64,000 bases of DNA, taken from positions 558,001-622,000 of the forward strand of contig JACATO010000598.1 in the NCBI GenBank assembly GCA_018389105.1, read 5' to 3'. The notes under the pieces were generated by a model. That model did not search any database, was not told where the DNA came from, and saw only the letters and a program-made list of their open reading frames with translations. The stretch's first letter is position 1. Each line of letters opens with the position of its first letter. The position numbers were made by a program, and so were the translations under genes. Shown here piece by piece: positions 1 to 64,000 of the stretch. Origin of the DNA: Nautilus pompilius. Its lineage: Eukaryota; Mollusca; Cephalopoda; Nautilida; Nautilidae.

Positions 1-178
1 GGCAATGTATAAGATTAACAGTCAGTCCACCACCCAAAGGGAAATGTAAATAGAAATCCAAAGTTTGGACAATCCTCCACAATATTTATAATCTTACAAA
101 AAGTTATGGGTTTAGTTATTAAATGTAAAGTTAAAATTTTTTTTAAAAAAACAAAAAGCATCCTCCTCATTAACTTAC

Positions 179-2621
<2,443 letters not shown>

Positions 2622-2782
2622 CTGGTGTTTAGAATATTTAAAAAAAAAAGAAGAAAAAAGGTTCAGTTGAGGCACAAGACAAAGCTGTCTGTTGGTCTTA
2701 GAACAATCGGAGATGCCACTGGGTGCCAAAGCTCCCATATATATTAGCTATCTCATTTTAAACAACGGTAAAGCCAGATACC

Positions 2783-4603
2783 GTGTAGTGTAGGCCCCAG
2801 CCCCCTCCCCGTCAATACAGCTGGGGACACGACCACAAAGCCATTCGATCTCCTGTCAGATTCACTCCCAGGACCCCTCCCTCAAACGACAGTGACATAG
2901 TGTAGGCCCCAGCCCCCTCCCCGTCAGTACAGCTGGGGACACGACCACAAAGCCATTCGATCTCCTGTCAGATTCACTCCCAGGACCCCTCCCTCAAACG
3001 ACAGTGACATAGTGTAGGCCCCAGCCCCCTCCCCGTCAGTACAGCTGGGGACACGACCACAAAGCCATTCGATCTCCTGTCAGATTCACTCCCAGGACCC
3101 CTCCCTCAAACGACAGTGACATAGTGTAGGCCCCAGCCCCCTCCCCGTCAGTACAGCTGGGGACACGACCACAAAGCCATTCGATCTCCTGTCAGATTCA
3201 CTCCCAGGACCCCTCCCTCAAACGACAGTGACATAGTGTAGGCCCCAGCCCCCTCCCCCGTCAGTACAGCTGGGGACACGACCACAAAGCCATTCGATCT
3301 CCTGTCAGATTCACTCCCAGGACCCCTCCCTCAAACGACAGTGACATAGTGTAGGCCCCAGCCCCCTCCCCCGTCAGTACAGCTGGGGACACGACCACAA
3401 AGCCATTCGATCTCCTCAGTCAGATTCACTCCCAGGACACCCCTTCAAACGACAGTGACATAGTGTAGCCCCAGCCCCCCCCGTTAGTACATCACTACAG
3501 CTGGGGACACGACCACAAAGCCATTCGATCTCCTGTCAGATTCACTCCCAGGACCCCTCCCTCAAACGACAGTGACATAGTGTAGGCCCCAGCCCCCTCC
3601 CCGTCAATACAGCTGGGGACACGACCACAAAGCCATTCGATCTCCGTCAGATTCACTCCCAGGACCCCTCCCTCAAACGACAGTGACATAGTGTAGGCCC
3701 CAGCCCCCTCCCCCGTCAGTACAGCTGGGGACACGACCACAAAACCATTCGATCTCCTGTCAGATTCACTCCCAGGACCACCCTTCAAACGACAGTGACA
3801 TAGTGTAGGCCCCAGCCCCCCCCGTTAGTACATCACTACAGCTGGGGACACGACCACAAAGCCATTCGATCTCCTGTCAGATTCACTCCCAGGACCCCTC
3901 CCTCAAACGACAGTGACATAGTGTAGGCCCCAGCCCCCTCCCCGTCAATACAGCTGGGGACACGACCACAAAGCCATTCGATCTCCTGTCAGATTCACTC
4001 CCAGGACCCCTCCCTCAAACGACAGTGACATAGTGTAGGCCCCAGCCCCCTCCCCGTCAATACAGCTGGGGACACGACCACAAAGCCATTCGATCTCCTG
4101 TCAGATTCACTCCCAGGACACCCCTCCCTCAAACGACAGTGACATAGTGTAGGCCCCAGCCCCCTCCCCGTCAGTACAGCTGGGGACACGACCACAAAGC
4201 CATTCGATCTCCTGTCAGATTCACTCCCAGGACCCCCCTTCAAACGACAGTGACATAGTGTAGGCCCCAGCCCCCCCCCCCGTTAGTACATCACTACAGC
4301 TGGGGACACGACCACAAAGCCATTCGATCTCCTGTCAGATTCACTCCCAGGACCCCTCCCTCAAACGACAGTGACATAGTGTAGGCCCCAGCCCCCTCCC
4401 CGTCAATACAGCTGGGGACACGACCACAAAGCCATTCGATCTCCTGTCAGATTCACTCCCAGGACCCCCCCCCCTCAAACGACAGTGACATAGTGTAGGC
4501 CCCAGCCCCCTCCCCCGTCAGTACAGCTGGGGACACGACCACAAAGCCATTCGATCTCCTGTCAGATTCACTCCCAGGACCCCCCTTCAAACGACAGTGA
4601 CAT
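2783..4603. repeat. Minisatellite, about 16 units of about 112 bp
   Basis: A head-to-tail array; the phrase tgtaggcccc recurs at 2789, 2901, 3013, 3125, 3237, 3350 and onward, giving a 112-113 bp period. Units are nearly identical. A variant with gttagtacatcac in place of gtcagtac recurs at about 3484, 3830 and 4283, each time followed by a unit with gtcaatac, so the array seems to have grown in blocks of three to four units. Each unit holds CCCCAGC and GCTGGGG about 18 bases apart, a possible hairpin. The array lies upstream of the first recognised GUCD1 exon, probably in its first intron. Reading frames inside it are by-products of the repeat. Confidence 0.95.
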
Positions 4604-6158
4604 ATCCAGATAATAACTACACGGGCAGGGGTGGTGCTGGTGGTTGGGGGGGACCCCGACGGCGGCCCAGCTCAACCCCTAAATAGAAGAAGAAAAAGTG
4701 AAAGTAAAAAAAAAAACCCTGCTTGTGATACGACCGGTGAGAAACACGAAGTAAGCATATCAGACAGGACAGACCTTGCTGCATTCCTTTAGTATCTCAC
4801 TGCAGTTAGACATTAAAAAATAAATATACATCAAGATAAACAGAGATCAAGCGACCAGTTTTCAGCAGCAGGGAGGCGACAAATGGCAGGAGGAGGTAAC
4901 TCTTGGAGGAAAAAAAACAAAAAGGTTAACTTCCCCACTACAAGCGGCTGATGCCAAGGCAAAAAGGATGCGCTACACCAGCCTTAGTAACGGTTACTGC
5001 CTTAGAATAACGTTTGTGTTTTTTTTAAAATATCAAAGGCTAGAATTTCCAAAAGAATTTTAAAATTCCAACAGAAACATTTTAACCATAAATAAATAGT
5101 TTCTTGGTAACTTTTTTTTTTTTTTTGCAAGCAATCCCACAATGCTTACAAAATTAGTACATAGTAAAATGCGAAGAGTAAATTCGAAATGATGGACCGA
5201 ATAGCAAAACATGTAAAATTGTTTTCAGTAATCATTTACCTTTTTTTTAAGCATAGTATAGAGCATAAATTATTTTAAAAAAAATGAAAAAGCTTAAAAT
5301 TACTTTTAATGCCTAATAAGCTTATTAAAATAAATAACAGAAAAGTTATATACATACCCCCGAGTCTAAATTCGGCACTCGGTTTCCTATTCCACTATTT
5401 GGCATGTACAATTTTTAAAAGAATTTGAAATGATATATAAGTAGAAACCTTTATTTTGTGTATTCGAGTGAATACTTTTCAGTTTTTTTCCCCCCCTAGG
5501 TATGTATTTCGTACACGTAGAGCATTAAATTCATGTTTAGCTCCGTCTGATAGTACCGTTTAATCACTGGGGTTTTAAGATCCTCTGGAACTTTTTTTAT
5601 TTTATCGTTGACGTCATAACTAAATTTTAATTAACTTGCTTTGTCTTGGCTGTGTTAATTAACACAGGCAGACCTGTGGCGGTGCACTACAGATGTTAAT
5701 TCTGCTGCTTTTCGGTTTTAGCTTCTCATTAAAACCCTTCTTTTTCTACTTATGACCATTCATCTCATGTAGCTTTACCTATTTTTTTTTTTTTTTAAAT
5801 ACTAGATTATGGTAATAGTAATTATAATAGACATGTAATAGTAATACTATAATAATGGTATTTTTAGATTCTCGAACAAGTATTTCATAATAATGTAACC
5901 ATAATGATTTATGTAAATGACAATGGCTTTGGTATCTTTTCATTATTACTATTACAAATAACTAGATTTTTTAAAAAAAATATTCCGCTAAGTTAATATC
6001 AGTAATTTGTATCCAAAACAATATTCGAAAATTTTATATTTTTGAGATGTTAAATGTTTATTCATCTTGTATAGAATGTGAAGATCTTAGTTTATTTTTA
6101 AAATTTTTAAGGATAACTTGATTTATTTTCTAATTCCTTTTTTTGTTTGTTTCTTCAG
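4604..6158. other. Interval between divergent GUCD1-like and PRDM genes
   Basis: AT-rich sequence between the minisatellite and the acceptor of the PRDM coding exon. It should contain the first exon of GUCD1 (minus), the untranslated first exon of the PRDM gene (plus) and the promoters of both, but I cannot place these. It has several T tracts and a perfect CRE palindrome at 5609-5616. I see no convincing coding sequence. Confidence 0.5.
5609..5616. promoter_or_regulatory. CRE-like palindrome TGACGTCA
   Basis: A perfect 8-bp cAMP response element between two divergent genes. CREB/ATF factors bind this site in animals. One such site could occur by chance, so its role is inferred from position only. 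Confidence 0.3.
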
Positions 6159-6348
6159 GAAAAGGGTGTTGCAGCATTAAGGATATGCAACTAAATTACT
6201 GATGATTATCAGCATTGGATCAGACTTCTCATCTTACTCAAGTGATTTCTTGTTTTTTTTTTTATTTTACAAATGACTAATTTTTTTTCCTGTAAATACT
6301 GGTTTACAGTCTTGTGAAAAAAAGAGATGTTTTGAGTTTCCAGAAATC

Positions 6349-8097
6349 ATGGAAGATGATAAAGATTGTTGGTCAGTAATTTCTGGGAAAAAAACTGAGC
6401 AGAGAATCGCTTCAAGAAGATCTTTGAGACAGAGTAAAAAAGCAGCTGCAAAGAATTCCATTTCAGATAATCCAGCTCCTGGGCTTGTTTTGAATAATTC
6501 TGGTAAAACTGCAGTTCCAGATTCTTCACCAACTGGCAATCAGAAGCAAATAACTTCTTGTTCTTCACCAAAGAAAGATGGAACTGTACTCTTAGTTCCT
6601 GTGCAGATTGACCGGGACATTAAGCTGGTTCCAGTCAGGCAAAAGGCAACCACACCCATGGTTTATTCAGTGAAGATGAAAGACGAAACACAAATGCAGC
6701 CAGTATGCTTGAGCCCATCTCTGAATGGAGACGTTCTGAACAAAGTTGTGTATGTACCTGAAAACTCAGCAGACAGTCTAGCTGCTGCACTGCTAAATAA
6801 ACGTAAAATGAAACGCTCCCTGGAAGCTAAAGAACTGCTGAAAAAATTGAAAACTGAGGAAAAGAACCAATCAAATAATAGTGACAGCATAGATGAATGC
6901 TTATACTGCAACTGTATCCATGATAAAGAAGAAGACTGTCTGTACATTTTCCCCAAACACCAAGTCTGTGATAGTGAACCAGAACCTTTGCTATCAGTGC
7001 CATGTTCTATAGCATCATTACCGACTTGCCTGACTTTGGTCAATAGTCCTACTGGCCAAAAAATAGTGGTGAGCACCGAAAACATTCCAGCATGGACACA
7101 GTTTGGTCCTGTTGTTGGAAAGCATTTAGAATTCTATAGTCTGGACTGCATACCATTAGAACAGATTTGGATCATAGAGCATCCCAAAAATCAGGATGGT
7201 TATATTTGTACATACAGTGAAGCTGAAGATAACTGGTGTCGGTTCTTGCGGCTTTCTGTGGAACAATATGAGTGCAATCTGACAGCTGTTTACAAAGACA
7301 ATTCCATTTATCTGATTTCTACCAAACATATTGAACAGGGCAACGAACTGATTTACTGCGTTCCTTTCATGATAACATTGGAGTCACAATCATTTCTTGA
7401 TGCATATTTCACTTTTAAATGTCCCACATGTCACCAGAGCTTGGGTGATCCTGAAAACTTCCTAAAACATGTGCGCCTGTACCATCGAAGGGGATTCCAC
7501 CAAGTGCATTGTGTGTGCAAATACTGTGATGCGCAGTTTGACAGTTTCAAAGATTTGTGTGCGCATGATAAGAAAGAACACGGAGGATATGGAGCATTTA
7601 CTTGCCATTTTTGCAATCGAAATTATCCTGGAAAATCACAACTCCGTAAGCACTTTAAACTGGTTCATGAAGAGTCCTCTGCCGGTACAATTGCCTGTAA
7701 AGTATGCAAGAAGGAATTTTGCAACTCCGACAGACTGAAGAACCACATGTACAGGGTGCATACAGATCTCAGCTTAGGCTGCAACTTCTGTGAGAAAACG
7801 TTTAAAAACCGCCAGTCCTTGAACCGGCACAAGTTGGTTCATACAGATATTTATCAGTACACATGCGATCGATGTGGAAAGATGTTCAGAGAAGCTGCAA
7901 ACCTCAAAGTTCATTTACTGACTCATTCCAAAGTGAAGCCCTTTGGATGTGCTGAGACAGACTGCTCTGCAGCTTTCACAACAAAGCAGTGCTTGCAGCA
8001 GCATTACATGAAAGTCCACGAGTACACCAGAGAATCTATGCCTGAAATTATGCGTAAAATTCCATTTACTGTAGAAGCATACAGTGGGCCTGATTAG
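6349..8097 (+). CDS. PR-domain zinc-finger protein (PRDM family), 582 aa
   Basis: Likely nuclear transcription regulator. The coding sequence lies in one exon whose acceptor is at 6157-6158 (tttcttcag), so the upstream exon is untranslated. ATG at 6349 is the first start in the frame. Parts in order: a basic, Ser-rich N-terminus; a Lys/Leu-rich helix (about 146-172); a zinc knuckle C184, C187, C197, H204; a PR (SET-related) domain at about 218-345, with TQFGPVVGK, EAEDNWCRFLRL and GNELIYC; and seven C2H2 fingers (first cysteines near 358, 390, 419, 450, 478, 506 and 534). The last finger has a C-x4-C spacing. Knuckle plus PR plus fingers is the layout of PRDM4/10/15-type proteins. The WY pair common at the end of the PR fold is not seen (IYCVPF instead), so methyltransferase activity is doubtful. 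The exact subfamily is not settled. Confidence 0.9.
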   Translation: MEDDKDCWSVISGKKTEQRIASRRSLRQSKKAAAKNSISDNPAPGLVLNNSGKTAVPDSSPTGNQKQITSCSSPKKDGTVLLVPVQIDRDIKLVPVRQKATTPMVYSVKMKDETQMQPVCLSPSLNGDVLNKVVYVPENSADSLAAALLNKRKMKRSLEAKELLKKLKTEEKNQSNNSDSIDECLYCNCIHDKEEDCLYIFPKHQVCDSEPEPLLSVPCSIASLPTCLTLVNSPTGQKIVVSTENIPAWTQFGPVVGKHLEFYSLDCIPLEQIWIIEHPKNQDGYICTYSEAEDNWCRFLRLSVEQYECNLTAVYKDNSIYLISTKHIEQGNELIYCVPFMITLESQSFLDAYFTFKCPTCHQSLGDPENFLKHVRLYHRRGFHQVHCVCKYCDAQFDSFKDLCAHDKKEHGGYGAFTCHFCNRNYPGKSQLRKHFKLVHEESSAGTIACKVCKKEFCNSDRLKNHMYRVHTDLSLGCNFCEKTFKNRQSLNRHKLVHTDIYQYTCDRCGKMFREAANLKVHLLTHSKVKPFGCAETDCSAAFTTKQCLQQHYMKVHEYTRESMPEIMRKIPFTVEAYSGPD

Positions 8098-8129
8098 ACT
8101 TTGAAAATGCAATTGTTTGAAAGAGTCAC

Positions 8130-8135
8130 AATAAA
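8130..8135 (+). terminator. Poly(A) signal of the PRDM gene
   Basis: AATAAA lies 33 bases after the stop codon, followed by a T-rich stretch. This implies a very short 3' untranslated region. Confidence 0.6.
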
Positions 8136-8159
8136 AATTGCTTGTTTCTCTAAATTTTT

Positions 8160-10120
8160 CTATAGTGAGATACCTTAGAATCGCAACATAAAAAAATTAC
8201 TATACTTCACCATAACATCTTTGTTATTGGAGGCAGGCTACTAGTGTGTAAAGAGTGTTTGAAAATAACCTCACTGTTCAAAATGTTCCTTGATATATGA
8301 CGACTTTATTCAGGGTCTCCGTATCACAGATATTGTAGGTGGTTTGTTTTTAGTTGTAATGCAAACATGGCTTCTACAAACAATTGCCACCCTTATGTTT
8401 ATCTATCTCCTTGCTGGCATGCTGCTGGATGCAGTATCCTAGCACTCATACTATCTGTACAGAGAAAGTTTACACCATTGTGACGCTGTGTGTATCTAAC
8501 ATACTGTTGTGACATCAGTCACGTGTGTTCTACCAGGATTTGGTGTTGCAGTTTCTAAAGTGTTTCAGTATAGAATAATTTTACAAACTTTGTTCTTGTT
8601 TTATTATAAACAACAATTACACACTCTAAGGTTTAATGAAAACAATCGCTTGAATGGTAATGTTGCACACATGCTCTAGGATCCAGTGAGGAACAATCAA
8701 ATAATCATAATGTTACACAAGTTCAATGAAAAGAGTCTGAAAATTGGCTCTTGTGAAAAAACTAAAGTTTTCAAAACAGGTGATTATATAATTCACTTAA
8801 GCTAGTCTGATGATTCTTAGTTAATTCCAGTATCTTCATTTAATTAAATTTCTCATAAAAACGAGAATTTTTCTTCGACTCCCTGAATAAGTTCTTGTGT
8901 AATAATCTTATAGTTTGTTTTTGTTTTTCTGAAATTTCAAAGATGATTATCTCACACATTTGATTAACTTCAATCCATGAACTTCACAAGAGGAACTAAT
9001 CCATGTCCTGCATTGCAAAGTTAAGTTCTTAAGACTTTGTATAGGTAGTTCTAAACGCTATTACCTATTAATCTATCTAACATTAGTACCAAAGTTTTTC
9101 TTCATTAGTGATGTAATTATCTTTGTACTGAACGGCATCAGAAACTGATGGATGAAAATCCCTCAAATATGCTAATTGCATTTACATTTAAAATGTTTCA
9201 ATACAAGTGACTGAATTTAAGCTTAAAATTCGGAGAATAAAAAGTGGAAAATGCCTGATAAAAATGGAGAAACTAGGTTTAACAAAAAATAATCTGTTTT
9301 CACATGGGAAATCATTTGGATGAGCCATTAAGATAATAATTTAGGCATGTAAGATAAACTTCTTTTTTGTCACTGACTTGTGGTTCATTCAGCTAGTTTT
9401 AAAGTGAGTAAAATTCCCAGCTTGCTTTCATAAAACCAGTGACAACTGGATTTCTAAAAAGAAGGTATAATTTTATTTTTTGGTATTCCATTTGTTTTGC
9501 CTGCTAGCAGCTATCCCTGTTCTACCTTATTACAGCACAGTATGTTCTATGGGGATAGAAGCTTGCTGATGGTTTGCCTTAAGGTCAGATTCTTTTAAAT
9601 GCATGTCAGTTAGCTGATGATTCCGAGTAATCGATTATAATGTTAAAATGTCCTGTGCTACCATAGTAGCTTGTGGATGCATAGTGAAGCTAAAAGGGTA
9701 CATTGTGAAGATTCAAGCTCTTTAGATGAATAACAGAAGCTTGTCAGAGGATAAATGTCTCTAAGGCTTAGAATGATGTAAACCAATCCACTACTATACC
9801 TTGATTGTTATATTAATTTTTTTAATGTTAATATCAATTCATAAACAGACACACCAGAGTTGTTTTATTAAATCCTTTTGCTCACTGAAATAAATGCAAA
9901 ATACTGATTTTAAAAAGTATTTATCTGTTTCGTATATACACTGAGTAAAACTATATGGGTATTGTGATATATGAATTTATTGGCAATAAAAAAGTTGCGC
10001 ACAATTCAAATTGACCATAGTTTGACATAAATTAATTTTGCACAACATCAGGCCATTTATGCATTTAGTGATGTCATAATAACAAAAAATAATCACTCCC
10101 TGTCCCCTTAAAGTTGCATA
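8160..10120. other. Intergenic, no gene recognised
   Basis: AT-rich, with stops in all frames. I see no coding similarity, RNA gene or clear repeat ends. It probably holds decayed repeats. Confidence 0.4.
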
Positions 10121-10129
10121 ACCTTTAGT

Positions 10130-10700
10130 AACATGTCTGCCTGTCTTTGGTTTGTAATAAAGCATTGCATCTGCACCTTGTGCTATTAACCAAACCTCTG
10201 ATGGAGTCTTTGTAATGGTAAGTACCATTCTGTTAAGGTTTGATAAAGTTACAGAATGGTTCCAGGAACACAATCAGTGTCCAGTGTGCCTAGAGAGCAG
10301 AGCTGTAGCTAGCACTTGGCAACTGAGTCATTCCCCTATTCATGTGCTTCCCACCAAGAATGCTCATTACAAATTAAAAATTAGTAAGAAAATAATAGTC
10401 ATATGTCAAGACCTTAAACTTTATATAGTATTATGCACTAGCATAGAATGTGAAACTTTACATATTCACAACTCATCTGCATTTGGGTGTTGCTAGCCCA
10501 CCCACTACTTGCTACCCAGAAGTTCTATAGGGATTAAGTTGGGAGAATGAGCCTGTTTTGAGAGATTGGATATTTTCCTATCGGAGATGATTTACACCTA
10601 CAGCATTGACATTAGTTTGGTTTCCACCAAAAACATAAAGCATCAGGAAAGCAAAAGTTAAATTTACTTTCATCAGAGAAGAGAACGCCTTATGGTATAC
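10130..10700 (-). mobile_element. Tc1-like transposase fossil
   Basis: Minus-strand pieces in several frames recall a Tc1-family transposase. At 10695-10621 a stretch reads RRSLLSDESKFNF, like the LFSDESKF block around the second catalytic Asp. Near 10570-10515 SPNLIPIELLG matches the SPDLNPIE block with the last acidic residue. At 10240-10160 LNRMVLTITKTPSEV and AQGADAML recall the C-terminal end. The first two blocks are much closer together than in a full element, so an internal part is missing. Frames shift and stops are frequent. No clear terminal repeats were found, so the ends are approximate. An old DNA transposon copy. Confidence 0.6.
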
Positions 10701-11400
10701 TGGTGTTAGGAACATGTGAAGTATTAGATGTCTAGCATATAGATTAACAAATTGATTTTGCAGTCTGGTTAAAGATACATTTGTTCTGAACAGAACATGC
10801 AGAAATAGTAGTTACATGAAGCTGGATATGGAATTTAATGGTCATTATTACTATTAAGTCATAAGCTGAGGTGCCATACTTTTAAAATTCAGTAACTTCA
10901 TTATGTAAACATTTGCGACAGGTAATTTGATGACTGTCATGCAAATTTAGAATCATTACACCATGGACAAAGACGCTTGCACTTAAACCAACAGAATTAT
11001 CACATGATTCAAGCCTTGGGTTAACAAAAAGTTGCAGGATCATATGACATCAGCATCATTGATGAATGTAGCTGTTGTAAATAATCCAAAATATCACTTT
11101 ATTGTTTTGTTCTATATAGCAGCTCTTATATTATAAATAAACTCACTCACCCAGGGAGCAACCATTTCACACACATACACGTATATATATATATATAATG
11201 AACAAAAAAGCCAACTACTTAGAAATTTAGACTCACAGAAAATAAACATTTTTTTAAAAAACATTTGAATAATTATAATACTCAAGTGCCAAAGAAGTGA
11301 CTTGTTTCATATACAAAAATATAATTATCTAGAGAATGAAAGCTATCATACTTTGACAATCTATGCCAAAATTGGTTTTGCTAGCAATTTTTAAAATTTT

Positions 11401-11419
11401 TTCTAGAAACTTTTGAAAT
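11401..11419. promoter_or_regulatory. Heat-shock-element-like site upstream of the DNAJ gene
   Basis: TTCTAGAAACTTTTGAAA holds a perfect TTCnnGAA core followed by a weaker third unit (TTT instead of TTC). It lies about 390 bp before the start codon of a DnaJ co-chaperone, a class often driven by HSF. The core is short, so chance is possible. Confidence 0.35.
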
Positions 11420-11797
11420 AAACATCTTGTTTTTCAATGATGAACTAAAATATCATTTAATAGTTTCTGGGTTTAAAAGTCCTGGCAGCATCTGTACTAT
11501 TCGTGAGCGCTTTTCAATGTATAGGATGATGCGCATGGAGTTTGGAGGGGGTTAACATGGAGATTCCAAAATGGCACGGAATATAATTTGACATTCCGAC
11601 AATAAACGATAGCACTTGGGGAGTCGACCGTCGTGTTCTGAAGACAGTGTGGACCTGGAGCCCGATAAACCCCTATTACGGTAGAATTTTTTTAAAAAAC
11701 GAGGAATGTAGAAGAGCTCGGCGTCTGCGAGGGCGTGCCGGCCGGCTTTCCGTTATCGGATCCATTTCGCAATCTTGTAGGACGTTTGGCCAACAAG

Positions 11798-12718
11798 ATG
11801 GGAGAGGATTACCACAAAATCCTGAGGATAAGTGGGCGGGCCACTCACGAGGACGTGAAAAGGGCCTACCGAAAACTGGCTCGCGAGTACCACCCGGACA
11901 AGAACAAGTCGGTGGAGGCCGAAGAGAAATTCAAAGAAATTGCTAAAGCTTACGAGGTACTGAGCGCCAGGAAGGAACGCCGCCATGTGTCCAAGAGACA
12001 CTGTCGCAGGGTCAGAGCCGAGATTCTTCTGTTTCGGGCCCACTGTCGGCTGGACAACATGAACAAAATGCTGGACGCCGTGTATGAGGCATTTTTAAAA
12101 TGTATTCAACCCTCAACGAGGATGTTCGCCGGTCTTCGAGGGAACTTCGCGCGCCGACCAGCCGACCCCGTCCATTTTCTGCCCGTCTCCCTCGAAGAGG
12201 TGTATTACGGGTGTGTCAAAAGGCTGAGAATCACCAATACGGTGATGGACGTGTCCGGGTGCATCAGTGAGAAGAAAAAGGTGCTGGACGTGGAAATTAA
12301 GCGGGGCTGCCAAATGCAAACAAAGATAGTATTCCCAGGGGCAGGTAACCAGATTGGGTTCGCGGCGCCGTCTGACATTATCGTTATCGTCAAAATTAAG
12401 GAGCACCCCCTGTTCACTCGGTCGGGCAACGACTTGCGATATAAGGTCAAGCTGACTTTAATCGAGTCTTTGTACGGACGGAATCCTATCGAAGTGCCAA
12501 CCATCACCGGTGAAAGCTTTGTGCTGGAGAGGGACAAGATGATCAAGCCGTCTACCATCGGCAGGATCCGGGGGAAAGGCCTTCCCTATCTCCATCAACC
12601 CTCGAAGCGAGGCGACCTCATCTTGGAGTTTGATGTGAGGATTCCAGAGAATTTTACAGATTTAGTGAACGAAATTCTGTCAATACTTCACCATAACAGA
12701 TGCAATACTGTTTTATAA
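11798..12718 (+). CDS. Intronless DnaJ subfamily B (Hsp40) co-chaperone, 306 aa
   Basis: Delivers client proteins to Hsp70 and stimulates its ATPase. The ATG at 11798 (MGEDYHKIL) fits the MGxDYYxxL start of the DNAJB family; the frame stays open upstream but with no earlier ATG in it. The J domain spans residues 1-65, with YHPDKNK holding the HPD motif. The C-terminal substrate-binding region runs from about 135 to 290 (VSLEEVYYGCVKRLRI, KRGDLILEFDV). There are no zinc-finger CxxCxGxG repeats, so it is not type I. Unusually, the Gly/Phe-rich linker is replaced by a basic segment rich in Arg, Cys and His (ERRHVSKRHCRR). No introns and a higher GC content than the flanks suggest a retrogene or a fast-evolving tissue-specific paralogue. 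The frame is intact. Confidence 0.9.
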   Translation: MGEDYHKILRISGRATHEDVKRAYRKLAREYHPDKNKSVEAEEKFKEIAKAYEVLSARKERRHVSKRHCRRVRAEILLFRAHCRLDNMNKMLDAVYEAFLKCIQPSTRMFAGLRGNFARRPADPVHFLPVSLEEVYYGCVKRLRITNTVMDVSGCISEKKKVLDVEIKRGCQMQTKIVFPGAGNQIGFAAPSDIIVIVKIKEHPLFTRSGNDLRYKVKLTLIESLYGRNPIEVPTITGESFVLERDKMIKPSTIGRIRGKGLPYLHQPSKRGDLILEFDVRIPENFTDLVNEILSILHHNRCNTVL

Positions 12719-12874
12719 AGATGCCGTAATGTCTCGAGAACTATATACAACTGTACAGGAAAAATATTTTCTATTAGGTAAACATGAAAAATTAAACTAT
12801 TTTTGTTATGCTAAATCGTATTCTGTCGCTGATTGTTGAACAAACAATTGTTATCAGCGAAGCCTGCAATATGA

Positions 12875-12880
12875 AATAAA
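12875..12880 (+). terminator. Poly(A) signal of the DNAJ gene
   Basis: AATAAA followed by an A run, 157 bases after the stop codon. The following A run could also be a trace of a retroposed poly(A) tail. Confidence 0.5.
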
Positions 12881-13571
12881 AAAAAAATTCTTTCGCTTCT
12901 TCAAAATTTATTTATTTATTTTAAAATTGTAACATTTATCGCAGCTTATTAATTACTGGGCTGATTATTTGATAAATTAAACGTGAGACAAGGGGCGGGT
13001 AACTCTCCGATAACGGCTATGCTTGGAAAGGTTTTGCGTTTCATCAGATACTTTAAAATGTATTATCATCATCTTTACTTTCAGTTTTGTCTCCCTCCGG
13101 TCAAACAGTGGTTATTTATTATATTAGTTTTCCCCGATAATATAAACCACTCTGTTCAGACAAGACCGTTCGAAGGTTTGATTTTCTGAACAGACTCCAT
13201 TTTTTTAAGGGGCGATAATCTCCAGAAGACCAGCTGGCTAACTAACTTTTCTAACTTCATGGTTTACCAGCGTTGCTATACCTAATGCTAAGTTAGCTCT
13301 TGACTTTGCGTTTAATCGATCCTACGCAAATAAATACAGAAAACGAAATGTTTCCGTGATACTTAACGGTAAAGAGTCTGCTTTTCTTTGTTCAGAGTTA
13401 TCGCGGTTACCTGCCCTTGAGTAGATCTTTCGCCCGCGTGCCGAAAGCGTTCGGCGCCATATTTGATGCCGCTCGGAGAACGTTCGTGAGCAGTTCGACA
13501 TTATCCGCGAGAGAGAGCAGCGGGCCCAGCCGTGGTATCTGAGGGAGAGTATTTGCTGGAAGTTGAGAGAA

Positions 13572-16542
13572 ATGTCTATCGGCGTGCCCATCAAAGTGCT
13601 GCACGAGGCGGAAGGGCACACGGTCACCTGCGAGACGACGACGGGGGAGGTGTACCGAGGCAAGCTGGTGGAGGCCGAGGATAACATGAACTGCCAGATG
13701 GCGAACATCGCCGTCACGTACCGCGACGGGAGGGTGGCTCAGCTCGAGAACGTCTTCATTAGGGGCAGCAAGATCCGGTTTCTGATTTTGCCGGATATGC
13801 TGAAAAATGCGCCGATGTTTAAGAAGGTGCAAGGGAAAGGCGGACCGAGTGGCGGTGCCGGGAGAGGGAAGTCGGCTATTTTAAGGGCTCAAGGTAAATT
13901 CCGCTTCTTTCTCCTCCTCTTCCACTGCAGTTTGTTTCCTCTGTCTTCCGACTAACCACCCACCAAACCGGGGGCACCCCCTGACAAAGCCCCATGAGCG
14001 CACGGATATTTAAAAAAAAAAAAAAAAAATTAAATAATTTTATCACTGCTTTTATTATTATTATTTTTTTACTTAAATTATTCTTCATTTAATTAAATAC
14101 GAATACTAGCACTACCATCGACAGGTTGTTATTGTCCTCAAGTTTTAAGGAAGTCAGTTGTATTAAATAAATAAAAATACTTCATTCAAAATAAGCAGAT
14201 TTGAATAATCTCATTTCTAGGCCATTTTGTTCTAAATTCAATTTTTTAATAAAATAATTGAATTACTTAGGACCTTGTTGGTGTTTTTGTTAAATTTGTG
14301 AAAGTAAAAATATAAATTTCTATCATAATTAAAATTATTTTAATTCTTGTTGAAACTGCTATCAGAACAAACACTGATATGTTGCATCTGATGAACAGAC
14401 TAACTTTGAAAGATGATAATTTCTTTAATTCATATTCACCAATTAGTTTACTAGCTTCTATATTGATGCAACGTTTTACTTCACAGAAATGGCAGGTATA
14501 TCACACTAATTGAAAATTGCATGCTCCCCATTACAAAGATTTAACAGGTGTTGATTTTTCACTAAAAGGGCTAAATACAGTGAACAGCTTTTCTTCTCAC
14601 TTAGTCACTTATTTTTCACTTATTTGACTGTCTCCCAGGGATCTCAAGGACTTGAGATTTCAGGTCCCATGACAGTAAATCAGATTTGAATGTATTAGTG
14701 CTTGTTGCCATGGGTCCTGCAGACTCGTTAATTTTTTTTAGTTTTAGTATGTAAAAGGATTTAATAACATTTGTTGTGCTTTAATTTTAATCCTGTCAAG
14801 CCCTAAGTAAATATTAACTGTAATAATAACAAATGTAAAGAAATCAGATCCTGACAAGTCACTGATCACTTAAAAAAAATCAAGGTTTTACTGATAACAT
14901 TATTTGTTCATCTGTTGAGCATCAGGAAGTAATGATCAAGATAATTTAACTGTTAAAACAATTTTTTAAATGCATCTGATCATTAGTGAGTAAGATTCCA
15001 TTTTGTTTCAATATTATACCTGGTTGATGTATTACAAGTTAGCAACTACATATGGAAACATGCAAATTAGATTGGAAAATGTGACATTTGTTCTTTCTAT
15101 CTTTAAAACTAGGTGAGAATTGGTATAAAGATGTACAATCTTTTTCTGAACCCTTAATTAATATACACGTGTCTCAGTGTAAACCTGATATTTTTTCTGG
15201 AGGTTATAAGCAATTGGCTGATGAAAATTTGACAAATGCAGCATCTCCTCCACAAGTAGATAAAGAAAGCCATTTAAAAAATGTGAACTTCCGTTCGAGC
15301 AGCAGTAAGAAAACTCCAAAGTGCAAGTATTCCACAATGACTGGTTAGAAAAGTTTCTCTGGCTGGAAAAACAAATTCAACAATCAGATTCATGTTAAAC
15401 GTATGTGGTGTGGTACCATGTTGCAAGGAAGTAAAGCACATTAGCAATGCTTGGAAGTATGAACATTCAATACAGTGCATATGATCTGTTTGTTGGACTT
15501 GAGAACCATGTGTTCTATAAGCATTTTGTTGTTCTATGATATAATAGTTAATTTCTAATTGGTTAGCTTTATCACTAATCTAAATAGTCATGCTGTTGAT
15601 TTAGCTCTGTTACTCAAGGTCAACATTCAGGAAAGTTATTTACATCTGGAAGTATATTGAGTTGCAGCATCAATATAACATTACTGTTGTTCAGTCTTTA
15701 TTTGATCCAAATTTTGAGAAACTGCAAAAACTTCCAGTCCTGGAAAAGAATCTAAAGAGAACTGAAATGATTCAGAAAGTCTGACAACCAATAAAATTTT
15801 CCAGTATAGATGTTTGTTTTAATTTTTCTAATATGAGACTAGTGGCACAATAGAATGCAGTGCTTGCTGCAAACAGTGTAGTAGTCATACAGATTTTTCC
15901 AAATCAAGGTTCAACTTTTAGCTCAGCACTGGTTTGGCACCAGGAACTTGGACAGTAATGTTGTTAAAAACCACTGGCAGTTCAAAAAAAGAATTGTAGC
16001 CATTTTAGATGTGGAAAAGGAAAGGCCATTGGCAAATTCTTGTAGATGCATTCAAGAGGTGTTGGCTAAAAAAATTGTACAGTGTAGTAAGATGTGATTA
16101 ACATTAAAATAAATTGAGTTAAAGCTAAAGACTCGATGGTTATAATATGACATTCTTGCTTGAAATTTTGAAGGAAAAAAATCCATATTACATTTTTAAT
16201 GTTTGATATAAATCATGCCTGAAATGCAGTGCCCTTTTTGCCGTAATTTGAAATGGGTATGAAAACTCTTGGATATCAGAAGTGTGTAAAAACACTAATT
16301 TGGAAAAGGAATTTGTGCTTTTAAAAAAGTCCATGTAAATAGAGTATACTGAAGATGTGAAAAAGTAGGTTTCTCAAGCAGAAAATCTGGAAGGGTGGTG
16401 TCTGTCAACAGTAGATTGCTTTCTTATTTGGTAATAGTAATAAATTTACTACCATGGAAAATTAATGTTTTGTTTTATTGTTGCAGCGGCACGAGGCAGG
16501 GGCCGAGGAGGTCGAGGGAATGTTTTCCAGAGAAGAAAATAA
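13572..16542 (+). CDS. SNRPD3: Small nuclear ribonucleoprotein Sm D3, two coding exons, 125 aa
   Basis: Core spliceosomal Sm protein; with B, D1, D2, E, F and G it forms the heptameric ring on the Sm site of U1, U2, U4 and U5 snRNAs. Exon 1 codes 13572-13893 and ends CAA G before gtaaat; exon 2 is 16487-16542 after ttgttgcag, and the phase-1 join reads [40 protein letters not shown] and the Sm1/Sm2 motifs ([25 protein letters not shown]) are almost identical to human. The linker after the Sm fold differs from vertebrates, while the RG tail, a target for arginine dimethylation, is kept. Length is 125 against 126 in human. Exon 1 is GC- and CpG-rich in AT-rich surroundings, as expected for a housekeeping promoter. 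The 2.6-kb intron may contain an alternative last exon. Confidence 0.97.
15113..15348 (+). CDS. Possible alternative last exon of SNRPD3
   Basis: Inside the SNRPD3 intron a pyrimidine-rich tract (ttctttctatctttaaaactag) ends in AG at 15111-15112. Joining the phase-1 donor at 13893 to 15113 keeps an open frame of 78 codons ([11 protein letters not shown] ... STMTG) before a stop at 15346-15348. AATAAA occurs at 15790-15795. The resulting 185-residue protein would keep the whole Sm fold but exchange the RG tail for a Ser/Lys/Asn-rich one. No similarity is recognised. The phase fit has a one in three chance by accident, so this is a hypothesis. Confidence 0.3.
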
Positions 16543-16687
16543 TTCTGAAATACCTCTAATGGATTTTTATCGGGAGCTTTCTTGAATCATTGCTATGAAA
16601 AAGCGCATTTGCAGGAGACTGACAAAAGTAGCCCTGGAGTTCATTTCATCTTAAAATAAGAAAGCAGGTTAAAGTCATACATTATAG

Positions 16688-16693
16688 ATTAAA
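16688..16693 (+). terminator. Candidate poly(A) signal of SNRPD3
   Basis: ATTAAA, 146 bases after the stop, followed by T-rich sequence. No canonical AATAAA is nearer. Confidence 0.35.
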
Positions 16694-16699
16694 GTTTGT

Positions 16700-19600
16700 A
16701 TTTGTTTTTTCTTGTTTTGTTTTGTTTTGTTTTTAAACTATTATTTTCTGTTTTATTACTTAGCAAAAATCTGAATAATAATAATACAATTTTAATGTAA
16801 CAACATAAGTCATGGATGTGAGACTTCTGTATTTTTAAAACTAATTTATCACTTTTTTTGCAGTTATGTAAAAAAAATTTTTTTTTTTGCTGAAAAAAAT
16901 TACTCTTTTTAAAATATTCAGCATACTTTTGGACCCTACACCCAAGTGTTTTAAATCCACCAGTGTATCAAGATGTTTTTTTATGTGAATATAAAATTGA
17001 CAATATTTTTAATGCTGGTTGATAGAGAATGATGGCATAATGGCCATAGAACATGCTAGAGGCATTGGTGTATTGAAGACAGTAGCAACTCTGTGGTTGA
17101 TGACCTTGGCATAAATCAAACTTTTAGTAGTGCTTGATGTCTGATCCAAGTTAAAGCATTGCCAGGATTGCTTTTTTGGTCTTACAAGCAAGACGAGATA
17201 GTTCCCAGGTAGTGACTCAGTTGAAATCTGGCCTTCAAAATACAATGGGTATCAATATCTCAATAACCAAAGTAATTGGCTTCAAGCTAATGATATGCAG
17301 TGAAGAAAAACCTTATATCTGCATACCACTACTGAGCTGCTGTGTACTAAGAATAAGTGATCCAGTCTTTCAGTCTAGACTTTACAGATGACAAGCCAAT
17401 ATGGAAAAGGCCAGGGGAGGAGAGGTGTCAAGATGTTCATGTTGCTGAACATGACTGATGTGTAGGTGGATTAGCTGGGCTGTAAAGACTGACCTTCATG
17501 TGTTCCAGAACAACACAGATGAGATGTTTATGTGAAGCCATACACTGATGCTGTTGGGATCGCTTCATTTTTGTAGATGATAATGCTGGGGGTGGTTGAT
17601 CAGCACCTGGAGTCATTTTCCGCACTTGAATCAGGTTTGGAACCTGCTTTGGTTGACATTGTGAGATGTCTTGCAGGAACTTGTAAACTTTATAAAGGAA
17701 TGGATAGCCAGGCCCAGATCAACATTCAAAGTTTTATCAGGGGTAAACATTCGTTTTAGAGGCTTGCACAAGATAATGAATTTTGAAGACAGGAATTTGC
17801 CACTTTGGAGTAAAATGGCAGGGTTTGTAGTTTGTTTTTATAGCTAAGAATATTTGGAGTAACTATTAATTCGCATTCAAACTTTGCTTTTCTTAAGGTA
17901 TTAACATTATGATAGTTTTGATCCTTAGCAACTTTTAGTAGTGTTTTATCAGTACTAGATTTGAAAAATCCATAAAGGATTTTTTTTTTTTTTTTCAAGA
18001 ATACTGAACTCAGTTTTGAGTGTGGTTGGATTTGGGAGGGGGGGGGGGGAATTTCCCAATCATCACTCTGTTCAGAATGCTTTGTGAGAGTGCGCACATT
18101 TTATGAAAATCTGTCTTCCATGAAATGTCACTAGTCCAGCTGGGTACCCTGATGATTGCCAGACAAGTACTTGAGGCCAACTGGAAGCTGAGTCAGTCTT
18201 TGACTGCAGGAGATCAGAGTATGCACCATAGTGAGTATCATCATGCTTTCTTGATAATAGTTTTTGTACATGGGTACATGTTATCTTGTGAAAACCTCCA
18301 CACACACACGCGCGCGCGTGCGCGCGCACACTACACATTATGAATAACTTTTCCAATGGTTTTACTAGGTGCCTATAAAGACAAGAGTACTCAGGAGTTT
18401 GTTTGTGGGGAGACTGGCTTCCAACCTTTTTTTTTCTGCTGCAACCCTAAATTGGCCACCAACAGGACCTCCCAACTCTCAGGTTTATATTAAAATTATT
18501 CAAATATATATAATTGGTTATTTTAAAAGAAATCTGTAAAACAGGCTCGGAAAAATATTCATAATTTGGTACTTGTATGCTGGAGTAAGGAGAGGAAAAT
18601 AAAATGCTAGACTGACCCCACCAACCACTTTTCTGCATTTAAAAAAAAAAAAAAAGCAAAAAGATTTTCTGATCAACCATCGCACTCCAAGGGTGGGAAC
18701 CATTAATGATGCTTTACGGGTTTATTAATTTTACTCTTAATAGATACTGATTTCTGCTGTGGTTTACTGCAGCAGATCTTTTAAATTATGATGAAAGATG
18801 TCTATTAGTAAAGAGTTAAAATGTATATATGAGTAAAACTTACACTAGAAAGTTTTTACTTCCTTAAAAAAAATGAAACATGGTAATGAGTAAATAAGTT
18901 AATGTGAGTGAAAAATCAAAAGAAAAGGTTCATAATACTTTACTGTGCAAGACAAAAAGAAATTGACTGAATAAATTTACAAAGTAGTGATTGGTGAATT
19001 GTAAAGTTGGAAAGACATGGGTTACAAGTAAAATATGCAAATAATTTAATTATTTTACAATTGGCCTTCATGAGTAGGCAGTGTTTTACAGCCAGGAATA
19101 TAACAATCTGTGATAAATAGCTTAGCTTCATATATCACTGCTACAGTTTTTTAAAGAACAGGCAGGGCAATTGGTTTTTAATCATTTGAAAAACTTTGTT
19201 GCCCAACTATTTAAATTTTTTAAACTCATTTCTACTTACATATGGGTCATATTCACATTGTGAAAAATTATCAAAAAAGAAAATCCTTTCAAACAAGATA
19301 ATGGATTTTATTGCTTTAAAACAAAAATGAACAAATTGAAAAGTACAAGTATAAAATGTATCTTTAATGCGTGCAAAGATTTGAAAAGTTTTCAGTTTCA
19401 CACCACAATCAGTATATAGGTGAGTAGGAGGTATATTAGGTTTTCTTAATCATTCTTTTTAGTTTATTTACTTAGCAACCATTAAGTAATGAATATGAAT
19501 AAAAAAATTACAATTTGATTAGAGACTTTATTAGAAATCTTGAATATTGTTGCTGTGCTACTGGGTTTTGTAGCAAGTTATTGATGTTCACTCAAATTAC

Positions 19601-20235
19601 TACAGATTTTTAAAATTTAATTCTCGAGTTTAAGTTTTACAAATTAACACTGAATCCATTTGAGTATTAACAACAACAACATGTTTCATATAGTGTGTTT
19701 CAGTATAATTTCCTGAGCCAACCTTCCTTTGTTACTTAAAGCTGAAATAGAGGCAATCTATCAAAATGCTAATCTTTTCAACATGGCTAAATGTTTAATA
19801 TTTTCTAGAACAATAACTAAAAGGGTGTAAGTATTGCACTTTGTTTTATTTCATATATAATGTCCAATGTTTCGAGCATGCCATTTTTATTTCTAAAAAA
19901 CTTAGAATGAGAAATAGATATACTTTAGTAATTGTGATAAATCTATCATTTGAAAAGAACTAACTCTAAATTAGTGTCTAAGCTTCATGTGCAGATGCAT
20001 TATATTTTATCTTTATCCTTTTCTCTCTTCCCCTCCCCAACCAAATTAGGAGAGCTATCATGCAAATAGGGAATATCTATAATATAGCACAGAACCTTGC
20101 ATCCAGTATGATAAATCAGCAAAATTATAAGATAAATACATTTTTTTTAAAAAGCTATGGGAGGCTTAGATCTTATGGAAAGACAATCAAACTTTAGTCA
20201 AAGGAGATAAATTGTTAAACAACCACCACTAATAT
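16700..20235. other. Interval between the convergent SNRPD3 and SLC22 genes
   Basis: AT-rich DNA between two 3' ends. It contains T tracts, a short G run near 18038-18048 and an alternating CA/CG tract at 18299-18331. The open frames are short and lack family resemblance. Confidence 0.4.
18299..18331. repeat. Alternating purine-pyrimidine tract, (CA)n(CG)n
   Basis: Thirty-odd bases of strict CA/CG alternation, with about a dozen consecutive CG/GC steps. Such tracts readily adopt Z-DNA under negative supercoiling. It lies downstream of SNRPD3. Confidence 0.8.
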
Positions 20236-20239
20236 TTAA

Positions 20240-20475
20240 TACTGAACGATGTTCTTGTAGCTGGCTGGGGTATGAGATGAGGGATTGTGCGCTTCCCTAA
20301 TGAGTGGGTTTCAAAACCACTTCTCAGTGTGGTTGGAAATCCATGTAGCAAGCTGGGGAAGAGCAAAAAGCAACTCTTTCAGGGAGGTATGCCAATCAAC
20401 TAGTATTCAAACTCAGACCCTCAAATGTAGCAGTCCAGTAATCAACACTACCCTACTGAGTCTTCTCAGATCAAT
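20240..20475 (-). mobile_element. tRNA-derived SINE
   Basis: Read on the minus strand, the 5' end (about 20465 down to 20400) has an A-box-like CAGTAGGGTAGTGTTGATTA, then ACTGGACTGCTACATTTG and a B-box-like GGTCTGAGTTTGAATACT, spaced as in a tRNA gene. A tRNA-unrelated body follows down to about 20240. The cloverleaf is not intact, so this is a retroposed SINE rather than a working tRNA gene. The family is not identified and the 3' end is uncertain. Confidence 0.55.
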
Positions 20476-20797
20476 ATTAAGAGTTAAATTGGTTTTGATG
20501 TGAAATAGTTTTTATGGCTATATTATATAATGATGACATGCTGGGCAGTGGGGGTGACTGAATTCATATATAAGCCTGCTTTAGCTGAGGACTTGGTAAA
20601 CCTTTCATATCATAGTCTCTTCCCACTTCTGCATTAGTGTATTGGCATAGTTTTCCTCCAGGCACTCTGGTTTCGATAGGACTAAGGATTTTTAGTTTAA
20701 GAAAAGGGTTTCGTAGGGGTTAAGTCCACATTTCTTGCCCAGTGTTACATCCTGACTATAATCAAGTGCATGAGCAAATGCTAACTTTTCACTGGTG

Positions 20798-23700
20798 TCA
20801 TACATATTCAGCATTTTGACCTGTATTTTCATTTAAAGGAATTTGTTCATGTTGAATGAACAATTCAGTATTTTTTAAAACTTCCACTTCTACAATGGTG
20901 TCGGGTAGTTTTTGGTTCAGTGTCTCTGGCAATAGCAGCACCAAGCAAGCACTTGAGAATGCTGCTGCACCATATACAATGAATGGTACAGATGGATGTA
21001 GATAGTAACCCTTAAAAAAAAAAGACAAAAATAACTTCAGTTTTAAAACAAATTTGCTAAGCAAGTTATCAGAATGGAAGGGGGGGGGTGATATGTTTGT
21101 TTTGTTTTGCTTTTTTACAAGCATCTTGGGATTTGTTCCCATACAGTGTTGTAATTAGACGTCTTCAAACTACAGAAAAAAGATTAATGCCAATGGTGGA
21201 GACTTTTTAGATTTGTCCTGTTTAGTAAGACAGATTCTACCCTACACATTAATTATACTTGTGTACTTTGTGTTAGTCTGTCTTTTTACAATTATGCTTT
21301 TTTGCCAGAATTAAATTTAGTGAGCTAAATTTTAAAATTCACTTATTCCAATAGTTTTGTGATTGTTTTTCATCTCATTTGTCTTTTTTTTTTCTAGTGA
21401 ATCAGCTAAGTTGGTTTGCATAAAAATGATTTAATTCTGATATACAAAATCCATTTTATCTAATTAAACTCACCTAAATGTTCTAAATAATACTGAGCAG
21501 TGAGATAGTGTCATCAAGCTAAGCTATGTTTACAATTAAATCTCCTAAAAGGTGCAGTTGTATGGAATATTTGGTAGCACAATTGTACGTCTGAAAAAAT
21601 TAGATGGCATTGTGTAGTTGGACATTTTGTATTGTTTTTTTTTTTGTTTTTTTCCTTTGGAGAAATTGTTTTAGTATTCAACAGGTGATACCTTAGCTTA
21701 TAGAAGATGGGAAGCCATGATTTATACATGGCTTCTGTCATTAAGTTACTGGTCATAACAGTAATGTGAAAGCAGTAGAAATAAACTTTACAGTGTCAGC
21801 TTTTCATTGTGATTTTAACTATGTTTGGAGAACACTATCTTTTCAAGAGAAAAATTCAGAACATTTCTGAAAGATTCTGATTTTTATCAAGTTAAACTGG
21901 CATTGACAAATAGCTACTAGAAAGTGCAGGGCTAAATCAATCATAGCCACAGTGCACCTTCAATAAACAGTTAATGTAAATGGCTCCAAAGCTGGACTAT
22001 ATCTTTAAGATTTATTGAAGTTTTCATTTATCCTGCATACTTACCAAAATGTTTATTTGTGGAGCAAGAACACTTCCTAAACGAGCCCAGAAAGAACACG
22101 CACCAACACCAATGTTCCTTAAACAGATTTCAAAAAGTTTATTAATCTGTGCGATTATGTAGAATGATTAGTTTCTTTAAGATAAAAATGATTATGGAAT
22201 TTCAAATTTTTTCTTTCTTATGCAGTATTGCTAAGGTAATCAAAAGTAGAAATGAACTTCTAACTTTGTATAAGGCAGAAAGCTCCACCTGTTCAGAGAA
22301 AGAAAATTTATCCTTACAAAATAAAATTTCATACTCAGAATTAAAATTTTTATGAAATGAGTTTTAATCATTTAGAATTATTTTTACTTCTATAAATATT
22401 TAAAAATTTATCTTAATTATATAGGTGGAACAAAATGCTAAATTCTTAAATATATTTGTTTGTTGTTCTAACTCGTACTTTTTAAATTAAAGTTTTAAAA
22501 AATGTTAATACTAAACTCTTTAAATAATTTAAAAAAAAAAAATAGTAAAGCTAAACGTTAGATTCCAGAGGAAATAAATGAAATATTCTGGATGTTTCAC
22601 AGGAAGAAATGAGAGTATAGGATGATATTTGTTGTATAAGAAATTTCTATGTAGTATTCATTTTGAAGTAACTGAAATCCTATGAAATGATTTACTGTAG
22701 CTCAGATAGAAATTGCTTATCATAGATATATATTGAGATAGTTTCAGAAGTCCATCAGAAATTCATTTAATAATCTAACAACTCTGAAGTAAGTACAAGT
22801 TGTAATGTTCTGTTGAATACTGATGTATAGAAATCAAGATGTCTTACCGAATAGTTGTTGGGTATAGTTCTGCTGTGTATAAGAATATCATGCTAAAATG
22901 TGCTGCAAATCCACATCTTCCAATTATGGCTAAAGCAGTTGTGAAGCCACGATATATTTCTCCTGAAATTAAGCAAAAAAAATAAAATCTGTGAAATTGC
23001 TTGCTAAGAAATGAAGAAAATTTTTTTTTAAAAGCATAGCTGAAGATCAATCTAGAATAAGTATTTTTAGCACAACATATTATTTCGCTGGGTACTCTGG
23101 AGAGCAGATTTTCTGTTAGGTTTGGAAAACAGTTAAAAATAAATAGTAGTAATGAAATTAAAATGGTGCATGTCATTTTTTGAATTCTTCCATTATGCTA
23201 ATTTGATTTGTAAGTTCATTGTATTGTTGAACATCTTTGCTTTGTTAAATATATAATGGAGTGTGACATATTTTGTTTGTAATTTACTAAAACTATTGTG
23301 TTTTCATTTGTTAATAGTAATTTTTTTATTACATATGTAGAAAACTTATCAGTGAAACAGTTAAAATCACTCACTTTTTTGTTTAAGTTTACAGGAATAA
23401 GTATATTGTAGAATGTTTGCCACCATTACTGCTAATAAATATTGCTTTGTAGGGCCTGGTACACTCATCAATAGTAATGGAAAAACCCTACTGGTCATTT
23501 GATATCAGTTCAACAAGCACCACCTCCATTTTTCTCCTTTTATTCTGGCCAATAGCATTTAACTGAACAATATACAATGACCCCCACTCCTTGTTTAAAT
23601 AGTCACAATCATCTAAAATATTTTGATGCATTTTCACATTGGAATATTGCAAAAACTAATGAAGCTATATTCCTGAAACTTACCTATGTGTATGCTTCTG

Positions 23701-26700
23701 AAAAATTGCCTAAATTTTGTTATTACAAAATGATCAAGAATCTTTCCTGTCCAGGTTATTACATCAATTTACTCTATATTTGTTTTATAATATTGTACTA
23801 ACAAATATCTAAAAATAGAACTAATTGCAAGTGTCTTGGAGAAATATTGGCCAAAGCAGGGCACCTAAATTTAAGGTAGAATGTCATTGGCTATGAGTTT
23901 GATAGTAAAATAGCCATGTGGGGATAGGAAACTGCTGAAATACAAGTTTTTCATACTTCAATATGTTCCATAATTATGGCAGTTGTACTACTTGCAACTG
24001 TATTTTACATGCATTTAACACTTACAACCATGGTTTTTAAGTTTTATACACAAAGTCTTCCACTTACTGAATAGTAAATTTAGGAGTATAATATATCATG
24101 TATGCTGTAGTTTTATTTCCTAACCCATTTTAGGAAAATAACACTATCAAAACCATATTTTGTTCTCTTGCTAATAAAATCATTCACTGTTTTGATTTAC
24201 TTACCAGTTTATGGCGTATTTATCAAATTAACAAGGGCTTCGATTGCACATGCATGTGGGTTTACTTTGAAAAAATAAAGTACAATAACATGATTATGTA
24301 TGTGCAAAGCTGTAAAAATTCAGGATACTGCATTTCTGAGACAACTTGGTTTTCACCATTCCATTATCAGTGGTTTTGTTATTAACCATATACAGCACTT
24401 GTCGATAGCACATAGTAGAGTGTATCCTGTAATAAAATGACTCCTAGAGAACACAGCAGTTTTTTCATGAAATGTACCATAATCCCTCTGCCATTGCAAG
24501 TGACCTAAGGAACATCTGGAGAACCAACAAAACATCACCAGAAAGTGTCCAGGAGATAGTCATTTTGATTATCTTGTTCATCACTGCAGAACTTCCAGGA
24601 ATTTGACAGTATGGAGGAGGGTACATTGATTCAATGAAAGTTAAACTCATTTGAGCATTGAATGCTGCAAAAGAAACTATCAACACACTTTTAGTCAAGG
24701 AAACATTGGTGAGACTTGATTGTGATGGTGGATCCGATAGTAGTAGCTAACAAACGTAAATTTGATCTCTCATATTGTGCCTGAAAACATTCTTGCACCT
24801 GCCATTGTTTCTCATTTTGATAATCTCTCAATGCTACTAAACTAATATTCGTAGACACCATTGCCAGCCTTTACAACATGGTTGTAGTGATGGAATATAC
24901 TCAGGGCACTGAGTCTCTAAGCACCTGGATTTGAACCTATAGCATCTTTTTGAATCAATGAAGATGAGACATTGTTCAGAATACTGCTGAACTAGTCCAC
25001 ACTTTGCATGAACAGTGGTGGAGAATAGTCATAACCCGTTTTACATCGTTTCGACTTACATCATTTTTGACTTTGTTGGTTTTTTGTTAATAATATTAGG
25101 GAAAACTAAAAGTCAACTAACATCAGTTTATGCAACTTTGTTACGTCAGTCAGCGAACATACTAAAAACACACACACATTTTTAAAATCACCTAAAAACC
25201 AATAAAAAAAAGTGCAAAATCACAAAAATAAATGCTAGAATATGCAAAATAATTTATAAAATTATTTAAAGGCTTAAAATTTTTTTCAATATTGTGTACA
25301 GTACACTTATTAATTTACATGATGTCTAGTACCTATAGTTTTAGCATTCACTGCATGGTGGTGCTGTAGTTCTTGTCAGCTGATTCAAATTTGTGCTTGT
25401 GCATGTGTTTTTTGCAGCATCTCAAAGCCACAAATTCAACACAAACATTTGTACCCCATGGCTCTGAAGAAAGTTCCTACTGATAGTCCTAATGCCAGTG
25501 CTACATCATTGGAAGATAAGCTGGCTATGATAAAACGCCATGAAAATGGTGAAAAGGTTGCCGCCATAGCTCATGCTTTTAGCTTGAATAGGACGACAGT
25601 ATCAACAATCGTTCATGATAAGGCATGGATTTTAGCCCATGTCAAAGATGCTCCAGCGATGAAGAATGCCATCATCAACAAGAAAAGAGGCAAGATCTAC
25701 AAGGAAATGGAACATCATCCTTTGGATTGAATGGCAGACTCATCAGCATATTCCCATAAGCCAGCTGTTGATTCAGGAGAAAGCATTGTCTTTGCTTAAA
25801 GACCAAGAAGTTTCCCGACAAGAAAGGTGCAGAATTCAAGGGAAGTTCAGGATGGTTTATGCAGTTTAAGCAGCGACAGTCTACACAACATCAAGATCCA
25901 AGGCAAAATGCATCGGCCGATGAATTAGCTACATCGGAATTCCCAGCAACTTTGGTGAAGGTTATTTCTTCCAGAACAGATATTGAACGTGAATGAGACC
26001 AGTCTCTTCTGGAAGAGAATGCCAGATCGTTCATTCACATTCATAGCCAAAGAGAAGGTTATGCCAAGCTTCAAGGTTGCAAAAGACCGTTTGACCCTTT
26101 TGGGAGGCAGTTGCTCAGACGACTAAGTTAAAGACGCTGCTGGTGTATCATGCCCAGAATCCTCGAGTGCTGAAGAATATCCCTAAGGCCTCTCTCCCAG
26201 TTGTATGGATGGCAAACCCAAAGGCTGGGTGACTTGCCATTTTTGAGGATTGGTTCTTCAACCACTTTGTACCAGCAGTGGAGAAGTATTGTAAGGAGAA
26301 GGTCATCCCATTCAAGATCCTTATTTTAGACAACACTCCTGGCCCCCTGCAAAACCTACTCTATTTTCATCCGAACATCACCGTCGTTTATCCCCCCTCC
26401 AAACACCTCTCTCTTGCAGCCAATGGACCAGGGGATCATTGCCATCTTCAAACGCTACTACCTTAGGCAGGTTGTAGCTGCAATGAAACTGGATGATGAT
26501 GTCACACTCCATGGCTTTTGGAAGGGATACGAAATCTACAAAAACTGCAACACTTCACCATCAGCATGGCTTTGCACACATCGAGAAAGCGCTTGCAATT
26601 TTCGAGATAGATCCCAATGCTCAACACTAAGCAAAAAATAACTGGGGCAGTTCACGACACAAATGTTCCTTATAGTAGGATCATCATACATGAAAAGAAC

Positions 26701-29700
26701 AACAAGACTATTCAGGGCACTCTTGACTAGTTCTTGCAGTGCATTGAAAATCAACAGGAAGAACTTGAATCATCTGCTGGAGAGCCTCAGCTGTCAATGT
26801 AGTCTCATCCTTTTCCTCTAACCTCCACCTCTGGCTTATCAAGCACATCAATGTCACCCATCAGGTAAATAAATTTTTTTGTTTTTTCTTTACATTAGTA
26901 TCAATTAAAGTGTATAGATTTATTTAAAAGAATGTAAATATGTTGAACTATCGAACAACTTATTGTATTCCTATGCACCAGTGTTATTAGCAACATTGTG
27001 GGGTTATTTATAGGGGTTTTAGGTCGTTTTTTAAAGTTTATTTGACTTAAGTCGCGAGTCTTGAAACAAATCAACGATGTATGACTGTACTACACAAATT
27101 ACTTTTTGTGGGAAAGAGAAAATCAGGCAGAGGTTACATTTTATATTGACATTAGATAATGGAGCTTCCATGACATCTATATAGTAAAATACTTTTGATG
27201 CATCTAATGCCTTGAGTATTACATGAGTACTTCTTTCAATAGCCAATTTTTACTTTTTCTATGCATTTTACAAAATGCTGAATAATACCAGATAATAAAC
27301 TAATATAATTTAATCTCATTCTTTTGTAAAATATCAGTGCTTTGATTTCTTATATTTTTATCTTTATTTACAAAGAAATCCCTGCGCAATGAGATAGCAA
27401 TTTTTTTTTTTTTTGCATGTCATATACAAATAAATACAGCAGCAAGACTGCCAGAATGGAAACTCATTCTAAAAGGTGGCTTTTTTTTTTAAAGATTTCT
27501 TGATATTAACATAACATTTAAGAATACATTTTGCATTCTGCAGCTCTTTAAGATAGTACCCAAAGTGCACAGACTACCTGCTGGAACAAATTTCTCCCCC
27601 CCCCCCTACCATTGTAAATGGGAACAAACTACTATGACATGCAAAATGTCTCTTAAAACCAACATTCTGCTTATGCATAGGTCTAGTAACCAACAAATCA
27701 AATCAACAGAGAAAAGATATCTGAACTTTGGTTCATTGCCCTTCTAGTGTATAGATTAAAATATGTCTGCAGTTAAGCTAGGAGGAGATAGGGTTTGAAA
27801 AGAACCATTGGATGTTGTTCAGTTTTTAAAAATATTTTACAAAATATTGAAGCAGCAGCAGATTTGTGAGAGTACACAGCATGAAATGATTTAAAAGAAA
27901 CTTAGGTCTTATAATAAAAAGTGAAATAGTCTCCTGAGGCTGAACAAAATTCAAATATTTTAAAAAATTCATTTATGATCACTTATTTTTCAACATTTTA
28001 TTGAGGCACCTCAGCGTAGTATCAAACTGGTGATTTTCAGCCAGGCCTCAGCTTTGTTCCAGTCTGCAGAAAATAAACTTTTCAATCCACTGGACAAAAG
28101 AATTTCTAATGTGGCTACTTCCTGGAAAGATATCCATTCAGTAATTATACATTACTGTTAATCAGAAAAGATATTCATTTAGCTTTGGTTTTATCTGCCT
28201 TTTTTTTTTTTTTTTAATAGTCATGCTAGGTAGTCTAAGGTGCAATGTGAAACTATCGGAATTTGACTTAAGCAGAAGTTGCATAAAAAGTTGTTTAGTG
28301 GTTTAAACGAAACTTATGATCATGCAGATACTTTTATTTTCTCCAGAAATGTCCTAGTTATGGAGATTTACTTTAATCATTTTCCATCAAGTAACTTATG
28401 GCAAATGAATGCCTTTTAACACCGCCTCCTGACCAGTAGTTCATCCGTTTCTTGAATTTGGCCTTTAATGGGTTTATTTTGGATGTAACTTGGCTTTTTT
28501 AAGGATAGTTTGCTTTCTCAAAAGATGGATGAGCATTTTGAAATTCGCTCTAGGCTGCATTCTCCATTATGGCTCCATTGGACTCCTCAAATATACGCAG
28601 CATGGTGAGGTGTAAGTCTCTTTGGCTTCCTGTCTTTTTTTTTTTTTGTTTATTGAAATGCATTTGAGTGTCGCGTATCTAGGCATCAAGGATATATTTG
28701 CAATAGTTTCTCTTGCATTCTACCAGGAACCATTTTCAGTGACTTGTCTTGAACCCCATCCAAGAACATAACATCAGCTTTCAAATCTTCAGTATATTTC
28801 TTACTGTATCCTTTACTCCAAGATGGTCGACAAGCCAACCTGGTTCAAAGTCTTTGGAACACACAATTCAATATCTCTATCAGGATTCACATTAATGTAT
28901 TCAACTTGATGTTGATGTATAGTGTATTAAATCCTGTTGTCCAGCAACTCCTTTGCAGGTGAGCTGATTTTACCTGCACAACAGAGCTGAACTGCCTCTA
29001 ACAAATTGAGCACTGTAATGAATCTTCCTCCATGTTAGCAAATGCTTCCATTGCATCAAGATTGGTTTGTCTCATCTTAATCCATAGTCATCGATGTGCT
29101 ATCTGGCCACCAAATATATTGCAATTTGTTATTGATCTAACAAACACTGTGCCAGATACAGCACTAGCACTCTGCGTATCATCCACATCAATAATACATC
29201 CCTCATTTTATCCACATTGTCGTCGTCTTCATCATCAGAAACAGGCACCTCATCATTAGCTCTACCATCATTCACGTCTTCGGTGTCAATGCTAATTACT
29301 TTGCCCAAACCGATTCCTGAATACTCATAAATATGTACTCATTTACTGTCATGCTCAACACAGACCTTGTTACATAGAGTCACACACTTGGAAAGCTGCA
29401 AAACATGCCCATGTCCAGCTTGAAGTTGCTCCAGTTTATTTTGATTAAAGCAAACTGTTTCTGCAACTGAGTTTATATTTCTATTCAAATGTAGAGTTTC
29501 AATCAAATTTCATCAGTGATGACATTGTTACCCGTGTTGCAATACCTTGATACATTGCGATAGCAAAACGACCATCAAGAGGACCTCTGCCATCCTGAGT
29601 ATCTGTGCAGATGTAAGAAACTAGTTTCAACCCATGTTTAGCAACCACATTTATAAAATACGCTGGCTCCAGCTTTTGATAGTGCTTTGCACTGTCTGAT

Positions 29701-32700
29701 TGGACATAAATCATTTCTACTTCAGTGAAATCACAGCTGCTTCAAAGTAGGTCAACACTGCCAGCCAATCTTGTTTCGTGTCACCTGACACAATTTGGTC
29801 ATCATACATGATATGATGGTCATCCAAATTTTGCTCACTGGTTTGGATTGTATCTCATATAGACCATCATTCCATGTCAAGAATTTCCTTTTTTGCCATA
29901 GTGATCTAGTTTCTTCATGAAAGTACATCGCATCAACCTTCATCTTCAAATCCATCACAAAACATGCTTGTTTCCAGGTAGGAGATACTAGAATTCTATC
30001 AATACGAAACCGCTGGTTATAGATCCTATGTCCCATGTAGACTTTTTTAATCCTATCAATGAAATCTAAAAATTGCTCATGCTCCAAGTCAACCCTGTCC
30101 TTGATAAACTAGCAGATTTCAATCAGTTGATACTAAACTGCTATTGATATACAATGCTTAATCTACTGATGTTGAACTACGCTTTGACACATGGTTTCAA
30201 ACACTGATTTCATAAACGCTTCCAATGCATGAACTAACTTTCAGTTCAACAGCACAAGTAGTTGAAGTGGATACAGTGTGATTTATAATGTCAAAAGTAT
30301 CATACAATATGATCCCTGAAACACAGTCAACAGCTTTTCTCACTTTCATGACTCTGAATGTTAGAGCCTTTACTATTTTCAATAGTGGAGTAACTGATTT
30401 TAGCAATTGGATTTGGATATTTGTCCAAGTATGCTTGCACTATGAGTCTGGACAGCCATCTTCGAATCTGCTTTGGAAAATCCACTTCATTACCATCCAA
30501 CAAGATCTTTTCCATTTCCCAGGAGATCATCTGTACATTTAATTTGTGCAGTAAAAATTTAATAGATCTTTTCACTGACAATTCATTGTATCACATTACA
30601 GGTCATTTCAACAGCAAGTGCATTACCTTCAGCCTTGTATTTGAAATGTCACCTTGAAGTTGCTACATACTCTTCAATACCAAACATCTCTCAACAATTC
30701 TGACGTAAAGGTTTTGCATATCAGAGCCAGCAATACTAGCTTTTGAATATTCTGTTCAGGCAAACTGCTGATCAATGTCTTCATGTTCATCGATAGTTTG
30801 TCATCTGAAGTTCTCTCTCTCCCTCATGGGTTATTAGGTGCCCCAACAAATCAGGATTATGAAGATTTATCACCTCACAAAATCTATTATACTGACTGAT
30901 TCTTCCAAATCCATTATTGATATGGTCTCTCTTGCTTCTTTGCTGGGCACTCTGCATCCAATGTTGGCTGCTATTTGCAAAAATTGTCAAATATCTGATA
31001 CAGTTGGAATTGTTTGCTCCTCTGATTTCTCAAAGAGCTACTTTGTAAGTCCTGTTTTACATTGCCATTCAGTCTCTTCATCATCAATTTCTCTGTAAAT
31101 CTGTTCCGACTATCTTGGCTGTCGCCTTCTGATCAGTTGCCACCAACATGTGCACTTACTGCATTAAAAACAATTACAGCATTTAGCTCAATGGGAGGTG
31201 TATAAAATGGCCATTCTATAACACTTTTTTCTTGATTCATGAATGTGTAGAGCTGGACTGAGAGGCAGGATTATTTAGCTTTGGCAACAGCGCAATGAAG
31301 AAAACTCATTGGTTCCTGAAACTGCCAAATCCAATCAAAATTTAGGAAAATTTTTTATCCAATCATGTAATTCCAAAAATCTCACCTGTTGGGAGTTTCA
31401 TGCAACTAGTGTTAAATTGTCTCTTTTTTTGTAGCTAAGGAATTCACTTTATACAGTTGATAAAAAAATTCAGCCATGAGCTAAAAAAAAAGCTAAAACA
31501 TACCTTCAGTATAAACAATAGGGGCATTATCCTCAAGCACAGTGGTATGTACTTAGAGATAATAAATAAATAATCAGCTCTCAACTACACAGCATATGCG
31601 TACATTGAACTGAATGGCTTCATGTAATCTTCTGTTCAAGAAAAAAAGGAAAAAAAACTATACTGCCAAAGCAGTGCACAAAATTTGTCTACAAAGTTCC
31701 TGTTTCAATAAAAATGGTTATCCCGAGCTGTGTACACACTCAGTTATTCAAAGAAAAACCCACATCTTGATGTTGAGTCATGGATGTTATCAGCTGTTTT
31801 TGCTTGTAATCGGTAGGACTTGTAGCCAAATGCCATTGTGATGCTATTTGAGGTGGGCTGGTCTTGGCTGACACGTACAGATCTGGAAGCATTTATAGAC
31901 ACCTGCTTTCAGAATTAATAGCAGCAGTAACACCATGTTTCACATGCAGAATAGTTTCCATATACAAATTTATCAGCAGTTTATAAACCAGGAATTAGAA
32001 TAAAAATATGCATTAGATAACAAGTTTTGAGGTTTACTGTATTCTTTCTATATTAATTGATACTTTTAAGTCTGTAGGATATCTACATAACAAATCTCAA
32101 ATCTCCCAAATTAATTTTTTTATTTTTTGCTGATAAATATGCTGAATTTATTATCAGTGTGTTATTTTTTTTTTTGTTAAAAACAAATTTTATAAGTGAA
32201 CCATCAGACTTTCATCATAAGACTTGATTTTACAAACTTTGAGAAACATTTTAAAAAAAGAGAAGATATAATTTAAGTAGCACACCAGATTGTAAGGCAC
32301 AAGTGTAATAAAAACCAAAAGATTGTATGTAATACTGCACTAAATTTCCATGATACAGAAGTTTATATTATTCAAATATTACAATCCTTGTATTATTAAT
32401 GTTTAGATAAGTCTTTACTGATAAACAATGTTTGACATTCAAATGTATATTTAAAAAAAATCAAAGTTTGATAATAACTGATTTATTCAAGGATGAACTC
32501 ATCTGGATGCAAAGCATTGTCTGAATAGAAACTAGACAGTTATTTATACCAACAAGGTGGTGGAAGATGCCCAAACTACCTAGAGAATCTACGTTTGGAT
32601 TATATTTGCAGTTGTCAGTAGTTCTAATTAGCTGGTGGCAAATACCCAAACTAACCATCTCGTTTCTTTGATGTTTGAATACCTCAGGTGATTTAAATGC

Positions 32701-35700
32701 CTCTATTGGATTATTTATGTACTTTTTAAGCATTGTCTTTTCAGCAAATGTCTTTCTTGGCTACATTAATGCTGTGTAAGTTAGTAGGACATACAAACCT
32801 CGACTGCTCGGAATGGATCCTGCTGCTATACATGTAATAGCACCTATCATCAAGTAGAATATGATTGAACGGCGTCTGCCAAATCTGCAGTTTAAAAAAC
32901 ATCTTTCATTTTTTTCCTTCTTCCCTTTGAGCAATAATACAATCATGGCAACTGAATATAATTATATTTTCTGAAGATAAAAAAAAAAATTTTAATCATT
33001 TACATGTTAACTATCTTGTCACTAAAAGAAAAATACAAATGATAACAATAGTGTAAAGCAGATAATTGTAAAACTTTCACATGAAACAATGACAGACTTT
33101 TTTAATGATTTGGATTTTAAAATTATGCACAGAATTTGTCAGTTTCTTAAAACAGGTAGCTCTCTAGACTGGTTTCACTGTAATAAATGTTCAGGTAGGA
33201 TGTTATGCAAACACTTGAACAATCTGCTGTATATCGTAGGGAAAATTAACATTCTTAACTCAAAGGTTTCTGAATTTCCATTCCAAAATATATCCTGCAA
33301 TATTAGGAAACCATATAAGCAGTTTGAGGAAGGATATTCTCTAATTTTGATATAAAATGGTTGTAGTAATGCTTTGTTTGACATAGTATATACAAGCATA
33401 ATAATTTGACAATGACTTACTGTCTACTACTACTACACCAATATGATCAATTGTTCCCTAATTTTCCAATCTAAACAAATATTTTTCTTGGAAATTTTTT
33501 TTTTTTTTTTTACTATTTGCATGTAAATAATTGATTTAAAAAATGGATAGCCTTTCTAATGATTATTTGTATATGGAAGTTCCATTTTTTGTTATTTTAC
33601 ATGGCAATGTTTCAAATATACAAATCCAGTCTAGATAAATTACATGGGATACAGTTATTCTGTTCCAATTCCAAAAATCTGAATATCAGATTATTTAGTG
33701 TAATTCTAAGATGTAACAAAAACTGGTACATTATGGCTACAAATGATGGTTATGAATTTCTATGTATAACAAAAAATTTAATAAAAGGTAAAATTATTTC
33801 TACCTTGCATAAAATGTGATACAATTCCAGTGAGTCTGTGCTGTACTGACTGATTTGAAGCAAGATGGCTGCAAGAAAATAGTCTTAAGATATTTCCTCA
33901 TCTTCAACTAATTCTGGGTGTTCCATATATACACTTTTCTCTATAGCCTAGTAAACAAAAACGTATTGCTAGATGCAATTTTCGCTTTATGCTCCAGAGA
34001 TCTCAAACATCATACGGTACAGCAGCAGCACCGCTTCCACGTGAATAGCTGTTTAATCATCACCAACCCTTGTTACATGGAGAGTGGATGGGTTTGTGGT
34101 GTGCACCACGTCCTTCAACATGCCTCACAAGAAAAATATCTGGTGATGTGAGGTCTGGTCCACATTCTCCCATCTGCTTCCCAGTAAAGTGTTCATCTAG
34201 CAATCCTCGTAATCTTGTCTCACTAAAAAAATAAAATGTCAGAGGTCCACTGCTGCACTGTATCTGACATCTATTAACATTTCAGAAAAATTTCCATTTC
34301 CTCCTTCAAGAATTTGGTTTTGCAGATTTAGTATATTAGGCATGATCCCTACACAGTATGGAGGACTTAGATTATGTGTTTTGAACGCTGGTAATCTGAT
34401 GTGGGGAATGGGAGAGATTATCCATATTTTCTCTATCATCGTATTAATGAAATTAATCTGGTGTCAGGGCTAAAACTGTCAAAGTGTAAAGTTTCTTTTT
34501 TTTTTGTCATCTTTAAATAGCAAGGGATAAAATGTAAACATTCATATTTTATGTCCCCTGAATATTTGATCATTTATGTTATTTCTCACTTGTCAGTATT
34601 AATTAAGGTAAGCAGTTAGAGAAACTGATGAAGACATTAGAATGTTTTCCACGTGACAGGAACACACAAGACATGTCCCCATGTGTTCAGATCACTTGTT
34701 ACACACGCACACACGCGCGCGCACACACAGCAGAAGAAGAATCTTGACTTTCTATTTTATATCCTACACTAATAAAGCCAAAACAATAGACCAACACTGT
34801 ACAGTCACTTTAGTTTGGGATTGTACAGCTAAAGCAGATGATAAAAACATTAGTAAATTGTATTAAACAGCAACAAATACTTCAAAGATAAGGATATAGT
34901 TTGGTATTAAGTTTATCTTTAAGAAAACTGATAAATTTGAACACTGCAATAGCTTGTGCCAGCAATGCAGCCTTAAAAGCATTTTACACAAATTTAGCCA
35001 CTGAGACCAAATTCTTTACCAGATACTCTATTCACTTCTCTACTATACTTTATAGTTTATGAATTCATTAACATATCTGGAGAAGTAGAAGAACATTTCT
35101 AACTGATTTATACTTCATTAACATTAGACATGGAAAGATAATCTTGGATGAGCCCAATTTCTTCAAGTCCATTTTACTTGGAGAAAAGAAGGCATTCCAC
35201 TGACCTATAATTATCAGAGATTTTCTTTTAACCTAAGAATTTTTTCACTATATTATAATTCTATAATCTTGATTTCAAATACTTCCATTAGTTATGCTTT
35301 ATATGTCTATAAAGTACATCAGCTGTTTAATATTGTTACCCTTCCAGAGGTTGTTAAACAGTTAAATTCTAGAAAGAGAGACTTCATGTTCAACTTTCAA
35401 ATATTTGAATGATCTTTCTAACATTCTACTGCATATCAGATATATATTCAAAATGCGGTTGAACCAAGCTTTTGTTCATCAATGATTAGAGTTTAGCTTA
35501 TTAACTCAATTTTCAAATTATAATTATTACTTGAAAATGTAAATATGTATAGTTTAATGACAAAACAACCTCTTGCCAACCATATAATTTGTGTGCATGG
35601 AATAAAAAAGTTTAATTAAAGCTATTTCATTCAAAATCTCTACATTAATTAAAGCAAAACAAAAAAAATTTAAATCTGGAGATATTTCTACAAAACTAAT

Positions 35701-38700
35701 CTCACACCAATCTGTCACCTGTTTTTAACAAACGACTATTTCAAACTTCAAACTGACAAAAACATTTTAAAAATTCACTTTGTTAAAATTTTTTTTTAGA
35801 TTAATAAATCAATCCAATGTGTGGCTGTGAAAAATCTCTCCAATGTTTTTTATTTTTACTCTAGTAACTGTTTATTTTCATAGTTTAAAAATATTGCTAA
35901 TTATTTCCTCTTGAAACTATCAGGAGGCAAAGGGTTAAAAAAAAACCGGTAGGAAAGAGTGTGATTGAGTGAAGAAAATGTTAGTTTCTGCAAACTGCCA
36001 TCAGCCACTGAGTGCTGTGGATATAGCAGATACATGTGGAAGAACGGGGGACAAAGTCAGCCATAATGATACCAGGGTTTCAGAATTCTTGATTCTTCCA
36101 ATGTAAAGTTTGTCCAAAATGTGTCAGAACATTTTTTGGTCAACAACAAACTAAATTTGCTTTAAATCACAAATTCCACATAATAAAAGACCAAAGATTT
36201 TGTAACAGGATACAGCTTTGGGAATGAGTTCCAAATAGTCATGCTAACATCAAAGAAGAAACAGTATGGAGTTTTAATTTTATGTATTTATTATAAACTG
36301 ATTTTTAAGAAGTGCAGAAAAATCTTGGATCATCTAAAAAACTTATCTTTCTTGTATGTCAGTACTTACAAAACTATATATATACTACATCATCCCAGAT
36401 ATTATATAAAAAAACTTCTCAAAAAAAAAAAAAAGAAGAAGAAATGGGCCTATAAGCATGACACACTCAAAGTAAAAGGGTTAAATGTCATACTATTCAA
36501 CATTATATATTGAACAAATTTTTCATTAAAAAATGTTTTACTTACTAAAACTATATATTAAACCACCTCTAATTCCATCAAAATACATCCTTGAGGTATA
36601 TTTCCCTCATTTTTCAAGCAGAGATTCTCCTTGGACTTGGTTAAGAAAACTGATATTTGCTATGAGAACTTGGCTTATACTAAAGAATTTCCTTAAAATG
36701 CTAAAATATTAAAGGAGTCATATCCAGATGTACACATACCTGAAGTGATACAGTCAGCTATTTTTATGAAGTAAGATAATCTTGCACAAACAGCTTCAGC
36801 TGAAAAGGATTTCGAGACATTTCGTGTGGCCTCTACTGGTCTGACATCCATGAGACCAAACTTCAGCCATAAGCTGCTACAGTCAGTAACAGCCTCCAGT
36901 TAAGAATGGCCAGCTCCTTTTTTAATTTGAATATTTTAGATTGAACATCAACTGTTGTATTTTCAATAAATGCACAAATCTTGTATGAGTATTTTATTTT
37001 TGTTTGCTTGTTATTCTTGGCAAATTGTCACATTTGTATTTTTTATACAGAAATATTATGTCCTATAACAAAAAAAAAATTAATTTTTGTTTTCTGGGGA
37101 TGGGATCAAGTAAAGCCGAGGAATTCCCCACACCACAATATTTTTCTTGCAGTCAGCGTTGCTAATGGTGCAGGAGGTTCTATTCCACAGCTGTAAAGAG
37201 ACTAAGTTGGTTCATGCTACAAGCGACTTACCTTCCAGCAGCATAGATCACTGACAGGTAGGAAAAAAATTCGAACACTCCAGCAATAAACAGGTTCAGA
37301 TACTTGTTTCCCAAAAGATCAGAAACTTTGAAAGAAATTCCAAAATAGCCACAAGATGCTGTAAACCTAAAAGAGAGAGAGAAATGAATGAATGCAATTT
37401 ACAAGAATAGCTTTAACCTTTTATGAGAAGCACAATAGAACTGTATAGTAATAGGGAGATCATGAATCAGTATAGGTAAACACCCTTCAGATATTAGTTA
37501 CTTTTTATTACTTATAAAATTATTTAGCACAATTTTTTTGCTTTTTGTTGGGTTTTCTTGGTTAGCAAAGTTGATGGAAAAGATTCAGTTATAATGTAAA
37601 CCAACCTTGATAAATTCATTTCCTTAATAGCTGAAGATTCAATGAAAAATTGCAGAAAATATACAAACAAATAATAATAAGCCATCTAGAGATTAGAAAA
37701 CATTTTTATCCCTAGACTACATCAATTTCTAAATTTCAGCTAAAAATTTTCTGCCATTCAGCACATTCCTACCCTCAACACTATTTACCATTTTAAAAAA
37801 ATAAGTCAGTGCAGTAGTCCAGTGATTAGCCTGCTAAGAATGAGAACCTGAATTTTAATCCTTGTCAGCAGTGAAACTGAAGCTACGTTCCATTGCAGTT
37901 ATCTTGAATCAGATTTAATGCACTTTAGCAACTAGGCTATTGACCTCTTGTAGCCAATTTTGGTCCCACCTCCTGGTTATCCACCAGTGTCCACAGACGA
38001 TCTAATTAGAGCGGTTTAAATGGTTCTCATCATCAGTGTTTGGCTACCAGCTACTGGCTTGTTTGTGAGGGTGAAACTGCTCTCACACAATGGAAGCAGC
38101 TGCCACTGTAGTCCAAAGACAACCATGATGACATTATAGGTAAAGAAAGCAGGTTTTTTCAAACAAAATCTCCCAAAAAGAGAGAGAGAGAAAAGCAGAC
38201 TTCATTGTTAATCCTTTTAGATCCAGAAAGCTCAAAGTTTAATTTATATTAATCTCAAAGAAACAGTTCTAGAGTTGTTGTGAAATTGGGGCATACATCA
38301 GAATTTGCAGAGCAGGACTCTGAAGAGTCAGAATTTACAAAATTAATTTAAAAACAAATGACCAAAACCTACAACTGTTTTCAGAAGTAGCCATTTACAT
38401 ATCTCAGAACATTATACATAACATACACACAACTACTACAGGATTCTAATAACTTGTACATCTTTCATCTCACTGCTTTTTCAAACATTTGCTTTCAATA
38501 ATAAGTCCTCCATATAAATTTGTCTAAAATGTCTATCTTTTGTTTACTTTCATTGATAAAGAAATGTTTCTACAAGTTTTCCTTTACACCATTTTATATC
38601 AGACCATAATTTTTCTTAGTGCCGTATTATTTGAAATATCAACTTTCATAAAAAATCATCATCAGAAATTAGTGTATAGCATAAACTTGTTGCATTTGAT

Positions 38701-41700
38701 CATTTTTTAATAAAACTTTCTATGATCTCCACTTGTTTTCAATAAGATAATTTGGATTCTCTAAATCACATTTTATGGAAAAATAAAAACTCATTCGTTC
38801 AGCACCTGTTTCTATTCTTAGTCTCCTCAGGCATGGAACTTACAGGGTTTATGCTAATTACAGCAATGCTTCAAAGTCTGATGAAAGTTCTAACAACAAA
38901 CTGCGTATAAATCCCACATACCAGTTAAGAAACAAAATCAGACTTATTTTTCGCAGATTCTGAGTTCTGAGAATATCCGTTAATCCATGCTCTTTGGATG
39001 CTTGCTTCTTTATCATGGTCATTTCATTTTTCACCTCCTCAAATAGTTCCTTGGGTACATCTACTTTGTTTATGGCAGCAAATCTCTTCATTATCTTCTC
39101 TGCCTTGTCAAATTTTCCCCTAAGCAACAGCCACCTCAAGGATTCCGGTATAATTCTAAAAGAAATTTTTTTTAAATTATTCAATTTAAAGTTCTCTTCT
39201 GGCTCAATTCCAGACGACTCTAAGAAAACTAAGCCCTTGTTTTATATGATTACCATATTGCATGTAATGAGTCCTGATTAATTTCCAGAAAACTCTTATC
39301 GGGGACAGACCTGTAATTCTATTCATGCAATAAATTTGCTTTTATTTTCAGCATAAGCAAAAAGACCTATGAACCCAATAGATTCAAAAAATTCACCTTT
39401 GTCTTAAACCTGCCATTATGAAAGCAGATGAGCATGCCGCCATTGCAAATAAATTGACCATTCTAATAATGTTATGTGAACTAAAGCCTATGAACTTGTT
39501 CACCATTTTTTACTGACTTCCATTTAAACCAGCTCTGCATATTTTGTTCACTGTTATAAAACAGCTTATTATTAGAGACAACAAAGGATGTTGTGGCCAA
39601 CTGCAACTGAAGCCCCTTATGTCAATGTTTTTTTTCATACATGCAATACTTATGTGTTACATACATTTCCAAACAATATACTACTTTAAAGTTATGAAAG
39701 CAACTTTCCCAATTCAAAATAAAACAATATTTACTATTCAGGCCTACAATGTAATTTCTATTTGTTAGTAACTTGTAAACCTTTGCATTTTACTGGTCTC
39801 TATTTTAAAATGAGATCTAATCAAAACGAAAGTTCTACTTTACCATAGGGTTGTGCTCGCTCTCTCCAAAAACTTAATTTGACTTTCTGCAAAGTCCTTT
39901 AGAAAATCAGAGGTCACTAGGGACCACTTTAGCAAATTAATTATTCAATGTTGAGAGAAGAAACCCCTGGAAAAAGCTATTAGTTGCTTTAGAATTAAGT
40001 CTGTTGTAGCAGTAACTTGTAACTTACATGATGTAAGGCAGGGTTAAAAGACTAGGCAAGCTAATGGCCAGTTGAATGTAGCGCCAGTTTCTCAGAAAGT
40101 ATGCTATTCCAGCAAGGGTCATCACTGACACAGATATGAACAGTTCAACACCCGCTCCAGCATAAGCCCGATGTTTAGAAAGAAAAAGTTCCATCACCAT
40201 CACATAGGCACTAACCTGCAGCCCCTGAAATACATGCACATTAAAAAGACATCTTAGTCCTGGATAATCTTCTCAAACTAAAGACAATATCACCACTCAG
40301 ATCTTATTCAAATTAAACCTGAAGCCTTTCAAACAACTAAACAGACCTCATTCTCCACCATTAAAAAATTTATTCTTATTTATTATACTAAAATACTAAT
40401 TGCTGCTTGTACAAATTACCCAGACTTGGCTAAACAAATGTGATAAAACCAAGAACTGGGGATGTGTATTTTAATATAGATACAGCAAGTTGCACAACCC
40501 ATGAGGGAACAACCTCCATTCACCTACCCCATGCTTAAGGCTTTGATAGCCTGGCCATCTGGTGGTTTTGAATAAGTTTATTGCTTGTCTTGGCACAACA
40601 CCAAACATGAGAATGAATAGGGGAAATGCAGCAGAGCTACAGTGCATTGTTCTGTAAGCATAGAGAATCAGCTGCAACCTACATTCCTGTCTTTGCCTTC
40701 CACAAACGTCATCAGGAGATCCAAGCTTGGTTCATTTTGTCTTGTGAATGATAAACTATGGTATGAAACTTTTGGATTCTATATGCTGCACAGAGGACCA
40801 TAAACAGTGTGCACTCAATGTTGGTTCCATGACCAAACTACAAGGTTTCTGGGAGGCTGAATAAACCAAAGATACCCATGACACATTTGACAATCATCAA
40901 CACTTTTTGATCTGAGATTGGGATGGTATCAATCCACTTTGTGTAGTAGTCTTGCAAGAATAGGAAATATGTATTCCTGCTTGTTGGCATGGGGTGTTTG
41001 GATTACAACTACTACTAACAATTTCCTATCAGAACCTAATCAAAATAGGTAGCCTTAGGGGCTTTTCCAGTTTTGAGTTTATTTGTTTAACAACAATCAC
41101 ATCTGATGGTAATAGTGAACATCACACCATGCTGATCCAGAAAGCATTTCTTTTTTTACATCCATGCCAGGATTTTTTTTTACCCAAAAGTACCCAGCTG
41201 TGACGTGGTCACGACACAGTGCCAGCGATGTTACTTTTAGTATACAGGGCAGAACTGGAACTTCCACTTTCTCCTGTAAGAGCAGCAGCTAGAATTTCCT
41301 GAAAATAATGCTGTCCATGATTGCTGTCTGCTGGCACAGTTGGCTGTATCATCACAAGGGGGATCTGCACCAGTTGTTGTTTTCTAAGATTCTGGCAGCG
41401 GGTGTCCTGGTGGTGATCACTCCTTGAATTTGCACGTCCCTCACCTAGTCCCAGGCCAGCCTACATTTAAGGCCCTGTAGGTCCCGGTTCACACAGTTCC
41501 CTGACAGTGCATTCACATTTGAATTGGTGCACCCCCTTTCAGTATTTTATTTCAAAGGGTAACTCCTGGACTGCTAAGAATTAGTGGCCCAGTTTACCTT
41601 CAGTCTCTTTTTTTTCTTTTGGACAACCACTGCAACAGTTTGTGGTCAATGATCCATCTAAGATGTTTGAAATTGCTTGGAGTGGTCCGATTAAATCAAT

Positions 41701-43722
41701 ACAATGACAAATTTATTCAAATTGCATCTCATGTTGGCTATTCTACAAGAGCAAGAACTCTACAGGTTGTACATGACTGGTAAGACCTAGGACTAGAGGA
41801 ATTACTTCGTTTATTCTATGCAACAAAATACTACTGCAATACACCCATATTCCACAATAATAAAGAAAAATCCTTAAGTTTGTTTTTACCATTGAAACTG
41901 GCGTTTAAGGACCTGAAAATAGCCACTCTCTGGTCAGTTTTGGTTGCCAAGTGGACAAATGTAGAGTATAAACAGTTGATAATTCCCTGTATCTCAAAGG
42001 TTTCTAGCTAATCACTGATCTGAAAAGTTCCCACAGCTTAATAATATTGGAAAAACATTCATTCTGCTGATAAAAGAAAAGCATTTTCTCCATCCATTTA
42101 AAGAAAAATGACTGTTTCCTGACAACAACAAGTAGCTTCTTAAAAACATCTGGCATCTTCAACAGCATAAACTCACTGTTCATCTCAATTTTCCATCTCT
42201 TGATCAGATGAACAATAAAAATATTCGCAAGTTTTGAAACTTGAATTTCCCCATTTTCACAAACAAACCATACAATTTCACCTTTCCAATGATTCCAGGC
42301 TCAAACAAAAAAAAATTCAGTTTTAGCCAAGCAGATTTCTTAGTAGCTTCTACCAAATGGTAAATAAAACTGCACTGATACAATAAAGATTGCTGTTTTT
42401 CTTTCCAGACTTCACCTTTATATACTTCCAGTAAAATAAATATTTTAAAATGTCAGATATCTAGAGATTCACCGCATTACAAAATCTTACTGGATTCAAA
42501 GGTCAGTGCTTACCTGAAGACACTGTCCTATCAGGAAGCGCAGCACAACAAACAAGATGAAGCTGTTTGCAAAGGCCAGTGAAGTTCCCAGTATAATTGG
42601 AATGTAGAGGCAAAGCAGCAGCACTGGTTTTCGTCCAAATTTATCAGCCAGTACACCCCACATCAGGCCTCCCAGCATCACCCCAACAAAGTAAATGGTG
42701 TTTGACAGCGACACCAAGTATGAATCCCAGCAAACCAGGTTCCACTGTTAAAGAAACAGGCAAAAATTAGACATTTGAGTGTTTACAGGTGTAGTATACC
42801 TGTTACCAGTATGCATCTCGTCACTTTTTCTCCAACAAAAATCGTACAATTGTTGCTAAAACGAAAACAGAATGTGCTGAATCATGACAGCCATATTTTC
42901 ATCTCAACACATCATATCATTAGTATGACATGGACTTTATAAAGTTATCTTAAACAATTTTGCTCATGAATATGATATTCATGGTTCAATGAACTTTGTC
43001 ATTCAGTTAATAGAGTTTCTTGTATGAAAATAATTTAACTAGCATTATGTCAAGTAGTCACGATTCACTAAATAAGGTTTTGGTATTCATAGGTCATAGC
43101 AATATTTCTGGTATCCACAGTCAAACGTTTTTCCTTTTACATGTATTTAAACATCCATCGACTTCAAAGGCCTTTGATACAATGGTTCCTCTCAGATCTT
43201 TGTTGCTAAGCAACTCAAAATGAGTAGAAAATGGACCCCCCTTCCAAAACACAAAAACAAAACAAAATTTAATTTCTGTTATAACCATTTCCTGCACAAA
43301 TAAAGCTAACATTTTCCCAATGTGACTACGACTCGTTTGATGACAAGGATATTTAAATTGCAATGGATTATACAAAGTCTCACCTCTGAAATAATAGTCT
43401 CTTCACCAGAATTCCTATCATACACCCAGCCTTGGGTGCATGAAGTGCTGTAGTTTCGCCCTGATGTTAAATTGTAGATTTGCACCGCACATGCTTCGGG
43501 GTGAATGTGCAGAGCAGAGCTATTGTCAAAGTGTGGAATCTTGCACTGATGGCTGGATTTGGCTCCAAAGAAAGCCATTGCCAAGTGACTGTAGATGATG
43601 GGAATTTCATTTATGCTCAGCAACAGCCATAGAATAATTTGAAAACAGCCAGGGCTTCCCAGCCTCCTGATAAGGTTGTCTAATGCTTCAGTCATTGCTA
43701 CAGGTTCACACAGAAGTGACGT
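20798..43722 (-). CDS. SLC22-type organic ion transporter (MFS), complete gene, nine coding exons, 531 aa
   Basis: Plasma-membrane, 12-helix polyspecific transporter for organic cations, zwitterions or anions; the substrate cannot be told. Exons in order: 43722-43384 (ATG at 43695), 42744-42514, 40224-40028, 39155-38922, 37366-37232, 32884-32799, 22962-22848, 22117-22045 and 21010-20798. All have AG/GT borders and joined phases, summing to 1596 coding bases. Marks of the family: a first extracellular loop with cysteines and three N-glycosylation sequons (N58, N75, N81); WNLVC at the exon 1-2 join; VLADKFGRKP in loop 2-3; IPESLRWLL; FGRRRSI; YTAELYPTTIR; and GACSFWARLGSVLAP. Length fits the family (about 530-560). 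The acceptor at 43723 implies an upstream untranslated exon, perhaps in the CpG-rich block after 46.3 kb. No damage is seen. The closest member is unresolved (A15/A16 or carnitine-transporter-like groups are possible). Confidence 0.95.
21011..22847. other. Introns 8 and 7 of the SLC22 gene
   Basis: AT-rich intron sequence around the 73-bp exon 22045-22117. I see nothing else that can be supported. Confidence 0.5.
22963..25025. other. SLC22 intron 6, part before the Tigger element
   Basis: AT-rich intron DNA. Minus-strand open frames at 24350-24700 carry no motif I recognise. A tRNA B-box-like stretch near 24930 (minus) has no clear A box. Confidence 0.35.
25028..27087 (+). mobile_element. 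Tigger/pogo DNA transposon, decayed, in an SLC22 intron
   Basis: Bounded by TA (25026-25027 and 27088-27089), with imperfect inverted ends (GTCATAAC at the left; the right end read inward is CAGTCATACATCG). The ATG at 25458 opens a CENP-B-type helix-turn-helix frame (ATSLEDKLAMIKRHENGEKV, FSLNRTTVSTI) that stops at 25728-25730. Later frames carry DDE-domain pieces: VKDAPAMKNAIINKKRGK before the break, and LILDNTPGP and [17 protein letters not shown] at about 26310-26480, i.e. the second Asp and last catalytic region. These lie in different frames with stops between, so the element is inactive. It is about 2.06 kb, near full length for the family. Its orientation is opposite to the host gene. 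Confidence 0.85.
28500..31100 (-). mobile_element. Fossil of an unassigned DDE-type transposase
   Basis: About 2.6 kb of minus-strand frames with protein-like composition: KLSMNMKTLISSLPEQNIQKL-like text at about 30.8-30.7 kb, MGHRIYNQRFRIDRIL at about 30.0 kb, then IYVQSDSAKHYQKLEPAYF and TDTQDGRGPLDGRFAIAMY at 29.7-29.5 kb, and an acidic stretch plus KVHIYEYSG-like text near 29.3 kb. The SDxAxHYQ and GxGPLDGxFA blocks resemble a transposase group that I recall as uncharacterised proteins in molluscs and cnidarians; I cannot name its superfamily. Several frame changes and stops make it inactive. No terminal repeats were identified, so the borders are rough. Confidence 0.5.
31101..32798. other. 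SLC22 intron 6, gene-proximal part
   Basis: AT-rich intron DNA. A weak internal duplication of about 80 bp at 32550-32660 (two copies of a GGTGG ... CCCAAACTA motif). No coding signal. Confidence 0.35.
32885..37231. other. SLC22 intron 5
   Basis: About 4.3 kb, AT-rich. Contains an alternating CA/CG tract at 34701-34729 and an A-rich run at 36419-36444. No gene or repeat family recognised. Confidence 0.4.
34701..34729. repeat. Alternating (AC)n(GC)n tract
   Basis: A second CA/CG alternating run, shorter than the one at 18.3 kb, in an SLC22 intron. It has Z-DNA potential. Confidence 0.7.
37800..38150 (+). mobile_element. tRNA-derived SINE in SLC22 intron 4
   Basis: Begins with a tRNA-like region: AGTAGTCCAGTGATTAGC (A-box area) and, about 35 bases on, ACCTGAATTTTAATCCTTG (degenerate B box). 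A body of about 250 bp with no tRNA similarity follows (TTGGTCCCACCTCCTGG, GTCCAAAGACAACCATGATG). The 3' border is uncertain. The family is not identified. It differs from the copy at 20.2-20.5 kb. Confidence 0.55.
38151..40027. other. SLC22 introns 4 and 3 around the exon at 38922-39155
   Basis: AT-rich intron DNA. Apart from the exon I see no supported feature. Confidence 0.4.
40471..41760 (-). mobile_element. Ty3/gypsy-like LTR retrotransposon fossil (pol part)
   Basis: A broken, partial copy in SLC22 intron 2, antisense to plus and thus in the same orientation as the host gene. Recognisable parts, from 5' to 3' of the element: an RNase H-like piece near 41.65 kb (DHKLLQWLS), an integrase core piece near 40.95 kb (DYYTKWIDTIPISDQ) and an integrase C-terminal piece near 40.65 kb (LILYAYRTMHCSSAAFP). 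No LTRs, gag or reverse transcriptase were identified. It is degenerate throughout with many breaks and looks old. Confidence 0.7.
41761..42513. other. SLC22 intron 2, exon-proximal part
   Basis: AT-rich intron DNA. No feature supported beyond possible continuation of the retroelement fossil. Confidence 0.35.
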
Positions 43723-45816
43723 CTGATAATCATGAAAAGAAAGAAAGAATATTCTGTATACAAATCATAATATATTATTTCAATTTACAATAGTGTCTAA
43801 AATTTCCTTTTAATTTATGATGTTATTCTGTACAAGAGACAAAAGCAAAATATTATGTAGATAAGTGAATTTTCAATTTTCTTACGCATTTTTAAATGTG
43901 TTAAATCATATTACGATATGCCTAACGTCCTCTTTTATACTTGAGGAATTAGTGCTGCATTTCTTTCTCGTCATCACCCTAATTCTTCAGTAGTGAATGG
44001 AAAAAAAATAATTGAGAATGTCTCTGTCATGTTAATGAGAGACTCAATCTTCCACAACATGAAGATAAACTAATTAACCTTACCTGAACCGACAGAGAAA
44101 AGAAAATGGAAAGACTTCAAGAGGCGGTAGAAGGCAAAGTGTTTTCCTAGAAGTCAAAACCTTTTTGCTATAAACTCCTTTCTTGAAATCCATGAAAAGT
44201 TGCTACATGACTTATTTCCATTGCTAATCTGATAAACAAAAGTAGACCAGTGTCTAAAATAGTTGTTAAATCAATAATATTGCTCAGGTGTCCACTTGGT
44301 AATCAATGCCTTTCATGAAAACCTGTACTCTATTATAATTAACATTTAATAAAGCAAAAAAGCTCCTCTATGGAATTGCAATAGTAAACTGTTTCCTCTT
44401 TGCGAAAACAGAATGTTATTGTAACATAGGTGAAATTGTGTGATGCCTCACATTTCTCTGAGGGTAAGATATTTTCACTAGAAATCTCCTGAGGTATGGG
44501 TTCTATCTTTACCTACTTAATGCACTTATCTACTACCTATATCTGTACTTGAAACAAGTACAAGCAGTTTCTTTAACGACTAGCCTTGAACTCATTTCTC
44601 TGCTATAGCATAATGTACATTAAAACTTCCAAATATTAACATCCTTCTTATAGAGGCCAATAATAGGTTATAAATAACTTGATAGAGAAATATTAAAATA
44701 TGGTTAAAAGATTTAAATTGTTAACCTAAGCTTATTAATTTCATGATGATTTTAAATCTCTCAGAAAAAAATCATGAGCAAATGGAAATGTTTTTGTCAT
44801 CGGATGATACAGTGGAATTCTCTTTAGGCTCATGTTGAGATTTTCATTATAAACCATTCTGTTTCAAGTCAAGCTAAACATGTCTAAATTATTTATTTCT
44901 TGTTATGAATCTATAGCCCTATACTTGGAAAGGCTACAATTATCATAGGATTAACAACAAATCTTGTAATTTTTAAGGTTTATGGAAACCAATGTTGGGT
45001 CAAATAAATTTTAAACACAATAGGGTTCAATAACATAAAAAGAACAAGCAGTTATGGAGTTTCAACTTTTAACTTGCCTGAAACGTATTTCTCCAACATG
45101 AATATGCAAATATTTCTGAATTACAAGACCTTACCTTTAAATCTAAACAAATCAACCATAGTTTTACAAAGCGGGTCTTCATTTAAACTAAAAACATTTG
45201 AATGGAATTTTTTTTCCTGTGCAATTCTGAAACACAAAGGTGTTCTAATTTTTTTTTCCAAAATAGTGAAATTTTTATTTTTACTGACTGAACCGAAACA
45301 CGTACATCCTTTCTTCTTCATTTTAATATTGAGGCTTTTCAGAACTCAGCAGTTTGTTTATATAATGGCAGTCATCTAACAAGCAGGTGTTAAGAGAATT
45401 TATTGTTAAATTTTTTTCAGATTTCCATTAAAAAGAATCATTTTCATTGTTTCATTGTTGCACAATATCACAGAACTACTGCAACACAGAGGCTAGAACA
45501 TGTAAGATGTGAACTGATGATCACGATCCATGTGCTACTTGAATATGATCAACTATTTGGTTTTCAGTCCCAGTTCTTATTTAACCATGGATAACTTTAG
45601 AATTTCCAAGAGAACAGTTTAAGAGCGGTTTTGCCTGCAAACCAGTAGTGTACATCTGCAACAGCAATGCATGCTGTGAAGACAAGTAGTACTTATATAG
45701 TCTGGCACCACTCTTAGACCAACAGCAATGCATTCTGGGAGAGTCAAAATATTCTGAAAACTCCATTAAGATTGGAAACACAATGGCCAAGCTGGTTCAC
45801 CAAGCAAGTTATGGTA
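43723..45816. other. Region upstream of the first SLC22 coding exon
   Basis: AT-rich. Probably the first intron of the SLC22 gene, because coding exon 1 is preceded by an acceptor (gattatcag). Open frames at 45.1-45.8 kb lack recognisable domains. Confidence 0.4.
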
Positions 45817-46130
45817 GTGTGTGTGTGTGAGTGTGTGAGTGAGTGTGTGTGAGTGTGTGAGTGAGTGAGAGTGTGTGAGTGAGTGAGAGTGTGTGTGTGA
45901 GTGAGTGTGAGTGAGAGTGTGTGAGTGTGTGAGTGAGTGAGAGTGTAAGAGTGAGTGAGTGAGAGTGTAAGTGTGAGTGAGTGTGTGTGTGTGTGTGTGA
46001 GTGAGAGTGTGCGAGAGTGTAAGAGTGAGTGAGTGAGAGTGTGAGAGAGTGTAAGAGTGTGTGAGTGAGTGTTGTGTGTGAGTGAGTGAGTGACAGAGTG
46101 TGTGTGAGTGAGTGTGTGTGTGTGTGTGTG
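45817..46130. repeat. GTGA/GT simple-sequence repeat, about 314 bp
   Basis: A run of GTGTGTGAGTGAG-type motifs with GAGA and GTAAGA interruptions. The long Thr/His/Ser reading frame on the opposite strand is purely repeat-derived. Confidence 0.95.
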
Positions 46131-46299
46131 CAGATCTCACACTACTCTCTGTCATACCCATCGACAAATGTAACATACATATGCACACATGTATATCCAT
46201 AATACACACACATACATGCATGCAACACAAGTAACACACACATATACGCACGTGCATATACAGGTAACAAGTACATCCAAAATACACGTGACACAACAG

Positions 46300-48067
46300 A
46301 CCTCGTGCAACGCAGCACACACGCACAATCCACACACGTGAACATCACGTGCGCACGACCCGTAGCCCCGAGACTCGCTGAGTGGCGCGAGTACTCTAAC
46401 CAGACCCCCGTGAGCAGCACGGAGTGTGACGAGCCTCCCCCCCCCCCCCAAACCCCCGCTGTCCCTCCTCTTCTCTCCCCGCCGTAAAACTTTATTCCTC
46501 TTTTCAGTCAGGGGTCCGACTGCTACAGATGCGGCTGGAATGTCCTGGGTTCCCGACTCCACCCCGCCCGGCCCCTCGCCCCGACACTTCGTGGCGACTT
46601 ATACAACAGACGACGACGAGAAAAGGCTGCCGGAAAGTGATGTTCGGCGGTAATTAAAGGAAAGGATAAACAAACTGACGGCGACTTGAGTATTACCTGA
46701 CTGACAGCGATGACGTCTGAACACCGAAGGACAGAAGCATCAATATATAGATATAGATATATATATACTGTATATATGTGTGCACGAGCGGAAGAGGGGC
46801 GGAGCTCGTGCGCGTATACTTATATGGAAGCGCGTAGGTAGGAGAGTCCATGTGGCTGGGAGAGGATGGGGTTACAGGCAGGTACGTTCGGCGGTGAGCC
46901 CCGGGCTGAGTTCACTCACCCGGGATACGATGCTAATTATAGGCGCAAAGGGCAGACAAAACAAATTCTGGCAGCCACCGCGAATATCTACGGGTGTAGG
47001 GCAGCCACCGGGGAGACACCGGAATTCCAGGAACTTTTAACGTGTGGAATGCAGGGAGGGAGCTCCCCTAGTTCACATCTTTCCTCGTCCTTCCGGAACA
47101 GCCGCGGTTCGTGACCCGTGAAGAGCGGCACCAATTCTCCCTCTTCGCCCTGGACGCGGACCCGGTCATCCTCGCATGATTACAAACGGCGTGACGAAGG
47201 TGCGGTGGGAGCCCCTAAAAAAGAGAGGGGGGAGAGAGAGAGAGAAGGGCGTTCTGTCCTTACTGTTCTGCGGGTAATCTGAACCGTCTCGTCGCTGGGA
47301 GCGCGTCTAGTACACGGGTTCATTGAACTGTTAGACCTCCTTATCTGGTTCCTGGCCTCCTCCAGCCTCTACATTCTAGATATCCGACTCCTGCCCTCCC
47401 CTCCACCACAGAGATATCGCAAATAGCTTATACGACACAGCTGAAATACCGCCGGCACCTGTACGTTCGTAACGGTCCATCGGCTCTCCCAGGTGCGTCG
47501 AGCAGCGAGTTGGGACTGACCGCGCACTATATACGTCACGCTCTGTAAGACCCGGCCGACGGCTAATACTCGTATAAAACAGAATCAATGGCGGTACCCA
47601 CTCGGGGGCCGGAGTTGGAAAGCTGGAGGCCGTGTGAGAGCGGAAGGGAAGAGAGAGAGACGAGCTTTCCCTCGTCGATCAATTCACATCGAACATTTCT
47701 CCCACCCCGGCACCCGAAAAAGAACGAGTGCTCGAAACGAGCTGGTGCCCGCCCCTAACCCGGCGAAGTCGGTTGACATCCTCTCTTAATTTACTCCGCG
47801 AGTGAAAACTCGTGGTTTTGTCTGTTCTCTCGTAAATCCCGATACCCTTCAGTGGGTGTGGGCGCGAAGCTACCGAGAACCTCTATGGTTGAGGGCCTGC
47901 GTTCGAATCCCGGTCGAGGCGAGCTCGGCGTGGTCTCTTCTTCGCCGCCCTTCTTCTCGCGACTGCAAACGAAGGTTTTCTGGCTGGACGTGGCAGCTCG
48001 ACAAGTTACCTTTAAAACAGCCGACTTCCTACTAAAAGTAACTTCACCAATAACAAAAGCCAAATTA
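46300..48067. promoter_or_regulatory. CpG-rich block, possible SLC22 promoter region
   Basis: CG dinucleotides are frequent (for example acgtgcgcacgacccgtagccccg and cggcggtgagccccggg), in sharp contrast to the AT-rich flanks. TATA-like alternation occurs at 46740-46780. It lies 2.6 kb or more upstream of the first SLC22 coding exon, which needs an upstream untranslated exon, so it could be that promoter; the link is inferred. A poly-C run is at about 46437-46450. The reading frames lack known domains. Confidence 0.35.
47870..47945 (+). mobile_element. tRNA-like fragment, probably part of a SINE
   Basis: TATGGTTGAGGGCCTGCG followed by GTTCGAATCCCGGTC is a good B box with preceding anticodon-arm-like sequence. 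The A-box side is poor and no closed acceptor stem is seen, so it is not a complete tRNA gene. GC-rich, within the CpG-rich block. Confidence 0.4.
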
Positions 48068-49428
48068 CACTGGTCAACAAAATTAAATGTATTACACTCA
48101 TTATGAATGCAAACCAACTTTTTTAGACTAATTTTTCATGCTGATTTCAGAATTTCACTCCATTTGTATGCAGCACGTATCAGTTTTTCAGTAGATACAG
48201 GCAAATATTTACATATTTGTATATATGAAATCACTAACGTAATAAATAAGGACATATTATTTTTAGAAGGTAAATGAGTTTATTGAGTTAAAAATCATCA
48301 CTATCATTCTACAAAGAGTAAATACACAAAAAATGGGTCAGGCAAAGTTAGAACAACAGAGTTAGAAACATTGTGATTTGGATTTCCTGCGGTGTTCCTG
48401 ATCTGGTTGACCACGGTAAAGTGTCCGGCAATAATCAGCCAGTACACTGTCATTCCCGAAGCCTTGGTACCGTTTCTCCATAGCTCTAATGTCCTGGTGA
48501 AATCTTTCGCCATGTTCATCAGACACTGCTCCAAGGTTATCTGCGAAGAAATCCAGATGGGAGTCCAAGAAGTGAACTTTCAGTGACATGCGACAACCCA
48601 TTGTTGAGTAACATTTCAGAAGATTCTCGATGCCATCCTTGTAGTCCATTGCCTTCTTGTTGCCCAAGAAATTCTCACAGATCCAATTGAAAGCATTCCA
48701 GGCAGGCAGTTCCAGTTCATCCAGTGTTGTCTTGAAGTTGACATCTTTGAGTACTTCTCTAATTTGGGGTCCAACAAAGATACCCTCTTTCAACTTCGCC
48801 TGTGTGATTTTGGGTAACTTTTCTACAATATACTCAAACCCTCTGGCATTTCTCTTCCCTAGTGTCTTTACAAACTGTTTCATCAGTCCAAGCTTTATGT
48901 GCAAAGGAGGCAATAGGACATCACACGGATCTACAAAAGGTGTATTTTTGATGCTAGACAGTCCTGGCTGGTATGATGTTCTTGTCTGCCAGTTTGATTC
49001 CGAATAATGTCTGTCAGTTGCCCGACTATCCCATAGACACAAGAAACAACAGTATTTTGTGAAACCTCCCTGCATTCCCATTAACATCAGACTAATTATG
49101 ACTGGACAATTTGAGATGTTGAAATACCTATTTCATCAGACAAAACTTGATTGCTTAATTTAAGATGATGAAATATTGCATCTGAACTATGCAGCAATGA
49201 ATAATGTAGTTTATTTTAAAGGTATGTTTCCATGATGTAAATGAAATACATGCATACACGTCATTAATTGGAATTTCTATATAATGCATGAGCTAAAACC
49301 AAAAATTTTTCTCATCTTGAAAACTGTACGTGATGTCAAAAACCTAATTGTATATTTGAAATCAGCATTAAAAACTACACTAAGTACACCTTGACATATG
49401 CTTGATGAAAAATACTTGTTGACCAGTG
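48068..49428 (-). mobile_element. 1.36-kb inverted-repeat element with a conserved reading frame, superfamily unclear
   Basis: The ends carry a perfect 13-bp inverted repeat, CACTGGTCAACAA. A second inverted match lies 50-65 bp inside each end (atgctgatttca with flanks; 48131-48152 and 49354-49375). The termini may run a few bases further (TTA before the left CAC, TTAT before the right), and no clean target duplication is visible. CACT ends recall CACTA/Chapaev-type elements, but the protein does not look like those. The element interrupts a CpG-rich region. It encloses the frame at 48362-49087 and about 340 bp of noncoding DNA on its 5' side, where more coding sequence would be expected in a longer relative. 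Confidence 0.7.
48362..49087 (-). CDS. Element-encoded protein, 241 aa, function unknown (transposon-associated)
   Basis: Uninterrupted frame within the inverted-repeat element. It starts in the middle of a family domain: YCCFLCLWDSRATDRHY with a Cys pair, then VLLPPLHIKLGLMKQFVKTL, KLKEGIFVGPQIREVL, NFLGNKKAMDYK, then VHFLDSHLDFFADNLGAVSD and GERFHQDIRAMEKRYQG, ending RRKSKSQCF. I recall many unannotated arthropod and mollusc proteins sharing the PPLHIKLGLMK and GERFHQDI blocks; they occur in multiple copies, as for transposon products. The acidic residues in these blocks would suit an RNase H-like nuclease fold, but this is inference. The N-terminal part of the family seems absent, so the copy may be non-autonomous. 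Confidence 0.7.
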   Translation of the reverse strand: MLMGMQGGFTKYCCFLCLWDSRATDRHYSESNWQTRTSYQPGLSSIKNTPFVDPCDVLLPPLHIKLGLMKQFVKTLGKRNARGFEYIVEKLPKITQAKLKEGIFVGPQIREVLKDVNFKTTLDELELPAWNAFNWICENFLGNKKAMDYKDGIENLLKCYSTMGCRMSLKVHFLDSHLDFFADNLGAVSDEHGERFHQDIRAMEKRYQGFGNDSVLADYCRTLYRGQPDQEHRRKSKSQCF

Positions 49429-51450
49429 ATAATCCGACCGACCTGTACTAATAGCGTTTAAAAAAAAAAAAGAATAATAAAAGATTCTCAAGACATCATG
49501 GATAAAGGTGGAACGTAACAGGTTCATCCAAGCGGAGATCGGTTCTCTTTGGTACAGGTGTTCGGCGTAGTAACCACCCGCGACAAATTAGGTCGGATTA
49601 ACGAAGCGGGACCGGGACAACACCTGACGGGTACTCAATCCCTTTCTTTGCCCGTTGTTGATTCATCTTGGTTATTTTCAATTCCGGTTTTTAAATGAGG
49701 TGGGCCTATACCAACTTTACAGCAGAATCAGAGCTTAACAAAAAAAACGATCGAGACCATTTTAATTTCGGCACATAAGCGGTGGAAAGTAATACACGTG
49801 GTGCGTCATGGGTTCAATAACTCGTGAGATCCATCGGGTGAAACATTTAAAAACAAAGTGTGGAGGTAGAATCGAACAGCCTGGGCTTTATTATTAGCAT
49901 GGGGCGAGCTTAGATCTGTTTCTCCCTACCATTCAGAGCCAATCGGATCCCATCCATCCGACTGGCGGAGCGGGCCGGGTCGACTGCTGGGCGATTGATT
50001 GCCAGACCGTCCGGCGGTCTAACCAAACCAGCAGCCGGTCTGAAGCCACGCTTGAATAGCGCCGGGTTTCCGCGAACGAGCGTCCGCGTCCAGCGTCGGT
50101 TACTGGCGAGGACGGACGGACGTGTCCACACGTCGGAAAACTTCCTACCCGGCAAAGGACGAGGTACGCGCGGGGACCCGCTGTCCTGCTCTCCATCGAA
50201 ACCCTCACTCACGAGTGCATACCTTGTGAAGCTCCAGTGGTTCGATACGGGCTGAAACCTCTGGCGGAAACGGCTGCGGAGTCTTCCTGTCTGGCGACGC
50301 ATAGGTGATCACCTCGAGACGGGGCCGGGTCACGTTCTCGAAACCTGTTGGGAAAAACTAGAGGCTTATGGGAAAATATGAGGTAACGTTCCAACGGCCG
50401 AGGTTGGGCGACTCGCTGGACCCCTTACACACCCCATTCACTCAATGGCCGTGTTAGTACGGGGTACAGAAGCAGCGTTGCCTTCAATATTAAAAAAATT
50501 ATAGTGAACAAAAGTATTTTTATTTACCTTTAATATCGTGATTATTGTGGTCTTTGGGGGGAGGGAGGCTGGCTGGTGGACGGCGGAGGTTAACCCTTTC
50601 GCGAAAGGGAATGGGGAGGGGCCTTCTTATCTTCAGAAAGACCCCCCCGTATCTTCAGCGGTGGTTAGTGGGGCAGCTCAAGATTGATGACCCCTTAGTC
50701 TTCTTTCGGAGGTCTTCCTGAAGCCGCAATAAGACTGCGGGGTCCGGGTGTGAGCCAAGGTCGCCAACTCTCAGTTTTCTGCTGCCGGTACCAAATCCGC
50801 CTGTTTTCTTCACCGGGTCGAGTGTTTTTCACCTTCCCGGAAATGCAAAAGAAAGTCGAGCACACGGCATAATTCCGAATATCTTACTCTAAAATGGCTG
50901 CCGGTTGGACGCGCTTGGGGCGCCACCACGCTGTCTGTGGTGGCGGAAGATAGAACACGGCAGCCAGGGAAGACTGTACTTGAAAGGTACTCGGCAATCG
51001 GCAGCTGACTGCTTAACTTCGAAATAGTCTTTTTTTGTTGTTGTTGCGCCGTTGGAAATATGAATTCTTCGGAAATAACCGATGATAGGTTCGTAGGCTT
51101 TCTTTTACCAGCATTTCCATGTCGTTGTTGTTTTTTAAATATGTTCGTCAAAAGCAGCATCGAACTGACTCAGCAATTTCAAGATTCACACACGGGGGAA
51201 CCGACAGTTTCACCATCTCCTCCTCTGAAGCCAAGACCAGAAACGTTAGCCAACCCCCCCCGGACCTTTGGTTTATGTCCGGAAACTCTGACGAGGGACA
51301 CTACTCTCGTGCTCTACAACGCAAACTGTAGCAAGTTTCCAGTTCTTAAATCCAGAATCACTGAATGCCGTTGCACCAGATGCACAGTAAAATCCCATTT
51401 TTTTTTCGAAATAGCTCGGGGCCGAATTGATTCCGTATAAAAGGGTTTTT
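49429..51450. other. CpG-rich block, second half
   Basis: GC- and CpG-rich DNA (strongest 49.9-50.4 kb and 50.5-51.0 kb), perhaps once continuous with 46.3-48.07 kb before the 1.36-kb element inserted. Open frames such as 49910-50302 (minus) and 51060-51440 (plus) have no recognisable domain and look like a by-product of low stop density. It may be a promoter region, a decayed repeat or a GC-rich satellite fragment. Confidence 0.35.
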
Positions 51451-51635
51451 GTTAACCCCGGGATATCGTTTGGTAAGTTTACCCAAAGAATTATACTGAA
51501 GTACGAAAAAAAAAAGAGAATAATAATGAGACATAAAACATTTAGGTTTATGTTCTTTTCCTTTATTAACAAATTTATGCAGTATACATAAGTTATGACA
51601 TTTACTATACATCATTGCACAATAGCATTCTTGTA

Positions 51636-52879
51636 CGAGAGCTGTTCATTAAAGATTTCCTCTGACCCACTTCCGGTTATTGTAGAAGGCCGAAATTGCA
51701 CATGTATAATAACACATATCTCTTTAGGTCACGTGGTAATTTGCAGCTCTGAACTCCTAACAGTTTCTATTTTACAGATGCTAAGGTGGAGTAAGATGTG
51801 ATAATGGAGCCAGTTGAATGCAGAGCGGTCATCAGGTTCCTGTACTTGAGAGGCCGCACACCGCGGGAGACGTTCGATGAGGTGAGACTTATGGGGAGGA
51901 TGCCCCATCGTATGACGTAGTCAAGCACTGGCATCGTCAGTTCAAGTGTGGTCGGACATCGATGGAAACGGCTCCCATTCCCGGGCGACCACAGTCCGCC
52001 GTAGATGAAGACACCATCCGAAAAGTGGAGGCCACCATTTTGGAGGATCGCCGCATAACCGTTCGCCAACTATCCCAAAATGTCAAGATCAGTGTGGGGG
52101 GTCTGTGGAAAAAGCCATCCATTACCATTTGCACATGCGGAAGTTGTCTGCACGATGGATTCCCCGGTTGCTCACACCTTTCCAGAAGCAGGAACGAGTC
52201 ACGCGCTCCCAGGCTCTTTTGGCCATGTGACAAGAAAATCAGGACTTCTTCGACAGACTAATCACGCAGGACGAAACATGGGTCCATCACTATGATCCAG
52301 AGACTAAAGCACAGTCGAAGCAATGGAAGCATTATGACTCACCACCTCTGAAGAAGGCGGGCAAGGTCATGCTCACGGTCTTTTGGGACCACCATGGAGT
52401 AGTGATGATGGATTTCCTGGCTAAGGGTACCACAATTACCGGGACATACTACGCTTCACTGCTGCAGAAATTGCGGAAGGCCATCAAAATCGAGAGGCGT
52501 GGCATGCTGACCAAAGGTGTCCGCCTCCTGCAAGACAACGCCCCGGTTCACAACTTGCATGTTGCCCGGACGGAAGCACTGCGGCTATGAAATCCTTCCT
52601 CACCCCCTTACTTTCCCGACTTCGCACCATCTGACTTCCACCTCTTTCCAACCATGAAGTCATTTTTTCCCAGACGATGAAACGCTGATTTCTGAGGTCA
52701 AGTCGTGGTTTCTGACGCAACCTGCAGACTTCTACAGGCGAGGTCTCCACAGCTACATAAAGCGATGGGGGAAGTGTGCGCCCCTTGGTGGTACCTATGT
52801 AGAGAAAGACTAATAACTGTGCCAAGTTTCGTTCCCCTCAGTCCATGTTCATGAGTAAATCATTAATGAACAGCCCTCA
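51636..52879 (+). mobile_element. mariner-family DNA transposon, decayed
   Basis: 1244 bp flanked by TA (51634-51635 and 52880-52881). Inverted ends of about 24 bp share GCTGTTCATTAA and GATTT. The transposase begins at ATG 51804 (MEPVECRAVIRFLYLRGRT) and carries the HTH-linked WVHHYDPETK block after TQDET (first Asp), LLQDNAPVH (second Asp) and PDFAPSDFHLF (third Asp), the mariner DD34D pattern. The reading frame shifts more than once (for example between 51.90 and 51.96 kb and around 52.2-52.26 kb) and has an in-frame stop after 52.58 kb. The copy is therefore inactive but only moderately old, since most motifs are intact. It is more GC-rich than the flank to its right. Confidence 0.92.
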
Positions 52880-53189
52880 TAAGTTAAGGTGGCACACGTT
52901 AACCACGCTTACACATGGTCGTATCACAAAGATGGATGATCTATGTTTATGGCCAGATGCAGACTCATACGCCACCTTAATTAAATACTATCTTTATGAG
53001 ATTGTTTATCCTTTTTTGTTTCATGGTTTACCTTTATATTCATTCTTCTTGCAACACTAAATGAATTTTTCTTGGTCACCATAAATGAATGAAGTTTTAA
53101 TATCACCTCAATTTCAACAATAGTCCACCCAGTGGTAGTGACTTTTCCCTAATGACATTTAACTGTCTTGTTGAGCTTATAGAGTGGCT

Positions 53190-53780
53190 AATTTAGGTTT
53201 TAAGAAGTCGTGGATTTGTCAGAAACATATATGGCACAAACAGCTGAGTTCTTGGTCATAATCTTCCTCTGTGGTTGCTTTGAGAAACAGATTCTCCATA
53301 TCCATGTACACTTCATACTCTGGCTGGTTGAACTAGTTCTTAATACAGACAGTACTTATTAATAAATAGTTCTGTACCGCTCCACTAGACTTGTTGGACA
53401 GTAAGAAGTTTCATCAACTCCTGGAGAGTTCTGGGTCACTCACCTCCAAGCCTTGAGCTCTGGTCTTAACCTTCTCCCAAAAGAGACTAAATGCTGCTTA
53501 GTTTCTCAAAGTTTTCAGTATTGTTACTATGAAAGCTGATATCATCTGGCATTCTGCAGCAGAAACAGTGGGAGTATGAAAATGCCTGCTTAGGTTGTCA
53601 CTGTGCCTTTAAAGGCATTCATTTAGAATAGCACCAAATAGAAAATCTAATTTCTTCCTACAGCTGGACATAGCCGTTATCCTTCCTCATATTTCTGCAT
53701 CTTTCACATAATCAAGGGTTTCATCTAAGACCTCAATCAGAATTTGTCTGTCTTGAATGAGATGTTACCCGATATTATAC
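53190..53780 (-). mobile_element. hAT-family transposase fossil (ZMYM1-like group)
   Basis: Minus-strand pieces follow the order of the hAT/ZMYM1-like transposase: KKLDFLFGAILNECL at about 53.64 kb, DNLSRHFHTPTVSAAE at about 53.58 kb, FWEKVKTRAQGLEVSDPELS at about 53.48 kb, then FNQPEYEVYMDMENLF and EEDYDQEL at about 53.33-53.25 kb. These lie in at least two frames with stops. The N-terminal zinc finger and the C-terminal dimerisation region were not found, so this is an internal fragment. Confidence 0.75.
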
Positions 53781-56700
53781 GGAGATACATGCTACCAGAA
53801 AACTTTAATTTAAAAAAAAAGTTTCAGTTTCCAAAAAAGTAGAAACTGTTTTCAGTCAAATGAATCCAGGTTAAGATAACTGATAACATTGGTTGGTGTA
53901 TGATTCACTTATTGGTGGGCATAACAATGTTTACAAGCATTGATTGGCCAGCTATCCCCACTCAGAATAGTAAAGCAAACACTGAAAATCTGATTACAAT
54001 AATGAACGAACCAACTTGTTTTAAAATTTTTTGTAATCTTTAAATGATGTTTGGACCACCTACAACAAAGAAAACAGCAAGTTTTTCTAAGCCTGTGCAC
54101 TATAATTCAACTGAAAAACATTGCGAGCATTATGGCAGCAGTCAGGGATGGTTTCGAATTTGCATTTTTAACTGTTAGGGCATCTATAAAGGACCATAAT
54201 TTGGAAGGAAGACAGAGATCAAGGCATAGTTTATATTTTTGGGAACAAGGGCTGCATTACACTAATTTAGACATGATCACAAGCAGAGAAACAAAACTGC
54301 TGATCATTGATCTCTTTTTTGCCCACCATACTGACAAATTCAGGTGTAGCAGGGTAAAACTTAAACAAAAATGCAGGATTGTGCAAAGTAACTTTTAGTA
54401 TTTTGCACAAAAGAAACACAACAATAAGATGATGAATGAAGCATTTGCCGAGTTTTTAGTTACTTAGATAATAATGATAATTTCTCCTCATCTTTTTTTG
54501 TCACAAGCTTTAAAAAATTTCAAACATTCCAAAAAAAAAAAAATGTTCAGATAAATGGAGATTTTCAGTCAGGTTGCTGTCTACTACTTTACTAACCTGT
54601 TTTCATGATAACAAATGAGTGAGCCCCTTTAAAAATTAGGTGTGATTTCCCATGTTGCAACACCAATGAAAGCAGTTGACATTTTGGGAACTGAACCTTT
54701 AGCCGTCCTAAATATCTTTTTCATTCTCGACTGCCATCAGATCATTTTCGGGTCCAATTAATTTTGTCGGCTTAAGTGCGTAAGAGCAAGCATTTAATTC
54801 AGAAATCCTCATACTTAAGCAAAAATGCCAATGAAATGTATTTTAAACTAAGCTTACATTATGATTCAAAATAAAAAAAAAACTATATGGCAAAAAGTTT
54901 TTTGTTACATAATCTAAAATAGAGCATTGATGTTTGTTGGTAATTCACAATTTAATTAATCTCTTCTATATAGGCATAATGAAAATGATACTCCCTTATA
55001 AATCCATCCAAATGGTGGTTTACCTGTAATTAGGGCTCATTACTTTTAGTATGAATGTAGTGTTTGACTGTAAATCTTGAAGTGCATGATCACAGACATT
55101 CAGTTGCCACCATCTTTGATTCTGCACACATGTCTAGGAGTAGCACCACAAATTGTTAGCGAAGATCCAGTAGAGTTTGTTTGTTATTCAAGGAATTTTC
55201 AAACAATCACCATAATGGCCCTCATAATTCTGATATGGACCAGAGCATCTTTTGTAGTTATGTGGTAAATTAAATAAACCAATTCAGTATCTGATTTATT
55301 TGTTTAGTACAAATAAAAAATTTTAATTTTACAATGAAACTTTTTCCCAGATTTCCAACAATCACATCATATTCACGCAATCTAAGGTGAATGGTCAGAC
55401 TAAATAAACAAAACCATCACTCCAAGAAGACAGGGTCAAGATCTCTTTACCTTCCCCTTTATTTATTCCAAGATGTTTCATTGTGCTAATGGTAAATGTA
55501 TTGATTGTAAATAATTGACAGTCCAAATTGATCATTTCTGGCAGATTTTAAAGTTACCATGTGGAGAATATATTATTTGTGAAAAAGAATCAATGCAAGA
55601 TATTGAAAAATTCAGCTAGTTCTATACAGCAAGTGTAATTATTAAGGTAATTCTGATGTTAATTCTATTTATATATATAATGACTGGCATTATATTGGTG
55701 AGGGTGTGTTCTAACCATTCCAATACCAGAGGATAGATAATAAATATGGAGCCCCTCTGGGGCCACTTTTGTAAATGTAATTTTTGAATTATAAAGTATT
55801 CTGTAAATTCAGGAATTCTGAGAGCTAAGAAAAATTAAGTAGGTACTGACAGATCATTTTTAGAATATCAGACTACAAAAAGTGTAATGTTTGCTTTTCC
55901 GTTCTTTGTTTGTAAATTTCAGATTTTCCGCTCGAAATCTCATGTTACACTGTCTACTAAATTGAAGCTTGTGCTATCATATCACAGCCACATGCTCGAC
56001 TGACAGCTGGACTTCTCAGCAGATTTTTTTCACATTTACATACATCCATCTGATATGATCTACTGGAAATTTAACTTCTCAGAGAAGAAACCAAACACGG
56101 AAAGCTTTTTAACCATCCGTTGTTTTTCCACCATTCTATGACCCTATTTAATAATTTTATGCGCCAGACATTCAGTGTAGCTAAGTTATTAAAGATGGGA
56201 GGTTTATTACCTCTAATTCCTAGCATCAGCAATTGTGATATCTGATGTTGGAAATCATTAACTTCTTCCATGATATATAACCAAATGCCTGGAGCGCTTT
56301 AGGAGTCCACTTATCAGCCCCTCCCCCTTTGGCTGGCCAATCACCTGTTCTGTGTTCTTGCATAGGGAAACATCATGAACATCAAGTCTTCAGTAATTTT
56401 ATCACACAAACTAAATGCCACTAGCTGCTGTAATGTCTGATGAGTATTTTGGCATGTACCACTATTTTAGGCAGTGATCAAATTGTTCTGGCAGGTATCT
56501 GATTCTTGCTCTACTGTAGGAGAAAACATCAGCTGTTCAAATGCATTAAGTCTAAAGTGGAATGTGTAAGGACACGTGTATCTCTCTCTCTTCTTATAGC
56601 CAAAATATGCCGCACATTAAATATTTCCCATGAGTTAGATATTAAAAAAAATATAAAGTAATAACAAACTGATCTATATACATCTGCATCAGCCATGGCA

Positions 56701-57830
56701 GAGATATTTAAGTATAGTAGCTGTTCCTCTATGGAGAGGAATTTAGGTCAGCATGTGAATAGAGTAATGCAGAGCTGACATTCAGCTATTAATCAAAGTA
56801 AATATAGCACAGGTTAAAGCTCTGTAAACAGTATAGTAGTAAATAGTCCTAGATTAACACAGTAAGCACCATAGTGTGGATTTCTATAACTAGCATTAAA
56901 AGATGTAGCTATAATTGAAAATTCATAAGATTTCTTTTGTAATGGATGAAGTTGAACCAGCCATAATGGAAAAGACTTGACTATATCAGTGTATAAACTG
57001 TCACCCAACATCTGCTATTATGTATTTATCAACAGAATGTGCAAGTAATAAAATAATACAGTTATCTGATATATCATATTACTATTAAAATAACAAATTA
57101 ATTTTTATTTATTAGCATTATTGCATTTGAGCTGAATTTTGCTGTAAATAAACTTCTCACAAAACAATTATAAAACAACTAGCGTTTCCAAGCCCATAGT
57201 GGTTGTACAATGTTAGAACATACTCATATTCTGGTTAAAAAGAGGACCTGCATATTAAGATCAGTACATGTAATGTTAAGTCATCATCTCTGGAATTGAA
57301 CACTCAGATGTAAATCGCTTCTCCCACTTAATTTGCATACAACTTGGCTCATGACACATGACCCACCACTTCCTTCGTAAACTGGGCATTTGAAATAAGT
57401 TGTACACCAGCATTTCGACAGAGAGCATAAATTGATGTGGTTATCCGCTAGGGACCCGACGCTTACTATTTCAGCAGGGAAATCCCTACTAAACCATTTG
57501 TTTTTAGATGTGAGAGGCAAAACCCATTAACAAACTTGTGAAGAAAAGTGAGAAGAAATTAGGCCAGGGAATGTATGCCAAACCCAGACCCTAGCACAAC
57601 AATTGAGCCACTGGCTGCTGCCAGGAATGCTCAGACATCATTTAACACAAAATAATGTGGCTTAAGCCCTAGTGATGGTTCAAGGAAAGATAAGACTCAC
57701 TGCTTCCTGTTCATCGCAATTTTCATTTCTAGGGCACTAATAAGGTACTATTATGAATGGAAAGTTACAACCCCCAAATCTGACAATCATTATCTTGTCA
57801 TTCCTGCCAGAAAAACTGTTTTTCAATAGC
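53781..57830. other. Intergenic, no gene recognised
   Basis: About 4 kb of AT-rich DNA. Some patches, such as the minus-strand Cys-rich frame at 57284-57520 and the plus frame at 54051-54398, have no family resemblance. Probably decayed repeats. Confidence 0.35.
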
Positions 57831-58340
57831 TCAATCTTTTGAAAATGACCTCCAGAGAACCAATTGTAAACAGTTCACAAACTTCATGCTAGTGAAAATG
57901 CAGTCCAGAATACCACCACTGACATCCCTCCAACAAAGAACCATTGACAGCAATGCAAGTGGGTTGAACTGTTGATTCCATGTTCTTTTCACTAAGTCTG
58001 GATTATGTCTAAACATCAATACTGGGCAGGCCAGAGTCTGGTGGAAAGCTAAGCAATATGCTAGATGTGCCATTACCCAGCATTATCAATTTGGTAGAGA
58101 AAGCCTGATGGTATGGTCTGCCATTTAAGTTGGCCAAAGAAATTATTTTTTCATCACTTATATTAGATACGATGAGATCAACTGTGAATGGCAACGATTG
58201 TCTGCACCATGCAAGGTGTGGACTACACAACCTCCAGGGTTGAATCTAATTGAACATGTTTGGGACATCCAGGAAAGTGTTTTTGTGGTTCCCAATACCT
58301 CCCCATCTTCATTAGTTGGAAATGGCAAAACATCCCACAG
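57830..58340 (+). mobile_element. Tc1-like transposase fossil
   Basis: Plus-strand pieces: QHYQFGRESLMVWSAI at about 58.08-58.13 kb, like the KHGGGSVMVWGAIS block, and PPGLNLIEHVWDI at 58.23-58.27 kb, like SPDLNPIEHVWD with the final catalytic acidic residue region. The block between them is shorter than usual and frames change. No clear terminal repeats were found. A second, independent Tc1-like copy from the one at 10 kb. Confidence 0.65.
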
Positions 58341-59878
58341 GAATAGCTGGATTGTCTGATTTGATAAATATAGACATGTAGTCTATTATTAAAGCCTTTT
58401 CTGCCAATGTTAATTTGTCTGTGATCAGTTTTAGACTGAAGTCGTTACCATTTTTCACATTTATTTCAAACAGCCATTTTGTTTTTGCCCAACAATTTCT
58501 GACAAAGTTTTCTTCTATGGAGAGTTTAGATCAATGTGCAGGTCATCTTCAAACAGAAGATAAACCAATATGAACAATGTATACTGTACACACTACAGAT
58601 TTGGAAACCAGTTGCTTATTTTCTGAATACTTTCCAAATTTATCTATTAAACCATACATCAAGCTCATAGCAAACTAAATGTAAATATGTTGTCTGCAAC
58701 AAAAGTTTTATAAAATTACTTATTTTTTTAAAAGAATTTAGAATAAAAAAAACTTCACAGATTCAAATTGTACTTTCATATAAACTTAGTTTCATCAATG
58801 TGTAATCTTCACAATGGCTCAATAAATTGTGATGTTATTGGTGTTGACTGTTGCCACAAGAGATTCCTTGCTGTGGCATTGGCTAGTGGTGCCATTATTG
58901 GGGTCTGCTGTCAGTTGATCAAGAGTTCATGGATCTTCTATGACAGCTGTCTAGCAAAAATATGGGTGGGAAAAAAAAAATTTGAATTATTCTATATACT
59001 GTTTAAACAGATTAAAGCTGAATGTCACGCAAGGGCTACAGCTTAAAGAAAAAAGTTAACATGCATGGAAAAAGACAATGAAGTTCAATTAAATATTTTC
59101 TTTTCTCTTCTCTTCTGTCAACATCAGTATGAAATAATCTCGCTTTATTTGTTCAGGAACATTGAACTAGTTAGCAAGTTCTTGATATACACATTACATC
59201 AGTACTGAATGGCTAAATTCTTTAAAGTAAATATACTGATTGTTTACTAGAAAGAGCTTTTTAAATTATCATCATCATAATGGTAAAGGTTCCTTACAGT
59301 TTTTAAGTTTATAGCTTTCCCCATCTATATTACTCCAATTTTTTTCCCTTCCATCCTGTTTTACCTCACTGGAACTACAACAGCATCTAAAGATCTTCCC
59401 TCCAGAATTTCATTAATTTACTTACATCTTTCTGTAATATTTATAAAGATGCACCATTCCAATATATAGAACAGTATTAATTTTTAGAAGCTTTTAAAAA
59501 TTTATTTATTTTTGAATTGATTGTTAAAATTTTCTAAGTATCTTTGCTAAGCAACAATCTATCAGTAACAAAAAAAAAAAAAAATCAGGTTTACACCTAT
59601 AACTGTCAAACTGCATAATTTAATGTTGGAATATTGTCTAAAATATTTTGTTATACATTTAAAGTATTGTAGCATTCTAAATGGAGTTAAAATTAAACGA
59701 CTGTTGGTAATAACCAGTCACCATCTTTTTATAAAAATTTATTCGATTAACCTTCTGTTCATAATTTTATGAATTATTCTGCAAACTCTCAAAAGTAGAG
59801 AGAATATATTCAATGTCTTCCTGTAAATTTTAGTTCACACGTTACAAAATTTAAGTTAAAAATTTTCTCTTTAATATA
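58341..59878. other. Intergenic, no gene recognised
   Basis: AT-rich DNA with an A run at 59570-59584. The plus-strand frame 58768-59046 shows no recognisable domain. Confidence 0.35.
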
Positions 59879-60448
59879 CAGGGTTATTCAAAAAGAATAA
59901 ACTGATTTCATGACGCATTACTTCAGTTCTCAAGCAGTCATGGAATGAGTCAGTGACCATTTGAAAGAGGAGTTTTCTAAGTCTTGATTGGCTGCCACAG
60001 GGGCGCTGTAGTCGCATCGTTCCTCCGGCAATGATCAGTTGTTTGTTTACCCTCAGAATGGTGAGTCCTCAGCAAAAGGCATTCTGCGTTCTTGAGTAAG
60101 CGAAAACAAAATCGGTTGTCACGGTGCAGTGTGCTTTTTCTTATGGGGATATGTAAAAGATCACGTTTACGATCCACCGCTACGCACTAACCTCGATGAC
60201 CTTAAACATCGAATAACAACAGCGATCAACTCAGTGGATCGTGATATGCTGATACACGTCTGGGAGGAATTCTCTTATCGCATTGATGTTGCCTGTGCTG
60301 CAGGTGGTGGCCACATTGAACACTTGTAAGACAGGAAATAAAACTTGATTGTGAGTAGAACACTTGTGACATAGCTGGAGTTTTCTATTGCTTTTCCTTA
60401 TTAAAATATTGTGTAATGAAATCGGTTCATTCTTTTTGAATAACCCTG
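59879..60448 (+). mobile_element. Internally deleted Tc1/mariner-type element, 570 bp
   Basis: Terminal inverted repeats begin CAGGGTTATTCAAAAAGAAT and match over about 39 bp with four differences; both ends are flanked by TA (59877-59878, 60449-60450). Inside, on the plus strand, the N-terminal start of a transposase (SPQQKAFCVLE then AKTKSVVTVQ, from about 60060) runs straight into its C-terminal end (FFLWGYVKDHVYDPPL ... AAGGGHIEHL, stop at about 60329). The whole central DDE domain is missing, with the junction near 60127-60133. This is a non-autonomous deletion derivative that kept both ends. One in-frame stop is also present in the N-terminal remnant. Confidence 0.9.
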
Positions 60449-60733
60449 TATTTACTAATTTCTAAAATTCTGTAGGATCTTTCATCTTTCATGATAAAGA
60501 TTCCACTATATATTCACAAAACTAAAATTTACTACATCATCAGAAAGCAGGTACTTTTTAAATGAAAATGTGGATATTGATGAGTGATTCTGGATACAAA
60601 TCCATCTGGAAGGGCTATCTTGTGAGCTCATAACATGGTTAATAAGTAGATTAATAAGAAAATTGAGAGATTTGTAACTTCAGGGGGTTTTTTCCCCCCT
60701 CAAAAAATCTAATAACTCCATTTAATCTATCTA

Positions 60734-62656
60734 CAGTAAACTCTGTAAATAATGGCACCCTCTGGGAATCGGGGATGCCATTTATCAAATATTCCATTAT
60801 ATGGTGTGTCCATATAAGATGTAAATAAAATATAAAACAGACGTTGTGTGCTGCCAGTTTAATCAAAACATTCAAAATGCATTTACATTGTTATTGTTGC
60901 ATATGGAAAATGTGTGTAAATAAAACATTTATACACTAAACACTGCTTACTTGTCTTCTGCTCCTCTGGCATTGTTTCAATTGCTGCATTAGGAGAATGA
61001 TTGAACACTTTTTTTTTTGATTTCTTAAAAAGTTTATGAATATCACCGTTTAAGGTGTATTTGCTTTCTTGTAATGATTGAATGATTGTTGTGTTACTTC
61101 TTGTGCACTAAAGTTTTGATTTCGCTCTGGACATGTTAGAACAGTTGGCATACTTTGTTCCACGATAGTTCAAGATACTTTTTTCTTTTGTAGAGATTCC
61201 TCTGCCTTGGAATCATCACTAGCTTCTCTTGATTAACAAGAGTCAGCGATTCGTTCTTCAATATCATTTGCATTAAGGTTGTTGACTGGGTTATCTGCAG
61301 GTGCTGCTCGCACTGTTTGAATAATGTTCAATAGCTCATTGCTACAGCCTTACATTTAAACCTTCACACTCTTCATCGCCAGATGATGCATCAACAAAAA
61401 TCACATTTGGCCATAATTTTTCCCGACCTCTCTTCAGAATGATAGGCCTCACCGTATTTCCATGCAAGCAGAAAAAAATTGCATCTTTAATTGAGAAGCT
61501 TTGTTGAAAATCAAAGAGAGCAATCAGTTTTAATCAATTTTTTCATGAAATTGTTTCTGTAATGGCTCTTAAGATTTTGAATAATGCCCTGATCCATTGG
61601 CTGAATCAGAGAAATAACATTTTGTGGCAAATAATAAAAGATATTTCGACAATCAATCACTAACTTCAATTCATGTGGGTGGGCCATATAAATCTAACAG
61701 TAAAACACACTTAGTCTTTCCAATCTTTTGAAGGTTATCTTTAATAGAACAAAAACATTAATGAACCAATCAAGAAAAATTTCTTTGTCCATCCAAGCAC
61801 TTTTCTGTGCTTCATATACAATAAGCAAATGCAAAACTCCCTTGAATGCTTGTGGATATTTTCCAATGACTAATAGCTTAACCCTATGTACACCTAAAGC
61901 ATTAGCACATCAGCACAGTTAATTGGTCCCTAAGCTCAAAACCACTTGCCATTTTCTCATCTGCACCAACCACTTTCAAAATAGCCGTTTCATCTGTATT
62001 ATAAATCTGATTGGAAGGTAGGTTGTTATCCATAATCAGTTTGAATGAATCCACGGCATTTATTAGCTGCTTCCGTATCAGCTGTTTTCTCAGAAACATC
62101 CAATTTCATAATTCCATACTGAGACTTAAAAGCAATTTGCAGTTATATTCATTTGCTCTTGAAATGCCTTTACTTTGGAGATAACCAGAGATCCTGAATT
62201 AGCAACACTTTTGGTTTTAATGAAAACCATTCATAATATGATACTTTATCAAGTTCTTCAAATTTAGGCTTGCATAAGTTTTTTTGTTCAGTAATGGATT
62301 TGTTGCTCTCAGAAGTTTTTGTCTAAAAATTTATTCTTTGAATACTTAATATTGTACAATGTTGGTTCAACATTCTACTCGCACATCAAAACATTCCTGC
62401 TTACATCTTTTTCTAATTTCTTAACATTGCTGATAGAATTGAAATTGTCAAGTGTCTTTTGTTTTTCTCAAGTACTTTGTCAAATTCAGGAGCCATTGTT
62501 GAGAGGTGCAAAAGTTATTGTATGATAAAAAACAAGAGAAATCAGCCATGCAAACTTCCAAGATGGCAAATGTAAACAAACTTAAGTTGGTTGCTATCTG
62601 CCACCAGAGCTGTGACATGTTGTTAGATAGAGTGCCACTATATCCAGAGTTTATTG
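60734..62656 (-). mobile_element. Tigger/pogo-type DNA transposon, decayed
   Basis: 1923 bp flanked by TA (60732-60733 and 62657-62658). Inverted ends: CAGTAAACTCTGTAAATAAT on the left and CAATAAACTCTGGATATAGT read inward on the right; 5 differences in 27 bp. The minus-strand frame at 61902-62099 reads AVDSFKLIMDNNLPSNQIYN, then TDETAILKVVGADEKMASGF and [10 protein letters not shown], matching the block with the first catalytic Asp of CENP-B/Tigger transposases. The rest is broken by stops. A different subfamily from the copy at 25-27 kb by its ends and sequence. Confidence 0.85.
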
Positions 62657-62869
62657 TACTAAACAAGAGAATGGATTTGCATTAAAATATGCCAATTTAT
62701 TTTTCTGATTCCTAAAAATTAAATAAAATAAATATAAAGTGTAATCTTTAAAACTTAATAAATTATGGTGATTGAACTAAGTTAAAATTAAGTTTTTTAA
62801 AAATATTTAATGATACAGGAAGACTGACCTAAGTAAAGGTTATGTTCCAGTCGGCTATATGTAAGTCAA

Positions 62870-63115
62870 ACTCACACACTTCTGCTTATTATCTTGCATC
62901 CACACCATCAACAATTTCTCCACCTGGGCAATCACACGAGTCCTTTGTTTCATTATCACCATAGATTTCATGGGGGCAGATCCGTTCACATGTTCTTTAA
63001 TAGTCTTTGTCTATCACTATTGTGTTACTGCTGACAGTTGTGCCAAGGCCACGTGCAATAGAAGACAAAGTTTCCTGTCTTCATATTTCTTTATGATGCT
63101 CACCTTACCTTTCTT
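62870..63115 (-). mobile_element. Fragment of a third Tigger-type transposase (N-terminal part)
   Basis: Minus-strand pieces: KKGKVSIIKKYEDRKLCLLL (HTH start), TIKEHVNGSAPMKSMVIMKQ and VEKLLMVWMQDN, like EHVKSAVPMMSTIISKKRG and MEKLLSVWMQDQ of Tigger transposases. Two frames and at least two stops. It lies just outside the TA-flanked element ending at 62656, so it is a separate insertion or an older copy split by it. Confidence 0.6.
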
Positions 63116-64000
63116 TGCAGAACCACTAGCATCACTTTAACGCTTTGGCTCGCAATGGAAAAATTTACATAAAAATGAAAAGATTCAGACAACTAAATTC
63201 ACTTGATAGATACTAATGCACAACTGTATGGAGGGGATGCTGGCCATCTAACACACTCAGACCCCAACATGCATTACTTCTCAGCTCAAAGTAGTGCCTG
63301 TTCATACCCAGGCACCCATAGTAGCAATTCTGGTGTGTCTCAAATTTTTTTGGAATTTATTTATTACATAAAGTCAAATTTCCGTGTCAGGATCTTCCCA
63401 TAATATGAAGTCTAGTTGCAGCAGACCATTTTCATATGCAGTGCCTCCAACTACCAATTAATCTTAAACTACAGAAAAGCTTAGATTAGAATAGTAATAT
63501 TAATTAGAATCATTATTAAAGCTTCAGTCTAAAAAACAATGAATATATTTACTCATTACTTTAATTAAAATGTCTTTAAAAACATACAGATTATTTCCCT
63601 TAGACTTTTAAAAAATCCTGAAATTACAACTGCATGCATAAAAGATCACTGTACTGATTATATACTAACTGACCATCCACATGCTATATAATACTAACAG
63701 TCAGGGGTTTCTGGTTTTTTGTTTTTTTTTTTCAAATGCATCTGATGACATTAAAAATAATTTTCTTTTGTAATGTTGGAGTTAACACAGAAAAATGCTT
63801 TATTGTACATATATTAACAAAAAGCACATCAACAACAAAAAAATTTCAACTCTCCAGCAATTAACTACAAATAATGGCACTGTCCGGTTACACTACTGAC
63901 ATTTGCACATCATTTTATTAGGGATAACTTATCAACACCTACCTCAGTAAATGTATAAGATGAAGATGGCTCCAGGGAAAGTAAACCCTTTAAAGAGAGA
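63116..64000. other. Intergenic to window end
   Basis: AT-rich. The plus-strand frame at 63203-63403 has a mixed, protein-like composition but no recognised family and no clear splice signals. Nothing else supported. Confidence 0.35.

Follow-up and report, generated by a model that had tools for sequence, protein, structure and literature searches.

Transposons of the Chapaev3 group, which includes Merrow, Garfield and Conan, are characterized in their published description by 5'-CAC and GTG-3' termini, a TWA target site duplication (TSD) at sites lying between A and T, and a transposase that carries a C(2)C, an LH and an H(4)H motif (PMC4079192). In the same paper, Garfield_BM is given as an element of 2,289 bp with a transposase of 556 aa; Garfield and Merrow are said to have two exons, while most other Chapaev3 elements appear to be single-exon (PMC4079192). 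Shortened forms are also described there: GarfieldN1_BM and ConanN1/N2_AC are said to derive directly from a full-length Chapaev transposon by internal deletion and are called MITEs, which are generally shorter than 600 bp (468 bp in GarfieldN1_BM) (PMC4079192). Two Chapaev3 families are named in a table of PMC3630058.

The element analyzed here occupies positions 48068-49428 of a 64,000-nucleotide stretch of the Nautilus pompilius genome (GCA_018389105.1, contig JACATO010000598.1, positions 558,001 to 622,000), hereafter the window. Compared with the Chapaev3 description, the nautilus family to which it belongs is similar to the group in its CAC/GTG termini, its A-TWA-T insertion sites and the three transposase motifs, and it is close to Garfield_BM in the length of both the full-length element (2.29-2.39 kb) and the transposase (about 554 aa). 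Deletion derivatives are found beside full-length copies in both. Differences concern the coding sequence, which is a single and uninterrupted frame in the nautilus family and is split into two exons in Garfield and Merrow, and the size of the shortened form: the class found in the window is an internal-deletion derivative, as are GarfieldN1_BM and ConanN1/N2_AC, but is about 1.37 kb long and has kept 241 codons. Judging from its sequence, the window element is very probably a non-autonomous, internal-deletion copy of a Chapaev3-like transposon (CMC superfamily).

Structure and abundance of the element

The element is delimited by terminal inverted repeats (TIRs) of 13 bp, with CACTGGTCAACAA as the left arm (48068-48080, plus strand) and a right arm at 49416-49428 (minus strand) that is complementary to it at 13 of 13 positions. 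Comparison of inverted words revealed two subterminal repeats inside the TIRs, whose left members, ATTTTTCAT and ATGCTGATTTCA, together span 48131-48149 on the plus strand. The 12-nt word ATGCTGATTTCA is located at 48138-48149 and, on the minus strand, at 49357-49368, and the 9-nt word ATTTTTCAT at 48131-48139 and, again on the minus strand, at 49405-49413. A shared word as long as ATGCTGATTTCA was obtained in 7 of 2000 mononucleotide shuffles, and ATGCTGATTTCA itself was present, without mismatches, near both ends in 29 of the 43 both-ended copies described below. The perfect TIRs and the subterminal repeats had been reported in the earlier note, as had an ATG-to-stop frame of 241 codons with the blocks PPLHIKLGLMK and GERFHQDI (48362-49087, minus strand), and all of these features were recovered in the present analysis.

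The host genome (727,640,739 bases in 2558 contigs) was searched at the DNA and protein levels. When the window element was used as the DNA query, the best 40 of 1426 candidates were scored, the window copy among them, and all 40 were 95-100% identical to the query over 1359 or more of its 1361 bases; since every scored match extends this far, the ends of the element are not a product of chance. Exact matches to TWA followed by CACTGGTCAACAA amounted to 1788 (903 forward and 885 reverse), with 0 for the reversed control, so the multiple copies with shared ends that the earlier note had proposed as a check do exist. In the protein search, all of the 150 matches scored, out of 6601 candidates, were positive, with frames of up to 634 codons. 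The stretch 48068-49428 is a real transposable element, and the possibility of a host gene was rejected because its ends recur in hundreds of copies.

Full-length copies and internal deletion

Longer copies with the same ends, another check named in the earlier note, were also found. Thirteen of them with both ends (L039-L047 and L049-L052) measured 2294-2390 bp, and among the 14 long loci both ends were recognizable within 2 mismatches in 13 and perfect in 9. The transposase is encoded in a single frame in the full-length form; the longest ATG frames of the 13 long copies comprised 550-565 aa in seven, 617 aa in one (an in-frame extension upstream) and 436-503 aa in five. Residues are numbered hereafter according to a product of 554 aa, the exact length of the frame in three long copies.

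The window element aligned to positions 1-1029 and 2046-2389 of the long copy L042, and is missing the 1016 bp in between (L042 positions 1030-2045), with CAT common to both sides of the joint. This 3-bp microhomology is located at 49085-49087 (CAT on the plus strand), exactly where the 241-codon frame has its ATG. The deletion removes residues 1-313, together with the original start codon, and leaves residues 314-554. The frame at 48362-49087 (minus strand), which had been regarded as intact, is the C-terminal remnant of a longer transposase. The sequence of the deletion joint had 149 exact matches in the host genome, compared with 511 for the sequence that runs through this point without a deletion, and 0 for the control in both cases. 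The N-terminal portion missing in the window copy was matched at 150 of 150 scored places, out of 2991 candidates, with 82-100% identity.

These data are consistent with a scenario in which a single ancestor lost about 1 kb at the 3-bp microhomology, and the shortened form was then multiplied in trans, presumably by the enzyme of full-length relatives, to bring the joint to 149 places. These relatives encode a putative DDE-type transposase of about 554 aa, of which the 241-codon frame represents the tail, deprived of the original start, the cysteine-rich N-terminus and two aspartates. Because the start, the N-terminus and both aspartates are missing, the remnant should not encode an active transposase.

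Additional deletion classes, each with its own breakpoints, were observed among the copies. One of them (1194-1852) comprised L013, L014, L021, L022 and L037, and another (1113-1701) comprised L016, L025 and L029; the remaining ones were represented by L024, by L034, by L036, and by L040 with L029. Three breakpoint pairs recurred in more than one copy among these classes.

Target site duplications and empty sites

Target sites were tallied in 43 copies, which resulted from subtracting 9 duplicates and L048 (no left end) from a total of 53 loci. An exact 3-bp TSD was present in 30 of the 43 (17 TTA, 12 TAA and 1 TAT); thus, 29 of the 30 exact TSDs were TTA or TAA, in agreement with the constant target duplication that the earlier note had put forward as supporting evidence, and 28 of the 30 were flanked by A and T. 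The 13 copies with no exact TSD included that of the window, in which the left flank (TTA, 48065-48067, preceded by A) and the right flank (ATA, 49429-49431) agree at two of three bases. Transposons of the hAT type generate an 8-bp TSD and were ruled out, as the duplication here is of 3 bp.

Empty sites, which had likewise been suggested as a check, were found for the insertion of L004. The flanks of this copy joined with one TAA were matched through the junction by 40 of 40 scored sequences, out of 1240 candidates, and a single TAA was present at the five empty sites that were read at base level (5/5). A second and weaker case was that of L006, with 76% identity in a local search. For the window copy, no full second copy of its 300-bp flanks was detected in the host genome: the left flank matched itself and two partial sequences (40 and 75 bases), and the right flank matched only itself.

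The copy L004 (G000:C658, around 136269-137629) sits inside another high-copy repeat, for which 40 of 40 scored matches, out of 1240 candidates, were at 84-96% identity.

Transposase motifs and superfamily assignment

The candidate catalytic residues read from the sequence of the 554-aa product, a putative DDE triad, were D254, D308 and E507. Both aspartates fall within the deleted residues 1-313, and the codon for E507, a putative catalytic Glu in the context DEHGERFH, is located at 48506-48508 (minus strand) of the window. The C(2)C motif (C327-x2-C330, CFLC, residues 327-330; 49037-49048, minus strand) is found 19 residues past D308, the same step that separates the second Asp of RAG1 from its C(2)C pair. 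The LH motif corresponds to L375-H376 in PPLH (residues 373-376; 48899-48910, minus strand), and the candidate H(4)H motif to H485-x4-H490 in HFLDSH (residues 485-490; 48557-48574, minus strand), with a second candidate H-x4-H in HGERFH (residues 505-510 in full-length numbering). The C(2)C, LH and H(4)H residues were unchanged in the six rows of one alignment (6/6), all of them at least 93% identical. L052 departs from the candidate set, with N in place of D254.

The element can be classed as Chapaev3-like because its CAC/GTG ends, its TWA TSD (29 of 30 exact TSDs among the 43 copies, and an empty site with one TAA), inserted between A and T in 28 of the 30, and the C327/C330, L375/H376 and H485/H490 motifs fit the description of this group. 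It is an assignment by motifs, termini and TSD, likened to that published description. The expectation of the earlier note that the ends and the protein together would permit placement in a superfamily was borne out, and its label of unclassified is not supported, all the Chapaev3 hallmarks that are readable from sequence being present.

Database searches with the 241-aa remnant, the full-length proteins and a six-row profile returned nothing significant in Pfam, NCBIfam or PDB sequences, and the best matches were at chance level (e.g. FtsA). Three full-length proteins matched no transposase family in Pfam, the hits being non-significant for L043 (zf-AD, E 0.053) and L039 (YolD, E 0.16), and none being obtained for L044. 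Similarly, nothing reached the gathering threshold in Rfam for the window, no relatives were confirmed in viral contigs and prokaryote genomes, either by protein search or with the degenerate pattern DEHGERFHQ(D/E), and four protein motif strings had no match in the literature searched. The AlphaFold model of the remnant alone had a mean pLDDT of 35.8.

Two other superfamily placements were considered in the light of these results. EnSpm/CACTA, another branch of CMC, has ends of the type CACT[A/G] and a 3-bp TSD, and the nautilus element, whose ends read CACTG and whose duplication is of 3 bp, is compatible with both traits. However, CACTA elements are not known to show a TWA preference, their TSD having no fixed sequence, whereas 28 of the 30 exact TSDs found here are TWA between A and T, as stated for Chapaev3 in its description, and none of the three full-length proteins matched a Pfam transposase family; membership in this branch is considered unlikely. 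PIF/Harbinger elements do duplicate TWA, but the combination of CAC/GTG ends with the C(2)C, LH and H(4)H set points away from them, and so does the lack of significant Pfam matches for the three full-length proteins, given that Harbinger transposases have a Pfam family of their own (Harbinger-type DDE). An element of this type can be given hardly any probability.

The full-length transposase would be expected to bind to both kinds of repeat, terminal and subterminal, to cut the element out and to integrate it at A-TWA-T sites, where TWA is duplicated. According to the earlier note, the blocks PPLHIKLGLMK and GERFHQDI occur in unannotated, multi-copy arthropod and mollusc proteins; such proteins would thereby be tied to complete ends and a fixed TSD, and could then be named Chapaev3-like transposases. 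Apart from that, the nautilus family provides a typical pair of full-length element and deletion derivative, of curatorial value.

Youth and selection in the remnant frame

The open frame had been interpreted in the earlier note as a sign that the element was young or under selection, and of these two options the first was upheld and the second was not. The whole-element distance from the class majority was 0.07-1.31% for the other 12 copies of the deletion class, and 2.28% for the window copy. Relative to the class majority, the 13 class copies had 75 replacements and 27 silent changes, that is, 1.05 times the spectrum-matched neutral expectation, and 1 stop was observed vs. 5.8 expected. For the same codons, the ratio was 0.87 in 20 copies longer than 2280 bp (3 stops observed vs. 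9.1 expected) and 0.80 in ten other deletion copies (2 vs. 3.6). The sample is partly biased, as retrieval by protein score favours open frames: L019, L020, L027, L028 and L038, among the 13, were fetched in this way (L019, L020 and L038 were also in the DNA-ranked list), and this bias may account for the shortage of stops. Of the 40 DNA-ranked copies, 25 were among the protein matches listed, and 6 of these 25 carried one stop each.

The window copy had the highest number of changes of the 13 copies, with 13 replacements and 6 silent changes relative to the majority of the other 12. In a neutral simulation of these 19 changes, the frame was still open in 6531 of 20000 runs.

A frame that is functional in its own right, for example as a truncated, transposition-repressing transposase kept by selection, would be in line with the lack of indels and stops in 11 of the 13 class copies, with the low number of stops already mentioned, and with the position of the start codon, exactly at the deletion joint. 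Against this explanation stand the replacement/silent ratio, which is at the neutral expectation, the replacements in the window copy, W211G and W221R among them, the third or so of the neutral simulations that remained open, the ten ATGs located upstream within the element, and the stops in 6 of the 25 DNA-ranked copies among the protein matches listed; it is therefore regarded as very unlikely. By analogy, the 1.37-kb class might make a C-terminal transposase fragment that represses the parent element in trans, with an effect like that of KP, a derivative of the P element that is built the other way round, yet this would be an extremely improbable outcome. Selection on the frame was rejected on the basis of the replacement/silent ratio and the simulations, with the shortage of stops put down, tentatively, to the way the copies were sampled. 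Youth is sufficient to explain the open frame, which most likely reflects the recent origin of the copy and not maintenance by selection.

Other features of the window

Three further open stretches were recorded in the window. The one at 45766-46344 (minus strand; 192 codons) has a translation consisting mostly of a simple repeat (TH/SL) and is probably not a gene. At 11696-12718 (plus strand), 340 codons combine a DnaJ with a DnaJ_C domain in a single frame; the stretch might be a retrocopy, although this is a guess. Finally, the stretch at 6277-8097 (plus strand; 606 codons) contains a PR domain (Pfam PRDM2_PR, 5.2e-15) together with zinc fingers of the C2H2 type, and is a PRDM-like host gene exon.
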